From Rufibacter sp. DG15C (GTDB lineage: Bacteria > Bacteroidota > Bacteroidia > Cytophagales > Hymenobacteraceae), in contig NZ_CP010776.1 in assembly GCF_001577755.1 (NCBI RefSeq), positions 1,984,001 through 2,048,000 on the forward strand: a stretch of DNA of 64,000 nt, read 5' to 3'. This document shows, one piece after another, positions 1 to 64,000 of the stretch (position 1 is its first letter; every line of letters starts with the position of its first letter). The notes beneath the pieces are model-generated. The model did not search any database. It was given only the letters and a program-made list of their open reading frames with translations, and was not told the origin of the DNA. A program made the position numbers and the translations under genes.

Positions 1-1182
1 TATTTCATCCGAGACCCGCTGGGCAAGGCATCGCCTAACAGAGAAGTGAGTCGCATACAATGGCAGGCCCAAAACATGAAGATTCTCTTAGCCGAGCTAG
101 GGGAGAGCTTTGAGGTGAGAGCCGTGAACGAGGGCAACACCTACGCCGGCAAAGCCAAGGACGGAAGTTTTCAGGTGAGCCCCGGCGCGTATATTTTGAG
201 CAAGAAGCAGAAAACCAGTTGGGCTGGGAACAAGAAGTACGGCAACCTACGCGTGAACGAGTTTGTGGCCCCGCAACCGTATGCTTCGGGCATCTACGTG
301 ACCCATGAGCCCCTGAAAGAAGTAAGCAGCGGACAGCCGTTTACCATTACAGCGCAGGTGGTGGGTATTTCTTCAGAAGCCAAGGTGACTCTGCAATTGA
401 ACAACCAGGCGGCCGCCTACAAGACCATTCCCATGCAAGCGGTGGGTGACGGTCAGTTCTCGGCTCAGGTTCCGGCAGATGTTTTAACTCCCGGCCAAAT
501 CTCTTACAGAATCTTGGCGCAGGACGGGGAAAAGCAAGTGACGTTCCCGGGAGACCATGCGGGCAATCCCTGGGCTTGGGACGCGACCATGGCCGAGACC
601 TACCAAACCTTCGTGGCCGCGCCTAACGGGCAATTGGAACTGTTCAACGCCACCAATGACCGGAGTCTGTTTGTGTTCCCCAACCTCTGGAAAAGCGAGG
701 AACGCCAATTGATAGCCTCTGAAAAACCAGGTCAGCTTATCTTGAAACTTACCGCCCAGCAACTCCCCGAAGAACAGACCATGGGCCTGCAGCACTACAT
801 TGGTGATAAACTGAAGGGCAGACAGGCGGAGTTGGGTAGCTTTGGGAAACTGGTGATACGGGTAAGGTCCACCACTGGCGCGGCTCTGCCCTTGAAAGTG
901 AACCTGGTCACCCATCAGGCCACTGGCTTTGTGGCGCAAGTATCTGCCGGCACTACGTTCCAGAACATAGAAATCCCATTGAGTACGTTGCAGCCCGATG
1001 CGTTCATGCTGTTACCGAGGCCGTATCCGGGCTTCCATCCATTCTGGTTCACAGGCAAAGGCGCCCTGGGCTTTCAGTTGAAAGACGTGGAGAAGTTGCA
1101 AATCTACCTGGGGCAAATGGACAAGGCTACCACCGGTCCTAAGGGCTTTGAGATTGAGTCTGTCTGGCTAGAGAAGAAGTAA
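1..1182 (+). CDS. C-terminal part of a large unrecognised protein (5' end outside window)
   Basis: The reading frame is already open at base 1 and runs to a TAA at 1180-1182, so this is the last ~393 residues of a longer protein. The GTG at 46 is internal: the frame upstream codes for a sensible peptide (YFIRDPLGKASPNREV). No catalytic motif stands out. The segment after residue ~95 (GIYVTHEPLKEV, then short beta-type strands) looks like an Ig/beta-sandwich domain, and the final ~190 residues also look beta-rich (QLELFNATNDRSLFVFPNLW). That is compatible with a secreted or surface carbohydrate-related protein, and the next gene is galM, but this link is inference only. No family is assigned. 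Confidence 0.6.
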   Translation, partial: YFIRDPLGKASPNREVSRIQWQAQNMKILLAELGESFEVRAVNEGNTYAGKAKDGSFQVSPGAYILSKKQKTSWAGNKKYGNLRVNEFVAPQPYASGIYVTHEPLKEVSSGQPFTITAQVVGISSEAKVTLQLNNQAAAYKTIPMQAVGDGQFSAQVPADVLTPGQISYRILAQDGEKQVTFPGDHAGNPWAWDATMAETYQTFVAAPNGQLELFNATNDRSLFVFPNLWKSEERQLIASEKPGQLILKLTAQQLPEEQTMGLQHYIGDKLKGRQAELGSFGKLVIRVRSTTGAALPLKVNLVTHQATGFVAQVSAGTTFQNIEIPLSTLQPDAFMLLPRPYPGFHPFWFTGKGALGFQLKDVEKLQIYLGQMDKATTGPKGFEIESVWLEKK

Positions 1183-1198
1183 GCTGGAACCTTAAGCG

Positions 1199-1246
1199 GC
1201 TCCCGTTTTTGGCCTGTTTTCCAGAAAGCAGACCAAAAACGGGAGC
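1199..1246. repeat. Intergenic palindromic repeat (IPR), copy 1
   Basis: Copy with outer arms GCTCCCGTTTTTGG and the matching inverse, lying 17 bases after the stop of the gene ending at 1182. The centre is imperfect (CCAGAAAGCAGA). Family consensus: arm CGTTTTTGGCCTGTTTTC followed by roughly its inverse complement. Confidence 0.85.
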
Positions 1247-1294
1247 TCTTTCGTAAAGATAGGTGCAGCGTTGCTATGCTTTTACTTAATGATT

Positions 1295-2350
1295 ATGGAA
1301 AACCTCAACACCTCCACCCAGCAAGCCCCTACCACCCACGTCCGTTCCTACACGCTGCATAATAAACACGGCATGCAGGTAACCGTGACCAATTACGGTG
1401 GTACCATCACCTCTATTCTTACGCCAGACAAAAATGGGGAATTGGGCGAGGTGGTCTTGGGATTTAAGGACGTGACCGACTATACCTCAGAAGCGTATCT
1501 GGCAAACCAGCCGTATTTTGGCGCAATCATTGGCCGATATGGCAACCGAATCGCCAAAGGCAAGTTTACCCTTAACGGACGCGAATATTCCCTGGCCACC
1601 AACAACGGAGAGAATCATTTGCACGGGGGCGTGAAAGGCTTTGACAAGGTGTTTTGGGAGGTAGAAGAACTGGCCGCCCAGAATGCGTTACGGCTCACCT
1701 ACACCAGTCCAGACGGCGAGGAAGGCTACCCAGGTACCGTGCAGGTGGCGGTGCTGTATATCTTGACGCCAGACAATGAGCTGGTCATAGAATACCAGGC
1801 CACCACTGACTTGGCTACTCCAGTGAATCTTACCAACCACAGTTATTTCAATCTTTCTGGGGGGAAAGCGCAGGATGCGTTAGGGCATGTGCTATCCATA
1901 GCCGCAGACCGCTTTGTAACGGTGTCAAAATCGCTGATTCCTACTGGTGAGCTGCCCAAGGTGGCAGGCACCCCCATGGATTTTCAGACGCCCGTGGCCA
2001 TTGGTGCCAGAATTGGGCAGGTACCCGGTGGTTATGACCATACCTATGTCTTGAAAGAGACCGGCAAGCACTTAAAACATGCCGCCACGGTAGAAGACCC
2101 TGTTTCTGGGCGGTGTTTAGAAGTCTGCACCACAGAGCCGGGCATTCAGTTTTACTCGGGTAATTTTCTGGATGGCAGTTTGCAGGGACATGGTGGCACC
2201 CCTTATAAGCAGCATTATGGCTTTTGCTTGGAGACCCAGCATTTCCCAGACTCACCCAACCAGCCCGCTTTCCCTAATACCATTCTAGAGCCAGACCAAA
2301 AGTACCACCAGAAAACGGTGTACCGGTTTTATGTATGCCAAGATGAGTAA
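1295..2350 (+). CDS. galM: Aldose 1-epimerase (galactose mutarotase)
   Basis: GalM family enzyme that interconverts alpha and beta anomers of aldoses such as galactose and glucose. From the ATG at 1295 it is 351 residues, normal for the family. Family motifs are visible: NNGENHLHGG with the first catalytic His (~residue 110), LTNHSYFNL with the second His (~180), and CLETQHFPDSPN carrying the catalytic Glu (~315). The frame is open back to a TTG at 1271 with an ATG at 1289; the ATG at 1295 (MENLNTS) is preferred because the upstream residues are not family-like. No signal peptide is seen, so it is probably cytoplasmic. It stands alone between two IPR copies and is tail-to-tail with the LuxR-type gene. 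Confidence 0.93.
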   Translation: MENLNTSTQQAPTTHVRSYTLHNKHGMQVTVTNYGGTITSILTPDKNGELGEVVLGFKDVTDYTSEAYLANQPYFGAIIGRYGNRIAKGKFTLNGREYSLATNNGENHLHGGVKGFDKVFWEVEELAAQNALRLTYTSPDGEEGYPGTVQVAVLYILTPDNELVIEYQATTDLATPVNLTNHSYFNLSGGKAQDALGHVLSIAADRFVTVSKSLIPTGELPKVAGTPMDFQTPVAIGARIGQVPGGYDHTYVLKETGKHLKHAATVEDPVSGRCLEVCTTEPGIQFYSGNFLDGSLQGHGGTPYKQHYGFCLETQHFPDSPNQPAFPNTILEPDQKYHQKTVYRFYVCQDE

Positions 2351-2353
2351 ACT

Positions 2354-2393
2354 CCTTTTTTGGCCTGTTTTCACAGAATCAGGCCAAAAACGG
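2354..2393. repeat. Intergenic palindromic repeat (IPR), copy 2
   Basis: Starts 3 bases after the galM stop and lies tail-to-tail between galM and the LuxR-type gene. Arms are TTTTTTGGCCTG and CAGGCCAAAAACG around a TTTTCACAGAAT centre. It sits where a shared terminator for both genes would be expected. Confidence 0.85.
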
Positions 2394-2406
2394 TAACCCT
2401 AATGGG

Positions 2407-3099
2407 TTAGATCAAGTCAAAAGCGCGGGCAAACTGCGACAGCTCATAATGAGAATGCACGCGCAGCTTCACTTTTAGGTTTCGGCGGTGGGTGTTTACG
2501 GTTTTCTCTGAGATAAACAGCTCCTCGGCAATTTCTGTGGAGCTTTTGCCCAAGACCACCATCCGTAGAATCTCCTGCTCCCGCTTGCCCAGTTGCGCGA
2601 AGGCCTGCACGTTCTCGCGCAGGAATTTGCTCTCGTCTAGCATGCGGTTTACTTTGGGTGTGATGTGCGTGTCTGGCTCCACTTTAATGGCAATGGTGAT
2701 GGTGAGCAGGGGAGCGCCCAGGTCATCGCGCATCAAGATTTTGAGCGTGCTCAAATGCCAGACCAACGCTTCTTCGCCCTTCAGTTTTACCTGCTGAAAG
2801 AAAGAGACAATTTCCTGGTCATCGTTGCGCTCTAGCAGGCCGCCAATAAGTTTGGGGGCGTAGTCGTCTACCTCTTCGGGGTTGAAGAACTCTTGTAAGT
2901 AGTTAGGCCCCAACTCCCGAATCTCCTGTAACGTGACCCCCAGGAGCCTAAGGCCCCGCGGGCACATGTATTCTACACTCAGGCCCTTCTGTATATTATG
3001 GATGACTACCACGCCGGGTAGGTGATCTGCCACAGCCGCAATCTCAGCAACCTTGGCCGCTATTCTGCGGTCTAATTCTGATTCTGGGTGCTTGTCCAT
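2407..3099 (-). CDS. LuxR-type HTH transcriptional regulator with PAS-like N-terminal domain
   Basis: Protein of 230 residues. The last ~65 form a GerE/LuxR DNA-binding domain: LGKREQEILRMVVLGKSS, then IAEELFISEKTVNTHRRNLK with the recognition helix. The first ~130 residues (LPGVVVIHNIQKGLSVEYMC, RGLRLLGVTLQEI) resemble a PAS-type sensor fold of the kind seen in Bacteroidetes LuxR proteins; the ligand is unknown. There is no receiver aspartate pattern, so it is not a classical response regulator. It is monocistronic on the minus strand, tail-to-tail with galM. Targets are unknown. The HTH call is firm; the PAS call is an inference from length and pattern. Confidence 0.88.
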   Translation of the reverse strand: MDKHPESELDRRIAAKVAEIAAVADHLPGVVVIHNIQKGLSVEYMCPRGLRLLGVTLQEIRELGPNYLQEFFNPEEVDDYAPKLIGGLLERNDDQEIVSFFQQVKLKGEEALVWHLSTLKILMRDDLGAPLLTITIAIKVEPDTHITPKVNRMLDESKFLRENVQAFAQLGKREQEILRMVVLGKSSTEIAEELFISEKTVNTHRRNLKVKLRVHSHYELSQFARAFDLI

Positions 3100-3628
3100 T
3101 GGTAAATAGGGGTTAGATAAAGGAATCTTGAAACTTTATAGCATCAAACTCCAAATGGTAAGCGCTTGCCATCAAATATTTCTAGCAAGCGTCATTAGGT
3201 AAAAGAAAGTCGAAAGGTTATCTTCTTCAGGATACATAGTAAGTGGTCAACCTAGTTTCTGTTTCCCTGAGATGCTCTTTAAAGACCTTTCGCTTTCCAT
3301 GGGTGCATTTTTAAGGATAGGCCAATTTACATAAAATGCGGGTAGCACAAACTATACCTAACAATAGGGGTCAGTTTTATGATTAGCGCATATGCCTTTT
3401 TGCAATTCGCCACAGTAGGTTTCTTGATTTTTAACTCAACTTCATGGCCATCCTGTAATGACTTTACACAGGGCTGTTTTTAGCCTGTTTTCCAGAAAAT
3501 AGCTTAAAAACGCACAAGGAAGAGAGACGGCCCCTTTGCTCTAGGAACGTTACCTGGATTAGACAATGGGATTCGGGGTTTCTTTAAGTATGCCTCTAGC
3601 TTGACCTAACCCAATTTAGTGGGTAAAA
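3100..3628. other. Intergenic region (about 530 bp), no gene seen
   Basis: Lies between the start of the LuxR-type gene and the terminator of the OmpA-like gene. Apart from the IPR copy at 3474-3513 I see no conserved reading frame, RNA or operator. The part next to 3100 should contain the LuxR-type gene's promoter, but no clear TAnnTTTG element was found. Confidence 0.5.
3474..3513. repeat. Intergenic palindromic repeat (IPR), copy 3
   Basis: Arms CTGTTTTTAGCCTG and TAGCTTAAAAACGCA around TTTTCCAGAAAA. It sits in a long intergenic stretch, about 375 bases upstream of the LuxR-type start and about 170 bases past the OmpA-like stop. Confidence 0.8.
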
Positions 3629-3663
3629 AGAAAGCCCGCCTCTGTGAGTGAGGCGGGCTTTCT
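3629..3663 (-). terminator. Rho-independent terminator of the surface-protein operon
   Basis: Perfect 14-bp stem (AGAAAGCCCGCCTC and its inverse) with a TGTGAGT loop, 23 bases past the stop of the OmpA-like gene. On the minus strand the stem is followed by TTTTTACCC. Confidence 0.9.
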
Positions 3664-3686
3664 ATATGATCTAGTACAACAGGAGC

Positions 3687-5708
3687 TTACTTTTTCAAGA
3701 TTTTAAACTCTGTTCTGCGGTTCAACTGATGTTCTTCTTCGGTACAGGTTGTTCCGTCTTTGCAGCGGTTCAATAGACGGGTTTCGCCGTAGCCTTTGGC
3801 CACTAAACGGTCAGCGGCAATGCCTTTAGAAACAATGTAGTTCACGGCAGCTTGAGCACGTCTCTGCGACAATAGGTTGTTGTAGGCCTCTGTCTGGCGG
3901 CTATCAGTATGCGAACTCAACTCAATTTTGATATTTGGGTTGTCTATCAAGGTCTGCACCAACTTATCTAGTTCAAGGGCGGCATCTGGTCTAATCTCGT
4001 CCTTGTCCAAGTCATAGTAGATGTTCTCTACCAAGATAGGTTTGTTGATGGTGTTGCGGTTCAAGACTAAGCCCAAACGTACCATGTCCACAATAGACTC
4101 ACACTCTGGTGTGATGATAGCAGAACGAGTTAAGTAGTTTACTTTGGTGGCTTTGATGTTGTACTGCATGCCATCAAAGATCTCAAAAGTAAAGTTACCG
4201 TCTGCATCTGAATACGTCACTGCGGCAGTGGTGTCACCCACTTTGTAAAGAGAAACCTTTACGTTGCCCACTGGCAATTCTTTGAAGACACCAGGCGTTT
4301 CCTGTACTTTCTCAAACGTCTTACCAGACAATTTACATGGCTGCGGATAGTAGCTGAAAGAGTAGATGTCGTCAGAACCGTCCATACTTTCGCGGTTAGA
4401 AGACACAAACCCTTGATCTTTCTTTTCAAACAGAATACCAAAATCATCGGCAGCTGAGTTCAACGGGTACTTTAAGTTTTGCACGTTCACCCAAGAATCT
4501 CCAGAACCTTCAGCCGAGAAGACATCCAGCCCGCCCATGCCTTTATGGCCATTAGAGGAAAAGTATAGCTTGCCAGTAATGGCGTCAATGGTTGGGAATA
4601 CTTCTTTACCAGGGGTATTGACAGCGTTTCCTGCATTAACTGGCTTCGTCCAGAAGGCAAATACTTCTACACTTTCTTCTCCTTTTTTATTTCTTGTAAT
4701 TACGCTGTTCAACTGTTTTACTGAGAAGAAAATATCAGTTTCACCTAAAGTACCTGGCATGTCAGAGGCAAAGTAAAGAGTGTCTCCAGTTATAGAAAGG
4801 GCGGGGTGCCCAATAGAGTACTCTCCTGGGTTGTTGAATGGGAATGGCTCTGGTTTACTCCATTCTTCGCCTTCTTTTTTAGAGATGTACAACTCCAGAC
4901 GGTTTACGTAAGCAGTTGGCGCTTTATAGTTGATCCAGCTGAACGGATCTGGGTTTACTGTCTTACTCTTCCTTTTTAATTGATTTACCCGTGTAAAGTA
5001 GATAGTCTGGTAATCTGATGAGAAAACCGCAGAACCATTCTGGAAATCATTTAGAATAGGGGCAGGGAAAACTTCAGGAGTCAAAAAACTTGCTGTATCA
5101 CGTTTGCCATGGTACAAGGCAGAATTAGGTTTTCCTGTCCACCCAGAGAGTACGCTAAACCTACCATCTGGTCTGTCAGAAGTAAAAACGATACCACCTT
5201 TGTATAGCGTTGGGCTATACTCAGTGCTGGTAGAGTTCAAGCCTGAGAGGTTTGATAAAGCAAAGGACTTAGGTCTGGTTACCCAGTTCTGGGCATTCTC
5301 TGTAATGGCAATCAGTTTCATTGCCTTTGCAGTAGAGTCTGGTACTAGCTCTGCGTAGTCCATATACAACTGCTTGGCCTTAGCGTAATTGCCATTCATG
5401 CGCGCTGCATCACCATAATATATCAAATACTGTGGGTTATAGTCAGGAAACGCTAGCATTTGAGAATACCAAAATTCTGCCTCTTTAGAATTGTTCAAGT
5501 GACGATAAGAATCTGCCATACGAGAGACAATGGGCAACGTAGGTTCTTGTTGCTTTAAGGCCTCTTTATACGATTGGATCGCAATCGCATATTCCAGATT
5601 CTGGAAGTGGGTGTCAGCTTTTTTTAGCTCTTTCTTTTGAGCCATAGCCCTCTGTGAGAAAAACAGAGTGGGCAGCACAAGTAGGATGAATAAAATGCGG
5701 TACTTCAT
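3687..5708 (-). CDS. OmpA family protein with TPR and PD40 repeats (T9SS module partner)
   Basis: Protein of 673 residues with a signal peptide (MKYRILFILLVLPTLFFSQRAMA). Visible domains in order: TPR-like helices ~25-130 (HFQNLEYAIAIQSYKEAL); WD40-like PD40 beta repeats ~150-440 (VFTSDRPDGRFS, LYFASDMPGTLGETDIF, KLYFSSNGHKGMGGLDVFSA); a carboxypeptidase-regulatory-like beta sandwich ~450-535 (TYSDADGNFTFEIFDG); and a C-terminal OmpA peptidoglycan-binding domain ~560-673 (YYDLDKDEIRPDA, LSSHTDSR, LSQRRAQAAVNYIVSKGI). It is the last gene of a three-gene minus-strand operon with a PorP/SprF protein and a T9SS type B substrate, 26 bases after the middle gene. In Bacteroidetes such OmpA proteins are thought to anchor PorP/SprF-bound surface proteins to the cell wall. 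That role is inferred from family and context. Confidence 0.9.
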   Translation of the reverse strand: MKYRILFILLVLPTLFFSQRAMAQKKELKKADTHFQNLEYAIAIQSYKEALKQQEPTLPIVSRMADSYRHLNNSKEAEFWYSQMLAFPDYNPQYLIYYGDAARMNGNYAKAKQLYMDYAELVPDSTAKAMKLIAITENAQNWVTRPKSFALSNLSGLNSTSTEYSPTLYKGGIVFTSDRPDGRFSVLSGWTGKPNSALYHGKRDTASFLTPEVFPAPILNDFQNGSAVFSSDYQTIYFTRVNQLKRKSKTVNPDPFSWINYKAPTAYVNRLELYISKKEGEEWSKPEPFPFNNPGEYSIGHPALSITGDTLYFASDMPGTLGETDIFFSVKQLNSVITRNKKGEESVEVFAFWTKPVNAGNAVNTPGKEVFPTIDAITGKLYFSSNGHKGMGGLDVFSAEGSGDSWVNVQNLKYPLNSAADDFGILFEKKDQGFVSSNRESMDGSDDIYSFSYYPQPCKLSGKTFEKVQETPGVFKELPVGNVKVSLYKVGDTTAAVTYSDADGNFTFEIFDGMQYNIKATKVNYLTRSAIITPECESIVDMVRLGLVLNRNTINKPILVENIYYDLDKDEIRPDAALELDKLVQTLIDNPNIKIELSSHTDSRQTEAYNNLLSQRRAQAAVNYIVSKGIAADRLVAKGYGETRLLNRCKDGTTCTEEEHQLNRRTEFKILKK

Positions 5709-5734
5709 GGATGATTACGAAGGTTGCCCCTCGC

Positions 5735-6679
5735 CTAAAAGTGACGGATAGTTAAAGAAGGTGTATCATCTTTTTTGTAGAATAAAAATCCTACAGAGAA
5801 CTCATGGGTAGGCTGACCTTTGAAGCTGTTCAAAGAGATGTCATTGGCATAACCTATCTTGATTTTAGGAGTAAGGTACACCTCAGTCATCCAAGCCACC
5901 GCATTTTCTGTAGAAGCAGGTGCGTCTTTACCATTCTCAGAAGAAAGAATCTGCATAGAGCGGCGGTATGTACCACCTAACCAAAGACGATCCCCAAACA
6001 AGAAAAAGGCGTTAAGATCTATGTTGGTAGGGCTCTTGAAATCCTCTTTCAACAAGAAACTAGGCTTAAACTTAATTTTGTGGTTGATGTCAAACAGATA
6101 GCCAGAGGTGATAAAATAATGGCGTTCTGGTGAAAATGCGAAGTCCTTAGAAGTAGGCACTAAGTTGGCTGCTGATAAGCCAGCAAAGAATCTTTCTGTG
6201 TTAAAGAACAAGCCCACTTTGGCGTCTGGTAAGATAGAGGTCTGTTTTTTACTTGGGATAGCGTTGTCTACTTCTGGGTCCATTCCATAGAGTTTGGTGC
6301 CATCTATGAAATGTTGTGCAGCACCAGCTGATAAGCCAAATCCTAAGCGGGCCTTCTCGCCTACCTTTATCCGGACGGAAGCACTAGCCATAATACTTTT
6401 CTGGCCTTGTGCCCCAATCTCATCATTCATTACTTGAATGCCTAACCCTACTGTTTCTGAGTAGGCCCCATCAACAGACAAAGTCTGCGTCTTAGGGGCT
6501 CCTTCTACACCAGTCCATTGGCTTCTGAATATACCATTCACGCTGATAATGCCCTTGCTTCCTGCATAAGCAGGATTAATAGCCAGTCCATTAAATATGT
6601 ACTGAGTGTAATATGCACTCTGCTGGGCACTAGCAGTGTAGGCCCAGAAGAGTAGCAACGGTAAAATTATCTTTTTCAT
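5735..6679 (-). CDS. PorP/SprF family type IX secretion outer-membrane protein
   Basis: Protein of 314 residues with a signal peptide (MKKIILPLLLFWAYTASA) and the family's N-terminal hallmark, YTQYIFNGLAINPAYAGS, at ~23-42, followed by alternating beta strands of an outer-membrane barrel ending in an aromatic-rich C-terminus (SVGFLFYKKDD...TIRHF). PorP/SprF proteins are dedicated partners for CHU_C (type B) T9SS substrates such as SprB: they help deliver or hold the adhesin at the surface. The adhesin gene lies 25 bases upstream and the OmpA-like gene 26 bases downstream, so a single transcript is likely. Which substrate it serves is inferred from adjacency. Confidence 0.92.
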   Translation of the reverse strand: MKKIILPLLLFWAYTASAQQSAYYTQYIFNGLAINPAYAGSKGIISVNGIFRSQWTGVEGAPKTQTLSVDGAYSETVGLGIQVMNDEIGAQGQKSIMASASVRIKVGEKARLGFGLSAGAAQHFIDGTKLYGMDPEVDNAIPSKKQTSILPDAKVGLFFNTERFFAGLSAANLVPTSKDFAFSPERHYFITSGYLFDINHKIKFKPSFLLKEDFKSPTNIDLNAFFLFGDRLWLGGTYRRSMQILSSENGKDAPASTENAVAWMTEVYLTPKIKIGYANDISLNSFKGQPTHEFSVGFLFYKKDDTPSLTIRHF

Positions 6680-6704
6680 ATAAGCTGATTTTTCCTTTCC
6701 TGTA

Positions 6705-9700
6705 TTACCGTATTATCATTAAAAAGCCGTCGTAAGACTTTCTTTTGCCATCACATGTTACCACATTAAGCAAATAGAAGTAGGTGCCTTCACTTAACTC
6801 TCCGCCTTTCCAATCATTCTTGTAACCTTTGGTGCGATATACTTCAGATCCCCAACGGTTCATAATGATTAACTCATTCTCCTGATAGTTCTCAATGTTC
6901 TTGATTTTCCAAGTGTCATTGATATTGTCTCCATTAGGTGTGAGAGCGGTGGCAATTTCTATTTCACCCTTCACGTTCTCTGGACTCAATTCAATAGATG
7001 CTGGAGCGCTGTTACATAGTGGGCCGTTGGCTACAACTGTGATGGCACCCTCCTCACTTCCTTTAGGTGCACTAACTCTAATTCTGGTAGAGGTTTGTCC
7101 ACTTTCTAAAACCCATCCATCAGGTAGTGTCCATGTATAGTTGCGAGCACCTGGTATAGGCTCAATTTCTAATTCTAGACCTGTACAAGCACTATTTATT
7201 ACCGAGATAACAGGTGTTTTAGGAGCAAACTTAGGTTCAACAAACAGCTTTTGGCTAGATTTAATAGTACATGCATTGTAAGCCTCTACTGTAACATCTC
7301 CTTTGGTATTGCCTAAAGTAACAAGAATGCTATTGGTTCCTTGGCCAGATTGAATTGTCCAGTCAGCAGGCACAATCCAGTTGTAAGTACTGGCGTTAGG
7401 TACAGGATCAACAGAGTATCTGATATCAGTTTGATTAGCACATATATCAGTTAATCCGCTGATGGCTCCAATTGGCAGAGTATTTCCTTCATTGATGCTC
7501 ACTGGTAAGATGCTAGGGCTGCTTTCGCCGCAACCATTTAGTACTCTTACTGTCACGTTGCCAGATTTTGTACCTGCATTTACAACAATGGAGTTAGTGC
7601 CCTGACCTGATATAATTTTCCATCCATCTAGCTCTGGAACTGACCATAAATAGGAAGCAGCATCATTGACAGGAGTTACCGTGTAAGTCAATTTCTCTTG
7701 TCCAGAGCAAATAAAGGAAGCAATACCAGATATATTACCTGGGGCAGATAGTTTTGAAGCAGAGGTAGCTACAGGTAATATGGCAATCGTGCTTCTTCCA
7801 CAAGCGTTTTCTGCACTTACTTGTACATTACCTGATCCACTTCCTACTGTTGCAACTAAAGTTGTGGTTCCTTGTCCAGAGGTGATAGTCCAGCCTGAAG
7901 GAACTCCCCAAGTGTAGCTAGTAGCACCGTCAACAGGATCAATCTTGTATTCTACAGTATTGCCAGAGCAAACTATATTATCGCCAACAATAGCAGTAGG
8001 TTGAATTGGTGTTGTTCTAGAAGTAACAGAAATTTTTCTGGCAGGACTGCTGCCACAAGTATTTCTAGCAGAAACGCCCACCTCTCCATTTGCTCCATTT
8101 GTAGTAACTGTGATGGAAGTTGTTCCCTGTCCGGCAGTTATGGTCCATCCTACTGGTACTGTCCAGTCATAATTAGTTGCGTTAGAAACGGCGCTTATTG
8201 AGTAAACAAGTCCAGTGGCATTGCTACATGGATCAACTGTTCCTGTAATCAAGGCTGGCGTAGCTGGCAAAGTACCTATAATTTCTACAGACAATCTGCT
8301 GGCAGAGCTAACACCGCATCCATTACCTGCTACTACAGAAATATTACCTGGGGTAGTAGATGGTTGCACCATAATGCGGGTAGTGCCTTGGCCTGAGGTT
8401 ATATTCCATCCAGTTGGAACAGTCCATGTGTAGGTAGAAGTATTGGCAATGGCCTCTACTTTATATTCTACTTCGGTTTCTCCTGCACATACTTTTTGAT
8501 TACCCGTAATGGCAAGCGGAGTGGTAGGAGCTGTAGTGGTAGTGGTTACTTGTAAGGTGGCCGTCTCACTAACGCCACAATCATTGCTAGCTTTTACTGT
8601 TATCTCACCTGCGTTTATGCCTGCCTCAACAGTGATGCTAGAAGTTCCTGCACCTGCAGTGATATCCCAACCAGCTGGAACGGACCATGTATAGGTATCA
8701 ACACCTGGAATTACTTTTACAGAATAGGTATTGCCAGTGCTGTTAGCACAAGGAATAGTCTGAGAGGCTATGAACTCCGGTTTAGGAGGAACCATACGCG
8801 GGGTAACAGTGTATTCGCTGACAATGCTGGCGCCACAGTTATTTACTGCAGCTACTGTAATTTTTCCTGCGGTTTTACCTACTGTTACTGAAATAGTAGT
8901 GCTTCCTTGTCCTGAAGTGATTGTCCAGTCTGCTGGAACTGTCCAAGCATATGAAGTGGCACCATTCACAGGTGGTACTATATAAGAAATCCCTTGCTCA
9001 CCTTCGCACACTGTGGTAGTGGCAGCTAGAATATTTCCTGGTTTAGGAGGTGTGTTAGAAGTTGGGGCAACAGATAGTTCACTTTCTGTGCTCTCGCCGC
9101 AACCATTTACTGCTCTTACTTTGATTTTACCACTTGTGGTACCAATGGTAGCTAAAATAGTATTACCGGCAGCATTTTGAGTGTATGTCCAGCCCGTAGG
9201 CAATGTCCAAATATATGAAGTAGCACCAGTTACTGGGGCAACAGAATACTCAATGTTGGTATTGCCGGCGCAAATGTTTACTCTGCCTATTATACTACTT
9301 GGGGCTCCTGGGGCAACTTTGCTTGTTACTACTTGAATAACTTTTGCAGAGCTCTGACCACAGTTATTAATAGCTACCACAGAGATTTCAGCCGGTGCAA
9401 CACCTGCTTTTACTTTGATAGAGGCTGTGCCTTGACCAGAAGTAATGCTCCAGTCACTACCGCCTGTAATAGTCCAGTTGTAACCGGTAACATTTGTCAT
9501 TCCAGTAACAGTATAGGTCACGTTACTTTCAAGTTCACAGACAGCCGTACGGCCAACTACAGTCACAGGCGTAACAGGAGCAACAGTGGCTGGCTGAACA
9601 GTAGTGCTGCTAGCTGCACTTAGTCCGCAACCGTTTCTTGCTTTTACAGAGACAGTCCCAGAACCAGAACCAATGGTTACCTTAATAGTGCTTGTTCCCT

Positions 9701-12464
9701 GTCCGCTGGTAATGGCCCAGTCGCCAGATACTGTCCACTCGTAGGCAGTAGCACCAAAAATCTCATCTACAGAGAATGAAACGTTCTGCTGGTTAACACA
9801 CGGTGCAATTGGACTTGTAGTAATGAACCCAGGAGCAGGTGTAGGCGTGGTAGAGACAATGACACTTACGGTAGCTGCAACGCTTTCACCGCAATTATTA
9901 AGGGCTACTACTCTCACTATGCCACCTGTGTTGCCAGGGTTTACTTTAATAGAGGTTGTGCCATGACCAGATACAATTGTCCAGTTGGCAGGTACTTCCC
10001 ATCTATAACCAGTAGCATCTGCACCAGCCGCAACGGAATAAACTACTTCTCTGTCAGTTGAACATAAACTAGTGCTGCCAGTCAAAGACAGTGGTTTTTC
10101 TGGGCTGTTAAGGGTTGGATTAAGGGCCAACGTCCTTTCTGTACCCGCGCCGCAAGAGTTAATGGCTACTACGCTTACATTACCAGCGGTAGTGCCAGCT
10201 CTTACAGTTACAAACGTTCCATCAGAAGCGCCAGAGATAACCCAGCCTGTTGGGAATGTCCAGGCATAAGATGTTGCACCTGCTACCGGAGTAATGGAGA
10301 ATCTCAAGTTTTGATCTCCTGCACAAGGCATTGTGCTGGCTGCGGTAATAGAACCAGGCCTGGCTGGTTTATTCAAAGGAGTGATGGTAATAGACTTTTC
10401 TGTACTCTGACCGCATGTGTTAAGAGCACTTACATAAATAGTACCGGTGGTCACAGCGCTGGTCACTTTGATTTTAATCGAAGCAGATCCTTGTCCTTCT
10501 GAAATGGTAAGGCCGCCGGTAACACGCCAGAAATAACTGGTAGCACCTTGTACAGCGCCTACCGTATAGGTGTACACAAGACCTTCTGGAGAAGCGCATG
10601 GTGTAAGTGGGCCATCAATGATAGAAGGCGCAGTCTTCACGGTAGGTGATACCGCTAAGGAAGTAGTGCTGCTAGTGCCGCAACCGTTGATTCCAGAAAC
10701 TGTGATAGAACCGCCTGTTGGCCCAACCTCTACTGTGATGGAGTTGGTGCCTGCCCCTGAAATGATTCTCCATCCAGTTGGCAATGCCCAGTTAAAGTAA
10801 GTAGCGCCTGTTTCACCAGAAACGCTATAGTCTGCTGTTTCACCAGTACAAGGCGCCGCACTACCTGCAATAGAAGTAGCCGCAGTAGGTGCTGCAGAAG
10901 AAGGTAATACGTTTAAGACACTTTTCTCACTAGGTCCACATGGATTCACGGCTCTTACAGAAATTTCTCCTGCGCCTGTGCCTACAGTGACCGTGATAGA
11001 GTTGGTGGTAGCGCCGGCGGTTATAGTCCAGCCTGTTGGTACCACCCAGATATAAGATTGTGCATTAGGGATAGCGGCAACGCTATACGTAACGTTCTGG
11101 GTGCCTGAGCAAGGGTTGTTAGTGCCATTGCTTGCTGTAATAGCGCCTGGAGCCGGAGAAGGGGCCGTGGCAACAATAATAGACTTTCTCTTAACCTCAC
11201 TAATGCTACATGTGTTGGAAGCCGTAACAGTGATATCTCCACCGGCAGGCCCTACAATCACTTTAATAGAAGAACCAGTCGTATTTCCTAAAATGGTCCA
11301 TCCAGTGGGTACGGTCCAGTTGTATTGGGTGGCTACTTTGATATCTGTAACGCTGTAGGTTTGCTCACTTCCTACGCAGACAGCTGCTAAGCCAGAAATA
11401 TCACTTGGATTTGCCGGCGAAACGCAAATAGTAACAGTATTGTCATTGTTCTCCCTTACCTCATCTAAACCGTCACCTAGAATAGTGGCAGTATTGGCTA
11501 GGTTCGCTTCAGCATTATTGTTGATAGTGGTGGTAACCGTTAAAGTAGTGGAAGCACCAGAAGCAAGCGCCGGGATCGTCCACTGGGACATGCCCGAAAT
11601 ATAAGTGGTACCTGGAGGTGCATTGTGTCCTACATAGGTTAATCCTGCATTTAGTAATGTAACGCGAACACCAGTTTCATCAATAGGGCCGTTGTTTTTG
11701 GCCACCACTGTGTACGTAACTGTATTGCCAACATAGTAATTGCCTTTTGCATCACCTGGACTTTTAGTAATAGTAACCTCTAAGTCAGTAGGGATGGTGA
11801 TAGTGTTTTTATTAAGCGTAATACTACCATTATAAGTGAGTAGACGCCCATATACAGTGGCGTCTAAGGCGGCGTAGATAATATCTTGGGCCAGAATAGT
11901 GCCTCTAAATAGAGAATTGCTACCTAGGGTAGTGGTTCCGGCCACTTGCCAGAAAATGTTCTTGATACGAGGCGCTGCACCATCTTTATAGTTGATACGA
12001 CCACCTGTGCTCACATTGAGTTTCCCTCTCACCTGAAAAATGAAGACCGCATTCACATCTCCATTATTATCTAAGATGAGGTTGCCATCTAAATTGGCAT
12101 CATTGTCAAACCTGTATACTCCTGGCTTCAAGGTCAACCCTCCTAAGTTCTGGCCAGACAAGTTCTGGGTAGGAACAAAAGCAGCAGCCTGGTTATAGGC
12201 TACCAGCAGGTCTGCTTGGGCGTCAATGGCAGCTTGAGTGTTAACCTCTTGGCTGCCATAAACCTGACCCGGCGGAAACCCAATAAAGGTAGTTCCTGGA
12301 GCCACGCCTGCGTTTCCGTAAATTTTAGTCTCTCCAGAACTATTAACACCTGTCTTGGCAAGTGTTGTAAACGGAAAAGCTTTGCCCAACGATGGAACCG
12401 TCTGGGCCTGGCCAGTAAATGTGAAATAAGAAAGGAGAAGAGCGAGGAGTAGAAGTTTTCTCAT
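6705..12464 (-). CDS. Giant T9SS surface adhesin: DUF3494 ice-binding domain, DUF11, 17 Ig-like repeats, CHU_C sorting domain
   Basis: Protein of 1919 residues with signal peptide (MRKLLLLALLLSYFTFTGQA). Domains: DUF3494 ice-binding-type beta-solenoid ~22-228 (LGKAFPFTTLAKTGV, GVYRFDNDANLDGN, FIFQVRGKLNVSTG, LFRGTILA); a DUF11 repeat ~230-350 (VTYTVVAKNNGPIDETGVRV); 17 tandem Ig/PKD-like repeats of ~82-90 residues, each starting near a Cys, with a core like SYTWTVPTGWTITSGQGT and ending near a second Cys in ..NxCG.S; then a ~80-residue CHU_C/gliding-motility C-terminal domain (TALTPNGDNINDTW, IMNRWGSEVYRTKGYKNDWKG), the type B T9SS export signal. The paired Cys in each repeat suggest one disulfide per repeat. 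First gene of the operon with PorP/SprF and OmpA-like genes. Ice or surface binding is inferred from DUF3494; that family also occurs in non-ice adhesins. Confidence 0.92.
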   Translation of the reverse strand: MRKLLLLALLLSYFTFTGQAQTVPSLGKAFPFTTLAKTGVNSSGETKIYGNAGVAPGTTFIGFPPGQVYGSQEVNTQAAIDAQADLLVAYNQAAAFVPTQNLSGQNLGGLTLKPGVYRFDNDANLDGNLILDNNGDVNAVFIFQVRGKLNVSTGGRINYKDGAAPRIKNIFWQVAGTTTLGSNSLFRGTILAQDIIYAALDATVYGRLLTYNGSITLNKNTITIPTDLEVTITKSPGDAKGNYYVGNTVTYTVVAKNNGPIDETGVRVTLLNAGLTYVGHNAPPGTTYISGMSQWTIPALASGASTTLTVTTTINNNAEANLANTATILGDGLDEVRENNDNTVTICVSPANPSDISGLAAVCVGSEQTYSVTDIKVATQYNWTVPTGWTILGNTTGSSIKVIVGPAGGDITVTASNTCSISEVKRKSIIVATAPSPAPGAITASNGTNNPCSGTQNVTYSVAAIPNAQSYIWVVPTGWTITAGATTNSITVTVGTGAGEISVRAVNPCGPSEKSVLNVLPSSAAPTAATSIAGSAAPCTGETADYSVSGETGATYFNWALPTGWRIISGAGTNSITVEVGPTGGSITVSGINGCGTSSTTSLAVSPTVKTAPSIIDGPLTPCASPEGLVYTYTVGAVQGATSYFWRVTGGLTISEGQGSASIKIKVTSAVTTGTIYVSALNTCGQSTEKSITITPLNKPARPGSITAASTMPCAGDQNLRFSITPVAGATSYAWTFPTGWVISGASDGTFVTVRAGTTAGNVSVVAINSCGAGTERTLALNPTLNSPEKPLSLTGSTSLCSTDREVVYSVAAGADATGYRWEVPANWTIVSGHGTTSIKVNPGNTGGIVRVVALNNCGESVAATVSVIVSTTPTPAPGFITTSPIAPCVNQQNVSFSVDEIFGATAYEWTVSGDWAITSGQGTSTIKVTIGSGSGTVSVKARNGCGLSAASSTTVQPATVAPVTPVTVVGRTAVCELESNVTYTVTGMTNVTGYNWTITGGSDWSITSGQGTASIKVKAGVAPAEISVVAINNCGQSSAKVIQVVTSKVAPGAPSSIIGRVNICAGNTNIEYSVAPVTGATSYIWTLPTGWTYTQNAAGNTILATIGTTSGKIKVRAVNGCGESTESELSVAPTSNTPPKPGNILAATTTVCEGEQGISYIVPPVNGATSYAWTVPADWTITSGQGSTTISVTVGKTAGKITVAAVNNCGASIVSEYTVTPRMVPPKPEFIASQTIPCANSTGNTYSVKVIPGVDTYTWSVPAGWDITAGAGTSSITVEAGINAGEITVKASNDCGVSETATLQVTTTTTAPTTPLAITGNQKVCAGETEVEYKVEAIANTSTYTWTVPTGWNITSGQGTTRIMVQPSTTPGNISVVAGNGCGVSSASRLSVEIIGTLPATPALITGTVDPCSNATGLVYSISAVSNATNYDWTVPVGWTITAGQGTTSITVTTNGANGEVGVSARNTCGSSPARKISVTSRTTPIQPTAIVGDNIVCSGNTVEYKIDPVDGATSYTWGVPSGWTITSGQGTTTLVATVGSGSGNVQVSAENACGRSTIAILPVATSASKLSAPGNISGIASFICSGQEKLTYTVTPVNDAASYLWSVPELDGWKIISGQGTNSIVVNAGTKSGNVTVRVLNGCGESSPSILPVSINEGNTLPIGAISGLTDICANQTDIRYSVDPVPNASTYNWIVPADWTIQSGQGTNSILVTLGNTKGDVTVEAYNACTIKSSQKLFVEPKFAPKTPVISVINSACTGLELEIEPIPGARNYTWTLPDGWVLESGQTSTRIRVSAPKGSEEGAITVVANGPLCNSAPASIELSPENVKGEIEIATALTPNGDNINDTWKIKNIENYQENELIIMNRWGSEVYRTKGYKNDWKGGELSEGTYFYLLNVVTCDGKRKSYDGFLMIIR

Positions 12465-13277
12465 GCGGTAAGCGGTTTGACAATGGAGCAGTGTCTTGCG
12501 TTATAAGTGGTTAAGTATTAATAAATGCAATTTAAAAAAGGTTACACTTAAGACACAAAATTGGCAAAAAAATTCCACAAAGAATAATTGAATTATTCAA
12601 TTGACCTAAAATAGATTTTATTAGACCAAAATTCTTCGGCTTAGAGGAGGTGTGAAAAGTAAAAATCTAGATTTGGTATGGCTAAAGTTATATTTTTAAG
12701 AAATAGGAGCATTTCTATATTATGGGAAATATATTGATAGGAAAAGCTATATATTTATGCGTAAATATAGGAGTAAACCTATTTTAAGTTACACCCTTCG
12801 CCAACTCGGCGCCTCTTAGATTCTGACGGTTTTCTGCCTTAAATGTGTTTTAAATGATATTGTGCAGGCTCACTTACTAGCGCCAAAACCAGAAACAAAA
12901 GAAGGAAAATTCACAGGTCTGACTTAGGCGATTTTTGGGTGTTTTCCAGAAAACAAGCTAAAAACAACCAAGCCCCAAAACCGGAACAATACAGATTGCC
13001 AAGAGACAGAACAGTAGCCGCCTACTCATATAATTTTTTTTTCGGCAAAGGCTATCCCTCAATAAAATAGGGGCCGTGGCGCTAAGTTTTTCTTTAACCC
13101 TACACCGGTCTCTGAGGATGTTGGTCGCCAAAGGGACTAGGTAAGCCAGGGCCAGGCAGATTTTGGCAGAAACACATTATAGCTGTAACTTATTCGCGCA
13201 AGGTCTTAGCAACTGGCAGTCCATAGAAAGGAATGCTGTCTATATAAGACCCAATTGCCTTGACCACTCCTGAAAAC
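12465..13277. other. Divergent intergenic region (about 810 bp), no gene seen
   Basis: Separates the divergently transcribed adhesin operon (minus) and type IIG gene (plus). The half next to the adhesin is strongly AT-rich and presumably carries its promoter. It contains IPR copy 4 at 12930-12967. From ~13040 onward GC content rises but no convincing reading frame is present; it may be decayed sequence. Confidence 0.5.
12930..12967. repeat. Intergenic palindromic repeat (IPR), copy 4
   Basis: Degenerate copy: arms GATTTTTGGGTG and CAAGCTAAAAACAA around TTTTCCAGAAAA. One of few copies located between two divergent genes. Confidence 0.7.
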
Positions 13278-16200
13278 ATGCCCGCCATGCACGCTCTACC
13301 TGCTGTTGCCATAGATGCCTTCATTCAACGCTGGAAAGCCTCTGGCGCCTCTGAGCGGGCCAACTACCAGCTGTTCCTCTCTGAACTCTGCGACCTGCTG
13401 GGCGTGGAGAAACCAAGACCGGCGTCTGACAAGGTGCACGAGGCCACCTATACCTTTGAGCGACCCGTTATCTTCAATGACGGCGAAGGCAGGACCAGCA
13501 CCAACTTCATAGACCTCTACAAGAAAGACTGCTTTGTGCTGGAGGCCAAGCAGGGCAGCGACAAAGCCACTGGCCCCTCTGAGGCCGACCTGCTGGGATT
13601 TGACAAACCGAAGACCAAGACCGGGACCGCCACCAGAGACACCCGCACCTGGGACCGCGAGATGAAGAAGGCCAAGGAGCTGGCTCTGCGCTATGCACGG
13701 TCATTGCCCATGGCTGAGGGCTGGCCGCCGTTTCTGGCGGTGGTGGACGTGGGTTACTGCATAGACCTGTACGCCGACTTTGCGCGGCAGGGCAAGACCT
13801 ACGTGCCGTTCCCAGACCCCGTCAGTTACCGCATCACCTTAGAAGAACTGCACAACCCGCTGGTGCAGGAACGCCTCCGCATGCTCTTCACCGAGCCTCT
13901 GGAACTGGACCCCAGCCGCCGCGCTGCCCGCGTGACCCGGCAATTAGCCGAGCGGTTGGCCAAGCTGGCCGCGTCCCTGGAAAGCGCCGGACACACACCT
14001 GAGCAGGTGGCTGGTTTTCTGATGCGCTGTCTGTTTACCATGTTTGCCGAGGATGTGCAGCTGCTCCCGGATAAGTCATTTACCAAATTACTCATAGACT
14101 ACCGCCAGAATCTGGCGCATTTCCCAGACGCGCTCAGGGCGCTGTGGCAGAGCATGGACCGGGGCGGTTTTGACCCGGCCCTGCGTACCACCATCCCGCA
14201 GTTTAACGGCTATCTGTTCAAGAACCCAGAGGCCTTGCCGGTCACAGAGGCGCAGTTGGAATTGCTCATTCAGGCCGCCGAGGCCGGTTGGGCTGACGTG
14301 GAGCCCGCCATCTTCGGGACGCTGTTGGAGCGGGCCCTGCAACCCCGGGAGCGACACAAGCTGGGCGCCCACTACACGCCGCGCGCCTACGTAGAGCGCC
14401 TGGTGATGCCCACCGTCATTGAACCGCTCCGTGAGGAGTGGGAGGCGGCCCGCACGGCATCGGCTATCTTAGAAGACAACGGGGATGAGGCCGGGGCGCG
14501 CAAAGAGATTGAGACCTTTCATAGGCGGCTGTGCTCGGTGCGGGTGCTGGACCCGGCCTGCGGAAGCGGCAACTTTTTGTACGTGACCCTAGAACACCTC
14601 AAGCGGCTGGAGGGCGAGGTGACTGAGTTTCTGGCCCACTTCCCGGGGCAGCAGACCCTGGACATGACGGGCGGCTACACCGTGACTCCGGCGCAGTTGC
14701 TGGGGCTGGAGGTGAACCCGCGCGCCGCCGCCATCGCAGACGTGGTGCTCTGGATTGGCTATCTGCAGTGGCACTTCAGGGCGCACGGCCACGCCCAGCG
14801 CCTGTCTAACCCCATCCTGCGCGAGTACGGCAACATACGCCAGCAGGACGCCGTGCTCAGCTATTCTGAGCGTCTGCCGCGGCTGGATAAAGACGGCCAG
14901 CCCGTCACCCGCTGGGACGGCCACAGCACCAAGCCGCACCCGGTCACCGGCCAGGAAGTGCCCGACGAGACCGCCCGCACTGTGGTCTATGACTACCTCA
15001 ACCCCCAGCCCGCCACCTGGCCCGAAGCCGATTTCATAGTAGGCAACCCGCCTTTTATTGGCCCCGCCCGCATGCGTGACGCCTTAGGCGATGGCTATAC
15101 CGAGGCTCTTCGGAAAACCTACAAAGGCTCTGTGCCTGACAGTGCTGATTTTGTGATGTATTGGTGGCACAAGGCTGCTGAGATTGTTCGCGCAGAAAAA
15201 GCAGAGCGCTTCGGATTTATTACCACGAATAGCATCAAGCAGACTTTTAACCGCCGTGTGATTGAAGCGCAGATGCAGGCAAATCCTCCGTTGTCAATCA
15301 CACTTGCCATACCAGACCACCCTTGGGTAGATAGTGCAGAAGGTGCCGCTGTAGAGATAGCTATGAGTGTGGCTGAAAAAGGCGAAAGACCGGGTAGGAT
15401 TTTAATTCCATCATCTAAGCAAAAAACCGACAGTCAAGAAGTGCAAGTCACTTTTGTAGAAAGAGAAGGAAAAATCTATTCTGATTTAACTACAGGAGTT
15501 GAGCTTTCTCAGGCTGTTCCTCTAGAATCAAATCAAGGCTTAAGTAGTATGGGAGTAAAACTACATGGTTTAGGGTTTGTACTGAATCCAGAAGTAGCTT
15601 CTTCGCTTATAAATGGACTACCTGAAAATCAACTAATAATAAGACCATATCTAACAAGTAGAGACTTAGCTCAAGGTGTTAAGGAAAAGTTCGTTATTGA
15701 TTTATTCGGTTTAGGAGAAATGGAAGTTCGGTCTAATTATCCCGAACTTTTTCAGCACCTATCCATCTATGTGAAACCTGACAGATTAGCTAAAGCAGCC
15801 AATTCAAAAGACGCAGAAAAGTATGCTAAAGAATGGTGGCTGTTTGGTAAAACTCGTCCCCAATTAAGACAATCGCTAAGAGGTTTGAGTAAATTTATTG
15901 CTACTTCAAGAACAGCTAAACATAGAGTTTTTCAACTGATAGAAGTAGCTAATCAAGTTGAAAGTGAAGTTGTAGTTATAGCATCTGAAGATGCGTATTT
16001 CTTAGGTGTACTCTCATCTGAGTTTCACAAGGTTTGGGCATTAGCTGTCGGCTCAGATTTAGGAGGTAATACACCTCGATATAACAATTCTGCTTGCTTC
16101 GACCCATTCCCTTTCCCAGCCGCCACCGAGGCGCAGAAGGCCCAAATCCGCCACCTCGCCGAACAGCTGGATGCGCACCGGAAGCATCGGCAGGCGTTGC

Positions 16201-16772
16201 ACCCCACGCTCACCATCACAGACATGTACAACGTGCTGGAGAAGCTGAAAACCGGCGATGCCCTCACCGCCAAAGAGCAGAAAACGCATGAGCAGGGGCT
16301 AGTGAGCATTCTGCTGCAACTGCACAAGGAACTGGACGCCGCAGTGGCCGCTGCCTACGGCTGGCCCGCGCACCTGCCCGAGGAGGAGATTCTGGAACGC
16401 CTGGTGGCCCTCAACAAAGAGCGCGCCGCAGAAGAAGCCCGCGGCCTCATCCGGTGGCTGCGCCCTGAGTACCAGAACCCGCAGGGCACCCAGCAGGCAG
16501 ACATGGGCATAGAGACATCGGCCAAAGCCGTAAAAGCCACCGCCAAAGAAATGCTGGCCTGGCCCAAGACCCTGGCCGAGCAGGCGCAGGCCGTGCAGCG
16601 CGCCCTGCAACTGCATGAGCGCCCCGCCACTGCGCAAGACCTGTACCAGCAGTTCAAGCCCGTGGCCAAAGCCCAGCAACCGCAGCGCCTGCAACAGATA
16701 GACAACCTGCTGCAAACCCTGCACGGCCTGGGCCTGCTGCGCAAAACAGAGCAGGCGCAGTACGTCAAATAA
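13278..16772 (+). CDS. Type IIG-like restriction-modification enzyme (MmeI-type, adenine-N6 methyltransferase)
   Basis: About 1164 residues. Near residue 85-97 is a PD-(D/E)XK-like nuclease motif (FIDLYKKDCFVLEAKQG: D..EAK). A helical region (PEQVAGFLMRCLFTMFAED) leads to LGAHYTPRAYVERLV, then methyltransferase motif I DPACGSGNFLY (~425) and motif IV NPPF (~588). The region after that to ~940 is the likely target-recognition domain, and the C-terminus is helical. MmeI-family enzymes cut and modify with one polypeptide, and no partner nuclease or specificity gene is adjacent. By eye, the segment 15130-16090 is clearly AT-richer than the GC-rich DNA on both sides, suggesting an exchanged recognition domain. 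Start: ATG 13278 (MPAMHALPAV); a TTG at 13260 or ATG at 13287 are alternatives. It resembles PglX superficially, but no BREX genes are nearby. Confidence 0.85.
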   Translation: MPAMHALPAVAIDAFIQRWKASGASERANYQLFLSELCDLLGVEKPRPASDKVHEATYTFERPVIFNDGEGRTSTNFIDLYKKDCFVLEAKQGSDKATGPSEADLLGFDKPKTKTGTATRDTRTWDREMKKAKELALRYARSLPMAEGWPPFLAVVDVGYCIDLYADFARQGKTYVPFPDPVSYRITLEELHNPLVQERLRMLFTEPLELDPSRRAARVTRQLAERLAKLAASLESAGHTPEQVAGFLMRCLFTMFAEDVQLLPDKSFTKLLIDYRQNLAHFPDALRALWQSMDRGGFDPALRTTIPQFNGYLFKNPEALPVTEAQLELLIQAAEAGWADVEPAIFGTLLERALQPRERHKLGAHYTPRAYVERLVMPTVIEPLREEWEAARTASAILEDNGDEAGARKEIETFHRRLCSVRVLDPACGSGNFLYVTLEHLKRLEGEVTEFLAHFPGQQTLDMTGGYTVTPAQLLGLEVNPRAAAIADVVLWIGYLQWHFRAHGHAQRLSNPILREYGNIRQQDAVLSYSERLPRLDKDGQPVTRWDGHSTKPHPVTGQEVPDETARTVVYDYLNPQPATWPEADFIVGNPPFIGPARMRDALGDGYTEALRKTYKGSVPDSADFVMYWWHKAAEIVRAEKAERFGFITTNSIKQTFNRRVIEAQMQANPPLSITLAIPDHPWVDSAEGAAVEIAMSVAEKGERPGRILIPSSKQKTDSQEVQVTFVEREGKIYSDLTTGVELSQAVPLESNQGLSSMGVKLHGLGFVLNPEVASSLINGLPENQLIIRPYLTSRDLAQGVKEKFVIDLFGLGEMEVRSNYPELFQHLSIYVKPDRLAKAANSKDAEKYAKEWWLFGKTRPQLRQSLRGLSKFIATSRTAKHRVFQLIEVANQVESEVVVIASEDAYFLGVLSSEFHKVWALAVGSDLGGNTPRYNNSACFDPFPFPAATEAQKAQIRHLAEQLDAHRKHRQALHPTLTITDMYNVLEKLKTGDALTAKEQKTHEQGLVSILLQLHKELDAAVAAAYGWPAHLPEEEILERLVALNKERAAEEARGLIRWLRPEYQNPQGTQQADMGIETSAKAVKATAKEMLAWPKTLAEQAQAVQRALQLHERPATAQDLYQQFKPVAKAQQPQRLQQIDNLLQTLHGLGLLRKTEQAQYVK

Positions 16773-16832
16773 GCACCGCGGCACCCAACGCAAAGCGGCC
16801 TCTGCTCCCATATAAGGACCAGAGGCCGATTT

Positions 16833-16873
16833 GTCGTTTTTAGGCTATTTCTTAGAAAACAGGTCAAAAACGC
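16833..16873. repeat. Intergenic palindromic repeat (IPR), copy 5
   Basis: Arms GTCGTTTTTAGGCT and AGGTCAAAAACGCAC around ATTTCTTAGAAAAC. Tail-to-tail position between the type IIG gene and the small lipoprotein gene. Confidence 0.8.
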
Positions 16874-17024
16874 ACAACCACGTCGCCATGGTTTCTGCTT
16901 TATCATGGTACTCTATAAAACGCTGTGCCACTGCCAAGGAATCTTTATCTAAAGCTGGCAAAAATGAAGTAGTCCTTCGTCTTCAGGCAGGGCGTCAAGC
17001 AGGCTATTGGTGTGGGCTTAAGTA

Positions 17025-17273
17025 TCAGCGCAGAAGCTCTTCGGCTCTCTTTCGCGCCTCGCGCCTTGCTTCCCGTTTAATGGTGCTTTCTACGTTTAGC
17101 GTGTCCAGTGAACCAACTTTGGTAGACACAGAGTCAATACCGGTATGGCGCTCAAACTCAGCATTGACCACGTCTCTGGCCGCATTAGAAGCCGCATCAG
17201 TAGCGGCCGTTGTCACTTGTTCGCAAGAGGAGACTATAAACCCCAGCAGGGCTATGCATGCTATATATTTCAC
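17025..17273 (-). CDS. Small lipoprotein of unknown function
   Basis: From a GTG at 17273 it reads VKYIACIALLGFIVSSCEQ, a short hydrophobic signal ending in a lipobox-like SSC with Cys as the probable lipidated residue, followed by ~64 polar residues with many Ala, Arg and Glu (REARREARKRAEELL), likely helical. The mature part would be about 66 residues. The longer frame (from 17333) adds a prefix with no membrane-protein character and is not favoured. Neighbours are unrelated. The gene is probably real because of the well-formed lipoprotein signal; function unknown. Confidence 0.6.
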   Translation of the reverse strand: MKYIACIALLGFIVSSCEQVTTAATDAASNAARDVVNAEFERHTGIDSVSTKVGSLDTLNVESTIKREARREARKRAEELLR

Positions 17274-17396
17274 GTTGTTATGTTTTAGGGTGAAGGTAGG
17301 GGAAAGCGTCCTGGGTTTGACAAATGGTTGCAAAATCCCATAGATAGGTATTCTGCCAAACGTCTTATTTTAAGCAACGCCGCCGAAGGAGATTTA

Positions 17397-17428
17397 GTGC
17401 TTTTCTTAGAAAACAACCCAAAAACGAC
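17397..17428. repeat. Intergenic palindromic repeat (IPR), copy 6 (half copy)
   Basis: Only the centre and right arm remain (TTTTCTTAGAAAACAACCC then AAAAACGAC); the left arm CGTTTTTGG is missing. It lies 22 bases past the stop of the aldolase-like gene. Confidence 0.65.
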
Positions 17429-17450
17429 TAGTTCGCTTTATCAAAGAGGT

Positions 17451-18491
17451 TTACTTCAAAGAAGCCATTAATTCCTTTACCTCTTGTAAGAACTGCTCTA
17501 CCTGCTCTTGCGGTGTGGCCCAGGACGTGATCAAGCGTACAGCAGACATGCCATCGGGCATTTTGCGCCAGACAAAGAAGCCGTATTTCTTGTTCAGTTC
17601 CAGAATGAGTGCGTCTGGCAGAATAGGAAAGATCTGGTTGGTTTGGGCGGGCGTTAAAAAAGTGTAGCCCAGGTCCTGCAGGGTAGTGGCCAGCTGTTGG
17701 GCCAGTTGGTTGGCGTGTCTGCCCAGTTCAAACATCAGGTTGTCCCGCAACAGCTCCGCGAACTGCGCCCCAAACAACCTTCCCTTGGCCATAAGCGCGC
17801 CGCGCTGCTTAATGTAGTATTTGAAGTCTTTCTGCAGGGCAGGGTTGGCCAGCACAATGGCCTCGCCAATGAGGCCGCCGCACTTGGTGGCGCCCAGGTA
17901 AAAGATATCCGTAAGCCGGGCAATGTCTGGCAGGGTCATATCATTGCTACCCGTCGACAAAGCCATGCCCAAGCGCGCGCCGTCCATGAACAGCAAGAGG
18001 TTGTTCTGGCGGCAAAACGTGGAAAGATCTGTGAGTTCCTGTTTGGTGTAAATGGTGCCAATCTCAGTGGAGTTGGAGATGTAGACTATTCTGGGCTTGA
18101 CCGTGTGGTACTCGGGAAACTTGTTCAACAACGGCTGGATGAGGACAGGGGACAGCTTGCCGTCTGGCGTGGGCACGGTTTCAATCTTGTGGCCCGTGGC
18201 TTCAATGGCGCCCGCCTCATGGTTGTTGATGTGCCCCGTCTCGGCGGCAATCACAGATTCATATGATTTTAAGAAAGCGCTCAGCACAATGAGGTTGGCC
18301 AGCGTGCCACCCGCCACCAGGTGCACGTCTACCGCGGGGTTCTGGCAAAGCGCCCTGATGGCGGCCACGCTTTCCAGCGTGGCTTCGTCATTGCCGTAGC
18401 CCGGTTGTTGTTGCAGATTGGTTTCGGTTAAGCGGCGTAAGATGTTAGGGTGGCAGCCCTCGCTGTAATCATTGGTGAAGCTATAGAGCAT
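17451..18491 (-). CDS. Low-specificity L-threonine aldolase family PLP enzyme
   Basis: Protein of 346 residues, fold-type I PLP enzyme of the beta-eliminating lyase/threonine aldolase family, which cleaves L-threonine or allo-threonine to glycine and acetaldehyde. Seen: NDYSEGCHPNILRRL at the start, YGNDEATL near 32, AGGTLANLIVLSAF (PLP phosphate region), ETGHINNHEAGAIEATGHK with the ring-stacking His, FMDGARLGMAL with the PLP-binding Asp, and GATKCGGLIGEA carrying the Schiff-base lysine. Length is normal. It stands alone, the last backbone gene before the island, and IPR copy 6 lies just past its stop. Substrate preference cannot be read from the sequence. Confidence 0.88.
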   Translation of the reverse strand: MLYSFTNDYSEGCHPNILRRLTETNLQQQPGYGNDEATLESVAAIRALCQNPAVDVHLVAGGTLANLIVLSAFLKSYESVIAAETGHINNHEAGAIEATGHKIETVPTPDGKLSPVLIQPLLNKFPEYHTVKPRIVYISNSTEIGTIYTKQELTDLSTFCRQNNLLLFMDGARLGMALSTGSNDMTLPDIARLTDIFYLGATKCGGLIGEAIVLANPALQKDFKYYIKQRGALMAKGRLFGAQFAELLRDNLMFELGRHANQLAQQLATTLQDLGYTFLTPAQTNQIFPILPDALILELNKKYGFFVWRKMPDGMSAVRLITSWATPQEQVEQFLQEVKELMASLK

Positions 18492-18679
18492 GGCAGTGGT
18501 TTCTAAAGGTGGTGATACTATCTACCAAAGATACGGGTGAAGCTGATTCTACAAACAGAGGTAGCGCAGAACTCTCAAGAGATGTTGCACGTGGAAACGA
18601 AGGGAGATGGAACCTTAAGAGAAGGAGGGTTAAGTAGATAAAGATGGTTAGTCTTTTATGCAAACCCCTGAAAACAAGA

Positions 18680-18703
18680 AAAGCCATCATTGCTGATGGC
18701 TTT
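18680..18703 (-). terminator. Original terminator of the tRNA-Asn gene, now cut off from it
   Basis: 10-bp stem (AAAGCCATCA and inverse) with a 4-base loop that reads GCAA on the minus strand, followed on that strand by TCTTGTTTTC. It lies directly past the 3' tRNA remnant at 18709-18751. Before island insertion it would have been the terminator of tRNA-Asn. Confidence 0.8.
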
Positions 18704-18708
18704 CTGTT

Positions 18709-18751
18709 GCTCCCCCTCTTGGGCTCGAACCAAGGACCCCATGATTAACAG
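18709..18751 (-). repeat. Left attachment repeat: 3' part of tRNA-Asn
   Basis: 43 bases identical to 43845-43887, corresponding to the 3' part of tRNA-Asn from the anticodon loop (CTGTTAA) to the discriminator base plus one. Beyond 18751 the sequence no longer matches tRNA. This is the remnant half left on the far side of the integrated island. Confidence 0.93.
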
Positions 18752-18867
18752 CAATTAGCCTCTTCTCTTTCTTGAGAATTCTCATTTTGTTAGTTGTTGT
18801 AAATAAGGGGTTTAAGTAAATTTTACTTGTGGTTGATGTTGGATTTTTGCTATTGTTTTTTACTTTT

Positions 18868-18889
18868 GTTTAAACCATATTTAAACCAA
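18868..18889 (+). promoter_or_regulatory. Candidate integrase arm-type site, left end
   Basis: Two direct 11-bp units, GTTTAAACCAT and ATTTAAACCAA. The same 22-mer with one mismatch lies at 43779-43800 near the right end, in the same orientation. Position near both ends of a tyrosine-integrase element suggests arm-binding sites. It also lies in the leader of the integrase gene, so it could affect int expression. Confidence 0.6.
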
Positions 18890-18922
18890 TCCTTAGTTTA
18901 AGCAAGCAATAAATCAATAAAC

Positions 18923-20131
18923 GTGGCCTCTGTAAAAGTACTACTTTACACCTCTAAGGTGCTCAAAAACGGCGAACATCCTATAATGCTTCGTCTGATT
19001 AAAGATCGAAAAATCAAGTATGTTTCACTAGACTATTCTTGCTCTAAAGAGCTATGGGATGAGGATGAGCAACGGCCAGTAAAGAAACACCCGCATAAGG
19101 TAGAGCTTAACATTAAAATCACAAAAATGATGAATGATGCTAATAAGATCATTCTAGATTTTGATAACAATGAGCAGAACTACTCGGTCGATGATATTGC
19201 TAAAGCGCTAAGTAGAAAAGTAATTGGTAAGCGGACCGTCTTTCAATTCACTGATGAGCTTGTTCAGCGACATAAGGAAGTAGGGAAAGTCGGTACTGCA
19301 GATGCTTTTCAAAATGGTAAACGCATTGTGTCCCGGTTTACAAAGGAGAAAGACATCAGCTTTAAAGAACTAGACTACATTTTCCTGACCCGATTAGAGG
19401 ATGATCTTCTAAAGCGGAAGGTGACCGAGAATTCCATAGCAGTTTATATGCGTACTCTACGCTCAATATACAATAAAGCTATTGCAGAAGGACATGCAAA
19501 GGAAAATGATTACCCATTCAAAGCATATAAACTGACAAAACTTAACACAAAGACAAAAAAGAGAGCGCTAACCAAAGAGCAGGTAAAGAGTATCTCAGAC
19601 CATAAACTGGAGCTTGGTAGTAAGCTTTGGATAGCTAGAAGCATTTTCCTCTTCTCTTACTACTGTAGAGGTGTCAACTTTATAGACGTTGCACAACTTA
19701 AGTGGAGTAATATTGATAATGGCAGAGTACATTATACCAGAGCAAAGACTGGCCATCAATTTAATATTGCTTTGCTTCCACCTGCCTTAGAGATATTGGA
19801 ATACTATAGGGCCAAGCAAGATAAGTCAGGATTTATTTTTCCAATCCTTGGGAGTTACCATGACACGGAGCAGAAGATAAAGAACCGGGTTAAAAAGATT
19901 ATGAAGGAAGTGAACAGTAATTTGCGCACTGTAGCACAAGCGGTAAAGATAGACTTCAACATTACCACCTATGTGGCTAGGCACAGCTATGCTACAGTGC
20001 TCAAGAGACAAAACGTCTCCACTTCCCAAATCAGTGAGGCATTGGGCCACAGCAGCGAGAAAATTACACAGGTGTACCTTGACAGCTTTGAAAATACTGT
20101 TTTGGATGAAGCTGATAAGTTTTTACTGTAA
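18923..20131 (+). CDS. int: Tyrosine recombinase (island integrase)
   Basis: Protein of 402 residues, the Bacteroidetes type with an arm-binding N-terminal domain (ASVKVLLYTSKVLKNGEHP, ~1-90), a SAM-like core-binding domain (~105-205) and a C-terminal catalytic domain. Catalytic residues seen: Arg in FSYYCRGVNFIDVAQL (~250), Lys in YTRAKTGHQF (~278), HSYATVL with preceding Arg (VARHSY), LGHSS with the second His, and the nucleophile Tyr in KITQVYLDSF. Start is GTG at 18923; the product reads straight into the family N-terminus there. It should catalyse recombination between the 43-bp tRNA-Asn repeats. Confidence 0.95.
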   Translation: MASVKVLLYTSKVLKNGEHPIMLRLIKDRKIKYVSLDYSCSKELWDEDEQRPVKKHPHKVELNIKITKMMNDANKIILDFDNNEQNYSVDDIAKALSRKVIGKRTVFQFTDELVQRHKEVGKVGTADAFQNGKRIVSRFTKEKDISFKELDYIFLTRLEDDLLKRKVTENSIAVYMRTLRSIYNKAIAEGHAKENDYPFKAYKLTKLNTKTKKRALTKEQVKSISDHKLELGSKLWIARSIFLFSYYCRGVNFIDVAQLKWSNIDNGRVHYTRAKTGHQFNIALLPPALEILEYYRAKQDKSGFIFPILGSYHDTEQKIKNRVKKIMKEVNSNLRTVAQAVKIDFNITTYVARHSYATVLKRQNVSTSQISEALGHSSEKITQVYLDSFENTVLDEADKFLL

Positions 20132-20159
20132 TTCTAAAAGATTCCTGCTATATATAAAT

Positions 20160-21068
20160 ATGGGTAACACTTTTATTGAATCAAATATTCAAGCAATAGA
20201 GAGGGCTGCGAGAAATAGGGATGTCCTTAAAGAGATAGCCTTAAGTAATTTTGAAATCAAGCGAAGGGAGCTTGTGGCAAAGTTGGAGGACAAAGAAAGT
20301 CTCTATGAGCAATTAGAAGTGGTGCAATCTGAGCTTATAGCTACTAAGGCCATTATAGAGCTACCTCTTTCACAGGAGTATATACGGTTTGGCTTAAACG
20401 AAGTCACGGAGATGCATTTACAGCAGTTAAGAGAGTATTACTTAAATGTATCTGAGGAAATAGAGAAGCTAAAAATCCTGAGTGCTTATAAAACTTTTCT
20501 TGGGATGTCTAGGGAGCAAGGTATTAAACATCTGGAGACTATAGTTGGTATGGGCGCTGACGCACATGCGGAGGAGCTCCAGCTTTTAATGATGAATGTG
20601 TGGACCTGGAAGTACTACCATGGGTGCTTAATAGAAGCAAGAAAATGGTTAGGAGATCAAATATTAGCTCAAAAGGATTCTGGATCTGAAAACCCTATTC
20701 TTGAAAATACTAAAGGTATTGAGAGCAATGGCAACCTCCTCTCTAGCCCAAACAGCAAGAAACAGTACACAACAATGCAACAAGCACTAGCCATATCCTT
20801 GCTTGATAAATTCACTAAAATAAATAGAAGTCAAGATAAAAAGAGTCTGACAGCGTTTATCGGGGCTTTAACAAATTCTAGTGAAGGCGAGACTGGTAAG
20901 AAAGTAAGCCAGATTACAAATAGTAATTACGAACCTCACAAAACACCAAAGCAAAATTTAATTGATTACCAAGCTATAGAGCCATTGTTTGAAGCTTTAG
21001 AACAAAGAAATATAAGTGAGTTTATTGCTCAGAAAATCAATCAATTACAAAAAATGAATAATAAGTAG
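20160..21068 (+). CDS. Unknown protein of the island replication/integration module
   Basis: 302 residues from the ATG at 20160, 28 bases after the integrase stop. The frame is open further upstream inside int, but that part is a shadow of int. The first ~110 residues look like a long coiled coil (FEIKRRELVAKLEDKESLYE, LREYYLNVSEEIEKL). The middle carries a helical segment (LMMNVWTWKYYHGCLIEARK), then a polar linker rich in Ser/Asn, and the end is helical and basic. No enzyme motif is visible. Position between integrase and the HTH gene suggests an accessory factor for excision, replication or regulation, but this is context only. Confidence 0.75.
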   Translation: MGNTFIESNIQAIERAARNRDVLKEIALSNFEIKRRELVAKLEDKESLYEQLEVVQSELIATKAIIELPLSQEYIRFGLNEVTEMHLQQLREYYLNVSEEIEKLKILSAYKTFLGMSREQGIKHLETIVGMGADAHAEELQLLMMNVWTWKYYHGCLIEARKWLGDQILAQKDSGSENPILENTKGIESNGNLLSSPNSKKQYTTMQQALAISLLDKFTKINRSQDKKSLTAFIGALTNSSEGETGKKVSQITNSNYEPHKTPKQNLIDYQAIEPLFEALEQRNISEFIAQKINQLQKMNNK

Positions 21069-21077
21069 AAAAAAGTT

Positions 21078-21098
21078 GGGCCCCCTAGTAGGGGGCCC
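21078..21098. terminator. GC-rich hairpin after the 302-residue gene
   Basis: GGGCCCCCT and AGGGGGCCC with a 3-base AGT loop, 9 bases past the stop at 21068. There is no T-run on the plus side. On the minus strand it is followed by AACTTTTTT, so it could also act against antisense transcription. Its strength and isolation make another role, such as a nicking or replication site, possible. Confidence 0.55.
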
Positions 21099-21118
21099 TC
21101 CGGTGTATCACTACTCTA

Positions 21119-21152
21119 CATTTGGATCAGAACTTTATAAATGATCCAAATG
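21119..21152. promoter_or_regulatory. Inverted-repeat operator over the start of the HTH gene
   Basis: Perfect 11-bp arms CATTTGGATCA and TGATCCAAATG separated by 12 bases. The right arm overlaps the start codon at 21141 of the HTH gene, which fits autorepression by that protein or regulation by another island factor. Confidence 0.55.
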
Positions 21153-21494
21153 AATAACCCAACATTGTCAGACCTCCTAAATATTGCTTTAGGAGGCATA
21201 GTAAAACAGTCGCTTCTAGAGGTATTAGGAGATGCCGGTTTATTAGCACCTACATCAAATACAGAGGAGCACTACTTTGATGTCTCCCAAGCAGCTAAAT
21301 TCCTAAAAATTCCAAAGTCAACGTTATACAGCTATACAAGCGGTAGACTTATTCCTCATTATAAGAGAGGCAAGCGGCTGGTGTTTAAACAATCTGATCT
21401 GGAGCTATGGTTAACCGATAGCAAAAAGAAGACTATTTCTGAAATAGAGGCTGACGTATACAGTACTAAGAAAAAGAAGGGAGGAATAAAATAA
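21141..21494 (+). CDS. Excisionase-family helix-turn-helix protein
   Basis: 117 residues. The central ~50 residues form an HTH_17/MerR-like fold (YFDVSQAAKFLKIPKSTLYS, then GRLIPHYKRGKRLVFKQSDL), typical of excisionases and small regulators in Bacteroidetes mobile elements; a basic Lys-rich tail follows (STKKKKGGIK). The stop overlaps the start of the next gene by one base (TAATG), implying translational coupling. An internal ATG at 21150 is an alternative start. The start codon lies inside an inverted repeat. Probable roles: directing excision with the integrase and/or regulating the rep genes. Confidence 0.85.
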   Translation: MIQMNNPTLSDLLNIALGGIVKQSLLEVLGDAGLLAPTSNTEEHYFDVSQAAKFLKIPKSTLYSYTSGRLIPHYKRGKRLVFKQSDLELWLTDSKKKTISEIEADVYSTKKKKGGIK

Positions 21495-21838
21495 TGATAC
21501 TCCTATCCAATAGCAACTGTACAAAAGCAACAACACCTGCGTTGCAACGGCTTGCAACGATCATCAACAAAGAACGTGGTGTACTTGTAGAGTATGCCAA
21601 CAGAGCAAATCCTAGCAAAATACATCTAGAAAGAAGGAATGACTTTCTTCAATCACTTGCTGATTCATATAACTTGCTTTACCAAGAAATGCAGGCAGTC
21701 GCAAGACTGAGGTTTTTAGAAAAATGGTTAATAGTTGAGAAAGAGCTTGACCTATTATTAGCAGATAATAGCATTGATGGAGTGCATATAAAGCTAGAAA
21801 TCCTCAATGGTGACAATTACGGCTATATTAATCTCTAG
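21494..21838 (+). CDS. Small unknown protein coupled to the HTH and Rep genes
   Basis: 114 residues, start overlapping the previous stop by one base and ending 4 bases before the Rep-like start, so it is part of a tight three-gene unit. Mostly helical and charged (RNDFLQSLADSYNLLYQEMQ, FLEKWLIVEKELDLLL). No recognised motif. Its first codons also contain CAACG-like repeats at ~10-bp spacing (21545, 21555, 21565), similar to the iteron array in the next gene. Function unknown; an accessory role in replication is an inference from the coupling. Confidence 0.7.
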   Translation: MILLSNSNCTKATTPALQRLATIINKERGVLVEYANRANPSKIHLERRNDFLQSLADSYNLLYQEMQAVARLRFLEKWLIVEKELDLLLADNSIDGVHIKLEILNGDNYGYINL

Positions 21839-21842
21839 TAAT

Positions 21843-23174
21843 ATGCTTGATTATAAACCAGTTTTACATCCAAACAAGAATCCTAACCTATACCCGCAAC
21901 AAGCTGTTGCAACGGTAGAGCAACGTCAAGTCAACGCGAAGTCAACGCCTAGTCAACGACAAGGGCAACGGGAAGACAACGACGAGTCAACGTTAAATCA
22001 ACATGAGATCATAGACAGGTCAACACTGAGTCAACACCTTTTACCTTCAGATAACTTATCACATTCCAATCTTGGGGATATCTGGGTTAAGAAGTTTAAG
22101 CCTCTAATCGACCTTATAAACCTAAACTCATCCAGAAGGATAGTTAGAACACCTCCAATCGTTAAGCTTAATGGAGAAGGGCTGATTTGGCAGAGGACAA
22201 TCAATATAATACAAGGTAAGTTTGGCTCACACAAGAGCAGGCTTGCTGAATTGATTTGCAGTCTGCTCATAAGAAGCAACAATTGTGATACTGACTTTTG
22301 CGGACTTGCAAAAGATGAGTTTAAGCAATTTTCAGTTGCTTATGTAGACACTGAACGAAACACCAGCGAACAATTTCCATTAGCCATTCAGCAGGTTAGG
22401 AATTTGGCTGGACGGGATCAGTATCAACCATACGATTACCTAATTCCCTTTAGCCTTATTCATTATAATAGGAATGAAAGACTACCGGCAATAAAGGAGT
22501 TTATTGAGCAACTGATGATTCAATGTGACCGCCACAAATTTGTGTTGTTAGACGTGGTTACTGATTGTATTAAAGATTTTAACAATTCCTCAGAGTCGTT
22601 GGAATTGTTTGATTTCTTAAATCAGCTGATTAACGACCATGATATTACGCTTTTGCTCATTATACATGAGAACCCTGGCACAGATAAAGCGCGAGGGCAC
22701 ATTGGCACTGAGGCGGCTAATAAAGCCTCCACGATTATGCAGATTGGGTTTGAGAAGGGCGCGAACAACAGGGATAGCGATGTCATTGCGGTGAAGTTAC
22801 TAAAGCTAAGGAATGGTAAGAAGCCGGATCCAACCTACTTGTATTTTGACGCAACTACACATGCATTAGCTCCTGCAAGTCCAGAGATGGTGAATGAAAT
22901 GATAGAGGATAGAAGGAAAAAGCTTGATGTAAGTTTGCTTACAGATTGTCTTGGTAATTACCTAATGAAGCCAAAGCTACAGCAAGATCTTATCTCAGAA
23001 CTGACAGAAAAGTATTCCACTCATGCCAACACGGTCAAAACGAGACTTAAAGAAATTGCTGAAAAGGATCTTGTAATTTACAGCTGTGAGGGTTTACCAT
23101 GTTATTTAAGAATAAACAGTAGACCAGGTATTGCAACCACTTATGAATTGTTAGTAGTTGGAGAAGCTGGTTGA
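21843..23174 (+). CDS. RepA-like AAA/RecA-fold helicase of the island
   Basis: 443 residues from the ATG at 21843 (MLDYKPVLHPNK). The frame is open 12 codons earlier but that would overlap the preceding gene. Residues ~20-65 are low-complexity (Gln, Arg, Asn, Ser, Thr) and are encoded by an 11-bp repeated DNA motif. The ATPase core follows: P-loop-like IIQGKFGSHKSRLAE (~117-131), AYVDTERN, a Walker-B-like HKFVLLDVVTDC and LLLIIHENPGTDKARGH, the pattern of RepA/AAA_25 hexameric helicases in plasmids and Bacteroidetes elements. The C-terminal ~90 residues look like a winged helix. The P-loop has HKS where GKS/GKT is usual. Likely role: replication initiation or helicase loading for the excised island. 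Confidence 0.8.
   Translation: MLDYKPVLHPNKNPNLYPQQAVATVEQRQVNAKSTPSQRQGQREDNDESTLNQHEIIDRSTLSQHLLPSDNLSHSNLGDIWVKKFKPLIDLINLNSSRRIVRTPPIVKLNGEGLIWQRTINIIQGKFGSHKSRLAELICSLLIRSNNCDTDFCGLAKDEFKQFSVAYVDTERNTSEQFPLAIQQVRNLAGRDQYQPYDYLIPFSLIHYNRNERLPAIKEFIEQLMIQCDRHKFVLLDVVTDCIKDFNNSSESLELFDFLNQLINDHDITLLLIIHENPGTDKARGHIGTEAANKASTIMQIGFEKGANNRDSDVIAVKLLKLRNGKKPDPTYLYFDATTHALAPASPEMVNEMIEDRRKKLDVSLLTDCLGNYLMKPKLQQDLISELTEKYSTHANTVKTRLKEIAEKDLVIYSCEGLPCYLRINSRPGIATTYELLVVGEAG
21897..22035 (+). repeat. Iteron-like array of CAAC(G) at 11-bp spacing inside the rep gene
   Basis: CAAC begins at 21897, 21910, 21921, 21932, 21943, 21954, 21966, 21977, 21988, 21999, 22021 and 22032. From 21910 on the steps are 11 or 12 bp, with one of 22. 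The commonest unit is AGTCAACG plus three variable bases. The step is not a multiple of three although the DNA is coding, so the repeat appears to be kept as DNA. Similar phased motifs in inverse orientation (GTTGAC) occur at 40045-40084, 42949-42998 and in the palindrome at 43120-43177. Confidence 0.8.
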
Positions 23175-23189
23175 TTTTATTCTTAAAGA

Positions 23190-23249
23190 AAAAGCACCCA
23201 AACACGAACATTGCCATATATAGTGGTTTGTTTGTGTTTGGGTGCTTTT
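23190..23249. terminator. Bidirectional terminator between rep and the mcrBC operon
   Basis: Perfect 16-bp arms AAAAGCACCCAAACAC and inverse, separated by 28 bases, lying between the convergent rep gene (stop 23174) and the minus-strand gene ending at 23301. A-runs and T-runs flank both arms. Confidence 0.8.
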
Positions 23250-23300
23250 GTAGATTATTTGAAACGCTAACAAAACCCAGTAAGGCAAGTTTACATTGAA

Positions 23301-24428
23301 TTACCATCCATAATAAGTAGACTTCTTTTGTAAAGTAAGAGTGGCCTTGTCAATATCATTAAGGAGATCATCCCTGTTGGGCGTTGTAGGGTCATACCAA
23401 TCTGCCTTTTGATTTGCCCATTCAATCCATTCAGTTAAGTCTGCTAGAGTATTTCCGTTGATCCTGGCGAGTGAGGCTCTGTCAGCAATAAACTCTCTTA
23501 AAATTTTAGCCTGGTGCCATTGTTGAGCCTGTTGCAAAAGATTTTTGAAGCGGATTAGTTCTCTTTCCTGTAGCTGTTCATGCTCTCTTTGAATCCTATC
23601 TCTCTCCTGCCTTTCCTTCTCTTCAATTTGCATTTGTATTCTAGCTTCTTTCTCTTTTTGGCCCTTAAGTTGTAGGGTCCCAATAATTTCAGAAAGATAA
23701 TCCTCAAGCAGTTGTTTGCCATCTCTCCATTCTTTAGACCTATAGTTAGGTCCTATTTTAAAGATTAATATGCCACTTGGCACATAACTATGACTGCCCC
23801 ATCTAGTTGTTTTTTCTGCTATTCTAGTAAGCTTTTCTCGCAGGCTAATCTCAAACTCTTCTCCTTCAACAACTGCAAGCGTAGAGTAATGTGTGATTCT
23901 GATTTGATGGCCTCTAAGTTTCAGGCTTTTCACCAGGGCATCCATAAAGCGCAAGGCCCTATTTACGTTTGCAGGTGATATTCTGATGTTTAAATATTCA
24001 CCATAGATACTCAATAGGCCGTCACGCAGATAAGTATCCTTCTTTTCGAATTGCGCTTTTGCCGCTATTATTAGCTTGTCTGGATCGGTAAGTCTAGTCG
24101 GGACTTTTAACGCGGACTTGTGATCAGCCTCGGCTTCCTTTTGGATGGAGCTTATTAAGGATGCCTTTTGTTTTTTAAGAACAGGTTGTATTATGGTCTC
24201 GCTGGGCCCGGTGTAGTCAGTTGGTAAAGCTATCATAGGACTTTCTTTGCCTGCGCGTACTTTTGACCAATGTCCAGACCCAGGCAGGGGAATAGCTAAC
24301 GAATCACAAATCTTCTTAAAATCTTGGTAAGCGATTCCGTAACGTAGGGCAAGTTGCGTGGCGGGTTCTTGCCATACCATGTGATAGAGTTCTTCTCTAC
24401 TAAGTATGTGAGATAGCTGATTTTCCAT
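23301..24428 (-). CDS. Unknown protein downstream of mcrBC, HTH-like N-terminus and coiled coil
   Basis: 375 residues. The N-terminus (LSREELYHMVWQEPATQLAL, then IPLPGSGHWSKVRAGK) matches a pattern I associate with an uncharacterised family found in many phyla, whose start resembles a DNA-binding helix-turn-helix followed by an IPxPGxGxWxK motif. A mixed alpha/beta middle follows (ALRFMDALVKSLKLRGHQIR, ILIFKIGPNYRSKEW), then a charged coiled coil at ~255-300 and a helical end. It is the third minus-strand gene behind mcrB and mcrC (93-base gap), so co-transcription is plausible. Function unknown; a McrBC accessory role is inference. Confidence 0.75.
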   Translation of the reverse strand: MENQLSHILSREELYHMVWQEPATQLALRYGIAYQDFKKICDSLAIPLPGSGHWSKVRAGKESPMIALPTDYTGPSETIIQPVLKKQKASLISSIQKEAEADHKSALKVPTRLTDPDKLIIAAKAQFEKKDTYLRDGLLSIYGEYLNIRISPANVNRALRFMDALVKSLKLRGHQIRITHYSTLAVVEGEEFEISLREKLTRIAEKTTRWGSHSYVPSGILIFKIGPNYRSKEWRDGKQLLEDYLSEIIGTLQLKGQKEKEARIQMQIEEKERQERDRIQREHEQLQERELIRFKNLLQQAQQWHQAKILREFIADRASLARINGNTLADLTEWIEWANQKADWYDPTTPNRDDLLNDIDKATLTLQKKSTYYGW

Positions 24429-24521
24429 GTCGTAGCTTTAGCAAAACAGTAAGTTACCAGTCTTGTCTTGAGCCCTTGTATACTTAAGGCGCGTTTTTTC
24501 AAACAAGAATGAGGCAGAATG

Positions 24522-25802
24522 TTATGTGGTTTGTGGACGTAGTAACCAATTCGTCAGTTCCTGGCCTATTGCACTCTGCCATTCTTTAAGGGAATTTGCC
24601 GTGCATAAAGTAATAACAGAACACTCCTTGTTAGTTGCATTCCCTTCCTCTGGATGCAAATACCAACCGTTTAAACTGCTTGACTTTTCTCCTGGGTACA
24701 CTAAACCTACCTTATTAGCAGTATAGTATTCATTGTACACGTACAACTGCCTAAGGTCATCGGGTGATGGGTTGTAGCCGTTCAGGTTTTTCCATTTGGT
24801 ATCCAAAACTGCATAGCTCTTCCCGTCTCGCTTAATTAGAATATCTGCCCTCATTGAAGACCTGTTTCCTTTTTGAGGCTTCCAGAAGTATTTAGTTGTT
24901 TGGGCTGTAGCTGTAAAAGCAGGCTGATTTTTATAAAAATGCTTTTTAAGAGTAACAAAAATAAAGGTCTCCCAAAGCAGGTTCATGTCAAAGAGGAGCG
25001 CCAGAACGTGGTTTTTTCCTCTGGCCACATCTGGGTGGTAGTTCAGTAAAAGCAGGCGGGCAATTTCTATGGCTTTTCGATAAGGCTCGGTCTTACGGTT
25101 ATAGACTAATTTATTGAACGTGGCCTCCGTTACATTTGCCTCTGGCATCTCAGGAAAGTTCAATAGCAATGCCCCAATTCTGCTGTGCAGATTGGAATTG
25201 GTGTTAATCTGCTCTAGTAACTTTATTGTCTTGTAAAGAATAGAATGCCACTGGTGTACTACATCATAGGTGGTGTACTGGACATAAAACCGTTCTTGGT
25301 GTGTAAGGTTCTGCTGTAGGTGTTTGCCAAATTTGAGATTGCCTTTCAGGGCGGTGGTGTTGCCTTCTACTTTCCTATATTTCTTAATCAAGCCTCGGTG
25401 AAGGAGATATTCAGTTTCCTTCAGGAAGAGCTCAAAATAGAGATCAAGAATGGAATTGCTTTTCAAATTCAGGGAGGAGCTAGTAGGGGCAGATACTTCA
25501 AACATGCCCACAGCCTTAAGCATGTCTAAAAGCATACTCCGCCAAAGCTCTTGTGTGCTAGGGCTTTCTCCCTGCTTCTTATCAGCTTTAGGTAAGATTT
25601 CAATGGTTGTATCCCCAACCTGAATCACCCCTACATACTCATTGAACTTAACCCCTTGGTGAATGAGCGAATAATAAGGTACTCCCTGCTCTCCATAGAA
25701 GATTTGAAGGGCCTTAAGTTGAGAGGAAGTCAAAGGTGTACGACCCTTACCCAGTCGCAAACTTTCATACTCAAAGACAGTGATAGGGGGTATGACAGCC
25801 AT
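24522..25802 (-). CDS. mcrC: McrC, nuclease subunit of a modification-dependent restriction system
   Basis: 426 residues. The C-terminal half carries the PD-(D/E)XK nuclease core: ADILIKRDGKSYAVLDTKWK (Asp, then D.K) at ~320-340, followed by DDLRQLYVYNEYY. The N-terminal half fits the McrC family (TIEILPKADKK; LYFELFLKETEYLLHRGLIK). McrC pairs with the McrB motor to cut DNA carrying modified cytosines. The mcrB stop and this start are separated by two bases (TAG GA ATG), so translation is coupled. Confidence 0.92.
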   Translation of the reverse strand: MAVIPPITVFEYESLRLGKGRTPLTSSQLKALQIFYGEQGVPYYSLIHQGVKFNEYVGVIQVGDTTIEILPKADKKQGESPSTQELWRSMLLDMLKAVGMFEVSAPTSSSLNLKSNSILDLYFELFLKETEYLLHRGLIKKYRKVEGNTTALKGNLKFGKHLQQNLTHQERFYVQYTTYDVVHQWHSILYKTIKLLEQINTNSNLHSRIGALLLNFPEMPEANVTEATFNKLVYNRKTEPYRKAIEIARLLLLNYHPDVARGKNHVLALLFDMNLLWETFIFVTLKKHFYKNQPAFTATAQTTKYFWKPQKGNRSSMRADILIKRDGKSYAVLDTKWKNLNGYNPSPDDLRQLYVYNEYYTANKVGLVYPGEKSSSLNGWYLHPEEGNATNKECSVITLCTANSLKEWQSAIGQELTNWLLRPQTT

Positions 25803-25804
25803 TC

Positions 25805-28417
25805 CTACTTTCTTAGTAAAGTGTTGATGGCTGTAATGAAATCATCATCTGATAGTCCGCAAACATTGTTCAGCCTGTAGATTGGGCGGGTACTGAAATC
25901 GCTGCTTTCATAATCTTCAAAATCAGCGAATAGAGTATCTGTGTTCTGATTCTGCAGTCCTTCTTTCTCAAAGAACTCTTTACCCAGCACTAGGCCAATT
26001 TTACCAAAGTCCCCGAAGAAGTATTCCTGTAGCAAAGGGTTAATCTTATTCTGAAAAACTGCTTTAAGACCTGCTATTTCAGCCACTCCCATAAAGTAGC
26101 TGTGCCCAATAAGATGGTCTTTATTCAGTAGTTTTTCTATGCGCTTATTAATGGTGCTGAGGAGTACTTCTAAGTCAATGCCAGCTAAAACGCCGCCTTC
26201 TGCACTTAACCTGCCTTCAGTTTTAATAAGTTCTGGACGGGGGGGCATCTCCTCAAAGCTAAACCGCCGGCGTAAGGCAGTGTCTAAAGCTTCAACGCTA
26301 CGATCTGCGGTGTTCATTGTGCCAAGGATGTAGAGGTTTGCTGGCACCCCAAATTTCTCCTTACTGTAAGGCAGGGTTACCTCTAAGGCCTCCTCCCGGC
26401 CAAGGCGTTTGTCTTCTTCAATGAGGGTGATAAGCTCTCCAAATATTTGGGAAACGTTACCGCGGTTGATTTCATCAATAATAAGGATGTGAGGCTTACT
26501 GTTATTAATATTAAAATCCTGCTTTTTAAGCGATTGTACTACTTCTTTTTTCTCATCCCAGGTAAATGTTCTTTCCTCTTTCTTGACATACTGTTGCTGT
26601 TTTTCTTTCCTAATTGCATTAAGAACTGCCCAATAAGCTGAGGCATTATTTCCTCCAATTATTGATCTGAAATGAACATTAATGTTAGTTACTTCATCTA
26701 GATTACTTATTGATTGTTGGAGTTTAGATAACCTAGCCTTTGAAACTATATAGCTACGTGTACCTCCTTTGTGCTTAATACTTATGTTCCCTTGTGGGGA
26801 TATACTCTCAACTACAACTTCTCCTCCATTCTTTATAGATAACTCTACAGCTTCTTCAGTTGCTAACCTTTCTTCAATCTTTTGAATGAAGTTGTCATAG
26901 GCCAATGAAAAGTCAAGGACGCTTTCTGTTTCAATGGTTTTGTTTTCCCTGGCTAAAGTGAAGGTAGCTTCTGTGCATACCTTTTTAAAAATTCCCTCCT
27001 CCACTTTATATATTACCGGGTCACCTTCTTTCTCTGGCGTGACAGGCTTTATCCCTTCCATAAAGTCTTCATAACTCATGCTTTGGTGAAAGGTGGTAAA
27101 AACTATTTGACCTGAAGATGCGCGTTCATCAAATTCGTCTTTAAGTTCTCTTCTAGTTTTTCCTTCCACTGGTACACCACAAATTTCTAACGCCTTATTG
27201 ATTGTGTGGTATGTTTTACCGGTGCCGGGTGGACCAAACAAAATCTGATTTAGCGGATAAGTTTGATGTGTAAGAATTGCTTTCTGATTCTCTTCTATAA
27301 TCGTTGTTTCTTCGGGAGTTACATTGAAGAAGTTGGCTCTGTAAGACTTGTCAAACACAACCCTTCTGAAGATTGGATTGTCATATTCTTTGGGCTGAAG
27401 GTGGTCGTTGCGCTGTAGCTCATTTTGGACTGCTTCTTTGATAGCCTCGTAATGCTGTTGGACAACAGTGGCAGAAGTGTACTTTATCCAAGCAGGGTTT
27501 CCAGCTCCGTTAAACGAGGAAACCTCTTCCCCCGCCACTGAGTAATTTTCAGGTGCTATAAAGGAAAACTTGCCATTGCTTAGGTTTAGGCAGTACCTTC
27601 TTCCTATATGAAAGCTCAATTGCCCAGACTTTGCACTAAATACCAGATTTGTATTGTCTTCAATAGCCAGGTCTTCTATTAGGTTGTCTAGCGTCTGGAA
27701 ATAGATATTTAGGTCAGCCGGGCTATTCTTCTTTAGTTGCCTGCTAAACTCCCTTTCTGCTTCTTCAGTGCTTTTTTCAAGCATTCTGTATAAAATATCC
27801 TGAGCTAATATTTTATGTTGCGTGTCTGGGTATGCATCAGAAGGCAATAGAGCCTCTACTGATTCAATCAGTTCCCTATCTGGCTCAATGTATTCATTTA
27901 TAAATGTGTTTACCAGCTCTAGATAATGGATGTATTTCTCACCTGTTGCTTTAGGTTTTATGCCTAGTAGTTTGCAATACTTTTGATAGACAGAATCCTT
28001 GTATAAGGCATACTTGTCTGGGTTACGATAGGCAAGCAAGGTGGCCATGGTCCGCTCATCATGGTGGTGGGGTATTTTCTCATTTGGGATTAGTTCACGA
28101 TAGAGCTTAAGCGTCTCAGTGGTGAAAAACTTTATTCTGTCTGCCAGGGGTAGGCTTTCATCAAAAAAGGTTCTGAAACAATCCCGGTAGGGCTCTGGTC
28201 TGTCCTTGGCCAAGTGAACCATTACACCATTAGCCAAGCCATACATTAAGTTAGAGTATTTAATGCTCTTGATTTCCTCTGTAAAGTTGGGCGCATCAAT
28301 ATTGGGCCTTCCTTTAAATTCTTGGATTAATCGCCATTTATAAATCTCCTCAGATAACTGGGTTTCTTGAAGGTACTCTTTGTAGTTAGCTATTAATGAT
28401 TTGATAGAATCTGACAT
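25805..28417 (-). CDS. mcrB: McrB, AAA+ GTPase subunit with long N-terminal domain
   Basis: 870 residues. The McrB-type AAA+ core starts near residue 390: Walker A ILFGPPGTGKTYHTI, FTTFHQSMSYEDFMEGI, Walker B ILIIDEINRGNVSQIFGELI (~640), and TMNTADRSVEALDTALRRRF with the arginine finger region. McrB motors hydrolyse GTP and drive McrC. The N-terminal ~380 residues, which in this family read the modified base, have helical starts (LIANYKEYLQETQLSEEIYK) and do not show the classic E. coli McrB N-domain, so target modification cannot be stated. It is larger than E. coli McrB (459). First gene of the minus-strand operon. Confidence 0.92.
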   Translation of the reverse strand: MSDSIKSLIANYKEYLQETQLSEEIYKWRLIQEFKGRPNIDAPNFTEEIKSIKYSNLMYGLANGVMVHLAKDRPEPYRDCFRTFFDESLPLADRIKFFTTETLKLYRELIPNEKIPHHHDERTMATLLAYRNPDKYALYKDSVYQKYCKLLGIKPKATGEKYIHYLELVNTFINEYIEPDRELIESVEALLPSDAYPDTQHKILAQDILYRMLEKSTEEAEREFSRQLKKNSPADLNIYFQTLDNLIEDLAIEDNTNLVFSAKSGQLSFHIGRRYCLNLSNGKFSFIAPENYSVAGEEVSSFNGAGNPAWIKYTSATVVQQHYEAIKEAVQNELQRNDHLQPKEYDNPIFRRVVFDKSYRANFFNVTPEETTIIEENQKAILTHQTYPLNQILFGPPGTGKTYHTINKALEICGVPVEGKTRRELKDEFDERASSGQIVFTTFHQSMSYEDFMEGIKPVTPEKEGDPVIYKVEEGIFKKVCTEATFTLARENKTIETESVLDFSLAYDNFIQKIEERLATEEAVELSIKNGGEVVVESISPQGNISIKHKGGTRSYIVSKARLSKLQQSISNLDEVTNINVHFRSIIGGNNASAYWAVLNAIRKEKQQQYVKKEERTFTWDEKKEVVQSLKKQDFNINNSKPHILIIDEINRGNVSQIFGELITLIEEDKRLGREEALEVTLPYSKEKFGVPANLYILGTMNTADRSVEALDTALRRRFSFEEMPPRPELIKTEGRLSAEGGVLAGIDLEVLLSTINKRIEKLLNKDHLIGHSYFMGVAEIAGLKAVFQNKINPLLQEYFFGDFGKIGLVLGKEFFEKEGLQNQNTDTLFADFEDYESSDFSTRPIYRLNNVCGLSDDDFITAINTLLRK

Positions 28418-28789
28418 GAAATTGGTGATTGATTTTAAAGGAGGCTAATGAATTCTATAAGTGCTAATGCAACTAAACTTAAATAAATAAAACCAAAACT
28501 GCCTTATGCCTTTATTGATAAGCCCAATCATTTCATAAGTGGCGTTTTTGGCCTGTTTTTAGGGATTTGAGGCAAAAACAAGAAATGTGCAGAGCTTCTC
28601 CTATAAGAATAAGAGCCTTGCACAACCAGGCAATTGGTAAAAGCCTGAATATGAGTGGCTGTGCAAGTTGTTATGATTCTATAGAAGCCGAAAGCCGAAA
28701 GAAGGAGGGCAAATTTCACCTAGTTCCACTAACTTGTAAGGTTTATCTGGTATCAAGTACTACAGGACCTTTCATTACCCATCACCCGC
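28418..28789. other. Divergent promoter region between mcrBC and hsdMSR (about 370 bp)
   Basis: No gene is seen. It contains IPR copy 7 at 28541-28580, the only copy on the island. Promoters for both operons must lie here; no clear TAnnTTTG box was identified. The composition shifts from AT-rich on the mcrB side to GC-richer at hsdM. Confidence 0.5.
28541..28580. repeat. Intergenic palindromic repeat (IPR), copy 7 (only copy on the island)
   Basis: GGCGTTTTTGGCCTG and GAGGCAAAAACAA around TTTTTAGGGATTT. Found between mcrB and hsdM, at the edge of the GC-richer hsd segment. Confidence 0.75.
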
Positions 28790-30367
28790 ATGTCTGACAA
28801 CAACAAGAAACAACTAGAACAACAACTCTGGAACATCGCCAACACCCTGCGCGGCAAAATGGACGCCGATGAGTTCCGGGATTATATATTAGGCTTTATC
28901 TTCTACAAGTACCTGTCTGAGAAGATGGAGCTGTACGCAAATAAAATTCTGACCGAGGACGGCCTTACCTACCTTGACATAGACGAGGCCACCGAAGAAG
29001 GGCAGGAGTACCTGGAGGCCATCAAGGAAGAGGCGGTGCATAGCCTGGGCTACTTCCTGAAGCCGTCTGAGCTGTTCAGTGAGATGGCGAAGAAAGGCAA
29101 CTCAGAAAACAAAGAGGAAGGCGCCAGCAACTTCATCCTGGACGAACTCACGCAGGTGCTTAAGCACATTGAGCAGAGCACAATGGGCACCGAGAGTGAG
29201 GACGATTTTAATAAGCTTTTCGAGGATTTGGACCTGACCTCTACCAAGCTGGGCCGGACCGAAGCCGCTAAGAACGACCTTATTGCCAAAGTGCTGGGCC
29301 ACCTGGACAAGATTGACTTCAAGCTGCAAGACACTGAGGCCGATGTGCTGGGCGATGCCTATGAGTACCTAATTGGGCAGTTCGCGAGTGGGGCGGGCAA
29401 GAAGGCCGGGGAATTTTACACCCCGCAGGAAGTGTCTAAGGTGCTGGCCAAGCTGGTGACTACGGGCAAGACCAAGCTAAAATCTGTGTATGACCCTACC
29501 TGCGGCTCGGGCTCGCTCTTGCTGCGCGTGGCCAAAGAAGTGCAGGAGGTTTCCAAGTTCTACGGACAGGAGCTGAACCGCACCACCTACAACCTGGCCC
29601 GCATGAACATGATTCTGCATGATGTACACTTCCAAAAGTTTGACATCCGGCAGGACGATACGCTGGAGCACCCGCAGCACCTGGGGCAGGAGTTTGAGGC
29701 CATTGTGGCCAACCCGCCTTTCTCGGCGCAGTGGAGTGCCAACCCTTTGCACATGTCTGACGACCGCTTCAGCCAGTACGGCAAGTTGGCTCCCTCTTCT
29801 AAAGCCGATTTTGCCTTTGTGCAACACATGGTGCACCACCTTGCCGAAAACGGAACTATGGCAGTGGTACTACCGCATGGTGTGCTGTTCAGGGGCGGGG
29901 CCGAAGCGCACATCCGCCAGTACCTCATTGCAGACCGCAACTACTTAGATGCCGTGATTGGTTTGCCTGCAGGTATCTTTTATGGCACTGGTATTCCTAC
30001 TTGTATACTGGTATTTAAAAAATGCAGAGAGCAGGCGGATAATATTCTTTTCATTGAAGCCAGCCAGCATTATGGCAAGGAGAAAACACAAAACTATTTA
30101 CGGATAGAGGATATTGAAAAGATTACCTATACGTACCGTGAGCGTTGCGCAGAAGATAAGTACAGCTATTTGGCTCCTTTAAGCGAGGTGAAAGAGAATG
30201 ATTTTAACCTGAACATCCCGCGTTACGTGGACACCTTTGCCGAGGTAAAGGCAATAGATTTGAAAGAAATAGCTACTGCACTAGCCGCTTTGGAAATAGA
30301 AATGCAGGAAGCAGACAATACCATAGATGCTTTTTGTGATGAATTAGGGATACCTAAACCTTTTTAA
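28790..30367 (+). CDS. hsdM: Type I restriction-modification methyltransferase subunit
   Basis: 525 residues. N-terminal HsdM helical domain (LWNIANTLRGKMDADEFRDY, ILGFIFYKYLSEK), then GEFYTPQEVSKVLAKLV, motif I DPTCGSGSLLLRV (~240) and motif IV ANPPF (~305). Adenine-N6 methylation of the host's recognition sites, in a complex with HsdS. The 5' two thirds are GC-rich and the last third AT-richer by eye. Starts the plus-strand operon hsdM-hsdS-hsdR, 3 bases before hsdS. Confidence 0.95.
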   Translation: MSDNNKKQLEQQLWNIANTLRGKMDADEFRDYILGFIFYKYLSEKMELYANKILTEDGLTYLDIDEATEEGQEYLEAIKEEAVHSLGYFLKPSELFSEMAKKGNSENKEEGASNFILDELTQVLKHIEQSTMGTESEDDFNKLFEDLDLTSTKLGRTEAAKNDLIAKVLGHLDKIDFKLQDTEADVLGDAYEYLIGQFASGAGKKAGEFYTPQEVSKVLAKLVTTGKTKLKSVYDPTCGSGSLLLRVAKEVQEVSKFYGQELNRTTYNLARMNMILHDVHFQKFDIRQDDTLEHPQHLGQEFEAIVANPPFSAQWSANPLHMSDDRFSQYGKLAPSSKADFAFVQHMVHHLAENGTMAVVLPHGVLFRGGAEAHIRQYLIADRNYLDAVIGLPAGIFYGTGIPTCILVFKKCREQADNILFIEASQHYGKEKTQNYLRIEDIEKITYTYRERCAEDKYSYLAPLSEVKENDFNLNIPRYVDTFAEVKAIDLKEIATALAALEIEMQEADNTIDAFCDELGIPKPF

Positions 30368-30370
30368 ATT

Positions 30371-31627
30371 ATGGAAGCAGCGGTTGCAGAAATTAAAGCA
30401 GATATGATTAACGTGCCTGCATTGCGTTTTACAGGATTCAAAAATGACTGGAATATTGTTAAACTTAATTCTTGTTTATCTCTTTTAACAGATTTTGAAG
30501 CTAATGGGAGTTTTGCAAGTGTAAAAGAAAACGTAAAGATTTATGACAAACAAGAGTATGCTTGGTATGTAAGGGCTACAGATTTAGAAAATGGCAGTAG
30601 CTTAGAATCAGTAAAATATGTAGATGAACACGGATATAAATTTCTTAAGAAGACATCTTTGTTTGGGGGAGAACTACTAATAACTAAAAGAGGAGAAATT
30701 GGTAAAGTCTATTTTTATGATGATAAATACAATGTAAAAGCTACTGTTGCTCCTAATATGTATTTATTAAAACTTAAAGAAAACACTTCACCAAAATTTT
30801 TATATTATTACTTTATTGGCAAAAAAGGTAACAACCAATTGAAGTCTATAAATGCATCATCAACAATAGGAGCATTATATAAAGATGATGTAAAGAATTT
30901 AAAGTTATCACTTCCAACACTATCTGAACAGCAAAAAATAGCCTCTTTCCTTACTGCAGTTGATGATAAAATTCAGCAGCTTACTAAGAAAAAAGACCTG
31001 TTAGAGAAGTATAAAGAAGGGGTAATGCAGCAAATCTTCTCCCAGCAAATTCGATTCAAGGATGAAGATGGGCAGGATTTTCCAGAGTGGCAAACTAAAA
31101 AGTTAGGTGAAGTATCTAATATTAATCCAAAAAGTAAAACTCTTCCTATTTCCTTTGTTTATATAGATTTGGAAAGTGTTGTTAAGGGAATTCTAATTAA
31201 GGAATCTTCTATTTTAGCTGAAGGTGCACCAAGCAGAGCCCAGCGAGTGCTAGCTTTTGGGGATATTCTCTTTCAAATGGTTCGGCCCTATCAAAAAAAT
31301 AATCTCTTTTTCCAAAAAGAAGGTGATTATGTAGCTTCAACAGGTTATGCTCAAATCAGAAGTAAAGGTGATGCCAATTACCTTTATCAATTTATTCATA
31401 CTGATTTATTTGTAAATAAGGTGTTAGATAGATGTACAGGTACTAGTTATCCTGCTATAAATTCTAGCGACTTATCTGCAATTGAAATAGATTACCCTTC
31501 ACTACCTGAACAAGAGAAAATAGGAGGAATCCTATCTTCTTTAGACAGCAAAATTAACCTTGTAAATAAACAGCTGGAACAAGCTAAGCAGTTCAAGAAA
31601 GGCTTGCTTCAGCAGATGTTTGTTTAA
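30371..31627 (+). CDS. hsdS: Type I restriction-modification specificity subunit
   Basis: 418 residues with two target-recognition domains in the classical order: TRD1 ~20-190 (WNIVKLNSCLSLL...), conserved coiled-coil spacer ~190-235 (LSEQQKIASFLTAVDDKIQQ), TRD2 ~240-375 (FPEWQTKKLGEVSNINPKSK) and a second conserved helix (LPEQEKIGGILSSLDSKINL). The subunit sets the bipartite DNA target of HsdM and HsdR. It is strongly AT-rich compared with hsdM and hsdR, common for exchanged specificity genes. The recognition sequence cannot be read from the protein. Confidence 0.95.
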   Translation: MEAAVAEIKADMINVPALRFTGFKNDWNIVKLNSCLSLLTDFEANGSFASVKENVKIYDKQEYAWYVRATDLENGSSLESVKYVDEHGYKFLKKTSLFGGELLITKRGEIGKVYFYDDKYNVKATVAPNMYLLKLKENTSPKFLYYYFIGKKGNNQLKSINASSTIGALYKDDVKNLKLSLPTLSEQQKIASFLTAVDDKIQQLTKKKDLLEKYKEGVMQQIFSQQIRFKDEDGQDFPEWQTKKLGEVSNINPKSKTLPISFVYIDLESVVKGILIKESSILAEGAPSRAQRVLAFGDILFQMVRPYQKNNLFFQKEGDYVASTGYAQIRSKGDANYLYQFIHTDLFVNKVLDRCTGTSYPAINSSDLSAIEIDYPSLPEQEKIGGILSSLDSKINLVNKQLEQAKQFKKGLLQQMFV

Positions 31628-31644
31628 TACGCCACCTCGAAATC

Positions 31645-34515
31645 ATGGGAACACAACCGGAGCAGGTATTAGAAGATAATTTAGTAAAGCAGTTGCAGGA
31701 ACTGGGCTATGCTTTTGTTGCTATCAAAGACGAAGCCGCTTTACTGAAGAACCTGAAGAGCCAGTTGGAGAAGCACAATCAAATCACCCTCACTGAGAAA
31801 GAGTTCGGGCGCGTGCTCAACCACCTGAACAAGGGCGTTGTGTATGACCGGGCCAAAATCCTGCGCGACAAGATGCAGCTCACCAAAGACAACGGCGAGA
31901 GCATTTACCTGGAATTTATCCAGCAGGAGCACTGGTGCCAGAACCAGTTTCAGGTAACGCAGCAGGTAAGCATGGAGGGCGCGTACAAAAACCGCTATGA
32001 CGTTACCCTACTGGTGAACGGCCTGCCTTTGGTGCAGATTGAGCTCAAGCGCCGGGGCCTGGAATTGAAGGAGGCGTTCAACCAGATAAACCGCTACCAG
32101 CGGCACTCTTTCGGGTCTAGCCATGCCCTGTTCCAGTACGTGCAGCTGTTTGTCATCAGCAACGGAGTCAATACCAAGTACTACGCCAACAACAAGCACC
32201 AGACCTTTAAGCAGACCTTTTACTGGGCAGACAAAGAAAACAAGCTCATCACCCAACTGGAGGCTTTCACCAAAGCCTTCCTGGAGCCTTGCCACCTGTC
32301 AAAAATGGTGACCAAGTACATAGTGCTGAATGAAACGCACAAGGTGCTAATGGTGCTCAGGCCGTACCAGTACTACGCTACTGAGGCCATCATTGACCGC
32401 GTGAAGAACTCAGACAAGAACGGCTACATCTGGCATACCACCGGCTCGGGCAAAACGCTTACCTCGTTCAAGGCCAGCCAGATTCTCATGCAGTTGCCCA
32501 AGGTGCACAAGGTGGTGTTTGTGGTAGACCGCAAAGACCTTGATTTCCAGACCAGCAAGGAGTTCAACAGCTTTTCGGCGGGCAGCGTAGACGGCACCGA
32601 TGACACTAAGGCGCTGGTGAACCAGCTTTCGGGCAACACCAAGCTTATTGTCACCACCATCCAAAAGCTCAACACGGCCATTAGTAAACTGCGGTTTTTG
32701 CCTAAAATGGAAAAACTACAGCAAGAAAGCATTGTCTTCATCTTTGACGAGTGCCACCGCAGCCAGTTCGGGGAGACCCACAATCGCATCAAGAAGTTCT
32801 TCCCCAAGGCGCAAATGTTCGGGTTCACCGGCACGCCCATCTTCGCCGAAAACGCCGTCAAAAACGAACTGGGCAAGCGCACCACCAAAGAACTCTTTGA
32901 CGAATGCCTGCACAAGTACCTCATCACCGATGCCATCAAAGACGAGAACGTGCTCAAGTTCAGCGTGGAATACATTGGCCGCTACAAAGAAAAGGAAGGC
33001 AGTACTACCAACATTGACATTGAGGTAGAGGACATAGACACCAAAGAACTGCTGGAATCACCGCAGCGCCTGGAGAAAATAGCGGATTATATTCTGGAGA
33101 ACCACGCCCGCAAGACCCACAGCCGCAGTCTGACCGGTATGTTCTGCGTGAGCAGCGTAGACGTACTCATCAGGTACTATGAACTCTTTAAAAAGCGCAA
33201 AGACGAAGGCAAGCACAACCTCAAGATAGCCACCATCTTCAGCTTCACAGACAACGAGGAAGACAAAGGCGCCAATGGCATCTTGCCAGATTATGATGAT
33301 GAAGGTCTATCTATGGCCGCAGAGCCAGTAGTCGCCTACACCGCCCACTCCCATACCCGCGAGAAGCTGGATGCGTTCATAGCAGACTACAATGTGCTGT
33401 TCAACACCAAGTTCTCGACCAAAGACAGCCAGAGTTTCTACAACTACTACAATGACATCTCTAAGCGGGTAAAGAAGAAAGAGATTGACATATTGCTGGT
33501 GGTGAACATGTACCTGACCGGCTTTGACAGTCCGCCGCTCAACACGCTCTACGTAGACAAGAACTTAAAATACCACGGCCTCATCCAGGCCTACAGCCGC
33601 ACCAACCGCCTGTACACTGAGCAGAAGTCGCATGGCAACATCATCGTGTTCCGGAACCTCAAGCAAGCCACCGATGACGCCATTGCGCTTTTCTCCAACA
33701 AAGATTCTGATGGTGTAAAGATTTTTGTTGAGCCTTATGAAGACTACGTGGCCAAGTTCAACGAGGCTTGCCTGGAGTTGCTGAAGATTGCACCCACCGT
33801 GAAAAGCGTAGACTCCCTGCCCAGCGAGGAAGAGGAACTGGAATTTGTGAAAGCCTTCCGGGAGCTCATGCGCCTCAAGAACGTGCTCACCACCTTCGCA
33901 GACTTCAGCTTCGAGGACCTGTCCATGGCCGAACAGCGCTTCGAAGACTACAAAAGCAAGTACCTGGACCTCTATGACAAAGTAAAGACCGGTACTGCCA
34001 AAGAGAAGGAATCTATCCTGAATGACGTGGATTTTGAGCTGGAGCTCATCCATCGTGACGAAATCAATGTTGCCTATATCCTAAAGCTACTAGCCAAACT
34101 GAACGGCGCCACCCCAGAAGACCAGCAGAAGCAAAAGAAAGCCATCTTGGATATGCTCACCGGCGAAGCTACTCTCCGTAGCAAACGCGAGCTCATTGAA
34201 AAGTTCATAGAAGAGAACCTGCCCCACATAGAAGACACCGACGACGTACCCGAAGCCTTTGAAACCTTCTGGGCCCAGGAACAGCAAAAAGCATTAACCG
34301 CCATCAGTCAGGAAGAAAAACTTGACCCTATGAAGCTACAGGCCCTGCTGGGTAATTACCTGTTCACTGAGCGTAAACCGTTGCGGGATGAGGTGATTGA
34401 GATGGTTGAGGTAAAGCCTACTTTAATGCAAAGGAAGGCAGTTTATGAGCGAGTGGTAGATAAAGTGGTAGGTTTTGTGGACACTTTTATCAATGGAATG
34501 GGTGCAAGGGTGTAA
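31645..34515 (+). CDS. hsdR: Type I restriction enzyme motor and nuclease subunit
   Basis: 956 residues. N-terminal PD-(D/E)XK nuclease YDVTLLVNGLPLVQIELKRR (D..E.K, ~115-135); SF2 translocase with Walker A WHTTGSGKTLTSF (~270), DEAD-box-like FDECHRSQFGET (~368), FGFTGTPIF (~392), and the later helicase motif LTGFDSPPLNTLYVDK (~625). A helical C-terminal domain probably docks to the methyltransferase core. It follows hsdS by 17 bases. The system looks complete and intact. Confidence 0.95.
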   Translation: MGTQPEQVLEDNLVKQLQELGYAFVAIKDEAALLKNLKSQLEKHNQITLTEKEFGRVLNHLNKGVVYDRAKILRDKMQLTKDNGESIYLEFIQQEHWCQNQFQVTQQVSMEGAYKNRYDVTLLVNGLPLVQIELKRRGLELKEAFNQINRYQRHSFGSSHALFQYVQLFVISNGVNTKYYANNKHQTFKQTFYWADKENKLITQLEAFTKAFLEPCHLSKMVTKYIVLNETHKVLMVLRPYQYYATEAIIDRVKNSDKNGYIWHTTGSGKTLTSFKASQILMQLPKVHKVVFVVDRKDLDFQTSKEFNSFSAGSVDGTDDTKALVNQLSGNTKLIVTTIQKLNTAISKLRFLPKMEKLQQESIVFIFDECHRSQFGETHNRIKKFFPKAQMFGFTGTPIFAENAVKNELGKRTTKELFDECLHKYLITDAIKDENVLKFSVEYIGRYKEKEGSTTNIDIEVEDIDTKELLESPQRLEKIADYILENHARKTHSRSLTGMFCVSSVDVLIRYYELFKKRKDEGKHNLKIATIFSFTDNEEDKGANGILPDYDDEGLSMAAEPVVAYTAHSHTREKLDAFIADYNVLFNTKFSTKDSQSFYNYYNDISKRVKKKEIDILLVVNMYLTGFDSPPLNTLYVDKNLKYHGLIQAYSRTNRLYTEQKSHGNIIVFRNLKQATDDAIALFSNKDSDGVKIFVEPYEDYVAKFNEACLELLKIAPTVKSVDSLPSEEEELEFVKAFRELMRLKNVLTTFADFSFEDLSMAEQRFEDYKSKYLDLYDKVKTGTAKEKESILNDVDFELELIHRDEINVAYILKLLAKLNGATPEDQQKQKKAILDMLTGEATLRSKRELIEKFIEENLPHIEDTDDVPEAFETFWAQEQQKALTAISQEEKLDPMKLQALLGNYLFTERKPLRDEVIEMVEVKPTLMQRKAVYERVVDKVVGFVDTFINGMGARV

Positions 34516-34566
34516 TCAATTATTGTAAGTGAAAGCCATTATATTTCTTAAGCATTTATAAAAGAC

Positions 34567-35718
34567 ATGTACTTAATAAATCCAGATACCAATAGCCTAT
34601 CCAAAGTAGACCAAGTTACCTTCACAGACCTACAATATTCCGAGAGATATCATTTGCAGGAATGGCTGGCTAAAAACCCGGAAACTCTAGGTGAGGACTT
34701 TCTCATCATTCAAAAGGAGTTCAGTGGTTTCGATGACACGTCAGAGCGCTTGGATCTTTTGGCCTTGGATAAGCAGTATAACCTCGTAGTGATTGAGAAT
34801 AAACTGGATGACTCAGGAAGAGACGTGGTGTGGCAGGCATTGAAATATGCCTCTTATTGCTCTACCTTGAGTGGGACTGACATCATCCAAATCTATCAAG
34901 GATATTTAGAAAAGTACTTTCCTGGAGAGCAAGCAAATGAAAAGCTTCATACCTTTTTTGAAAACGATGACGACTACGAGCAAAAGCTAAACCAGGAGAA
35001 TAGCTTGAGGATAGTCTTAGTCGCTGCCAGGTTTAGGAAAGAGGTGACGTCTACTGTTTTGTGGCTTTTGAATTATGGAATAAAACTACAGTGTCATCGG
35101 GTGACACCCTACAAAATGGGGGATAAAGCTCTATTGAATGTGGAGCAGATAATACCCTTGCGCGATGCAGAGGACTACACCATCCGGTTGGCCAAGAAGG
35201 CGCAGGACTTGGCACAAGTCCGCCAAACCAGTAGTCACCGGCATGATTTGAGGAAGGAGTTCTGGTTGCAACTCTTACCTGAAATCAATAAAAGAACCTC
35301 CCTTTTCCAGAATATCAACGCAACCAAGGACCATTGGCTCTCTGCTGGATCGGGTATGCGAAGCTGCCCATATTCATTTAATATTACCTGGCAATCTGCT
35401 TCTGTTATGCTGAACTTCACGAAGGAGAGCAAGGCAGAGAATGATGCGCTTTTCCTAATGATGTTAACGCGCAGGGAAGAGATTGAGAAAGCCTTTGGAG
35501 AAGTCCTTATATGGGATACACTAGACGGCAGAAAGTCCAGCAGGATTGAATTCAAAAAAGAAGGCCTTAATTATTTTGAAAAGAGCCAGTGGCCTGATAT
35601 AATATCTTTTTTAGTTGATTCTATGGTGCGACTGGAAAAGGCATTAAAGAAACCACTTTTACATGTTGCCTCTCAAATGTCTACACAAGCTATACACTCC
35701 ATGCCAAACCCAATCTAA
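34567..35718 (+). CDS. DUF4268 domain protein with PD-(D/E)XK-like nuclease fold
   Basis: 383 residues. The first half has a restriction-endonuclease-like core: SERLDLLALDKQYNLVVIEN followed by KLDD (D..E.K, ~55-80), which fits DUF91/NucS-like and DUF4268 proteins. The C-terminal half (RKEFWLQLLPEINKRTSLFQ, IEKAFGEVLIWDTLDGRKSS) is the DUF4268-type region. 51 bases behind hsdR on the same strand, so possibly in the same operon. Such genes are often seen near restriction systems; substrate and role are not established. Composition is AT-richer than hsdR. Confidence 0.8.
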   Translation: MYLINPDTNSLSKVDQVTFTDLQYSERYHLQEWLAKNPETLGEDFLIIQKEFSGFDDTSERLDLLALDKQYNLVVIENKLDDSGRDVVWQALKYASYCSTLSGTDIIQIYQGYLEKYFPGEQANEKLHTFFENDDDYEQKLNQENSLRIVLVAARFRKEVTSTVLWLLNYGIKLQCHRVTPYKMGDKALLNVEQIIPLRDAEDYTIRLAKKAQDLAQVRQTSSHRHDLRKEFWLQLLPEINKRTSLFQNINATKDHWLSAGSGMRSCPYSFNITWQSASVMLNFTKESKAENDALFLMMLTRREEIEKAFGEVLIWDTLDGRKSSRIEFKKEGLNYFEKSQWPDIISFLVDSMVRLEKALKKPLLHVASQMSTQAIHSMPNPI

Positions 35719-35937
35719 TGCCACTTTTACACAAAAAAGGATTAGGTATACCTGTTGTATGGGGGTTGTTAGAAAGGCCATAACGGAGCAAGTTTATTGA
35801 TATTTGAAGGAAGCTTTAGATAGAATTAAGAATAACTGCGTCTAATGACTCGTAAAATATTATTGCGTCAGTGTACTAATACTGAATATTAGAACATAAT
35901 TAAATTGACAACATTATAACCATTAATAGGCTGAAAA

Positions 35938-38900
35938 TTGATTACTAAAAAAAATATAATAGAGGAGTTGTTTCAAAAGCGCTCTGACTTCAAAGACCCA
36001 GACCAAGCTGAAACTATGTCAAATTTACTCGACACAGTATCTAGCGATATATATTCTGAAAGCCAACGATTTGTTTTTGAATTGATCCAAAATGCTGATG
36101 ATGCAGCTAAAGACACAAATAATGAGGTCCACTTTGAGTTTTACAATGATTGTTTAATTGTTTCTCATAATGGGCATTCATTTACACAAGATGATATAAA
36201 AGCTCTCACCAGTGCAGGTTCAAGTACAAAGAAAGCTGACAATTCTAAGACTGGATATAAAGGAATAGGCTTTAAATCTGTGTTTGGAAAATCAGGAAGA
36301 GTATCGATATTTTCAGATGGATTCCAATTTCGATTTGATAAGGAAAAATTTACTGCAATTCTACCATGGCAGATAATTCCAATCTGGACAGAGGTGACTG
36401 AGTTGCCTCCCACTATTCAGGAAAGTATAGCTCGAAATAAATATTCAGTTTCTACAATTATTGAAATTAAAAATGCGGAGCTACTGCAAAAAGATCTAAA
36501 TGAATTACTAAGTAGTGGGCAAATACTTTTATTCTTAAGAAGAGTTGCAAAAATATCCGTTTCAAAAAATGAAAAGCCTATTTATACAATAGAAAAAAAA
36601 ATAATTCATGAAATAGATAATTATAAAGAAGTAACACTGACAAGAGATGGTAAATTGATTAGCTCTTGGATTACAAAAACTTTTGGGGATATTCCAGTTC
36701 CTGAGAAAACTAAGAAAGAACTGAAGCAAGATGAAAAAACTCCAAAAAAATTAAAAGATGCAGAGTTTACTGAAATATCATTTGCTGCGAAAGTTGATGA
36801 GAATAAAATTAAAGCATTAAAAGAAGGGGAAAGTTTAATCTTTACTTACCTTCCTACGAAGGTGGACGACTTTAAATTTCCTTTTTTAGTTAATGGTAGC
36901 TTTCTTACTAATGCGGCAAGGGAAGGGATTCACGAAGATAAAATATGGAATCAATGGCTTTTTGAACTTATAGCAGAAAAGATACTTGATTGGTTAGAAT
37001 TGCTTGCTACAAGCAAATACAAGTTTCAGATTCTTCATTTGCTACCTTATAAATTTAACAATCAACAAAATGAATTAAAAAAATCCTTTGACATTAGTTT
37101 CGCTGAAAAGTGCCATTCAAAGAAATTTATTATTACTGGTAAGGAAAATATTAGGAATCCCTCGGAAGTTGTCTTAGACAAAACGGGGTTATCTATTCAA
37201 AAATTCATTGACCCAAAATCTATCATTGAATTCCTTAAAACAGAAAAAAAACTAACTTTTTCGGATGATTGTTTTGTAAACTCACAAGTAGAAGAGCCTA
37301 ATAAGTTAAAGGCTGTAGGAGTTGAATCATTTGAACTTGACAATTTTGAAACATTCTTTATTTCAAAATCTTTTACTAGCAAACATAAAGTTTCAGAAAA
37401 TTTTAGCCTAATTAAATATTTCAAAGAAAAATCTGAGAGTGATAAGCAGGGGATTTGGTTTCAAACATTGAAAACACTCCCGTTTATTTATGATGAAGAA
37501 GGACTGCTCTATAATCCTTCAAATGGAATTTGCTTTCCTGTAGGCTTAAATTCAACAGAACTAGGTGAAATCCCGGTAATTCATCCAGATGTTTTTGAAA
37601 AAATTCAAATCGAAAAACCTGTTTTTGACTGGCTAAAAAATATTGGGGTAAAAGAACCTTCGCAAGTTGCATATGTAACTAATGTTATAATACCAAATAT
37701 TGGGAAAGATGATTTTATAAATACTACAAACTTTCTTAAAGTAACTCACTATCTGTTTCGCTTATTCAAGGAGAATTTACTTGACGAGGAGATGTTAGAA
37801 TGTCTTAGAGAGCTTAAAATAAAGACTAAAGATTTTGATCTTGGTTTTGAGGAGGCGCAATTTTGTTACCTCTCTAATAAGTATCAGCCACAACTTAAAA
37901 TAGAGGGTGTAATTAAAGATGTTGCTTTAGTGTCTGAAGAATATCTTTCTTTAGGTAGTAGTGAATTAGAATGGAATCTGTTTTTTAAAGCAATAAAGGT
38001 AAAGGATAGAGTTGAGGTTGAAACTATAAACCAAAACAATTCCCTAGATACACTTAAGCAAATTACTGATGTGGTTTGGGTTGATGAATGTCAATTAAAT
38101 GCTAAGAAGTCGAATGGTTTTGGGTTTGGAGATCATAATGTAATAAGTTCGTTGAAGCTTCCATCCTTCCTTAATTTAGTTTCGAGCAACTTTGAATATT
38201 CTAAGTTGTTTTGGAAGAGCATTATTTCTAATCCTAAAAACTTAGCTGACTTAATAGAGAATGCCCGTTACAAGTATGGAGTAGGTAATGGACATAATAG
38301 CTATACCGCTCCAGTTCAAAATTACTTCCCATGGTTTATTAAGAATAGAAAGAGCATTCCTGCGTCAACTAAGGAAATTCTTGTTACTGGAGATGTATTT
38401 ATTAACTCTAAAGAAATAAAAGATATTGCAGGCAATTATTTGCCAGTATTTGAATTAGATGAACCGCTGCCAAACGAGTGGAAAGACTTCCTTCAATTAA
38501 AAAACAAATTAGAATTAGATGATTATTTATCTATTCTTTCCAAAATTGCAAAACATTCTGAAGAGATAGAAGAAAAAGATTCTAAGTTTAAGCCTCCTTT
38601 AAGAAGGATTGGTTTGATTTACAATAAGCTTGCTGCGCTTATTCCAGATATTACATCAGAAGCTAAACAAATTATTTCTAATTGGGCAGTAGAAAACAAA
38701 TTGCTTTCTATAGGTGGAACTTTTGAACCCGCTAATCAACTAAAGTGGATCACTATTGAAGGGTTTTCAACAGAGTCTGACAGATTAAAAGTAATACATC
38801 TTCCTGATAATTGTGATAAGAAGTCAAATTCGTTTATAGAGCTGATGACTCTTTTTAAAACTCAAACAATTGATGAATTTATTCCGCGGTTTGACAATCC

Positions 38901-39954
38901 ATTTTTTGACTCTTCTTTAAAAAATAAACTTGGAGATATATTGCCCTTTTATGTTGCTTTGATAGAGAAAAAGAAGTACGAAGATAGTAATAGTGAATTC
39001 GATAGGGTCTATCAAGTGCTTAATGAAACAGATTTTTATTCAGCATCTGAAATAAATCTTTCATTTCAATTTCAATCAGAAACCTTTGATGGACCTGCAT
39101 TGACAGTTTATAAGGAGGAAAACAAATTTTACTTTAAAGGAAAGTGGAGGAGTGAAAGGACATTGTTGAGCTTAATTAAGGAGCTTTCTAGCTTATTAAG
39201 AATAGTAGGACTTAATGAAGAGCTTCGATTCCTTTTATTGGAGTCAGACAAAAATGAAATACATGAATGGTTGCTTGAACAAGGAATAACATTGCCAAAC
39301 ATTAAGCCTATTCGAGAATTTGCAAAGAGAAGGATCGTTTTGCCAAAACATGATATTGTAGGTTTGACTGTTCACGATCATGATTTAGTAGATGCTACTG
39401 ATGAAGAGGTTTGTAATGAATCAAATGAAGAGTATGACTCAGAGGATGATAGTGAAGATTTTGAGAGTTTTAAGCCATCAGTATTCTTCGAAAATTTTGA
39501 CGCAACACACATATCTGTAAAAACAAAAGTATTTACTAATGCAATAGTTAAAGCAGAGAATAATTACCAAGAAATTCAAAGTCAGGAAGTTCGTGAAGAT
39601 GTCGGCCGTTGGTGTGAGGAATTTGTATTTGAGTATCTAAAAAGCAATAAAAATATCGGCACAGAAATTTTTTGGTTAAACAAAGAAGGTGAAAGTGGAA
39701 AACCTTATGACTTCATAATAAAGGATAATGGTATAGAAAAATTTATTGATGTAAAAGGAACACCTTCTGATAATAAAGATATTATTTATTTATCTCCAAA
39801 TGAATGGACTTTTATGTTCAATAAGGGAGAGAGTTATGCCATTTACCGAGTTTATAATGCGGGTAATAATGCAAGAATCGAAATAATTGAAAATCCAAGT
39901 GGTTTATTGCAGGCAGGAATAATTTTTCCTAACCCAATTACATTGCAAGTGTAA
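35938..39954 (+). CDS. GHKL (HSP90/sacsin-type) ATPase fused to a DUF3883 nuclease-like domain, candidate defence gene
   Basis: 1338 residues from a TTG at 35938 (MITKKNIIEELFQKRSDF). N-terminal GHKL ATPase: N-box FELIQNADDA (~45), G1-like IVSHNGHSFTQDDIKALTSA (~80-100), G2-like KTGYKGIGFKSVF (~105-117), as in sacsin and HSP90-like 'NOV' proteins. A long middle with no recognised motif (~200-1130) leads through an acidic linker (DEEVCNESNEEYDSEDDSED, ~1155-1185) to a DUF3883-like C-terminus: VGRWCEEFVFEYL, then YDFIIKDNGIEKFIDVKGT (D..D.K), a PD-(D/E)XK-type core. It is strongly AT-rich and stands alone between two intergenic gaps. The pairing of a GHKL switch with a nuclease fold on a defence island suggests an anti-phage effector; function not proven. 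Confidence 0.85.
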   Translation: MITKKNIIEELFQKRSDFKDPDQAETMSNLLDTVSSDIYSESQRFVFELIQNADDAAKDTNNEVHFEFYNDCLIVSHNGHSFTQDDIKALTSAGSSTKKADNSKTGYKGIGFKSVFGKSGRVSIFSDGFQFRFDKEKFTAILPWQIIPIWTEVTELPPTIQESIARNKYSVSTIIEIKNAELLQKDLNELLSSGQILLFLRRVAKISVSKNEKPIYTIEKKIIHEIDNYKEVTLTRDGKLISSWITKTFGDIPVPEKTKKELKQDEKTPKKLKDAEFTEISFAAKVDENKIKALKEGESLIFTYLPTKVDDFKFPFLVNGSFLTNAAREGIHEDKIWNQWLFELIAEKILDWLELLATSKYKFQILHLLPYKFNNQQNELKKSFDISFAEKCHSKKFIITGKENIRNPSEVVLDKTGLSIQKFIDPKSIIEFLKTEKKLTFSDDCFVNSQVEEPNKLKAVGVESFELDNFETFFISKSFTSKHKVSENFSLIKYFKEKSESDKQGIWFQTLKTLPFIYDEEGLLYNPSNGICFPVGLNSTELGEIPVIHPDVFEKIQIEKPVFDWLKNIGVKEPSQVAYVTNVIIPNIGKDDFINTTNFLKVTHYLFRLFKENLLDEEMLECLRELKIKTKDFDLGFEEAQFCYLSNKYQPQLKIEGVIKDVALVSEEYLSLGSSELEWNLFFKAIKVKDRVEVETINQNNSLDTLKQITDVVWVDECQLNAKKSNGFGFGDHNVISSLKLPSFLNLVSSNFEYSKLFWKSIISNPKNLADLIENARYKYGVGNGHNSYTAPVQNYFPWFIKNRKSIPASTKEILVTGDVFINSKEIKDIAGNYLPVFELDEPLPNEWKDFLQLKNKLELDDYLSILSKIAKHSEEIEEKDSKFKPPLRRIGLIYNKLAALIPDITSEAKQIISNWAVENKLLSIGGTFEPANQLKWITIEGFSTESDRLKVIHLPDNCDKKSNSFIELMTLFKTQTIDEFIPRFDNPFFDSSLKNKLGDILPFYVALIEKKKYEDSNSEFDRVYQVLNETDFYSASEINLSFQFQSETFDGPALTVYKEENKFYFKGKWRSERTLLSLIKELSSLLRIVGLNEELRFLLLESDKNEIHEWLLEQGITLPNIKPIREFAKRRIVLPKHDIVGLTVHDHDLVDATDEEVCNESNEEYDSEDDSEDFESFKPSVFFENFDATHISVKTKVFTNAIVKAENNYQEIQSQEVREDVGRWCEEFVFEYLKSNKNIGTEIFWLNKEGESGKPYDFIIKDNGIEKFIDVKGTPSDNKDIIYLSPNEWTFMFNKGESYAIYRVYNAGNNARIEIIENPSGLLQAGIIFPNPITLQV

Positions 39955-40339
39955 TTTTACCTCAGCTTATTCAGAAGTCAACATTTCTAAATTAAAAATA
40001 GGACTTTATGTATTTCCCAAGAGTGGGAAGGCTTCTTTCCTGCCGTTGACCTATGCTGACTTATGCGTTGACATCCCTGTTGACTTTCACGCTTAGAAGG
40101 GTTTTAGGCCTAAGGCTGAAGCTTTACGCTAATTAAACCACGGCAGATGTATTCCGCTCTAATTGGCAAGAAAGACCGTTATTCCTTTGGAAATGATATA
40201 CGTGTGTACACCAAAAAGGCAAATGCACCTTTACTCTTTCACCAGCGTTCATATTCTGAATTAAAACAAAATTGCTATATTGTCGCTATAAGGCATAATA
40301 AGCTATTCTAAACTACCTACTTGACAAGAGCTAGAACCT
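39955..40339. other. Intergenic region (385 bp) with a GTTGAC array
   Basis: No gene seen. Contains the array at 40045-40084 and one inverse GTCAAC at 39977. The stretch 40250-40335 should carry the hicB promoter, but no clear element was recognised. Confidence 0.5.
40045..40084 (-). repeat. Phased GTTGAC array (iteron-like)
   Basis: Four copies at 10-12 bp steps: GTTGACCTAT, GCTGACTTATGC, GTTGACATCCCT, GTTGACTTTCAC. The first shares the 11-mer GTTGACCTATG with the palindrome at 43120-43177. In inverse orientation this is the GTCAAC motif of the array in the rep gene. Confidence 0.65.
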
Positions 40340-40621
40340 ATGCAAGGTAATATATTAAGATTAACAGGCGTTATCCAGCCAGGCCTTACTAAAGGGGTTT
40401 ATGTTGGGCATATCAAGGAAATAAGTGGCATTATTTCCCAAGGATCAACTGAGCAGGAGGCCTTTGATAAACTGTTTAGTATTGTTCCAATAATGCTTGA
40501 AGAAAAAAAAGAAGAGGCTAGAAAACTCTTTCATCAACAATATAGCCCAGTGCAGGAAGCCCTAAATCCAGAGACATCCGAGCTTCATGTGCAATTGATA
40601 AAAGAAGTTCATGAAGCTTAG
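40340..40621 (+). CDS. HicB-like antitoxin
   Basis: 93 residues with a HicB-type N-terminal beta-strand pattern (YVGHIKEISGIISQGSTEQE, AFDKLFSIVPIML) and a short helical tail. HicB proteins neutralise the mRNA-cleaving HicA toxin and bind their own promoter. The frame overlaps the start of a broken hicA-like frame at 40611, the normal tight hicBA arrangement. The antitoxin looks intact while the toxin does not. Confidence 0.7.
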   Translation: MQGNILRLTGVIQPGLTKGVYVGHIKEISGIISQGSTEQEAFDKLFSIVPIMLEEKKEEARKLFHQQYSPVQEALNPETSELHVQLIKEVHEA

Positions 40622-40838
40622 TCGCTTTTTAGGGTACTTGAAAATGTTAGATTGCGAGGAAACTGGCTTTAGTCGCTTATATTACCTTTATAAAAACCCT
40701 TCCACTGGCGGTATAACCAACATTCCAAACGAAGACCCTATTGATGATGTAGCAATCTAATATGCCTGCAATGCTTTAGGGATTGAAGTTCCGCCTGAAT
40801 GCAAGGATTTCCAAACTAAATTTAATAAGATACCATAA
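40611..40838 (+). pseudogene. Decayed HicA-like toxin with an internal stop
   Basis: ATG at 40611 overlaps the hicB-like gene. The frame gives 49 residues (MKLSRFLGYLKMLDCEETGF... YKNPSTGGITNIPNEDPID) to a TAA at 40758-40760. Reading on in frame gives YACNALGIEVPPECKDF to a second stop at 40838, and that piece matches the usual HicA end (IC..LGI.PP). The usual GSHH-type catalytic His is absent: the aligned place reads FSRLYYLYKNP. Stop plus lost His suggest an inactive toxin. A real short protein cannot be excluded. Confidence 0.6.
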
Positions 40839-40877
40839 TAGAAAAAGGAGAGCAGTAACGCTCTCCTTTTTCTATTA
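40836..40877. terminator. Bidirectional terminator between hicA remnant and P63C gene
   Basis: Perfect 18-bp stem (TAATAGAAAAAGGAGAGC and inverse) with a 6-base AGTAAC loop. The arms contain the outer stop codon of the hicA remnant on one side and the stop of the P63C gene on the other. Confidence 0.85.
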
Positions 40878-41882
40878 TGCCTCTTCTTCTTTTCGGGGCG
40901 GAGGAACTGCCAAAAGCCCTTTGAGATGACTATCAAATAGGCTGGTCTGGCCTATGGGCTTTTTCAACATTAAAGGGTCTTTCTCGGGTTTGTATTCCAA
41001 GTCCTCGAACTTCAATTCTAACTGGCCCTTCTGTCTATCCACCAACTTGTTGAACTTGGATAGAAAGTCTTTCCAGTCATCGGATATTTGCATCAGGGTA
41101 ACAATGGAGTTTATCTGATTTTGCAGATGAGGGCTCCCATAATCAGGGGTCAGGCTTTGGAAAAACTTAGCAGTGTAATTCCCCGCTGCGCTCCTAGGGG
41201 TTTTTTCTTTAAGCTCTTTTAATACCCCTTCAGGTAATTGGTCATAAATAATCTTGTTCGTCCATCTCCCCACGACGCCGGGCCTTTGCTTTATACTCTT
41301 TAGGGTAAACTCCCAGCCGTTAAGCCTGTAAATTTCCGTATAGTATTTGTCAGGAAATGTCTTTTGCCACTTTAGAAGTTCCTCGGATATATAGGCTTTA
41401 AGAATCTTTTGGAGCGCATCTTTTTCTCTCTCGTGCTGATAGCCAGTTGCCTCATCGACCAAGGCGATAATCCCTACCTTGGCCAATGCCCGAACAAGTA
41501 TCTCGCACTGGTCGGCCACTACTTGTTGTCTTTCGGTCAATTTTACCCCTTGCTTCCTTGCTTCAAGAATAGCGTCGCAAATATCTGCAAGTACCGTTGC
41601 CTCGTAACCATGCACCTTTTGGCTTCCCCTTGTGCAAATTATCGGCTCAAGTTTGGCCACCTCTAACTTATTGTCTATGAAAGGCTTAAGTCCTTTCGAG
41701 GCTAAAAAAGTAGGCAAAATATAGCCACCTCTTTTTTCGCCTTCTTCGGGCTTATCTCTCACTTTTAGCGCCTCTTGTAGCCCTCTTCCAGAAAGTACTC
41801 TTGTGCCATCCTCCAAGACAAAGCAAGGAATGACGAACCCGTTTAAATCAAGCCCACCTTCGTGTGTTATTTTCTTAGCCAT
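40875..41882 (-). CDS. P63C domain protein, companion of the IS1595 transposase
   Basis: 335 residues. N-terminal pattern GGLDLNGFVIPCFVLEDGTR, VLSGRGLQEAL, then GYEATVLADICDAILEARKQ, LTERQQVVADQCEILVRALA and the C-terminal P63C-type core (WQKTFPDKYYTEIYRLNGWE, RPGVVGRWTNKIIYDQLPEG). P63C proteins occur on phages and mobile elements; biochemical role unknown. The start overlaps the transposase end by 8 bases, so it is translationally coupled downstream of it. It may be a passenger gene of the insertion sequence or an older unit with a regulatory role. Confidence 0.85.
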   Translation of the reverse strand: MAKKITHEGGLDLNGFVIPCFVLEDGTRVLSGRGLQEALKVRDKPEEGEKRGGYILPTFLASKGLKPFIDNKLEVAKLEPIICTRGSQKVHGYEATVLADICDAILEARKQGVKLTERQQVVADQCEILVRALAKVGIIALVDEATGYQHEREKDALQKILKAYISEELLKWQKTFPDKYYTEIYRLNGWEFTLKSIKQRPGVVGRWTNKIIYDQLPEGVLKELKEKTPRSAAGNYTAKFFQSLTPDYGSPHLQNQINSIVTLMQISDDWKDFLSKFNKLVDRQKGQLELKFEDLEYKPEKDPLMLKKPIGQTSLFDSHLKGLLAVPPPRKEEEA

Positions 41883-42792
41883 TGATTAATACTTTATAAC
41901 TCAATCTACCAGATACATTCTCCAAAACAAAATTAAAGCGTTGAGCAGTACCCATCTTGCGGGTGTTGAACCTTAAAGCGAACTCATCTAGGTAAGCCTG
42001 TAGGTGCTTCACGGAACACCAATGGTAGATACCATCAATGCCTCTCTTTAGGTGGCTCCAGAAGTTCTCAATGCCGTTGGTGCGCGCCATCCCATTCACG
42101 AACTCCTTCGCACTATGGGCAACCTTTAAATGGTCAAAGTTTCTGTTTACCTGATTGTAGGCAACCCATTCATCGGTGACCACGACAGAACCTTTCTTAA
42201 CGAACCTGTCAATAATGGGCTGAACAGAGGAGAGTTTAGTATCATCTGTCACTTTGGCTATAACACTGCCGTCACGCTGTAGCATGCCTACGACTGGCTT
42301 CTTAGCCCCCAGGCCCCTTCCTCTAGCGTTCTTGTTTCTTTTGCTCTCGTGCTTGTTCTCCTCTTCTCCGCCCATGTAAGTTTCGTCTACCTCAACAGTT
42401 TCACCTATAGCCTCCTGAAAAGCTGGATGCTCAAAGGCATAGCGTAGGCGGTGCAGTATAAACCAGGCGGTTTTCTGCGTTACGTCAATGTCTTTGGCCA
42501 ATTGGTGGGAAGAGATGCCCTTCTTATGGGAGGAGAAGATATAGAGGGCCATAAACCACTTGATAAGCGGTATCTTCGTATCTTCAAAGATGGTTCCGAC
42601 CTTCACGTTGAAGTACTTGCCTGTGTTTTTGCACTTGTAGCGGTTGCCGGCACACTTGTACACTTTGCTGGAAGCGTCAAACGGGGACTCGACAATACCG
42701 TTCCATCTTAGTTTCTCTAAATGTGCGATGCAGTCGGCCTCCGTTGGAAAAGCATTCATAAGGTCTAGTATACTCTTAAAATCTGCTACCAT
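41875..42792 (-). CDS. IS1595-family (ISXO2-like) transposase
   Basis: 305 residues. N-terminal zinc-ribbon-like region (CIAHLEKLRWNGIVESPFDA, KVYKCAGNRYKCKNTGKYFN) followed by the DDE nuclease core: VEVDETYMGGEEENKHESKR (first Asp, ~135), VVVTDEWVAYNQVN (second Asp, ~205), and NGIENFWSHLKRGI (Asn/Glu region, ~240). Full length and uninterrupted. I could not define terminal inverted repeats or a target-site duplication, so the element's ends are not given. Confidence 0.9.
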   Translation of the reverse strand: MVADFKSILDLMNAFPTEADCIAHLEKLRWNGIVESPFDASSKVYKCAGNRYKCKNTGKYFNVKVGTIFEDTKIPLIKWFMALYIFSSHKKGISSHQLAKDIDVTQKTAWFILHRLRYAFEHPAFQEAIGETVEVDETYMGGEEENKHESKRNKNARGRGLGAKKPVVGMLQRDGSVIAKVTDDTKLSSVQPIIDRFVKKGSVVVTDEWVAYNQVNRNFDHLKVAHSAKEFVNGMARTNGIENFWSHLKRGIDGIYHWCSVKHLQAYLDEFALRFNTRKMGTAQRFNFVLENVSGRLSYKVLING

Positions 42793-42948
42793 AGTGCTTG
42801 TATTACGACGCTAATGTAGAAGAAATTTACACTAAAACAAAATCAAATTAGTGTAATTTGGTATATCACTACCATTAAAAAATAGAGACAACTTACAACA
42901 GCAAACATCCAGCCTTGGCAGAAAGCCTCTTACACATTATACCTAACA

Positions 42949-42998
42949 GTTGACTAAAGTAGTTATTTCGTTGACCCATCTTTGGCATTTATGTTGAC
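42949..42998 (-). repeat. GTTGAC series at two-turn spacing
   Basis: GTTGAC at 42949, 42970 and 42993 (steps of 21 and 23 bp), the same motif as the arrays at 40045-40084 and, inversely, in the rep gene. Confidence 0.5.
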
Positions 42999-43119
42999 TA
43001 ACCTTAGGCCTTGTCATGGTTTGTGTTGGATTCCCAGCCGCATGGAGATATACACTTTTCAAATTGCTATATGGGCCGTTTATAACCTGTATAAGGATAA
43101 CAAAAACGTAAAGGCAGAC

Positions 43120-43177
43120 ATATTCAGGTCAACGTACATAGGTCAACGTGTTGACCTATGTACGTTGACCTGAATAT
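43120..43177. repeat. 58-bp near-perfect palindrome built from GGTCAACGT units
   Basis: 28-bp perfect arms (43120-43147 and 43150-43177) around a 2-base GT centre. Each arm contains two AGGTCAACGT or AGGTCAAC units 14 bp apart. Neither arm is followed by a T-run, so it is unlikely to be a simple terminator. Candidate origin, resolution or initiator-binding site for the island. Confidence 0.85.
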
Positions 43178-43778
43178 TAGTTACCAATTTGGTCTTATTG
43201 GACTGTTAAAGTCCTTGAAGCGAGTATTGCCTGCATTTGAAGTCCTGTCTTGTTTTGTCCCCAGGATAAGTTCACTTTAAGACTAAGTAAGATTTTAAGT
43301 TCTTCTAACTTTTCCTTTACTGAAGGTAGAGTAATTGAGGCAAGTCTGTTTGGATGCTGAGGAGGGGAACAAGATCTTAAGTGTGGGAGGTCGAGAGAAT
43401 TCTAAACGAGCGCCTTTAAATGCTTATCTGAATTTAATGAATTTAAGCCATAGGTTAAGCTCAGTATGATTTACATGTCCTAAGTTCTAAAAGTGTCCCA
43501 AGGTCATTAAAGCCTACTCAAAACGAATTGAATGGCTAGTTTGTGGCCCAGATGAGAATCGTAGTCTAGTACTTAGAGACTAAGGCAAATTGCGCTGTAA
43601 CCATTAAAGTAAACGTTAGATTAGGAGAACCGATTTTTATGAGAGGTTTGAACCCGATGATTATATGTTGCCAAGACCAAACAGAAGCAAAAGATTAGCA
43701 ATGTCAATCCCTAACTTGATTTTGGGATGTTTTAGCTAGTTCTGAATTACCTGTAGCATTAGCTATAATGGTTTGATA

Positions 43779-43800
43779 GTTTAAACCATGTTTAAACCAA
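43779..43800 (+). promoter_or_regulatory. Candidate integrase arm-type site, right end
   Basis: GTTTAAACCATG followed by TTTAAACCAA, matching 18868-18889 at 21 of 22 bases in the same orientation, and 44 bases from the right attachment repeat. Confidence 0.6.
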
Positions 43801-43806
43801 AAAGAA

Positions 43807-43836
43807 GAGGGACTTACGAATTAACGTAAGTCCCTC
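43807..43836 (-). terminator. Island-supplied terminator for tRNA-Asn
   Basis: Perfect 12-bp stem (GAGGGACTTACG and inverse), 6-base loop, followed on the minus strand by TTCTTTTTGG. Lies 8 bases past the att repeat, directly downstream of the restored tRNA-Asn gene. Confidence 0.85.
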
Positions 43837-43844
43837 ATTTTGAA

Positions 43845-43887
43845 GCTCCCCCTCTTGGGCTCGAACCAAGGACCCCATGATTAACAG
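43845..43887 (-). repeat. Right attachment repeat, inside the intact tRNA-Asn gene
   Basis: The 43 bases identical to 18709-18751. They complete the 3' part of the tRNA-Asn gene, so the gene stays functional after integration. Confidence 0.93.
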
Positions 43888-43919
43888 TCATGTGCTCTAA
43901 CCGACTGAGCTAAGGAGGA
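43846..43919 (-). tRNA. tRNA-Asn (anticodon GTT)
   Basis: 74 bases. Acceptor stem TCCTCCT pairs with AGGGGGA, discriminator G; D-arm TAGCTCAGTCGGTTAGAGC; anticodon arm ATGACTGTTAATCAT with GTT; T-arm CTTGGTTCGAGCCCAAG. CCA is not encoded. Integration site of the island; the crossover falls in the anticodon loop. Confidence 0.97.
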
Positions 43920-44048
43920 GTTTACTATTCGTGACCGTGGTGTTGAATAGTGATGCAAAAGTAATGGGTGACGCGTGATTACGCAAGCATTGCCCAATAA
44001 AATTTTCTCTTAATTGGTAACTGCCTGAAAATGAAAAGGGAAAATTTA

Positions 44049-44088
44049 TCGTTTTCGGGCTGTTTTCCAGAAATCAGGCCAAAAACGG
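44049..44088. repeat. Intergenic palindromic repeat (IPR), copy 8
   Basis: ATCGTTTTCGGGCTG and CAGGCCAAAAACGGC around TTTTCCAGAAAT. Ends 7 bases before the stop codon of the 3-hydroxyacyl-CoA dehydrogenase gene (minus strand). Confidence 0.85.
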
Positions 44089-44094
44089 CTCTGC

Positions 44095-44961
44095 TTATTT
44101 GTTAGCAGGATAGTCGTAGAAGCCTTTACCGGTCTTGCGGCCGTGGTGCCCGGCGTCCACTTTCTGCTGCTGCCAACGGCTGGGCCTGAACTTGGGGTCA
44201 TAATGGAAGGCTTCAAACATGGCACTGGTCACCGAGAAGTTAGTGTCCACGCCAATCAGGTCCATGAGCTGGAACGGTCCCATCTTAAAACCAGAGGCTT
44301 GCATCAACCTATCAATGCTTTCATGACTGGCCACGCCTTCTTCCAGCAGCTTCAGACTCTCCACATAGAAGTGGCGGGCCACGCGGTTCACAATGAAGCC
44401 CGGCGCATCTTGGGCCAGCACCGGGGTCTTGCCTAATTTAATAGCCAGCTCCTTCATAAGACTAGTAACCTCCAGTGCTGTGGCCGCACCCGAGATTACC
44501 TCCACCAGTTTCATGATGGTGGCCGGGTTGAAGAAGTGCAGACCCACCACGCGCTCAGGCTTTTCTACCTTGGCGGCAATGCGGGTAATGGGCAGCGATG
44601 ACGTATTAGAGGCCAGAATGGTAGTGGCCGGGTTCTGGTCGGCTATCTCGTTTAAGATGCTGTGTTTTACGTCTAGGCGTTCAATGACGGCCTCAATCAC
44701 CACCTCGGCAATGACCTGCAGCACGTCTGTGGTAAAGGTGAGGCGCTCCCAAATCTGGCTTTGCTGCTCTTGGTTCAGTTTTCCCTTCTCTACCAGGGTG
44801 GCTAATGACTTCTCCGTGGTGGCCTTGGCTTTCTCCAGCACCGTGCCATTGATGTCATACAGCACCGTCTGGAAGCCGCTCTGGGCGCACAGCTGTGCAA
44901 TGCCCTGGCCCATGGTGCCGGCGCCAATCACGGCTATGGTTTTAATATCTTCTAAGGTCAT
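44095..44961 (-). CDS. 3-hydroxybutyryl/3-hydroxyacyl-CoA dehydrogenase
   Basis: 288 residues. Rossmann NAD site IAVIGAGTMGQGIAQLCAQS (~9-28) with the acidic ribose-binding LYDIN; SNTSSLPITRIA (~115) and the catalytic region VGLHFFNPATIMKLVEVI with His (~140) and nearby Asn; C-terminal substrate domain GFIVNRVARHFYVESLKLLE and ...MGPFQLMDLIGVD. NAD-dependent interconversion of 3-hydroxyacyl-CoA and 3-oxoacyl-CoA in fatty acid or butyrate-type metabolism; chain-length preference unknown. Single gene between the tRNA and pheS. Confidence 0.92.
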   Translation of the reverse strand: MTLEDIKTIAVIGAGTMGQGIAQLCAQSGFQTVLYDINGTVLEKAKATTEKSLATLVEKGKLNQEQQSQIWERLTFTTDVLQVIAEVVIEAVIERLDVKHSILNEIADQNPATTILASNTSSLPITRIAAKVEKPERVVGLHFFNPATIMKLVEVISGAATALEVTSLMKELAIKLGKTPVLAQDAPGFIVNRVARHFYVESLKLLEEGVASHESIDRLMQASGFKMGPFQLMDLIGVDTNFSVTSAMFEAFHYDPKFRPSRWQQQKVDAGHHGRKTGKGFYDYPANK

Positions 44962-45028
44962 AAAGTCAAATTTGGAGATTTGAAGTTGTGAAAATTTGAA
45001 AACGGAAGAAAGCCTGTAAAGCAGAAAA

Positions 45029-45070
45029 TCCGTTTTTAGCCTGTTTTCTAGAAATCAAGCCAAAAACGGA
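45029..45070. repeat. Intergenic palindromic repeat (IPR), copy 9
   Basis: TCCGTTTTTAGCCTG and CAAGCCAAAAACGGA around TTTTCTAGAAAT, downstream of pheS and upstream of the dehydrogenase. Near it are AT-rich stretches with AAATTTGAA-type sequence on both sides. Confidence 0.85.
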
Positions 45071-45151
45071 TTCTATTTTAAGAAGCGAAGAAGTTTAAAT
45101 CTTGGTTAACCATTTTCAAATCTCCTCATCTCCAAATTTTCAAATCTAGAA

Positions 45152-46177
45152 TTACATTCCGGTAAACTGGCGCAGGAAGCGCACATCGTTCTCAGTGAAC
45201 AGGCGAAGGTCCTTGATTTGGTACTTGAGCATGGTGATGCGCTCAATGCCCATCCCAAACGCGAAGCCCGAGAATTCTTGTGAGTCAATGCCGCAGTTCT
45301 CCAGTACGTTGGGGTCAACCATGCCGGCGCCGCCAATCTCCACCCAGCCAGAGCCTTTGCAGATGTTACAACCCTTGCCTTTGCAGATGTGGCAGGTGAT
45401 GTCAATCTCAGCGCTGGGCTCAGTGAACGGGAAGAACGACGGCCGGAACCTAATCTTGGTATCCTGCCCAAACAACTCCTGCACGAAATAATATAAGGTG
45501 TCCTTCAGGTCCTTGAAGCTCACGTTGCGGTCAATGTACAAGCCCTCAAACTGATGGAACATGCAATGCGCCCTTGCTGAGATGGCCTCGTTCCGGAAAA
45601 CACGTCCCGGCGACAAAGTCCTGATAGGCGGCTTCTGATGCTCCATTACGCGTACCTGCACGGTAGAAGTGTGCGTGCGCAACAGCATGTCTGGGTTCTT
45701 GCTCAAGAAGAACGTGTCCTGCATGTCGCGGGCAGGGTGGTTGTCCGGGAAATTGAGCGCCGAGAAGTTGTGCCAGTCGTCCTCCATCTCAGGTCCTTCA
45801 GACACATTAAAACCGATGCGCTCAAAGATCCGGATAATCTGCTCCCGCGTGCGCGCCAAGGGGTGACGGGCACCCAAGGCATTTGGCACCGGCGGCAAGG
45901 TAAAGTCCAGGCCCGCCAACACATCTGGCGTACTGCTTTGCTCCAGCTCCTGCTGGCGGGCGTCATACTTCTCTTGGGCCAACTGCTTGAGCTGGTTCAA
46001 CTCTTGGCCCACCTGCTTGCGTAGTTCCGGGGCCACGGTTTTTATCTCGTCAAACAAAGCGGCAATGCTCCCTTTCCGGCTCACGAAGGTGTTCTTGAAA
46101 GCCTCCAGTTGCTCCTTGTTCTCTATCTCAAAGGCTTCTACCTCTTGCGTCAGTCTCTTGATGTTCTCGAATAGCAT
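45152..46177 (-). CDS. pheS: Phenylalanine-tRNA ligase alpha subunit
   Basis: 341 residues from the ATG at 46177 (MLFENIKRLTQEVEAF), normal for bacterial PheS. N-terminal coiled coil ~1-85, then the class II catalytic core: GRVFRNEAISARAHCMFHQF (motif 2), a Cys-rich knuckle TCHICKGKGCNICKGSGWVE, GAGMVDPNVLENCG and GMGIERITMLKYQIKDLRLF (motif 3). The frame is open upstream to 46312, but that extension reads through IPR copy 10 and is not part of the protein. pheT is not in the window. Confidence 0.96.
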   Translation of the reverse strand: MLFENIKRLTQEVEAFEIENKEQLEAFKNTFVSRKGSIAALFDEIKTVAPELRKQVGQELNQLKQLAQEKYDARQQELEQSSTPDVLAGLDFTLPPVPNALGARHPLARTREQIIRIFERIGFNVSEGPEMEDDWHNFSALNFPDNHPARDMQDTFFLSKNPDMLLRTHTSTVQVRVMEHQKPPIRTLSPGRVFRNEAISARAHCMFHQFEGLYIDRNVSFKDLKDTLYYFVQELFGQDTKIRFRPSFFPFTEPSAEIDITCHICKGKGCNICKGSGWVEIGGAGMVDPNVLENCGIDSQEFSGFAFGMGIERITMLKYQIKDLRLFTENDVRFLRQFTGM

Positions 46178-46263
46178 AGCACAAAGATAAAGATTAACCG
46201 GGAATGCTAGCATAGTCGCGAGTCTAGAGTCACGAGTCCCGAGTCTGGTGTTCTGGATAAAGC

Positions 46264-46301
46264 CATTTTTAGGCTGTTTCCCAGAAATGAGGCGAAAAAC
46301 G
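46264..46301. repeat. Intergenic palindromic repeat (IPR), copy 10
   Basis: CATTTTTAGGCTG and GAGGCGAAAAACG around TTTCCCAGAAAT, upstream of pheS. Its presence in the open frame explains the false N-terminal extension of PheS. Confidence 0.8.
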
Positions 46302-46743
46302 ATCCTCGGCATATCCTTTTTATCCGCAATGCGCAGGAGACAAGGCGGTGCCTAGTCTCTACAAACCGCGCCAGCGCATACCGGCATTGCAGCATCTCAC
46401 CCACCAACAACCCCAGCCGACCGACCTTGCGCAGGGCAGCCCTGGCTGTGCGCCCGGAGCATGGGTAGGGACCGAGTAATTGCCGGTCAAGTGGCTGAGG
46501 CGTAAGCGGGCTATGGATGAATAGCGCTCGCCAGGTGCAAAGAATGAAGAAAAGCTGTCTGAGCGGCAGCGAGTTTCTTTTCTTCTTGATTCTTTTGGTT
46601 ACTTTTCTCATCAAGGAGAAAAGTGACAAACGCTAATAGAAAGCAAGGAAGGAGGATTGGGGAGGACGGTGTTGGAAGGTAGAGGCTTGAACGGAAATTA
46701 AGGTCGTTGGTGAGAACACCAACAACGGCGGGCGGTATGACCA

Positions 46744-46786
46744 GCTGATGTAAACACCCCTCTACGCTCCCCTCAAGGGGAGAATC
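46744..46786. repeat. Second interspersed repeat, copy A
   Basis: 43 bases, GCTGATGTAAACACCCC followed by a CTCCCCTCAAGGGGAG hairpin-like segment. 37 of 43 bases match 57157-57199 without gaps. Confidence 0.65.
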
Positions 46787-46880
46787 TGCGTTTGGCCAAG
46801 GTAATTGACTCAAGACTCAGGACTCAAAAGTCATCCCCCTACCCCCTTCAAAGGGGGACGAAGAAGCTCCTTAGCTAGAA

Positions 46881-46920
46881 TCGTTTTTCGCCCGATTCCC
46901 AGAAAACAAGCCAAAAACGA
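46881..46920. repeat. Intergenic palindromic repeat (IPR), copy 11
   Basis: TCGTTTTTCGCCCG and CAAGCCAAAAACGA around ATTCCCAGAAAA, directly before the CATTCACCT array of the signalling operon. Confidence 0.85.
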
Positions 46921-46995
46921 CATTCACCTTTCATTCACCTCCTTCGGTGAAAAAACCTCCCGCCATTCACCTACCAAAAACCGCCATTCACCTAC
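46921..46995 (+). promoter_or_regulatory. Helically phased CATTCACCT array upstream of the LiaF-LytS-LytTR operon
   Basis: CATTCACCT occurs at 46921, 46932, 46964 and 46985: steps of 11, 32 and 21 bp, close to 1, 3 and 2 DNA turns. The last two are part of a 14-bp direct repeat CGCCATTCACCTAC with 21-bp period. The array ends ~28 bases before the predicted -33 element. LytTR regulators bind direct repeats about two turns apart, so this may be the operator of the operon's own regulator. Confidence 0.6.
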
Positions 46996-47022
46996 TTTCT
47001 GCCGGGGCTAGCCTATTAGCCG

Positions 47023-47053
47023 TTGTGGTGGCTGCACCAACGCTATACATTTG
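47023..47053 (+). promoter_or_regulatory. Bacteroidetes-type promoter
   Basis: TTG at 47023-47025 and TACATTTG at 47046-47053 match the -33 TTG and -7 TAnnTTTG elements with 20 bases between. The start codon follows 24 bases after the -7 box. Confidence 0.6.
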
Positions 47054-47076
47054 GTCTATCATTAAAAACTAACGCT

Positions 47077-47910
47077 ATGGAAACGAACAATAACAACTCC
47101 TCAAAAAACTACAGTGGCTATGAGCCCACTAGAAACAACACGGGCCGCATCATGGCCGGTTTAATTGTCATTATTGTAGGACTGGCGCTGTTGGCCAAGC
47201 AAATGCACTTCTTCTACCTGCCGCATTGGGTCTTTTCCTGGAAGATGCTCTTGATTGTGATTGGCTTGTACACCGGCTTTAAGCACAACTTTAGAAACAT
47301 TGGTTGGATCTTCCCCTTCGGGATTGGGGCGCTGTTTCTCATGGAAGACATTTACCCGACGCTCAATATTAGACCGTATTTCTGGCCGGTGCTGCTGATT
47401 GGGTTTGGCTTGTACATGATGCTGCGCCCAAGACACCATTCGCATTCACCTGGTAAAGGATGGAAAAGCCCTACGCAGCCCTTGCCGGGTGCAGGAGCAG
47501 GAAGTGCGTACGCTTCTTCGTATGCAGCCACCGCGTCAGCAGAGCCATTAGACCCTTCCACCGTTTCTAAGGACGATTTTATCAATGGCACGGCCGTGTT
47601 TGGCGGCATCAAGAAGAGCATCATCACCAAAAGCTTTAAAGGCGGTCAGATTACCACCTTCTGCGGCGGCGCCGAGTACAACCTAACCAACGCCGACCTG
47701 CAAAATGAAACCGTGATTGACGTGAACATCATGTTTGGCGGCACCAGCCTGGTCATCCCCGCCGATTGGAAAGTGCGCTCAGAAGTAGTCTGCATCTTTG
47801 GCGGCATTGACGAGAAACGCTCCATGATTCAGCCAACCATGCAAGGAGAGAAGGTCTTGATTTTGAAAGGCACCGTCATCTTTGGTGGAATTGACATCAA
47901 AAGTTATTAA
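47077..47910 (+). CDS. LiaF-like membrane protein (cell-wall-stress response type)
   Basis: 277 residues from the ATG at 47077 (METNNNNSSKNYSGYE); the frame upstream to 47023 covers the promoter. Three to four closely spaced hydrophobic segments at ~27-120 (IMAGLIVIIVGLALLAKQ, WKMLLIVIGLYTGF, FPFGIGALFLM, YFWPVLLIGFGLYMML) form the DUF5668/LiaF N-terminal membrane part; a Ser/Ala/Pro linker follows, then a C-terminal beta-helical domain (AVFGGIKKSIITKSFKGGQI, TFCGGAEYNL, IMFGGTSLVIP, CIFGGIDEKR, VIFGGIDIKSY). LiaF-type proteins control sensor kinases of envelope-stress systems. The kinase and regulator genes follow at once, so a regulatory role on them is likely. Confidence 0.85.
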   Translation: METNNNNSSKNYSGYEPTRNNTGRIMAGLIVIIVGLALLAKQMHFFYLPHWVFSWKMLLIVIGLYTGFKHNFRNIGWIFPFGIGALFLMEDIYPTLNIRPYFWPVLLIGFGLYMMLRPRHHSHSPGKGWKSPTQPLPGAGAGSAYASSYAATASAEPLDPSTVSKDDFINGTAVFGGIKKSIITKSFKGGQITTFCGGAEYNLTNADLQNETVIDVNIMFGGTSLVIPADWKVRSEVVCIFGGIDEKRSMIQPTMQGEKVLILKGTVIFGGIDIKSY

Positions 47911-47930
47911 TTGCAGCTCGGTTAGGATCT

Positions 47931-49007
47931 ATGGAACTGTCCACTGCCTTGCCGCTCTCTACTGCCCACAAACCTGACACCATGCCCTCGTTTAAAATCA
48001 TACTGTTGTACCTGGGTTGGGGCCTTTTGTGGGCGGTGGTGCAAACCTTAGTACTGTTTCAGTTTGGGTTGAGCGGGTGGCCGGTGGTGGTGGATGCACT
48101 CTTGACCAATGCGCTCTGGCTGGGCAGTGGATTTGTGATGGCCACTACGCTTAGGTATTACCAGCCAGAGCCGAAGCAGATTTTCAATCTACTCACCTGG
48201 AGCGCCGCCTTGGCCATTTGCATGATGTGGCTTTACCAACTGGGCGTTGACTGGCTATTAGAGCAGCACACAGAGTACTTGGCCTTTGTGCACCAGTCCT
48301 ACCCGGTGCGGGTGGCGTTTGCCTGGCTCATGATTCTGTTCATTGTCTTGCAGAACTGGCTCTGGTACTATACCAAAGAAAAGCGCCAAGCCGAAGAGCG
48401 CAAAACCGCCACTGAAAAGATGGCCCGCGAAGCCGAACTGTTTACCCTGCGCCAACAATTGCAACCGCATTTTCTATTCAACAGCTTGAACTCCATCAGT
48501 GCGCTGGTGAGAACCAAGCCAGATTTGGCCAAGCAGATGGTACAGCAGTTGTCAGATTTCCTGCGGGGTACCTTGCGCAAAGACGGCCAGATGTTGATTC
48601 CCCTGGCAGATGAACTGCACCACTTGCAAATTTACCTGGAGATTGAGAAAGTAAGGTTCGGGCATAGGCTGCAGACGCAGGTAAACTGCCCAGAGGAATG
48701 TAAAGACCTTCAATTGCCGTACTTGATGCTACAGCCCATAGTGGAGAATGCCATCAAGTTTGGCCTGTATGACACGCTAGGCGATACGCTCATTACAATC
48801 ACGGCGCATTGTGAGGACGGCCTTTTGGTGGTCTCTACAGAGAACCCGTTTGAGGCCAGCCTTCTGTCTCCTAAACAAGGCACGGGCTTCGGGTTGGACT
48901 CGGTGCGCCGCCGGCTGTACCTGCTCTTCGGCCGTCAGGATTTAGTGAGTACCCAGCAACTGGAAGGCAGATTTATCACCACCGTTAAAATTCCGCAAGC
49001 GCTATGA
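47931..49007 (+). CDS. LytS/YehU-type sensor histidine kinase
   Basis: 358 residues, ATG at 47931 preceded by AGGAT; an ATG at 47982 is an alternative. Four hydrophobic segments at ~22-145 form a membrane sensor, followed by a short coiled coil and the His_kinase domain with phospho-acceptor LRQQLQPHFLFNSLNSISAL (His at ~183), then ATPase motifs: N-box LQPIVENAIKFGLYD (~270), GTGFGLDSVRRRLYLLF (~325). The stop overlaps the response regulator start by 4 bases (ATGA), so the pair is coupled. The signal is unknown; LiaF-like context suggests envelope stress. Confidence 0.93.
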   Translation: MELSTALPLSTAHKPDTMPSFKIILLYLGWGLLWAVVQTLVLFQFGLSGWPVVVDALLTNALWLGSGFVMATTLRYYQPEPKQIFNLLTWSAALAICMMWLYQLGVDWLLEQHTEYLAFVHQSYPVRVAFAWLMILFIVLQNWLWYYTKEKRQAEERKTATEKMAREAELFTLRQQLQPHFLFNSLNSISALVRTKPDLAKQMVQQLSDFLRGTLRKDGQMLIPLADELHHLQIYLEIEKVRFGHRLQTQVNCPEECKDLQLPYLMLQPIVENAIKFGLYDTLGDTLITITAHCEDGLLVVSTENPFEASLLSPKQGTGFGLDSVRRRLYLLFGRQDLVSTQQLEGRFITTVKIPQAL

Positions 49008-49747
49008 TTACATGCCTGGTTATTGATGATGAGCCTCTGGCCCGCACCATTGTCTATGAGTATTTGCTGAACCATCCAGACATTACGCTAGTGCAGGAAT
49101 GCAACAACGGCTTTGAAGGTGTGAAGGCCATCCAGCAACACGCGCCCGACTTGATTTTTCTGGACATCCAGATGCCTAAAATCAACGGCTTTGAGATGCT
49201 GGAACTGGTGGAACAAACGCCCGGCGTCATCTTCACCACCGCCTTTGACGAGTACGCCATCAAGGCTTTTGAGGCCAATGCCATAGACTATCTGCTCAAA
49301 CCCTTCACGCAGGAGCGCTTTGACGCGGCCATCCAGAAATGGCGCCAGAAACAAGGCCAAGCGCTAACAGAACCCGCCGCCGCTAAACTGCAGGAAGTTA
49401 CTCATAAACAGCCTGAGGAACAGTTGCGCATTGTAGTGAAGGTGAACAGTGACATCAGGATCATTCCTGTGCAAGACATTGAGTACCTGGAGGCCTATGA
49501 TGATTATGTCAAGATCCACACCGGGGCCGGGTGCTTTCTAAAGAAAAAGACCATGGGCTATTATGAGAATACCCTGGACGCCAGCCAGTTTGTGCGCGTG
49601 CATAGGTCCTATATGATTGCCTTGTCCCAGCTTACCCGCATTGAGCCGCTAGAGAAAGACACCCACGTGGCCCTGCTAAAAAAAGGCAACCGCGTCCCGC
49701 TCAGTAAAAGCGGCTACACCAGGTTGAAAAGCGTCTTGGGTATTTGA
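49004..49747 (+). CDS. LytTR-family response regulator
   Basis: 247 residues. Receiver domain ~1-120 with acidic pocket VIDDEPLAR, phospho-acceptor LIFLDIQMPKINGFEML (Asp ~51), conserved Thr/Lys in IFTTAFDEY and YLLKPF. C-terminal LytTR DNA-binding domain ~140-245 (IRIIPVQDIEYLEAYDDYVK, FVRVHRSYMIALSQLTRIEP, VPLSKSGYTRLKSVLG). Paired with the kinase at 47931. Its likely target is the direct-repeat array at 46921-46995; this is inference. Confidence 0.95.
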   Translation: MITCLVIDDEPLARTIVYEYLLNHPDITLVQECNNGFEGVKAIQQHAPDLIFLDIQMPKINGFEMLELVEQTPGVIFTTAFDEYAIKAFEANAIDYLLKPFTQERFDAAIQKWRQKQGQALTEPAAAKLQEVTHKQPEEQLRIVVKVNSDIRIIPVQDIEYLEAYDDYVKIHTGAGCFLKKKTMGYYENTLDASQFVRVHRSYMIALSQLTRIEPLEKDTHVALLKKGNRVPLSKSGYTRLKSVLGI

Positions 49748-49750
49748 TTT

Positions 49751-49790
49751 CCGTTTTTGGCCTGTTTTCTCAGAATTAGGTCAAAAACGC
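49751..49790. repeat. Intergenic palindromic repeat (IPR), copy 12
   Basis: CCGTTTTTGGCCTG and TAGGTCAAAAACGC around TTTTCTCAGAAT. Starts 3 bases after the stop of the LytTR regulator, where the operon's terminator would be. Confidence 0.85.
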
Positions 49791-50004
49791 TTTTCGGTTC
49801 ATCCACCATTTTGACCAGTTCAGGAAGGAAATACAGTCCTTGGTCAGATTCTCCACTTTGTGCTGTCTTGGCTTCCTTAGCTTTCTGGGGCATAGCTTAT
49901 TTATTTGATCTTTGCGGCAAATACGGGACGAAGAATAAATACCCAATGGAAACTTTGGAAACAAAAATAGTTTCCATTAGGTTTGTCCCAGATTAGCCAT
50001 CAGC

Positions 50005-50619
50005 ATGGAAATAAGAGAGAGAATATTGCAGGAGGCCTTGCTTCTTTTCTTCCGGAAGGGGATAAAAGCGGTGTCTATGGATGATGTAGCGGCCCATCTG
50101 TCGGTTTCAAAAAAGACCATATATAAGTGGTTTGCCAACAAAGATGAGTTGATTTATGAAAGCATGCAGCAGCACATTAAAGGAATGGAGAATTCCTGTT
50201 GTCATGCTATAGGGGACGCCAGCAATGCCATGGAAGCCATGTTTCAAATGGTAGAGATGGTACGGGGCTTGATGCAGCAGGTGCATCCTTCCATCTTCTT
50301 TGACCTCCAGAAATACCACCCGCAGGCGTGGGCGCTGTGGCAAGAGCACAAGAATGGCTTCTTTCTGCAGCAGACCAAAGAACACTTGCAAAAGGGTATC
50401 AAAGAAAAGCTGTTCAGGGAAGACATTGACGTGGAGATTGTAGCCCGTCTGCGCCTAGCCGAGGTGGAGCTGGGTTTCAACTCTGAAGTATATCCCACCA
50501 CCCAGTTTGACCTCCAGAAGGTGCAGATTGCGCTGTTAGAGCATTTTATCTTAGGACTAGCCACTTTAAAAGGCCACAAGCTGGTCAATCAATACAAACA
50601 GATCACCGAAGAAGAATAA
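50005..50619 (+). CDS. TetR-family repressor of the efflux operon
   Basis: 204 residues. N-terminal HTH: ILQEALLLFFRKGIKAVSMD, VAAHLSVSKKTIYKWFANKD (recognition helix ~33-42). The C-terminal ~150 residues are a helical ligand/dimer domain with a hydrophobic pocket pattern. It is the first gene of a tight plus-strand operon (5 bases to the TolC gene), as usual for TetR regulators of RND pumps, so it probably represses this operon and responds to a pump substrate. The ligand is unknown. Confidence 0.92.
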   Translation: MEIRERILQEALLLFFRKGIKAVSMDDVAAHLSVSKKTIYKWFANKDELIYESMQQHIKGMENSCCHAIGDASNAMEAMFQMVEMVRGLMQQVHPSIFFDLQKYHPQAWALWQEHKNGFFLQQTKEHLQKGIKEKLFREDIDVEIVARLRLAEVELGFNSEVYPTTQFDLQKVQIALLEHFILGLATLKGHKLVNQYKQITEEE

Positions 50620-50624
50620 TTACT

Positions 50625-52106
50625 ATGAAAAACGTACCCAAAGTCCGCAGACTCCTTTTCTGCTGGCTTCTTTTAATGCTCCTGTCTACGTCTGCCAGTT
50701 GGGCCCAAGGACAGGAATATACCTTAAAGCAAGCCATTGACTACGCCCTGCAAAACAGAGCCAGCTTGAAAACGCTTCGCAACCAAGAAAAGATAGACAA
50801 AGCCAAGGTTGGAGAGGTAAGAGCGATTGGCCTTCCGCAGGTGAATGCGGCCGTGGATATAAGTCATAACTACATCCCTCAAAAATCAAAAGTCGATTTC
50901 GGGGATCTGGGCGGGGGAGGCCAGTTAAATGACTTCACTATTACCAGAGAACAGATAGAAGGGAACCAAGACATTGTTCTTACGCCCACCTACACGGTTC
51001 CAGAAGGTATGTCTGGTCCGCAAATCCTCTCTTTCACGCAACCATGGAGCGGTAATGCTGTTCTGTCTGGCTCGCAGCTTTTGTTTGATGGGTCTTACCT
51101 GATTGGCTTAAAAGCAGCTTCTACCTACACCCAACTTTCAAGAAAAAACACCCAGCAGGGTGAGATAGAAGTAGCTGAGCAAGTGAGCAAGGCTTATTAC
51201 AGTGTGTTGGTGGCCAATGAGCAAATTAAGCTCCTAGACCAAAACCTATCCAGATTAGACACATTGTTGCGCCAGACAGTGATCATGAACAAAAACGGGT
51301 TCGTGGAAAAGCTGGACGTGGATAGATTGCGCGTGAGCTTGAATAACCTTAAGATTGACCGTGACCGAGCCCAACGCCTGCATGAATTAGGGGAGCAATT
51401 GCTTAAGTTTCAGATGGGCCTTCCTCAAGATCAACCCATCACCTTGGCAGATCAATTAAATGAAAGCACCTTGGCTACCGCAGCGCCTAAAAGCAATGCC
51501 AACGGGTTTAATTATGCCAGCCGAATTGAGTATTCTATTTTAGAAACCCAACGGGATTTGGCGCTTTTAAGTCAGCGCAATATTAAGTCAGGTTACTTGC
51601 CAAGGCTTGTATTAACAGGTGCCTATGGGTACAATAGCAACGAATCTTCTTTTGCCAATCTAGCAAAGGTAAGAGCCTCCAAAAGTGCTGGCATTAACAG
51701 AACGTGGTTTGACTATGGAGTGGTAGGACTTGGGTTGCAGGTACCCATTTTTGACGGCTTGCGCAAGAGCTACCAGATTCAGCAGTCTAAGCTACAACTG
51801 GAGAATGTGAAGCTAGGCTTTGAGCAATTGCAACAAGCCATTGACCTTCAGTTACGCCAGTCAGATGTGACCGTGACCAATACCTTGAGCGTGCTGAGGG
51901 CACAGCGCCAAAACATGGAGCTGGCAGAAGAGATTGCCCGCGTGAGCCGCATCAAGTACCAAGAGGGGGTTGGCTCTAACCTAGAAGTAATCACCGCCGA
52001 AACTGATCTACGCGCCGCCCAGACCAATTATTACACCGCCTTGTATGACGCGTTGATTGCCCAAGTAGACGCAGACAGAGCCACTGGTGCCTTACTTCTC
52101 AAATAG
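50625..52106 (+). CDS. TolC-family outer-membrane efflux protein
   Basis: 493 residues with a signal peptide (CWLLLMLLSTSASWA), then two outer-membrane-efflux repeats: YTLKQAIDYALQNRASLKTL at ~30-50 and a later helical hairpin half (~295-490) with GLGLQVPIFDGLRKSYQIQQ and YQEGVGSNLEVITAETDLRA. Forms the outer-membrane channel of the tripartite pump encoded by the next two genes. Confidence 0.94.
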   Translation: MKNVPKVRRLLFCWLLLMLLSTSASWAQGQEYTLKQAIDYALQNRASLKTLRNQEKIDKAKVGEVRAIGLPQVNAAVDISHNYIPQKSKVDFGDLGGGGQLNDFTITREQIEGNQDIVLTPTYTVPEGMSGPQILSFTQPWSGNAVLSGSQLLFDGSYLIGLKAASTYTQLSRKNTQQGEIEVAEQVSKAYYSVLVANEQIKLLDQNLSRLDTLLRQTVIMNKNGFVEKLDVDRLRVSLNNLKIDRDRAQRLHELGEQLLKFQMGLPQDQPITLADQLNESTLATAAPKSNANGFNYASRIEYSILETQRDLALLSQRNIKSGYLPRLVLTGAYGYNSNESSFANLAKVRASKSAGINRTWFDYGVVGLGLQVPIFDGLRKSYQIQQSKLQLENVKLGFEQLQQAIDLQLRQSDVTVTNTLSVLRAQRQNMELAEEIARVSRIKYQEGVGSNLEVITAETDLRAAQTNYYTALYDALIAQVDADRATGALLLK

Positions 52107-52148
52107 ACTCTTTTAAGAAAACATAATAAGACAGAGCATTCTAAGCAT

Positions 52149-53279
52149 ATGAAAAAGCAATTACTCACTGTCCTTACGCTAGCTACTTTACTAACGGCTT
52201 GCGGTGGAGAAAAAGATAAAACTGCCCAACTGGCAGACCTTAAGAAACAACAAGCAGACATCACCAGCCAGATTGCCACGCTAGAAGGTGAGCTGCAGAA
52301 AGAAGGCAAAGGCACGGCACCTGTAGCAGCGGCCGTTCCGGTATCTGTGGTGAAAGTTCAGCCAGAGACCTTTAGGCATTACCTGGAGGTGCAAGGCAAG
52401 GTAGACTTTGACCAAAACGTGATGGTGAGTGCCAAGATGCCGGGCGTCTTGACCAGCGTGCGCGTGGTGCGCGGTGACAAAGTAGGCAAAGGCCAGACCC
52501 TGGCCACCATTGACGCCAGCGTCCTGGACCAGCAGATTGCCGCCCTTCGGCCTAACCTGGATTTGGCCCGCACAGTGTTCCAGAAGCAGAAAAACCTTTG
52601 GGAGCAGAAGATTGGCACCGAGATCCAGTACCTGACGGCCAAAAACAATGTGCAGAGCCTGGAGCGCCAGATTGCCGCCATGCAGGAAACCAAAGCCCAG
52701 TACACCATCAAATCGCCTATCTCTGGCGAGGTGGATGAGGTAATCCCTAAAGCAGGTGAAGCAGTGTCACCGGGTATTGGCATCATTAGAGTGGTGAATG
52801 CTAATAGCGGTAAAATTGTGGCAGACGTGTCTGAGGCCTACGCGTCCCAGATCAAAGAAGGAGATGAGGCCATGGTCTTGTTCCCAGACATCAATACAGA
52901 AGTAGCCACAACCGTGAGAGTGGTTGGTAAAAACATCAACCCCAGCACCCGCGCCTTTACAGTAGAGTTGGGCGTGAAGGAAAGTGACCGCGGCAAGGTA
53001 AAGCTAAGCCCTAACATGGTGGCCGTGGTGCGCATCCAGGACTATGTGAAAGAAGGAGCCTTGGTGCTGCCAGTAAACCTGGTGCAAAAAGATGAGCAGG
53101 GCAGCTTTGTGTACGTGGTAGAGCAAAAGGGCAACCAACGCGTGGCCACTAAACGCAACATTACGGTGGGTACCACTTATGCTGGCAAGATTGAAGTGTT
53201 GACCGGTCTTACTGCCAATGACCAGGTGATTAGTGCTGGTGCGCAGAATCTGAACCCAGGGCAAGCAGTAAGTTTCTAA
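52149..53279 (+). CDS. RND efflux periplasmic adaptor (HlyD/AcrA family lipoprotein)
   Basis: 376 residues. Lipoprotein signal MKKQLLTVLTLATLLTACGG with Cys ~18; short coiled coil (LADLKKQQADITSQIATLEG); barrel-sandwich hybrid halves (VMVSAKMPGVLTSVRVVRGD, KVGKGQTLATID; YTIKSPISGEVDEVIPKAGE), a helical hairpin between them, then beta-barrel and membrane-proximal domains (NPSTRAFTVELGVKESDRGK, VLTGLTANDQVISAGAQNLN). Links the inner-membrane pump to TolC. 42 bases after the TolC-like gene and 59 before the pump gene. Confidence 0.95.
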   Translation: MKKQLLTVLTLATLLTACGGEKDKTAQLADLKKQQADITSQIATLEGELQKEGKGTAPVAAAVPVSVVKVQPETFRHYLEVQGKVDFDQNVMVSAKMPGVLTSVRVVRGDKVGKGQTLATIDASVLDQQIAALRPNLDLARTVFQKQKNLWEQKIGTEIQYLTAKNNVQSLERQIAAMQETKAQYTIKSPISGEVDEVIPKAGEAVSPGIGIIRVVNANSGKIVADVSEAYASQIKEGDEAMVLFPDINTEVATTVRVVGKNINPSTRAFTVELGVKESDRGKVKLSPNMVAVVRIQDYVKEGALVLPVNLVQKDEQGSFVYVVEQKGNQRVATKRNITVGTTYAGKIEVLTGLTANDQVISAGAQNLNPGQAVSF

Positions 53280-53338
53280 GCAGAAAGAAGATAAAGCAAT
53301 TGGCGCACGCCAAAGGCAGACTTTAAAATTCCAACAGA

Positions 53339-56300
53339 ATGGAACAATCAAATAGAATTAAGGAATTCAAGCCCACCAGTTGGTCTATTGATAACCGAAC
53401 CAGCATTTACATCATCACCTTGATTATTTCGCTGGCGGGTATCTTGGCCTACAACCGCTTGCAGAAAGAGAACTTCCCAGACATTGTGATCCCTACCATG
53501 ATCGTGACCACTGTGTACCCCGGTACCTCGCCGTCTGACATGGAGAACCTAGTAACGCGCCCCATTGAAAAGCAGATCAAGTCGCTGTCTGGAGTGAAGA
53601 AAGTGACCTCTACCTCTATGCAGGACTTTGCCATGATCAACGTGGAATTCAACACAGACGTGGACGTGGAAGTGGGCAAGCAGCGCGTGAAAGACGCGGT
53701 AGACAAAGCCAAAACCGACTTGCCGACCGACTTGCCGCAGGCACCCAATGTGCAGGAGATCAGCTTCTCAGAAATGCCCATCATGTACGTCAACCTATCG
53801 GGAAATTTCAGTGCAGAGCGCTTAAAGACCTTCGCTGAGGATCTGCAGGACCGCATTGAGGCCCTGCCAGAGATTACCCGCGTAGACATTGTAGGGGCGC
53901 TGGAGCAGGAAGTGCAAATCAACGTGGACATGTATAAAATGCAGGCCGCCAAAGTCACCTTCGGGGATATTGAGCGCGCCATTGCCTTAGAAAACATGAC
54001 CATTTCTGGCGGTACTGTGCGTGTAGGCGAAATGAAGCGTGCCGTGCGCGTGGTAGGCCAATACACTGACCCTACCGCCATTGGCGACATTGTAGTAAAA
54101 TCACTGACTGGTGCTAACATCTATTTAAGAGACATTGCCCAAGTAGTAGACACCTTTGAGGAACGCGAAAGCTTTGCCCGCCTGGACAATGAGCCGGTTA
54201 TCACCTTGAACGTGGTAAAACGCAGCGGTGAGAACTTGATTGAAGCCTCAGACAAGATCAATGAGATCATCAAGCAGACGCACGGTAACCAACTACCCAA
54301 AGATCTGAAGATTACGGTCACCGGTGACCAGTCTACCAGCACCCGTCACTCCTTGAATGACTTGATCAACACCATCATCATCGGGTTTATTTTGGTGACT
54401 TTGATCTTGATGTTCTTCATGGGAACCACCAACGCTTTATTCGTGGGCTTGTCGGTGCCTATCTCCATGTTCCTGGCCTTCTTAGTGATGCCTATGTTGG
54501 GCTTCTCCCTGAACATGATTGTATTGTTTTCCTTCTTACTGGCCCTGGGGATTGTGGTAGATGATGCCATTGTGGTGATTGAGAACACGCATCGCATTCT
54601 GCACCAGACGCATTGGAACATCTTTAAATCAGCTAAAGCAGCAGCAGGGGAGGTATTTATTCCTGTACTGGCAGGTACTTTGACGACGGTAGCGCCTTTC
54701 TTGCCGCTGGCATTCTGGCCGGGCATCATTGGTAAGTTCATGTTCTACCTGCCCATCACCTTGATCTTGACTTTGATGGCGTCCTTGATTGTGGCCTTCA
54801 TCATTAACCCGGTGTTTGCGGTTTCCTTCATGGACCGCGGCGATGTGAAAGACCCCGCTAAGGAGAGAAGAACATTTATGCTTTCCATGATCATCATGGG
54901 TACTGTTGCTCTGGCGGCGTACGCTCTCGGGTCTATGGGCATCGGGAACCTGGTAGTAGTCATCATGATCTTTGTGGCCCTGAACAAGTTTGTGTTCACC
55001 GGCTGGATCAACAAATTCCAGTCAACTGTGCTGCCGGCCTTTATGACGCGCTATGAGAATTCACTGCGCTGGATGCTGGTTGGCAAGCGCCCGTACGGCG
55101 TGGTCGCCTTTGTGGTGGGCTTGTTGTTCTTATCATTTGTGGTGACGGCCATCCGATCTCCCAAAGTGGTGTTCTTCCCAGACGGCGACCCTAACTTTGT
55201 GTACACCTACATCAACATGCCTATTGGGACGGACCAGTCGGTAACGGACTCTGTGACTAAGATTGTGGAGCAGCGCGTGCATAAAGTGGTAGGCAAGAAC
55301 AACCCGAACGTAGAGTCCATCATCTCTAACGTAGCCATTGGCGCTGGTGACCCTAACAGTCCAAGCATCCAGGCCGAATCTAACAAAGGCAAGGTAACCG
55401 TAGCATTTGTGGACTACCAATACCGCGAGCCCGGCATTAGCACCAACATGTACCTAGACAAAGTGCGTGAAGCCGTCAAAGGCATTCCAGGTGCTGAAAT
55501 CACGGTAGAGAAAGAGCAGAACGGCCCGCCGGTAGGTAAAGCGATTGTGGTAGAAGTAGCCGGCGAAGACTTCCAAGGCTTGATTGCCCTCTCTAAGCAA
55601 GTAGAAAACTATTTAGATTCTGCCCAGATTGCCGGTATTGAAGACCTGCGCACCGACTTGCAGGACCAAAATCCTGAGATTACCATTGAGATTGACCGCG
55701 TACGCGCCAACCGCGAAGGACTGAGCACGGCTCAGATTGGTTCTGAGATCAGAACAGCCATCTTCGGGAAGGAAGCTTCTAAGTTTAAGAAAGACGAGGA
55801 CGAGTACCCAATCCAAGTGCGCTACTCTGAACTGTACCGCAAGAACATTGACCAGTTGCAGAACATGGTGCTTACGTTTAGGGATGCGTCTGGAGCAGTG
55901 CGCCAGGTGCCGGTTTCGGCGGTAGCCAACGTGAAATACTCTACCACCTACGGCGGTATCAAGCGCAAGAACCTGAAGCGCGTGATCACGCTTTCCTCTA
56001 ACGTGCTGGGCGGTTACAACAACAATGAAGTGGTGGCCAATATCCAGTCTGCGTTGACCCGTTTCAATGCGCCAGAGGGCTATGAGATTAGAATGGGCGG
56101 GGAGCAAGAGGACCAACAAGAGACCATGGACTTCTTGGGATTGGCCGGAATGGCCGCCCTGGGGCTTATTTTCTTGATTCTGGTGACGCAGTTTAACTCG
56201 GTGTCTAAGCCCCTCATTATTTTGTCAGAAATTATTTTCTCTGTCATAGGGGTATTGCTGGGCTTCTCTGTCTTTAATATGGACATGTCAGTGGTGATGA

Positions 56301-56734
56301 CCGGTATTGGTATCATTGCGCTGGCAGGGATTGTGGTGAAGAACGGCATTTTGCTGGTTGAATTCACCGATGTGCTACGTGACCAGGGCATGGAATTGAA
56401 GGAAGCCATTGTGATGGCGGGCAAAACCCGACTGAACCCGGTAATCCTGACCGCTACTGCCGCCATCTTAGGTTTGATTCCGTTGGCCATTGGCTTGAAC
56501 ATTAACTTCTTCACGCTCTTCTCTGAGTTGGATCCGCACTTCTTCTTGGGTGGTGAAAACGTGACGTTCTGGGGCCCGCTGGCCTGGACCATCATTTTCG
56601 GGTTGAGCTTCTCTACGTTCCTGACCTTGCTGGTAGTGCCTATGATGTACCTGATCAATGAGAGAATCAAAGACCGGGTGCTCCCTAAGCGCAAGCAGCA
56701 GAAACATGCCGCCGTACCTGTTGTGACTCATTAG
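53339..56734 (+). CDS. RND-family inner-membrane efflux pump (AcrB/MMPL superfamily)
   Basis: 1131 residues. First membrane helix IYIITLIISLAGILAYNRLQ, then a periplasmic porter domain (FPDIVIPTMIVTTVYPGTSP, SDMENLVTRPIEKQI), six membrane helices from ~340 including the proton-relay Asp pair in LALGIVVDDAIVVIENTHRI (TM4), a second porter domain, and the second six-helix bundle (~920-1110) with GIIALAGIVVKNGILLVEFT. It is somewhat longer than AcrB (1049); a Bacteroidetes-style extra hydrophobic insert occurs at ~520-570 (MIIMGTVALAAYALGSMGIG). Substrate unknown. Confidence 0.95.
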   Translation: MEQSNRIKEFKPTSWSIDNRTSIYIITLIISLAGILAYNRLQKENFPDIVIPTMIVTTVYPGTSPSDMENLVTRPIEKQIKSLSGVKKVTSTSMQDFAMINVEFNTDVDVEVGKQRVKDAVDKAKTDLPTDLPQAPNVQEISFSEMPIMYVNLSGNFSAERLKTFAEDLQDRIEALPEITRVDIVGALEQEVQINVDMYKMQAAKVTFGDIERAIALENMTISGGTVRVGEMKRAVRVVGQYTDPTAIGDIVVKSLTGANIYLRDIAQVVDTFEERESFARLDNEPVITLNVVKRSGENLIEASDKINEIIKQTHGNQLPKDLKITVTGDQSTSTRHSLNDLINTIIIGFILVTLILMFFMGTTNALFVGLSVPISMFLAFLVMPMLGFSLNMIVLFSFLLALGIVVDDAIVVIENTHRILHQTHWNIFKSAKAAAGEVFIPVLAGTLTTVAPFLPLAFWPGIIGKFMFYLPITLILTLMASLIVAFIINPVFAVSFMDRGDVKDPAKERRTFMLSMIIMGTVALAAYALGSMGIGNLVVVIMIFVALNKFVFTGWINKFQSTVLPAFMTRYENSLRWMLVGKRPYGVVAFVVGLLFLSFVVTAIRSPKVVFFPDGDPNFVYTYINMPIGTDQSVTDSVTKIVEQRVHKVVGKNNPNVESIISNVAIGAGDPNSPSIQAESNKGKVTVAFVDYQYREPGISTNMYLDKVREAVKGIPGAEITVEKEQNGPPVGKAIVVEVAGEDFQGLIALSKQVENYLDSAQIAGIEDLRTDLQDQNPEITIEIDRVRANREGLSTAQIGSEIRTAIFGKEASKFKKDEDEYPIQVRYSELYRKNIDQLQNMVLTFRDASGAVRQVPVSAVANVKYSTTYGGIKRKNLKRVITLSSNVLGGYNNNEVVANIQSALTRFNAPEGYEIRMGGEQEDQQETMDFLGLAGMAALGLIFLILVTQFNSVSKPLIILSEIIFSVIGVLLGFSVFNMDMSVVMTGIGIIALAGIVVKNGILLVEFTDVLRDQGMELKEAIVMAGKTRLNPVILTATAAILGLIPLAIGLNINFFTLFSELDPHFFLGGENVTFWGPLAWTIIFGLSFSTFLTLLVVPMMYLINERIKDRVLPKRKQQKHAAVPVVTH

Positions 56735-56754
56735 TATTTTAAGTTTTTACCCCT

Positions 56755-57012
56755 ATGATAACTGCTACATCACCTTCTATTGCCAAAGAGGTAGTTAAAA
56801 TCATCAGCAAGACCAAAGAGATTCAACCGTCGCGTTTACGGGAGACGTCCAACCTGAGCAAGGAGTTTGGGTTTGACACCGTAGACGTGGTAGATATAAT
56901 TATTCAGCTGGAGAAGAGCTTCAAGATTGTGATTCCAGATGAGGTGCCTTTGAACACGGTAGGTGATTTTGTAGAATTTGTCTCTACGCACACCATCCGG
57001 CAGGCAAGCTAG
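56755..57012 (+). CDS. Acyl-carrier-protein-like protein lacking the usual serine
   Basis: 85 residues with the four-helix ACP pattern (VVKIISKTKEIQPSRLRETS, LSKEFGFDTVDVVDIIIQLE, KSFKIVIPDEVPLNTVGDFV). In normal ACPs the phosphopantetheine is attached to Ser in DSL; here the place reads D-T-V, Thr for Ser. The gene follows the RND pump by 20 bases and precedes a strong terminator, so it is the last gene of the efflux operon. It may be non-prosthetic, or carry a role other than fatty acid synthesis; no chain-loading partner is nearby. Confidence 0.8.
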   Translation: MITATSPSIAKEVVKIISKTKEIQPSRLRETSNLSKEFGFDTVDVVDIIIQLEKSFKIVIPDEVPLNTVGDFVEFVSTHTIRQAS

Positions 57013-57043
57013 ATTTTACATTTTAATTGCTCATTTAAAACGC

Positions 57044-57076
57044 AGAAAGGCCAGGGGATTTTCCCCTGGCCTTTCT
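57044..57076 (+). terminator. Rho-independent terminator of the efflux operon
   Basis: Perfect 15-bp stem (AGAAAGGCCAGGGGA and inverse) with a 3-base loop, then TTTTCG, 31 bases past the ACP-like stop. IPR copy 13 follows immediately. Confidence 0.92.
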
Positions 57077-57080
57077 TTTT

Positions 57081-57119
57081 CGTTCTTGGGTCGTTTTCTA
57101 GAAACGAGGCCAAAAACGA
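57081..57119. repeat. Intergenic palindromic repeat (IPR), copy 13
   Basis: CGTTCTTGGGTCG and GAGGCCAAAAACG around TTTTCTAGAAAC. It adjoins the strong terminator of the efflux operon, so at this site a terminating role for the repeat would be redundant. Confidence 0.85.
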
Positions 57120-57621
57120 CATAATTGTTAATTGCCGGTTGTTGATTGTTTTACCTGCTGGTGTAAACACCCCCCTTCGCCCCCCTCAATGGGGGAATCC
57201 AAATAGCAAAGGCCTCTGCTACTGGCACCTGATCCAGTCTTTCCGACGAGTCGCCTAAGCAGGTTGCCGCCTCTGGCAGGACTGCGTTCATGCCACAGCA
57301 AGAGAAGTTGAACTGGTAACGGCGGCCCCTATGCAAAGGAGGCAAACTGGTACAGCGCGAGGCGGGAAGACGGGGCCCCGCGGCCGCGAGCGCTTGGCGG
57401 ACAAGATGAAACGAGGCGGCATAAAGGCACTGGAGGGAAGAGCCTTCTCTAGGAATAGCCAACGGGAATGCACAAAGAGGATAGTTGAAAGAGTCTTCGT
57501 TAGATCATTAGGCGGTGCTCAGGATGACTGGGAATGGGCAGGCTGCCTACAGAGTTGTTGAAGGTAACACCGACAACTGTGCGAAGTTATCTAGACAGAA
57601 TCAGGCCTTTCACTAATTCTC
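57120..57621. other. Intergenic region (about 500 bp)
   Basis: Contains the second copy of the 43-bp repeat (57157-57199) and GC-rich sequence of unclear origin. Reading frames here are short and without protein character, so no gene is called. Confidence 0.45.
57157..57199. repeat. Second interspersed repeat, copy B
   Basis: GCTGGTGTAAACACCCC followed by CCCCTCAATGGGGG, matching 46744-46786 at 37 of 43 bases. Confidence 0.65.
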
Positions 57622-57660
57622 TGTTTTTCGCCTCATTTCCTGAAAACAAGCCAAAAACGA
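57622..57660. repeat. Intergenic palindromic repeat (IPR), copy 14
   Basis: TGTTTTTCGCCTC and CAAGCCAAAAACGA around ATTTCCTGAAAA. Ends 4 bases before the stop codon of the metallopeptidase gene on the minus strand. Confidence 0.85.
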
Positions 57661-57664
57661 ATTC

Positions 57665-58417
57665 CTAAAACTGCTGAAGCCTATAATTCTTCAACTCCTT
57701 GTCCAAGCCTTTAGCGTCTCCGCTGATCTTGTCCAGCAAAGCCCAGAAGCGCGGACCGTGGTTTTTCTCAATGGTGTGCGCCAGCTCATGCAAGATTACA
57801 TAGTCACAGAGGTGCTGCGGCAGGCGCATGAGGTGCAGGTTCAGATTAATGTTATTAGTAGACGAGCAGCTTCCCCAGCGGGTCTTGGCGCTTTTAATCA
57901 CCACCTTTTGGTAAGAGAAATTAAACTGACTGGCCCAGAAAGCCACGCGCTCGGGTAGGTAGCGCTTGGCCTCCAGCCTGAGCGTCTGCTCCACGGCGGA
58001 CTTAATATACGATTGCACCTCTGGATGGTCCCAAGAAAGATGCTCTGGGTACTGTACCTGTAGTTGACCGTCTTTCAGTTTGCTTTTAAGTTGCGACAAG
58101 GTGTGCGGTTGCAGGTGCAACTGGTGGTAACGGGTCTTGAAAGGCTCTTCGGGAGTGAACAGAAAGGGCTTGGGCTGGTGCTTCTCCAGGTTGGTCAAAT
58201 GCTTTTGAATCCAGGCGGTTTTCTCTTGTACAAAAGCTTCTGCCTGCGCCAGGGTGGCGCGCTTGGGCATGGTCACTTTCACACCCTGTCCCGGCCTGAT
58301 GCTAATGCGCACAAACCTAGCAGTGGCGCTGGACACAAAGGTCACCTTGCCAATGGGGGCTATCTCTTTCTCCAGAATCTCTGCTGCGGCGGCAGTGGGG
58401 CGCTTCTTCCTTTCCAT
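57665..58417 (-). CDS. YgjP/SprT-like zinc metallopeptidase (DUF45, M48-type)
   Basis: 250 residues from the ATG at 58417 (MERKKRPTAAAAEILEKEIA); the open frame to 58498 adds a prefix that does not fit the family. An N-terminal beta-rich domain (VRISIRPGQGVKVTMPKRAT, EAFVQEKTAWIQKHL) leads to the zincin core KTRWGSCSSTNNINLNLHLM and VILHELAHTIEKNHGPRFW, with HELAH as zinc site and the later His (NHGPRFW) as third ligand. Substrate unknown. In many genomes it sits beside restriction genes; not so here. Confidence 0.88.
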   Translation of the reverse strand: MERKKRPTAAAAEILEKEIAPIGKVTFVSSATARFVRISIRPGQGVKVTMPKRATLAQAEAFVQEKTAWIQKHLTNLEKHQPKPFLFTPEEPFKTRYHQLHLQPHTLSQLKSKLKDGQLQVQYPEHLSWDHPEVQSYIKSAVEQTLRLEAKRYLPERVAFWASQFNFSYQKVVIKSAKTRWGSCSSTNNINLNLHLMRLPQHLCDYVILHELAHTIEKNHGPRFWALLDKISGDAKGLDKELKNYRLQQF

Positions 58418-58500
58418 ACACAAATCTTGTCTGCAAAGATACCGCTTAGCGGGGTAATTCCTTTGATAAAGCAAAAGGAGGTACTGCTTTACAGCCATAA

Positions 58501-58530
58501 AAAAAGCGCCTCTGGTGGGAGGCGCTTTTT
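58501..58530 (-). terminator. Terminator of the DUF1232 gene
   Basis: 12-bp stem (AAAAAGCGCCTC and inverse), 6-base TGGTGG loop. On the minus strand the stem ends in TTTTT followed by TATGG. Lies 19 bases past the stop at 58550. Confidence 0.88.
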
Positions 58531-58549
58531 CTGATAAAGTATTTAGCTC

Positions 58550-59392
58550 TTAGCGTACGTTACCGCCGTGGTCCATGTCATCACGGTTGCTGCTGGGGAC
58601 GCGGGTGCTGTCTGTGGTAGAGGCGCGTACGTTGGTTTCGCCGTAGCCAGAAGGCACGCCATGGTCTGTGGGCTCTGCGTCATGCGTGGCCGTAGGGTCA
58701 ATCTCTGAAATAGGCGTTCCTTCTACGCCGTGTAGCTCTGTTACCGGCGTAGCGTTTTGCGGAGGGATGGCTCCGCCGGTAGAAAGGCCATGGCCTCCTT
58801 GTGAGGGGCTGTTGCCCGGACCCGAAGATCCCAATCCGCTGCTAGAGGGTTTTGTCTCACGGCTTCCGCTGTACTGGCCGGCTGGCTCGTCTTCGTATTT
58901 AGCCGTGTGCGCCGATGTGTCTACCGTCAATTCATGCTGGGCTGTGCTGCCGTGCGTGTCTGTGTTTCTGTATTGGTTGCTGCCTTCCCAGGCTTGGAAC
59001 TTGTCTAGCTCTCCTTTGATGCTGGTCATGAACCAGGCCAATAGGCTAATGTCATCTAAGAAGCCCACCACCGGCAGCCAGTCTGGAATAATGTCAATGG
59101 GCATCAAGAAGTAAATGATCACCGCTACGCCGCCTACAATGGTGCGGGTGGGCAGGCCGTGGTATTCACCGCCCACGGCGGCTTTTATCAAGCGGCCTAG
59201 GGTCATGAGGCTTTCAAACGCTTCGCCGGCAATGGTGCCTACGTCTTTTTTCTCTGTGGCCTTCTGGTAGGCATCGTTCAATAGGTCCTTCACTCGGGAC
59301 GGCTGCTTGAGGTACTCTTCGGCTTTGGTGAGAATGCGCTTGAACAGGGGAGACTCTGAAACGTTCTTGTGGTCTTGGTTCTGGTTATTCAT
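58550..59392 (-). CDS. DUF1232 (YkvA-like) membrane protein with long disordered tail
   Basis: 280 residues. Residues ~1-85 are helical and charged; ~85-140 hold the DUF1232 core (GGVAVIIYFLMPIDIIPDWL, PVVGFLDDISLLAWFMTSIK), with the family's PxDxIPD..P..G..DD pattern. The last ~130 residues are rich in Gly, Ser, Thr, Pro and acidic residues (SSGLGSSGPGNSPSQGGHGL) and probably disordered. Family function is unknown. A strong terminator follows. Confidence 0.88.
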   Translation of the reverse strand: MNNQNQDHKNVSESPLFKRILTKAEEYLKQPSRVKDLLNDAYQKATEKKDVGTIAGEAFESLMTLGRLIKAAVGGEYHGLPTRTIVGGVAVIIYFLMPIDIIPDWLPVVGFLDDISLLAWFMTSIKGELDKFQAWEGSNQYRNTDTHGSTAQHELTVDTSAHTAKYEDEPAGQYSGSRETKPSSSGLGSSGPGNSPSQGGHGLSTGGAIPPQNATPVTELHGVEGTPISEIDPTATHDAEPTDHGVPSGYGETNVRASTTDSTRVPSSNRDDMDHGGNVR

Positions 59393-59581
59393 AGTGCTAG
59401 ATGGTATCTATTCTTTAGTACTGGTAAAACCGCTGTGGCTTGCCGCCGCGAAATAACGAAAATTCAGGCAGCTTCTCTGTGCAGGAATGCATGACAAAGA
59501 GTTGGTGAAACGCCCGAGGCGCGGCAATACTTGGCTATACTGCTTTGCCCATAAATAGTTAAGCCCAGATATACAGTTATT

Positions 59582-59621
59582 CGGTTTTTGGCCTGATTTC
59601 TGGAAAACGGGCCAAAAACGG
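59582..59621. repeat. Intergenic palindromic repeat (IPR), copy 15
   Basis: CGGTTTTTGGCCTG and GGGCCAAAAACGG around ATTTCTGGAAAAC, located 11 bases past the terminator of the NlpC/P60 gene. Confidence 0.85.
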
Positions 59622-59632
59622 ATTTGCTGCCA

Positions 59633-59671
59633 AACAGAAAGGCCAACCCTGTAGAGGCTGGCCTTTCTGTT
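59633..59671 (-). terminator. Terminator of the NlpC/P60 gene
   Basis: 13-bp stem (AACAGAAAGGCCA and inverse) with a 13-base loop, 18 bases past the stop at 59690. Confidence 0.85.
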
Positions 59672-59689
59672 ATGTGCTAGACTGCTGGC

Positions 59690-60340
59690 TTAGATGGCTC
59701 TGCCGGCTGCGTAAAAGTATTTCTTGTAATAGGCTGAGTTCAACGAGTTGATCATCACGCCGCCGCGCGAGGCAGAATGGATGAACTTACCGTCTTTCAG
59801 GTAAATGCCTACGTGGTAGATGGGTTGGCCCGGTCCGCGGCGGAAGAATACTAGGTCACCGGTATTCATGGTGGCCTTGGCCACGCGCTTTACCTGGGTG
59901 AACATAGACCGCGAGCTGTGGGTGAGGGTGATGCCGTACACTTGCTTGAATACGTTAGAGACAAAGCCAGAGCAGTCAGTGCCTTTTTTGGTGCTTCCGC
60001 CTGAACGGTATGGGGTGCCTATCCAGTCGGTGACGGTTTTCAGAAGCGCTTGGTCTTCTTGGTAATCCAGTTTAAGGCCCAGGGTCTGGGAGTAGTAGCT
60101 GTAGAAAAGAGAGTCTTTTAGAGTAAGGACTTTGCCGGTCTTCACTTCTGTGCCAACGGCTGCAACAGTAGCTTCAGAAGCTAGATTGTTGTTCTCTAGA
60201 ACCCATTCTGTCATCATCTCCTCTTGGGTAGTGACAGATGCCTGGTTGTAGGTATTAGCAGTTGAGGACTGGGCCTCGTAAAAGAATGATAAGAAAGATG
60301 CTGTTACTGCTAGGGCAGAAATGATGTAATTTTTCATCAT
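59690..60340 (-). CDS. NlpC/P60 family cell-wall peptidase
   Basis: 216 residues with a signal-like hydrophobic start (MMKNYIISALAVTASFLSFF). The C-terminal ~115 residues form the NlpC/P60 domain: WIGTPYRSGGSTKKG, DCSGFVSNVFKQVYG with catalytic Cys, MNTGDLVFFRRGPG and IYHVGIYLKDGKFIHSAS with the catalytic and third-position His. These enzymes cut peptidoglycan stem peptides. Exported to the periplasm or membrane-anchored. Confidence 0.94.
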   Translation of the reverse strand: MMKNYIISALAVTASFLSFFYEAQSSTANTYNQASVTTQEEMMTEWVLENNNLASEATVAAVGTEVKTGKVLTLKDSLFYSYYSQTLGLKLDYQEDQALLKTVTDWIGTPYRSGGSTKKGTDCSGFVSNVFKQVYGITLTHSSRSMFTQVKRVAKATMNTGDLVFFRRGPGQPIYHVGIYLKDGKFIHSASRGGVMINSLNSAYYKKYFYAAGRAI

Positions 60341-60624
60341 CTGTTTTAATGGTGAAACATCAATTAGCGCCTTCTGCTATGGGCTAATTGCGGCTCTTCC
60401 AACTTTATTGCCTTCCGGCAAATGCGAAACAGGAAGAAGCCTTTTACAGTGGTTTTATCTTTTTTATGAGATATCCTACTAAAACAAAGTTAGTCCTGTA
60501 ACTTTTTAAAAACAAGTACGTTTAAGGATTCTTTTATTGTATAAAAGAAGGAGAAAGGACTGGAAAGGTGCTAAAAAGTAGCATAAAAGGCGGGAGAGCC
60601 GTATAAAGACGGCAAAACAAAGCT

Positions 60625-60963
60625 ATGGAAACAGCCTTAAAAAACATAAAAATAATTGAGAACTCCCTGTTTGCCCGCATTGCCCGCTGGAAACTAAAGA
60701 GCCCCAACGTGGCCATGGTCTTAGGAAATTCCATCCATTTAAGCGGGGTGACCAGAGAGAACTTCCTGAAGAACAAACACTGGGTGGCGCATGAGCTGTG
60801 TCACGTCAAGCAGTTTCAGGAGCACGGTTATTACCGGTTTCTGTGGCTGTATTTTTTAGAGTCTCTGAAGGTGGGCTACTATAACAATCGGTTTGAAGCA
60901 GAGGCCAGATTGGCCGGGGAGAAGCAGTGGTATTCTGCCGATGAGGAACCAAAGCTAGCATAA
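60625..60963 (+). CDS. Small zincin-like protein (HExxH motif)
   Basis: 112 residues with WVAHELCHVKQFQEHGYYRF (HELCH at ~52-56, an HExxH site) and EAEARLAGE about 40 residues later, a possible third ligand. No signal peptide. Length is too small for a typical full peptidase, but the motif is well placed and the frame is intact. It is the only gene in a ~700-base stretch and is tail-to-tail with a thioredoxin-like gene. Substrate unknown. Confidence 0.75.
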   Translation: METALKNIKIIENSLFARIARWKLKSPNVAMVLGNSIHLSGVTRENFLKNKHWVAHELCHVKQFQEHGYYRFLWLYFLESLKVGYYNNRFEAEARLAGEKQWYSADEEPKLA

Positions 60964-60990
60964 CCTTACACCATTCAACTTGCATAAACC

Positions 60991-61042
60991 AAGAGGCCGT
61001 TTTTGGGCTGTTTTCTAGAAAACAGCCCAAAAACGGCCTCTT
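60991..61042. repeat. Intergenic palindromic repeat (IPR), copy 16: perfect 52-bp palindrome
   Basis: AAGAGGCCGTTTTTGGGC then TGTTTTCT and the exact inverse: 26-bp arms without loop, centre TCTAGA. Tail-to-tail between the zincin gene (stop 60963) and the thioredoxin-like gene (stop 61068). The most intact copy in the window and a useful reference for the family. Confidence 0.95.
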
Positions 61043-61067
61043 AACTTTTAGCTACTTTATTCCTCCC

Positions 61068-61694
61068 TTACTGAGCGTCGGCGCGCCATTTAATGGTGCA
61101 GCCAATGGCTTTGGTAAAGGTCTGCGCGACGGCTTGGTTGGCCAGCAAGTTGTTGAGCGCGGCCTCGGCGTAGCGTTCTGTTACTTTGCCAGGGTCTCCG
61201 GAGTTGTTGTCCAGGGCGCCAATGTAGGCTACCTTCAACTGGCCTTGGTCCGTTTTCTGCAAGATGTACAGGTGCGGCGTTCTGGTGGCCCCGAAACGCT
61301 TGGCCACTTCCTGGGTCTCATCATAAAGGTACACGAACGGGAATTTCTTGTCTTTGGCGCGTTCCTGCATCTTCACAAAAGAGTCTCCCGGCGAGGCCTT
61401 CACGTCGTTTGGGTTAATGGCCACCACGGGGTAGCCCAGCGGCGCATATTTCTGGTGAAGCTGGATGAGGCGGTCTTCATACAGTTTGGCAAACGGGCAG
61501 GTGTTGCAGGTGAACGTGACCACGTAGCCTTTGGCGTTCTTCTGGTCTTTAAGGCTCATCAGCTGGCCGTTCACGTTCTTCAGTTTAAAGTCAGCGGCAA
61601 TGTCGCCAATCTGGTAACCATTGCTCACCATGATGGCAGAGGTAAGCAGCGCGAATAAGCCTAGCAGGCACAGGAGGGGAAGTGATTTTCGCAT
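61068..61694 (-). CDS. Thioredoxin-family/AhpC-like redox protein, exported
   Basis: 208 residues with a signal peptide (LLCLLGLFALLTSAIMVSNG). Thioredoxin fold with active site FTCNTCPFAKLYEDRL (CxxC as CNTC, ~69-72), then VAINPNDVKASPGDSFVKMQ and the cis-Pro-type ATRTPHLYILQ. This is the DUF of small AhpC/TSA-like exported proteins; substrates unknown. It follows the TlpA-like gene by 4 bases, so the two likely act together in periplasmic redox or cytochrome c maturation-type tasks. Confidence 0.88.
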   Translation of the reverse strand: MRKSLPLLCLLGLFALLTSAIMVSNGYQIGDIAADFKLKNVNGQLMSLKDQKNAKGYVVTFTCNTCPFAKLYEDRLIQLHQKYAPLGYPVVAINPNDVKASPGDSFVKMQERAKDKKFPFVYLYDETQEVAKRFGATRTPHLYILQKTDQGQLKVAYIGALDNNSGDPGKVTERYAEAALNNLLANQAVAQTFTKAIGCTIKWRADAQ

Positions 61695-61698
61695 AGTA

Positions 61699-62208
61699 TT
61701 ATGGGGTAAGTGAGAATTTGGTAGACAGGTATTCTTGCAGCAGGGCGGGCGTGAGCGGCTTTTCTACAAAGAAGCGTTGCTTTTTGGCGTTGTTCAAAAA
61801 CAGCGTGGCCGGCAGCGCGCCGCTCCAGGCGGGGTCAAAGGCATCAATCCAGGAGTTATAATCAGGCTCATCCAGCAGCAACACGGTACTCTGGAGCTGT
61901 CGCTTCTGCACAAATGGAATCACTTTCTTATCCAGGTCTTTGGCGAAGTCTAGGCTCACCAACAACACCTTGACAGGCTTGCCGGCGTATTGCTTTTGCA
62001 GCGCCTCAAAATGCGGAATCTCCTCTACGCAGGGCTTGCACCACGTAGCCCACAAGTTGATGATGTAGGTAGTGTCTGCCGGGGACTGCAGGTACTTCTG
62101 CAACTGCGCCAATTTTATAACCGGCACTTTTGGGCTCTGCCCGAACGCGGTGGTGCCGCCGGTCACCCCGATGACCAGAAACAAGCAAAGCAGCAGACCT
62201 TTACGCAT
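61699..62208 (-). CDS. TlpA/ResA-like thioredoxin, exported
   Basis: 169 residues with signal peptide (MRKGLLLCLFLVIGVTGGTT) and a TlpA core: TTYIINLWATWCKPCVEEIP with the CKPC motif (WCxxC), VLLVSLDFAKDLDKKVIPFV and the cis-Pro region GALPATLFLNNAKK. Membrane-facing reductase family. First gene of a two-gene operon on the minus strand. Confidence 0.93.
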   Translation of the reverse strand: MRKGLLLCLFLVIGVTGGTTAFGQSPKVPVIKLAQLQKYLQSPADTTYIINLWATWCKPCVEEIPHFEALQKQYAGKPVKVLLVSLDFAKDLDKKVIPFVQKRQLQSTVLLLDEPDYNSWIDAFDPAWSGALPATLFLNNAKKQRFFVEKPLTPALLQEYLSTKFSLTP

Positions 62209-62306
62209 CCTTCTTTTTCAATAAGTTTTTATAACCATGTAACGATTGCCTTGTTATGAAAGTACATAAAATACAATTTTTAACAAAGACTTAACTCAAT
62301 AAAACT

Positions 62307-62861
62307 ATGTCAGGGAAACTAACCGGAAAGAAGATCGCCATTTTGGTAGAGAAAGGATTTGAACAAGTAGAACTGGAGAAACCAAAAGCCGCATTAGAAG
62401 AAGCCGGCGCCGAAACCCACATCATCTCCCCCAAGTCTGGAAAAGTGAAGGCTTGGGACATGACGGACTGGGGCAAGGAGTTTGACGTTGATAAAAAACT
62501 AGAGGACGTGGTAGCCGCTGACTATGATGCACTGTTACTGCCCGGCGACGTCATGAACCCAGATTACCTGCGCGCCAATGAGCAGGCCGTGGCCTTTGTG
62601 CGGGCCTTCAATGAATCTGGCAAACCCATTGCCGCCATCTGCCACGGCCCCTGGACGCTCATTGAAGCCCAGGCCGTGAAAGGCCGTCAAGTGACCAGCT
62701 GGCCCTCTCTGCGCACAGACCTTACCAACGCGGGAGCCAATTGGGTGAACGAGGAAGTAGTCACCGACAAAGGCCTAGTGACCAGCCGCAAGCCAGAGGA
62801 CATTCCCGCCTTCAACAAAAAGATGATTGAAGAATTCGCCGAAGGTATTCACAACCGCTAA
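62307..62861 (+). CDS. DJ-1/PfpI-family protein (type 1 glutamine amidotransferase-like)
   Basis: 184 residues with KKIAILVEKGFEQVELEKPK at the start, DYDALLLPGDVMNPDYL and the nucleophile elbow PIAAICHGPWTLIEA (Cys ~112, followed by His). The family includes chaperones, deglycases and proteases; exact activity cannot be read. Full length; transcribed alone. Confidence 0.92.
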   Translation: MSGKLTGKKIAILVEKGFEQVELEKPKAALEEAGAETHIISPKSGKVKAWDMTDWGKEFDVDKKLEDVVAADYDALLLPGDVMNPDYLRANEQAVAFVRAFNESGKPIAAICHGPWTLIEAQAVKGRQVTSWPSLRTDLTNAGANWVNEEVVTDKGLVTSRKPEDIPAFNKKMIEEFAEGIHNR

Positions 62862-62878
62862 TCCATAAAACCAATAGT

Positions 62879-62912
62879 AAAAGCCGAGGCAGCAGAAACT
62901 GCCTCGGCTTTT
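62879..62912 (+). terminator. Terminator of the DJ-1/PfpI gene
   Basis: Perfect 13-bp stem (AAAAGCCGAGGCA and inverse) with an 8-base loop, 17 bases past the stop; IPR copy 17 follows without a gap. Confidence 0.9.
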
Positions 62913-62950
62913 CGTTTTTAGCCTGTTTTCCAGGAATCAGGGCTAAAACG
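62913..62950. repeat. Intergenic palindromic repeat (IPR), copy 17
   Basis: CGTTTTTAGCCTG and CAGGGCTAAAACG around TTTTCCAGGAAT. It directly follows the T-run of the preceding terminator. Confidence 0.85.
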
Positions 62951-62978
62951 ACTTGGGCCTTAAAAGTTTGGCCAATGA

Positions 62979-63010
62979 AAAAGGGCACCCCTTGGAAGAA
63001 ATGCCCTTTT
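62979..63010 (-). terminator. Terminator of the beta-barrel gene
   Basis: 9-bp stem (AAAAGGGCA and inverse) with a 14-base loop, 20 bases past the stop at 63031. Confidence 0.75.
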
Positions 63011-63030
63011 GATTTTAGGTTACCAGTGGA

Positions 63031-63678
63031 CTAGAAGCCTACGCCTACATATACCTGGAAATTACCGGCTTTAATGTTATCAAACGCACGATAGGTGGCA
63101 TCTGCGGCGTCCTCAGTTTCGGCTAGGTTGGCAAGGCTTAGGTAATAGCGCGCGCCCAGTCTAAAAATGCTCAAGCGCGCCTCAAGACCAGCGGCTCCAC
63201 CAAAGTCAAAGCTGTTGAACTGGGACTTGTCAATCTCTTTGCCGTTCTCTTCTACCGCCATCAACACCCCGGCCTGCGGACCCGCGTGTAAACTCACGTT
63301 GTCTGTGAAATTGAACACGCCCATCACGGGTATTTCAATGTAGTCAAAGCGCATGGAGCCGTTGTCCATCTTGCTTTCTTTGCGCGAGTACAAGATCTCA
63401 GGCTGCACAGAGAAGATTCTACCCAAGCTAAACTGAGAATAAAAACCCGCATGCCAGTTGGCCGCAGATTTCAGGCCTTGGATGCCGTCCGTTCCGTCGC
63501 CTCTAAGGGTGTTGTACATCAGGCCGCCTTTCACCCCGAAGCCAGAGTTGTCATAGGTAGGGGCGGTTTCGCCGTCACCGTCGCGGTGGTTGATGATGCC
63601 TCGGTTGAGTACGCGTTCCTGCGCCTGGGCCACGCCAAACGTCAAGGAAGCTATCAGAAGTAGAATTGTCTTTTTCAT
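63031..63678 (-). CDS. PorT-like outer-membrane beta-barrel protein
   Basis: 215 residues with a signal peptide (MKKTILLLIASLTFGVAQAQ). Alternating strands typical of the Bacteroidetes 8-stranded OMP_b-brl_2 family: FGVKGGLMYNTLRG, WHAGFYSQFSLGRIFSVQPE, LYSRKESKM, YIEIPVMGVFNFTDNVSLHA, ending in NFQVYVGVGF. Function unknown. Confidence 0.88.
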   Translation of the reverse strand: MKKTILLLIASLTFGVAQAQERVLNRGIINHRDGDGETAPTYDNSGFGVKGGLMYNTLRGDGTDGIQGLKSAANWHAGFYSQFSLGRIFSVQPEILYSRKESKMDNGSMRFDYIEIPVMGVFNFTDNVSLHAGPQAGVLMAVEENGKEIDKSQFNSFDFGGAAGLEARLSIFRLGARYYLSLANLAETEDAADATYRAFDNIKAGNFQVYVGVGF

Positions 63679-63840
63679 AGTGGGTTAGGTTTAGAGGATT
63701 TGCCGGTTTAGCTGTTGTAAGGCTATTGGCACAATCCGGTAGAGTATACTACCAAGCCCTAAGAATGTTGCAAGCTTTGCTGGCGCATAGCGGTTTAGCC
63801 TACAGGATTGTACCTTTACCCACCGTAACAACTAGAGTAT

Positions 63841-64000
63841 ATGCTTAAAATTGCCTGGTCCAAAGAGTACGCCCACCACCTGCCAGAAGGCCACCGGTTC
63901 CCAATGCTCAAATATGAACTTCTGCCAGAACAACTACTGTATGAAGGCACTGTGACAGACGCCAATTTCTTTCAGCCTACCCCATTATCTGAAGACCGAA
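63841..64000 (+). CDS. Histone deacetylase/AcuC-like family protein, 5' end only
   Basis: Runs off the window; the first 53 residues (MLKIAWSKEYAHHLPEGHRF, PMLKYELLPEQLLYEG) match the opening of bacterial class-II-like deacetylases that act on acetylated amines or proteins. The catalytic His pair lies beyond the window, so the assignment rests on the N-terminal pattern. Confidence 0.75.
   Translation, partial: MLKIAWSKEYAHHLPEGHRFPMLKYELLPEQLLYEGTVTDANFFQPTPLSEDR

Follow-up and report, generated by a model that had tools for sequence, protein, structure and literature searches.

A helically phased CAAC array within the rep gene of a Rufibacter tRNA-Asn island is a probable in-gene replication origin

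Here we describe an array of eleven CAAC words, spaced one per helical turn, in the 5′ part of the rep gene of a 25.1-kb island of Rufibacter sp. DG15C, and we propose that the array probably represents the in-gene iterons of the island's own replication origin. Selection acts on the DNA word CAAC and not on the peptide encoded between the units. All coordinates are positions within the window, i.e. the whole 64,000-nt stretch that was analysed (NZ_CP010776.1, positions 1,984,001-2,048,000, forward strand); the features are collected in Table 1.

Table 1. Features of the island and of its rep module, in window coordinates.
Feature	Position	Strand	Basis
Left 43-bp attachment repeat	18709..18751	+	
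Tyrosine integrase of the island	18923..20131	+	
orf302, no family at its cut-off	20160..21068	+	
HTH_17 (excisionase-type) protein, rival binder	21141..21494	+	
orf114, 57% identical in R. ruber	21494..21838	+	
Smaller CAAC cluster in orf114	21514..21568	+	Word positions, three-unit genome search
Low-stability 50 bp directly 5′ of the array, putative unwinding stretch; also the orf114/rep junction	21824..21873	.	
rep, 443 aa, RecA-fold, near AAA_25 (below cut-off), winged-helix-like C-terminus in a low-confidence model	21843..23174	+	
Extra CAAC, 13 bp ahead of the phased run	21897..21900	+	Word positions
Palindrome GTTGCAAC at the first phased unit, present in R. ruber too	21906..21913	.	Comparison with R. 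ruber
Phased array, 11 CAAC, one per helical turn, 5′ part of rep	21910..22035	+	Word positions, recoding tests, R. ruber comparison
Inverted repeat 3′ of rep, 21-nt arms 95% complementary	23190..23249	.	
Right 43-bp attachment repeat, inside the tRNA-Asn gene (43845-43919, minus)	43845..43887	+	

In good agreement with an earlier, sequence-only reading of this DNA, a recount places twelve CAACs within 21897-22035 (starts at 21897, 21910, 21921, 21932, 21943, 21954, 21966, 21977, 21988, 21999, 22021 and 22032), separated by a step of 13 bp and then by steps of 11, 11, 11, 11, 12, 11, 11, 11, 22 and 11 bp. From 21910 onwards, 11 of the 12 share one helical phase, and the units are spread over all three reading phases, as that reading had also held. 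The array starts at codon 23 of rep, 67 bp inside the gene, and its 11 units span 126 bp. Eight of the 11 phased units have G as their fifth base, after CAAC, and every unit is followed by G or A; AGT stands 5′ of most units, and the spacers between the units differ. One detail of the earlier reading had to be revised: it opened the frame at 21807, and the most likely start of Rep, matching its relatives in the alignment, is 21843 (MLDYKPV).

Neither chance nor codon bias is the source of the array. With the peptide of the window gene fixed, 0 of 5000 synonymous recodings reached the chain of 11 (maximum 8), and for any 4-mer the longest chain in 300 recodings of that gene was 7. Shuffling of the codon order with the codons fixed, a check that the sequence-only reading had proposed, likewise gave 0 of 5000 at a chain of 11 (maximum 5), and the spacing is therefore not expected by chance. 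The corresponding gene of Rufibacter ruber, with a chain of 10, behaves in the same way (0/5000 in recoding, maximum 9; 0/5000 in shuffling, maximum 4). A control with the reversed motif was uninformative because CAAC is identical when read backwards. The rep array has no counterpart elsewhere in the 4.14-Mb genome: a four-unit pattern with up to two mismatches gave three exact matches, all in the rep array, and its two-mismatch matches comprise three more inside the array and two elsewhere, while a looser three-unit pattern gave 15 matches, six of them in the rep module and no other place with more than one. Tandem slippage is disfavoured as the origin of the repeats, since slippage would give like spacers and those in rep are dissimilar.

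The argument that a period that is not a multiple of three cannot stem from a repeated peptide does not strictly hold, because three 11-bp units can make an 11-codon peptide repeat; a DNA-level constraint thus needed other proof. That the DNA pattern is a by-product of an 11-residue peptide repeat is nevertheless extremely improbable: the R. ruber gene shows its strongest lag at 33, as such a repeat would have it, but in either species none of 5000 recodings with the peptide fixed preserved the array, and no such regular repeat is seen by eye in the window peptide.

The other proof comes from the comparison with R. ruber. A Rep search across 204 genomes of the bacterial family found matches in 25, and besides the window only G141, which we take as R. 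ruber, is close (78-80% Rep identity). Its rep carries 10 phased CAACs at the equivalent place. In an ungapped, in-frame block that we anchored on GTTGCAAC (a free protein alignment sets the gap elsewhere), 20 of 20 CAAC columns and 9 of 31 spacer columns are identical (Fisher 1.7e-7), and third codon positions are retained in 6/6 cases inside CAAC and in 2/11 outside; these column counts lean on the chosen anchor, whereas the existence of phased arrays in both species does not. For the Rep body, protein identity is 90% and 58% of third positions are retained, and at the DNA level the two modules are ~97% identical in the HTH gene, 63-69% in orf114, 51-64% in the array and ~80% in the rep body. 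Since the CAAC columns are kept while spacers and peptide diverge, selection acts on the DNA word. A comparison of homologues had been suggested by the sequence-only reading, and in the sole close homologue the outcome is as it had anticipated, with phased CAACs kept and the peptide diverged. The smaller CAAC cluster in orf114 is also retained in R. ruber; it provides little proof, as its peptide is fairly well conserved too.

What would such an array do? We infer an origin at the array, Rep as its binder and unwinding next to it. An island DNA-binding protein, most likely Rep via its winged-helix-like C-terminal part, would load onto the CAAC units, all of which would face the same side of the helix; the AT-rich stretch ahead of the array would then open and the Rep helicase ring would be loaded there. 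Because the array doubles as protein code, it would sit in a linker whose sequence hardly matters. Among the eight least stable windows listed for 18600-24500 the stretch at 21824 ranks third, the equivalent place in L057 (L057 2744) holds the second least stable one, and in both species low-stability DNA lies 5′ of the array, with the qualification that other windows of the region are as unstable and that the site is a gene junction.

Rep itself lies close to the RecA-fold AAA_25 family (PF13481), scoring 21.8 bits against a curated cut-off of 27, and 16 of 27 relatives match that family at E ≤0.1. Searched singly against solved structures, Rep finds RadA at E ~0.04; a profile of the 27 Reps finds none at E 0.01. 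No family match was obtained to DUF1376 (PF07120) or to O-like families; a search for PF07120 gave matches in 0 of 16 genomes of the genus, but as no control genome matched either, it does not imply absence. Partial matches at <60% identity exist among plasmid and phage records, and none was found in viral contigs. Structure models, made from two rows each, are poor (mean pLDDT 38.5 and 52.9). In a low-confidence model, residues 363-438 are arranged as helix, strand, helix, helix, strand, strand and strand, as in a winged helix. The C-terminal part of Rep is our first-choice candidate reader of the array. No DNA-binding domain is encoded ahead of the array in rep, and this, together with the lack of an O-like family match, weakens the origin reading.

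Support for an origin comes from viral contigs, where one-turn in-gene arrays are linked to initiator genes. In the viral collection, at least 120 stretches contain five exact CAACs spaced at period 11, and 80 loci were read. Of the loci read, 25 have dissimilar spacers, defined as a mean pairwise identity of the four spacers <0.75; for 23 of these 25 the array falls within a same-strand ORF, and 21 of these 23 ORFs are 200-450 residues long. The same holds for GAAG at period 11 (24/29; 111 stretches, 79 of the 80 loci listed read). Same-strand ORFs cover 9 of 17 loci for CAAC at period 10 (at least 120 stretches, 80 loci read), 0/6 at period 13 and 0/2 at period 17 (54 and 17 stretches found, all read). 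With a spacer cut-off of <0.60 the figures are 9/10 for CAAC-11, 4/10 for CAAC-10, 0/3 for CAAC-13, 0/0 for CAAC-17 and 10/13 for GAAG-11; many of the viral loci are kin. Since GAAG at period 11 behaves like CAAC, the signature is the period, i.e. about one helical turn inside an initiator gene, and the core varies.

As to the genes themselves, ten array-bearing proteins, hand-picked rather than sampled from the 25 and in some cases (e.g. L158, L165) with near-identical spacers, all match initiator, helicase-loader or primosomal families (10/10), four of them (one below the cut-off) being assigned to DUF1376 by E-value. Across all 64 ORFs that cover CAAC-11 arrays, counting those with near-identical spacers, the 25 commonest families comprise 18 named ones, and all 18 are replication families; the commonest is found in 27 of the 64. 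For 48 GAAG-11 ORFs the three commonest families are unnamed, and the 25 families listed include 13 for replication and one endonuclease. Six of eight CAAC period-10 genes match those same unnamed families and two match nothing. The period is also visible in genes chosen irrespective of CAAC: in nucleotides 271-480 of 30 homologues of one DUF1376 initiator, selected from 80 for their spread of identity, lag 11 is the strongest of lags 5-33 (0.431, compared with 0.397 for lag 22 and 0.377 for lag 33). The longest strict chain is a 7-bp heptad in 26 of the 30 and an 11-bp array in four. In L168, L309, L323 and other DUF1376 genes (around nucleotides 320-420), 11-bp CAAC units are directly followed by a 7-bp AACCA array, a layout that may reflect a two-part origin plan.

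The association of viral one-turn in-gene arrays with initiator genes favours the origin reading, and it also bears on the alternative that the array is an operator, on which Rep or another island protein lines up so as to repress rep or titrate copy number. The position of the array, 67 bp inside rep in DNA under selection, would suit such a role, and binding for control and binding for initiation look alike here. A repressor site would, however, not need 11 units over 126 bp, and period-11 arrays within viral genes go with initiators. We therefore consider an operator unlikely.

The island is bounded by 43-bp direct repeats that are part of tRNA-Asn, and its module has the order orf302, HTH_17, orf114, rep. 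Its cargo (18709-43887) includes a type I restriction system, a McrC-type protein with an AAA partner, a TmtA-like protein and an IS1595-type transposase. The HTH_17 protein (49.1 bits against a family cut-off of 27) is encoded beside the array and raises a further alternative, namely that this excisionase-type protein coats the array as a head-to-tail filament that serves control or excision. There are precedents on direct repeats: in the cited portions of the respective reports, BldC is described as binding them head to tail as a filament with one turn per subunit (PMC5859096), and RdfS is proposed to act like BldC (PMC11963761). The likeness is that of an HTH_17-type protein encoded next to an array, and the two array-bearing islands share ~97% DNA identity in the HTH gene. 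The sites described for BldC and RdfS in those portions are, however, promoters or attP with weak or no consensus (PMC5859096, PMC11963761), in contrast to a strict CAAC within rep. Moreover, no array was found in the L059 and L060 islands, the HTH recognition region of which is very similar by eye, and the array lies ~3 kb from the attachment site that adjoins the integrase. Such a filament is thus quite unlikely.

A further candidate site follows rep. An inverted repeat like that of the window is present 3′ of rep in L057, L058, L059 and L060, i.e. in 5/5 related modules compared, and could be an origin, part of an origin, a terminator or some other site; that it could be the true site weakens the assignment of the origin to the array. 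Its arms are near-identical (ACCCAAACAC..AACA) and its centre is TATATA.

The distribution of the array among more distant relatives weakens the origin reading as well, because the array is found in one close relative only. The Reps of G172, G159 and G149 share 57-59% identity with that of the window (62-64% over the aligned part) and have ~34 fewer residues ahead of the conserved PPI-KLNG motif; no array was found in their rep genes, and their C-termini look similar to that of the window. Scanning 34 rep modules for degenerate one-turn arrays, we found nine clearly above the best of 68 shuffled controls (3.3): the window (7.64), R. ruber (7.28), L058 (4.98) and six with the core ATTAAC located 3′ of rep (L079, L082, L083, L086, L087 and L089; 4.3-5.3), several of these ATTAAC loci being close kin. 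L070 is marginal (3.32) and the other 24 are not above the controls. The L058 array has the core CAGACA and is embedded in a downstream gene whose product carries an HTH at its N-terminus; its CAGAC counterpart in the sister module L060 is weak. Other branches of the island have one-turn arrays in their rep modules with different cores and in different places, which speaks for the origin reading.

The ATTAAC arrays are intergenic, with a 10-bp period (L082:7279-7329 and L087:7307-7347 in rep-forward orientation; similar in L083, L086, L089, L106 and L110), adjoin a hairpin and precede a gene that is ribbon-helix-helix-like by eye. Long AGCAAC arrays of period 10-11 occur at three places of one genome (L059:330-700, G159:C15:35637 and G159:C34:7552), one of them close to a frame for a serine resolvase and another close to a transposase frame; the L059 array, 5 kb upstream of rep, was disregarded because two further arrays of this kind occur elsewhere in the genome.

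CAAC arrays are not confined to origins. The four-unit period-11 pattern has matches in 15 of 204 genomes of the bacterial family, some of them near-perfect tandem repeats, and 13 places were inspected. In L147 the array lies inside a prophage gene that scores over the cut-off for DUF1376 and matches primosomal families, the next gene being dnaB-like by eye, and this prophage case supports the origin reading; in L146 the array lies beside a Rep_3 initiator. Elsewhere the surroundings differ: L155 has 17 CAAC units at 10 and 11 bp (6817-6986, reverse-strand coordinates) in the N-terminal portion of a frame for a large serine recombinase; the arrays of L152 and L153 are near small serine recombinases, that of L145 is in a phage-like region (by eye) and that of L156 is near transposase-like frames; and those of L148, L150, L151, L154 and L157 adjoin ordinary-looking genes. 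For L149 the script selected a different chain. Arrays of the same core beside non-replication genes weaken the origin reading. Among the controls, AACC at period 11 is found in 7/204 genomes, mostly as perfect tandem repeats, and CAAC at period 14 in 77/204; the latter says nothing on period 11, since the places listed are largely 7-bp CAAC heptads.

Such CAACNNN heptad arrays are frequent in many Hymenobacter-like genomes (e.g. G011:C3:92985) and are akin to the TAACTGA heptads, short AAC-containing direct repeats that have been reported in five Bacteroidetes too, in the part of that account used here (PMC4679880). The TAACTGA units are 7 bp long, identical and, in the same part of the account, mostly intergenic (PMC4679880), unlike the island array with its period of 11. 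CAAC arrays between ordinary genes and the frequent heptads would fit a lineage-specific repeat without a replication role, tolerated in the Rep linker. We regard this as very unlikely, given that CAAC is kept and the spacers differ across a divergence that leaves 58% of third positions, and that the genome has no other such cluster.

Many phage origins are located in initiator genes, and the lambda iteron is longer than 11 bp. In lambdoid phages, according to the section of the report drawn on here, the middle of O holds the origin, which combines iterons with an AT-rich tract; in Stx phages, O gains 13 residues from two additional iterons, and a predicted structure suggests that these residues make no DNA contact (PMC7466680). 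The island array resembles that arrangement, as far as the section describes it, in having direct repeats inside a replication gene (PMC7466680), and the low-stability stretch beside them is a candidate counterpart of the AT-rich tract. It differs in its 11-bp unit, in a gene that encodes a RecA-fold Rep rather than O, and in lying near the gene start without a preceding domain. The parallel to lambda O drawn by the sequence-only reading is hence sustained in part: other phages do have one-turn arrays in their initiator genes, but Rep is not O-like and three homologues have no array in rep. Closer in detail are the arrays of phage DUF1376, DnaD-like and O-like initiator genes, with which the island array shares the CAAC core, the period of 11, variable spacers, the strand and a linker-coding position. 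However, the phage arrays follow an N-terminal domain by ~110 codons, the DUF1376 set adds the 7-bp AACCA array, and Rep matches none of these families. In the Francisella prophage KIRK, a putative origin with direct repeats is placed in the replication gene fhv_0043 (Phg_2220_C) in the passage cited (PMC7924643); as in the island, the repeats lie in a replication gene, and by that passage KIRK differs in its gene family and its fewer units, its origin being likewise a predicted one (PMC7924643). Among titles and abstract starts in the open literature, we found none on 11-bp CAAC arrays in such genes.

It is quite possible, and far from assured, that short direct repeats set one per turn in coding sequence are a general, letter-independent mark of origins within replication genes, common to unrelated phage initiator families and to the RecA-fold Rep of the island, and that the array moves among homologous island modules, lying in rep for GTCAACG, in a downstream HTH gene for CAGACA and in intergenic DNA for ATTAAC. 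Were this true, the origins of mobile elements could be found from period alone. The rep array is a clear case of two codes on one stretch of DNA, with the DNA word kept and the protein left as a free linker. Origins have seldom been identified for integrated islands; should in-gene arrays of helical period mark them, they would be readable from sequence in phages, satellites and islands with unrelated initiators, and would be testable by silent recoding.
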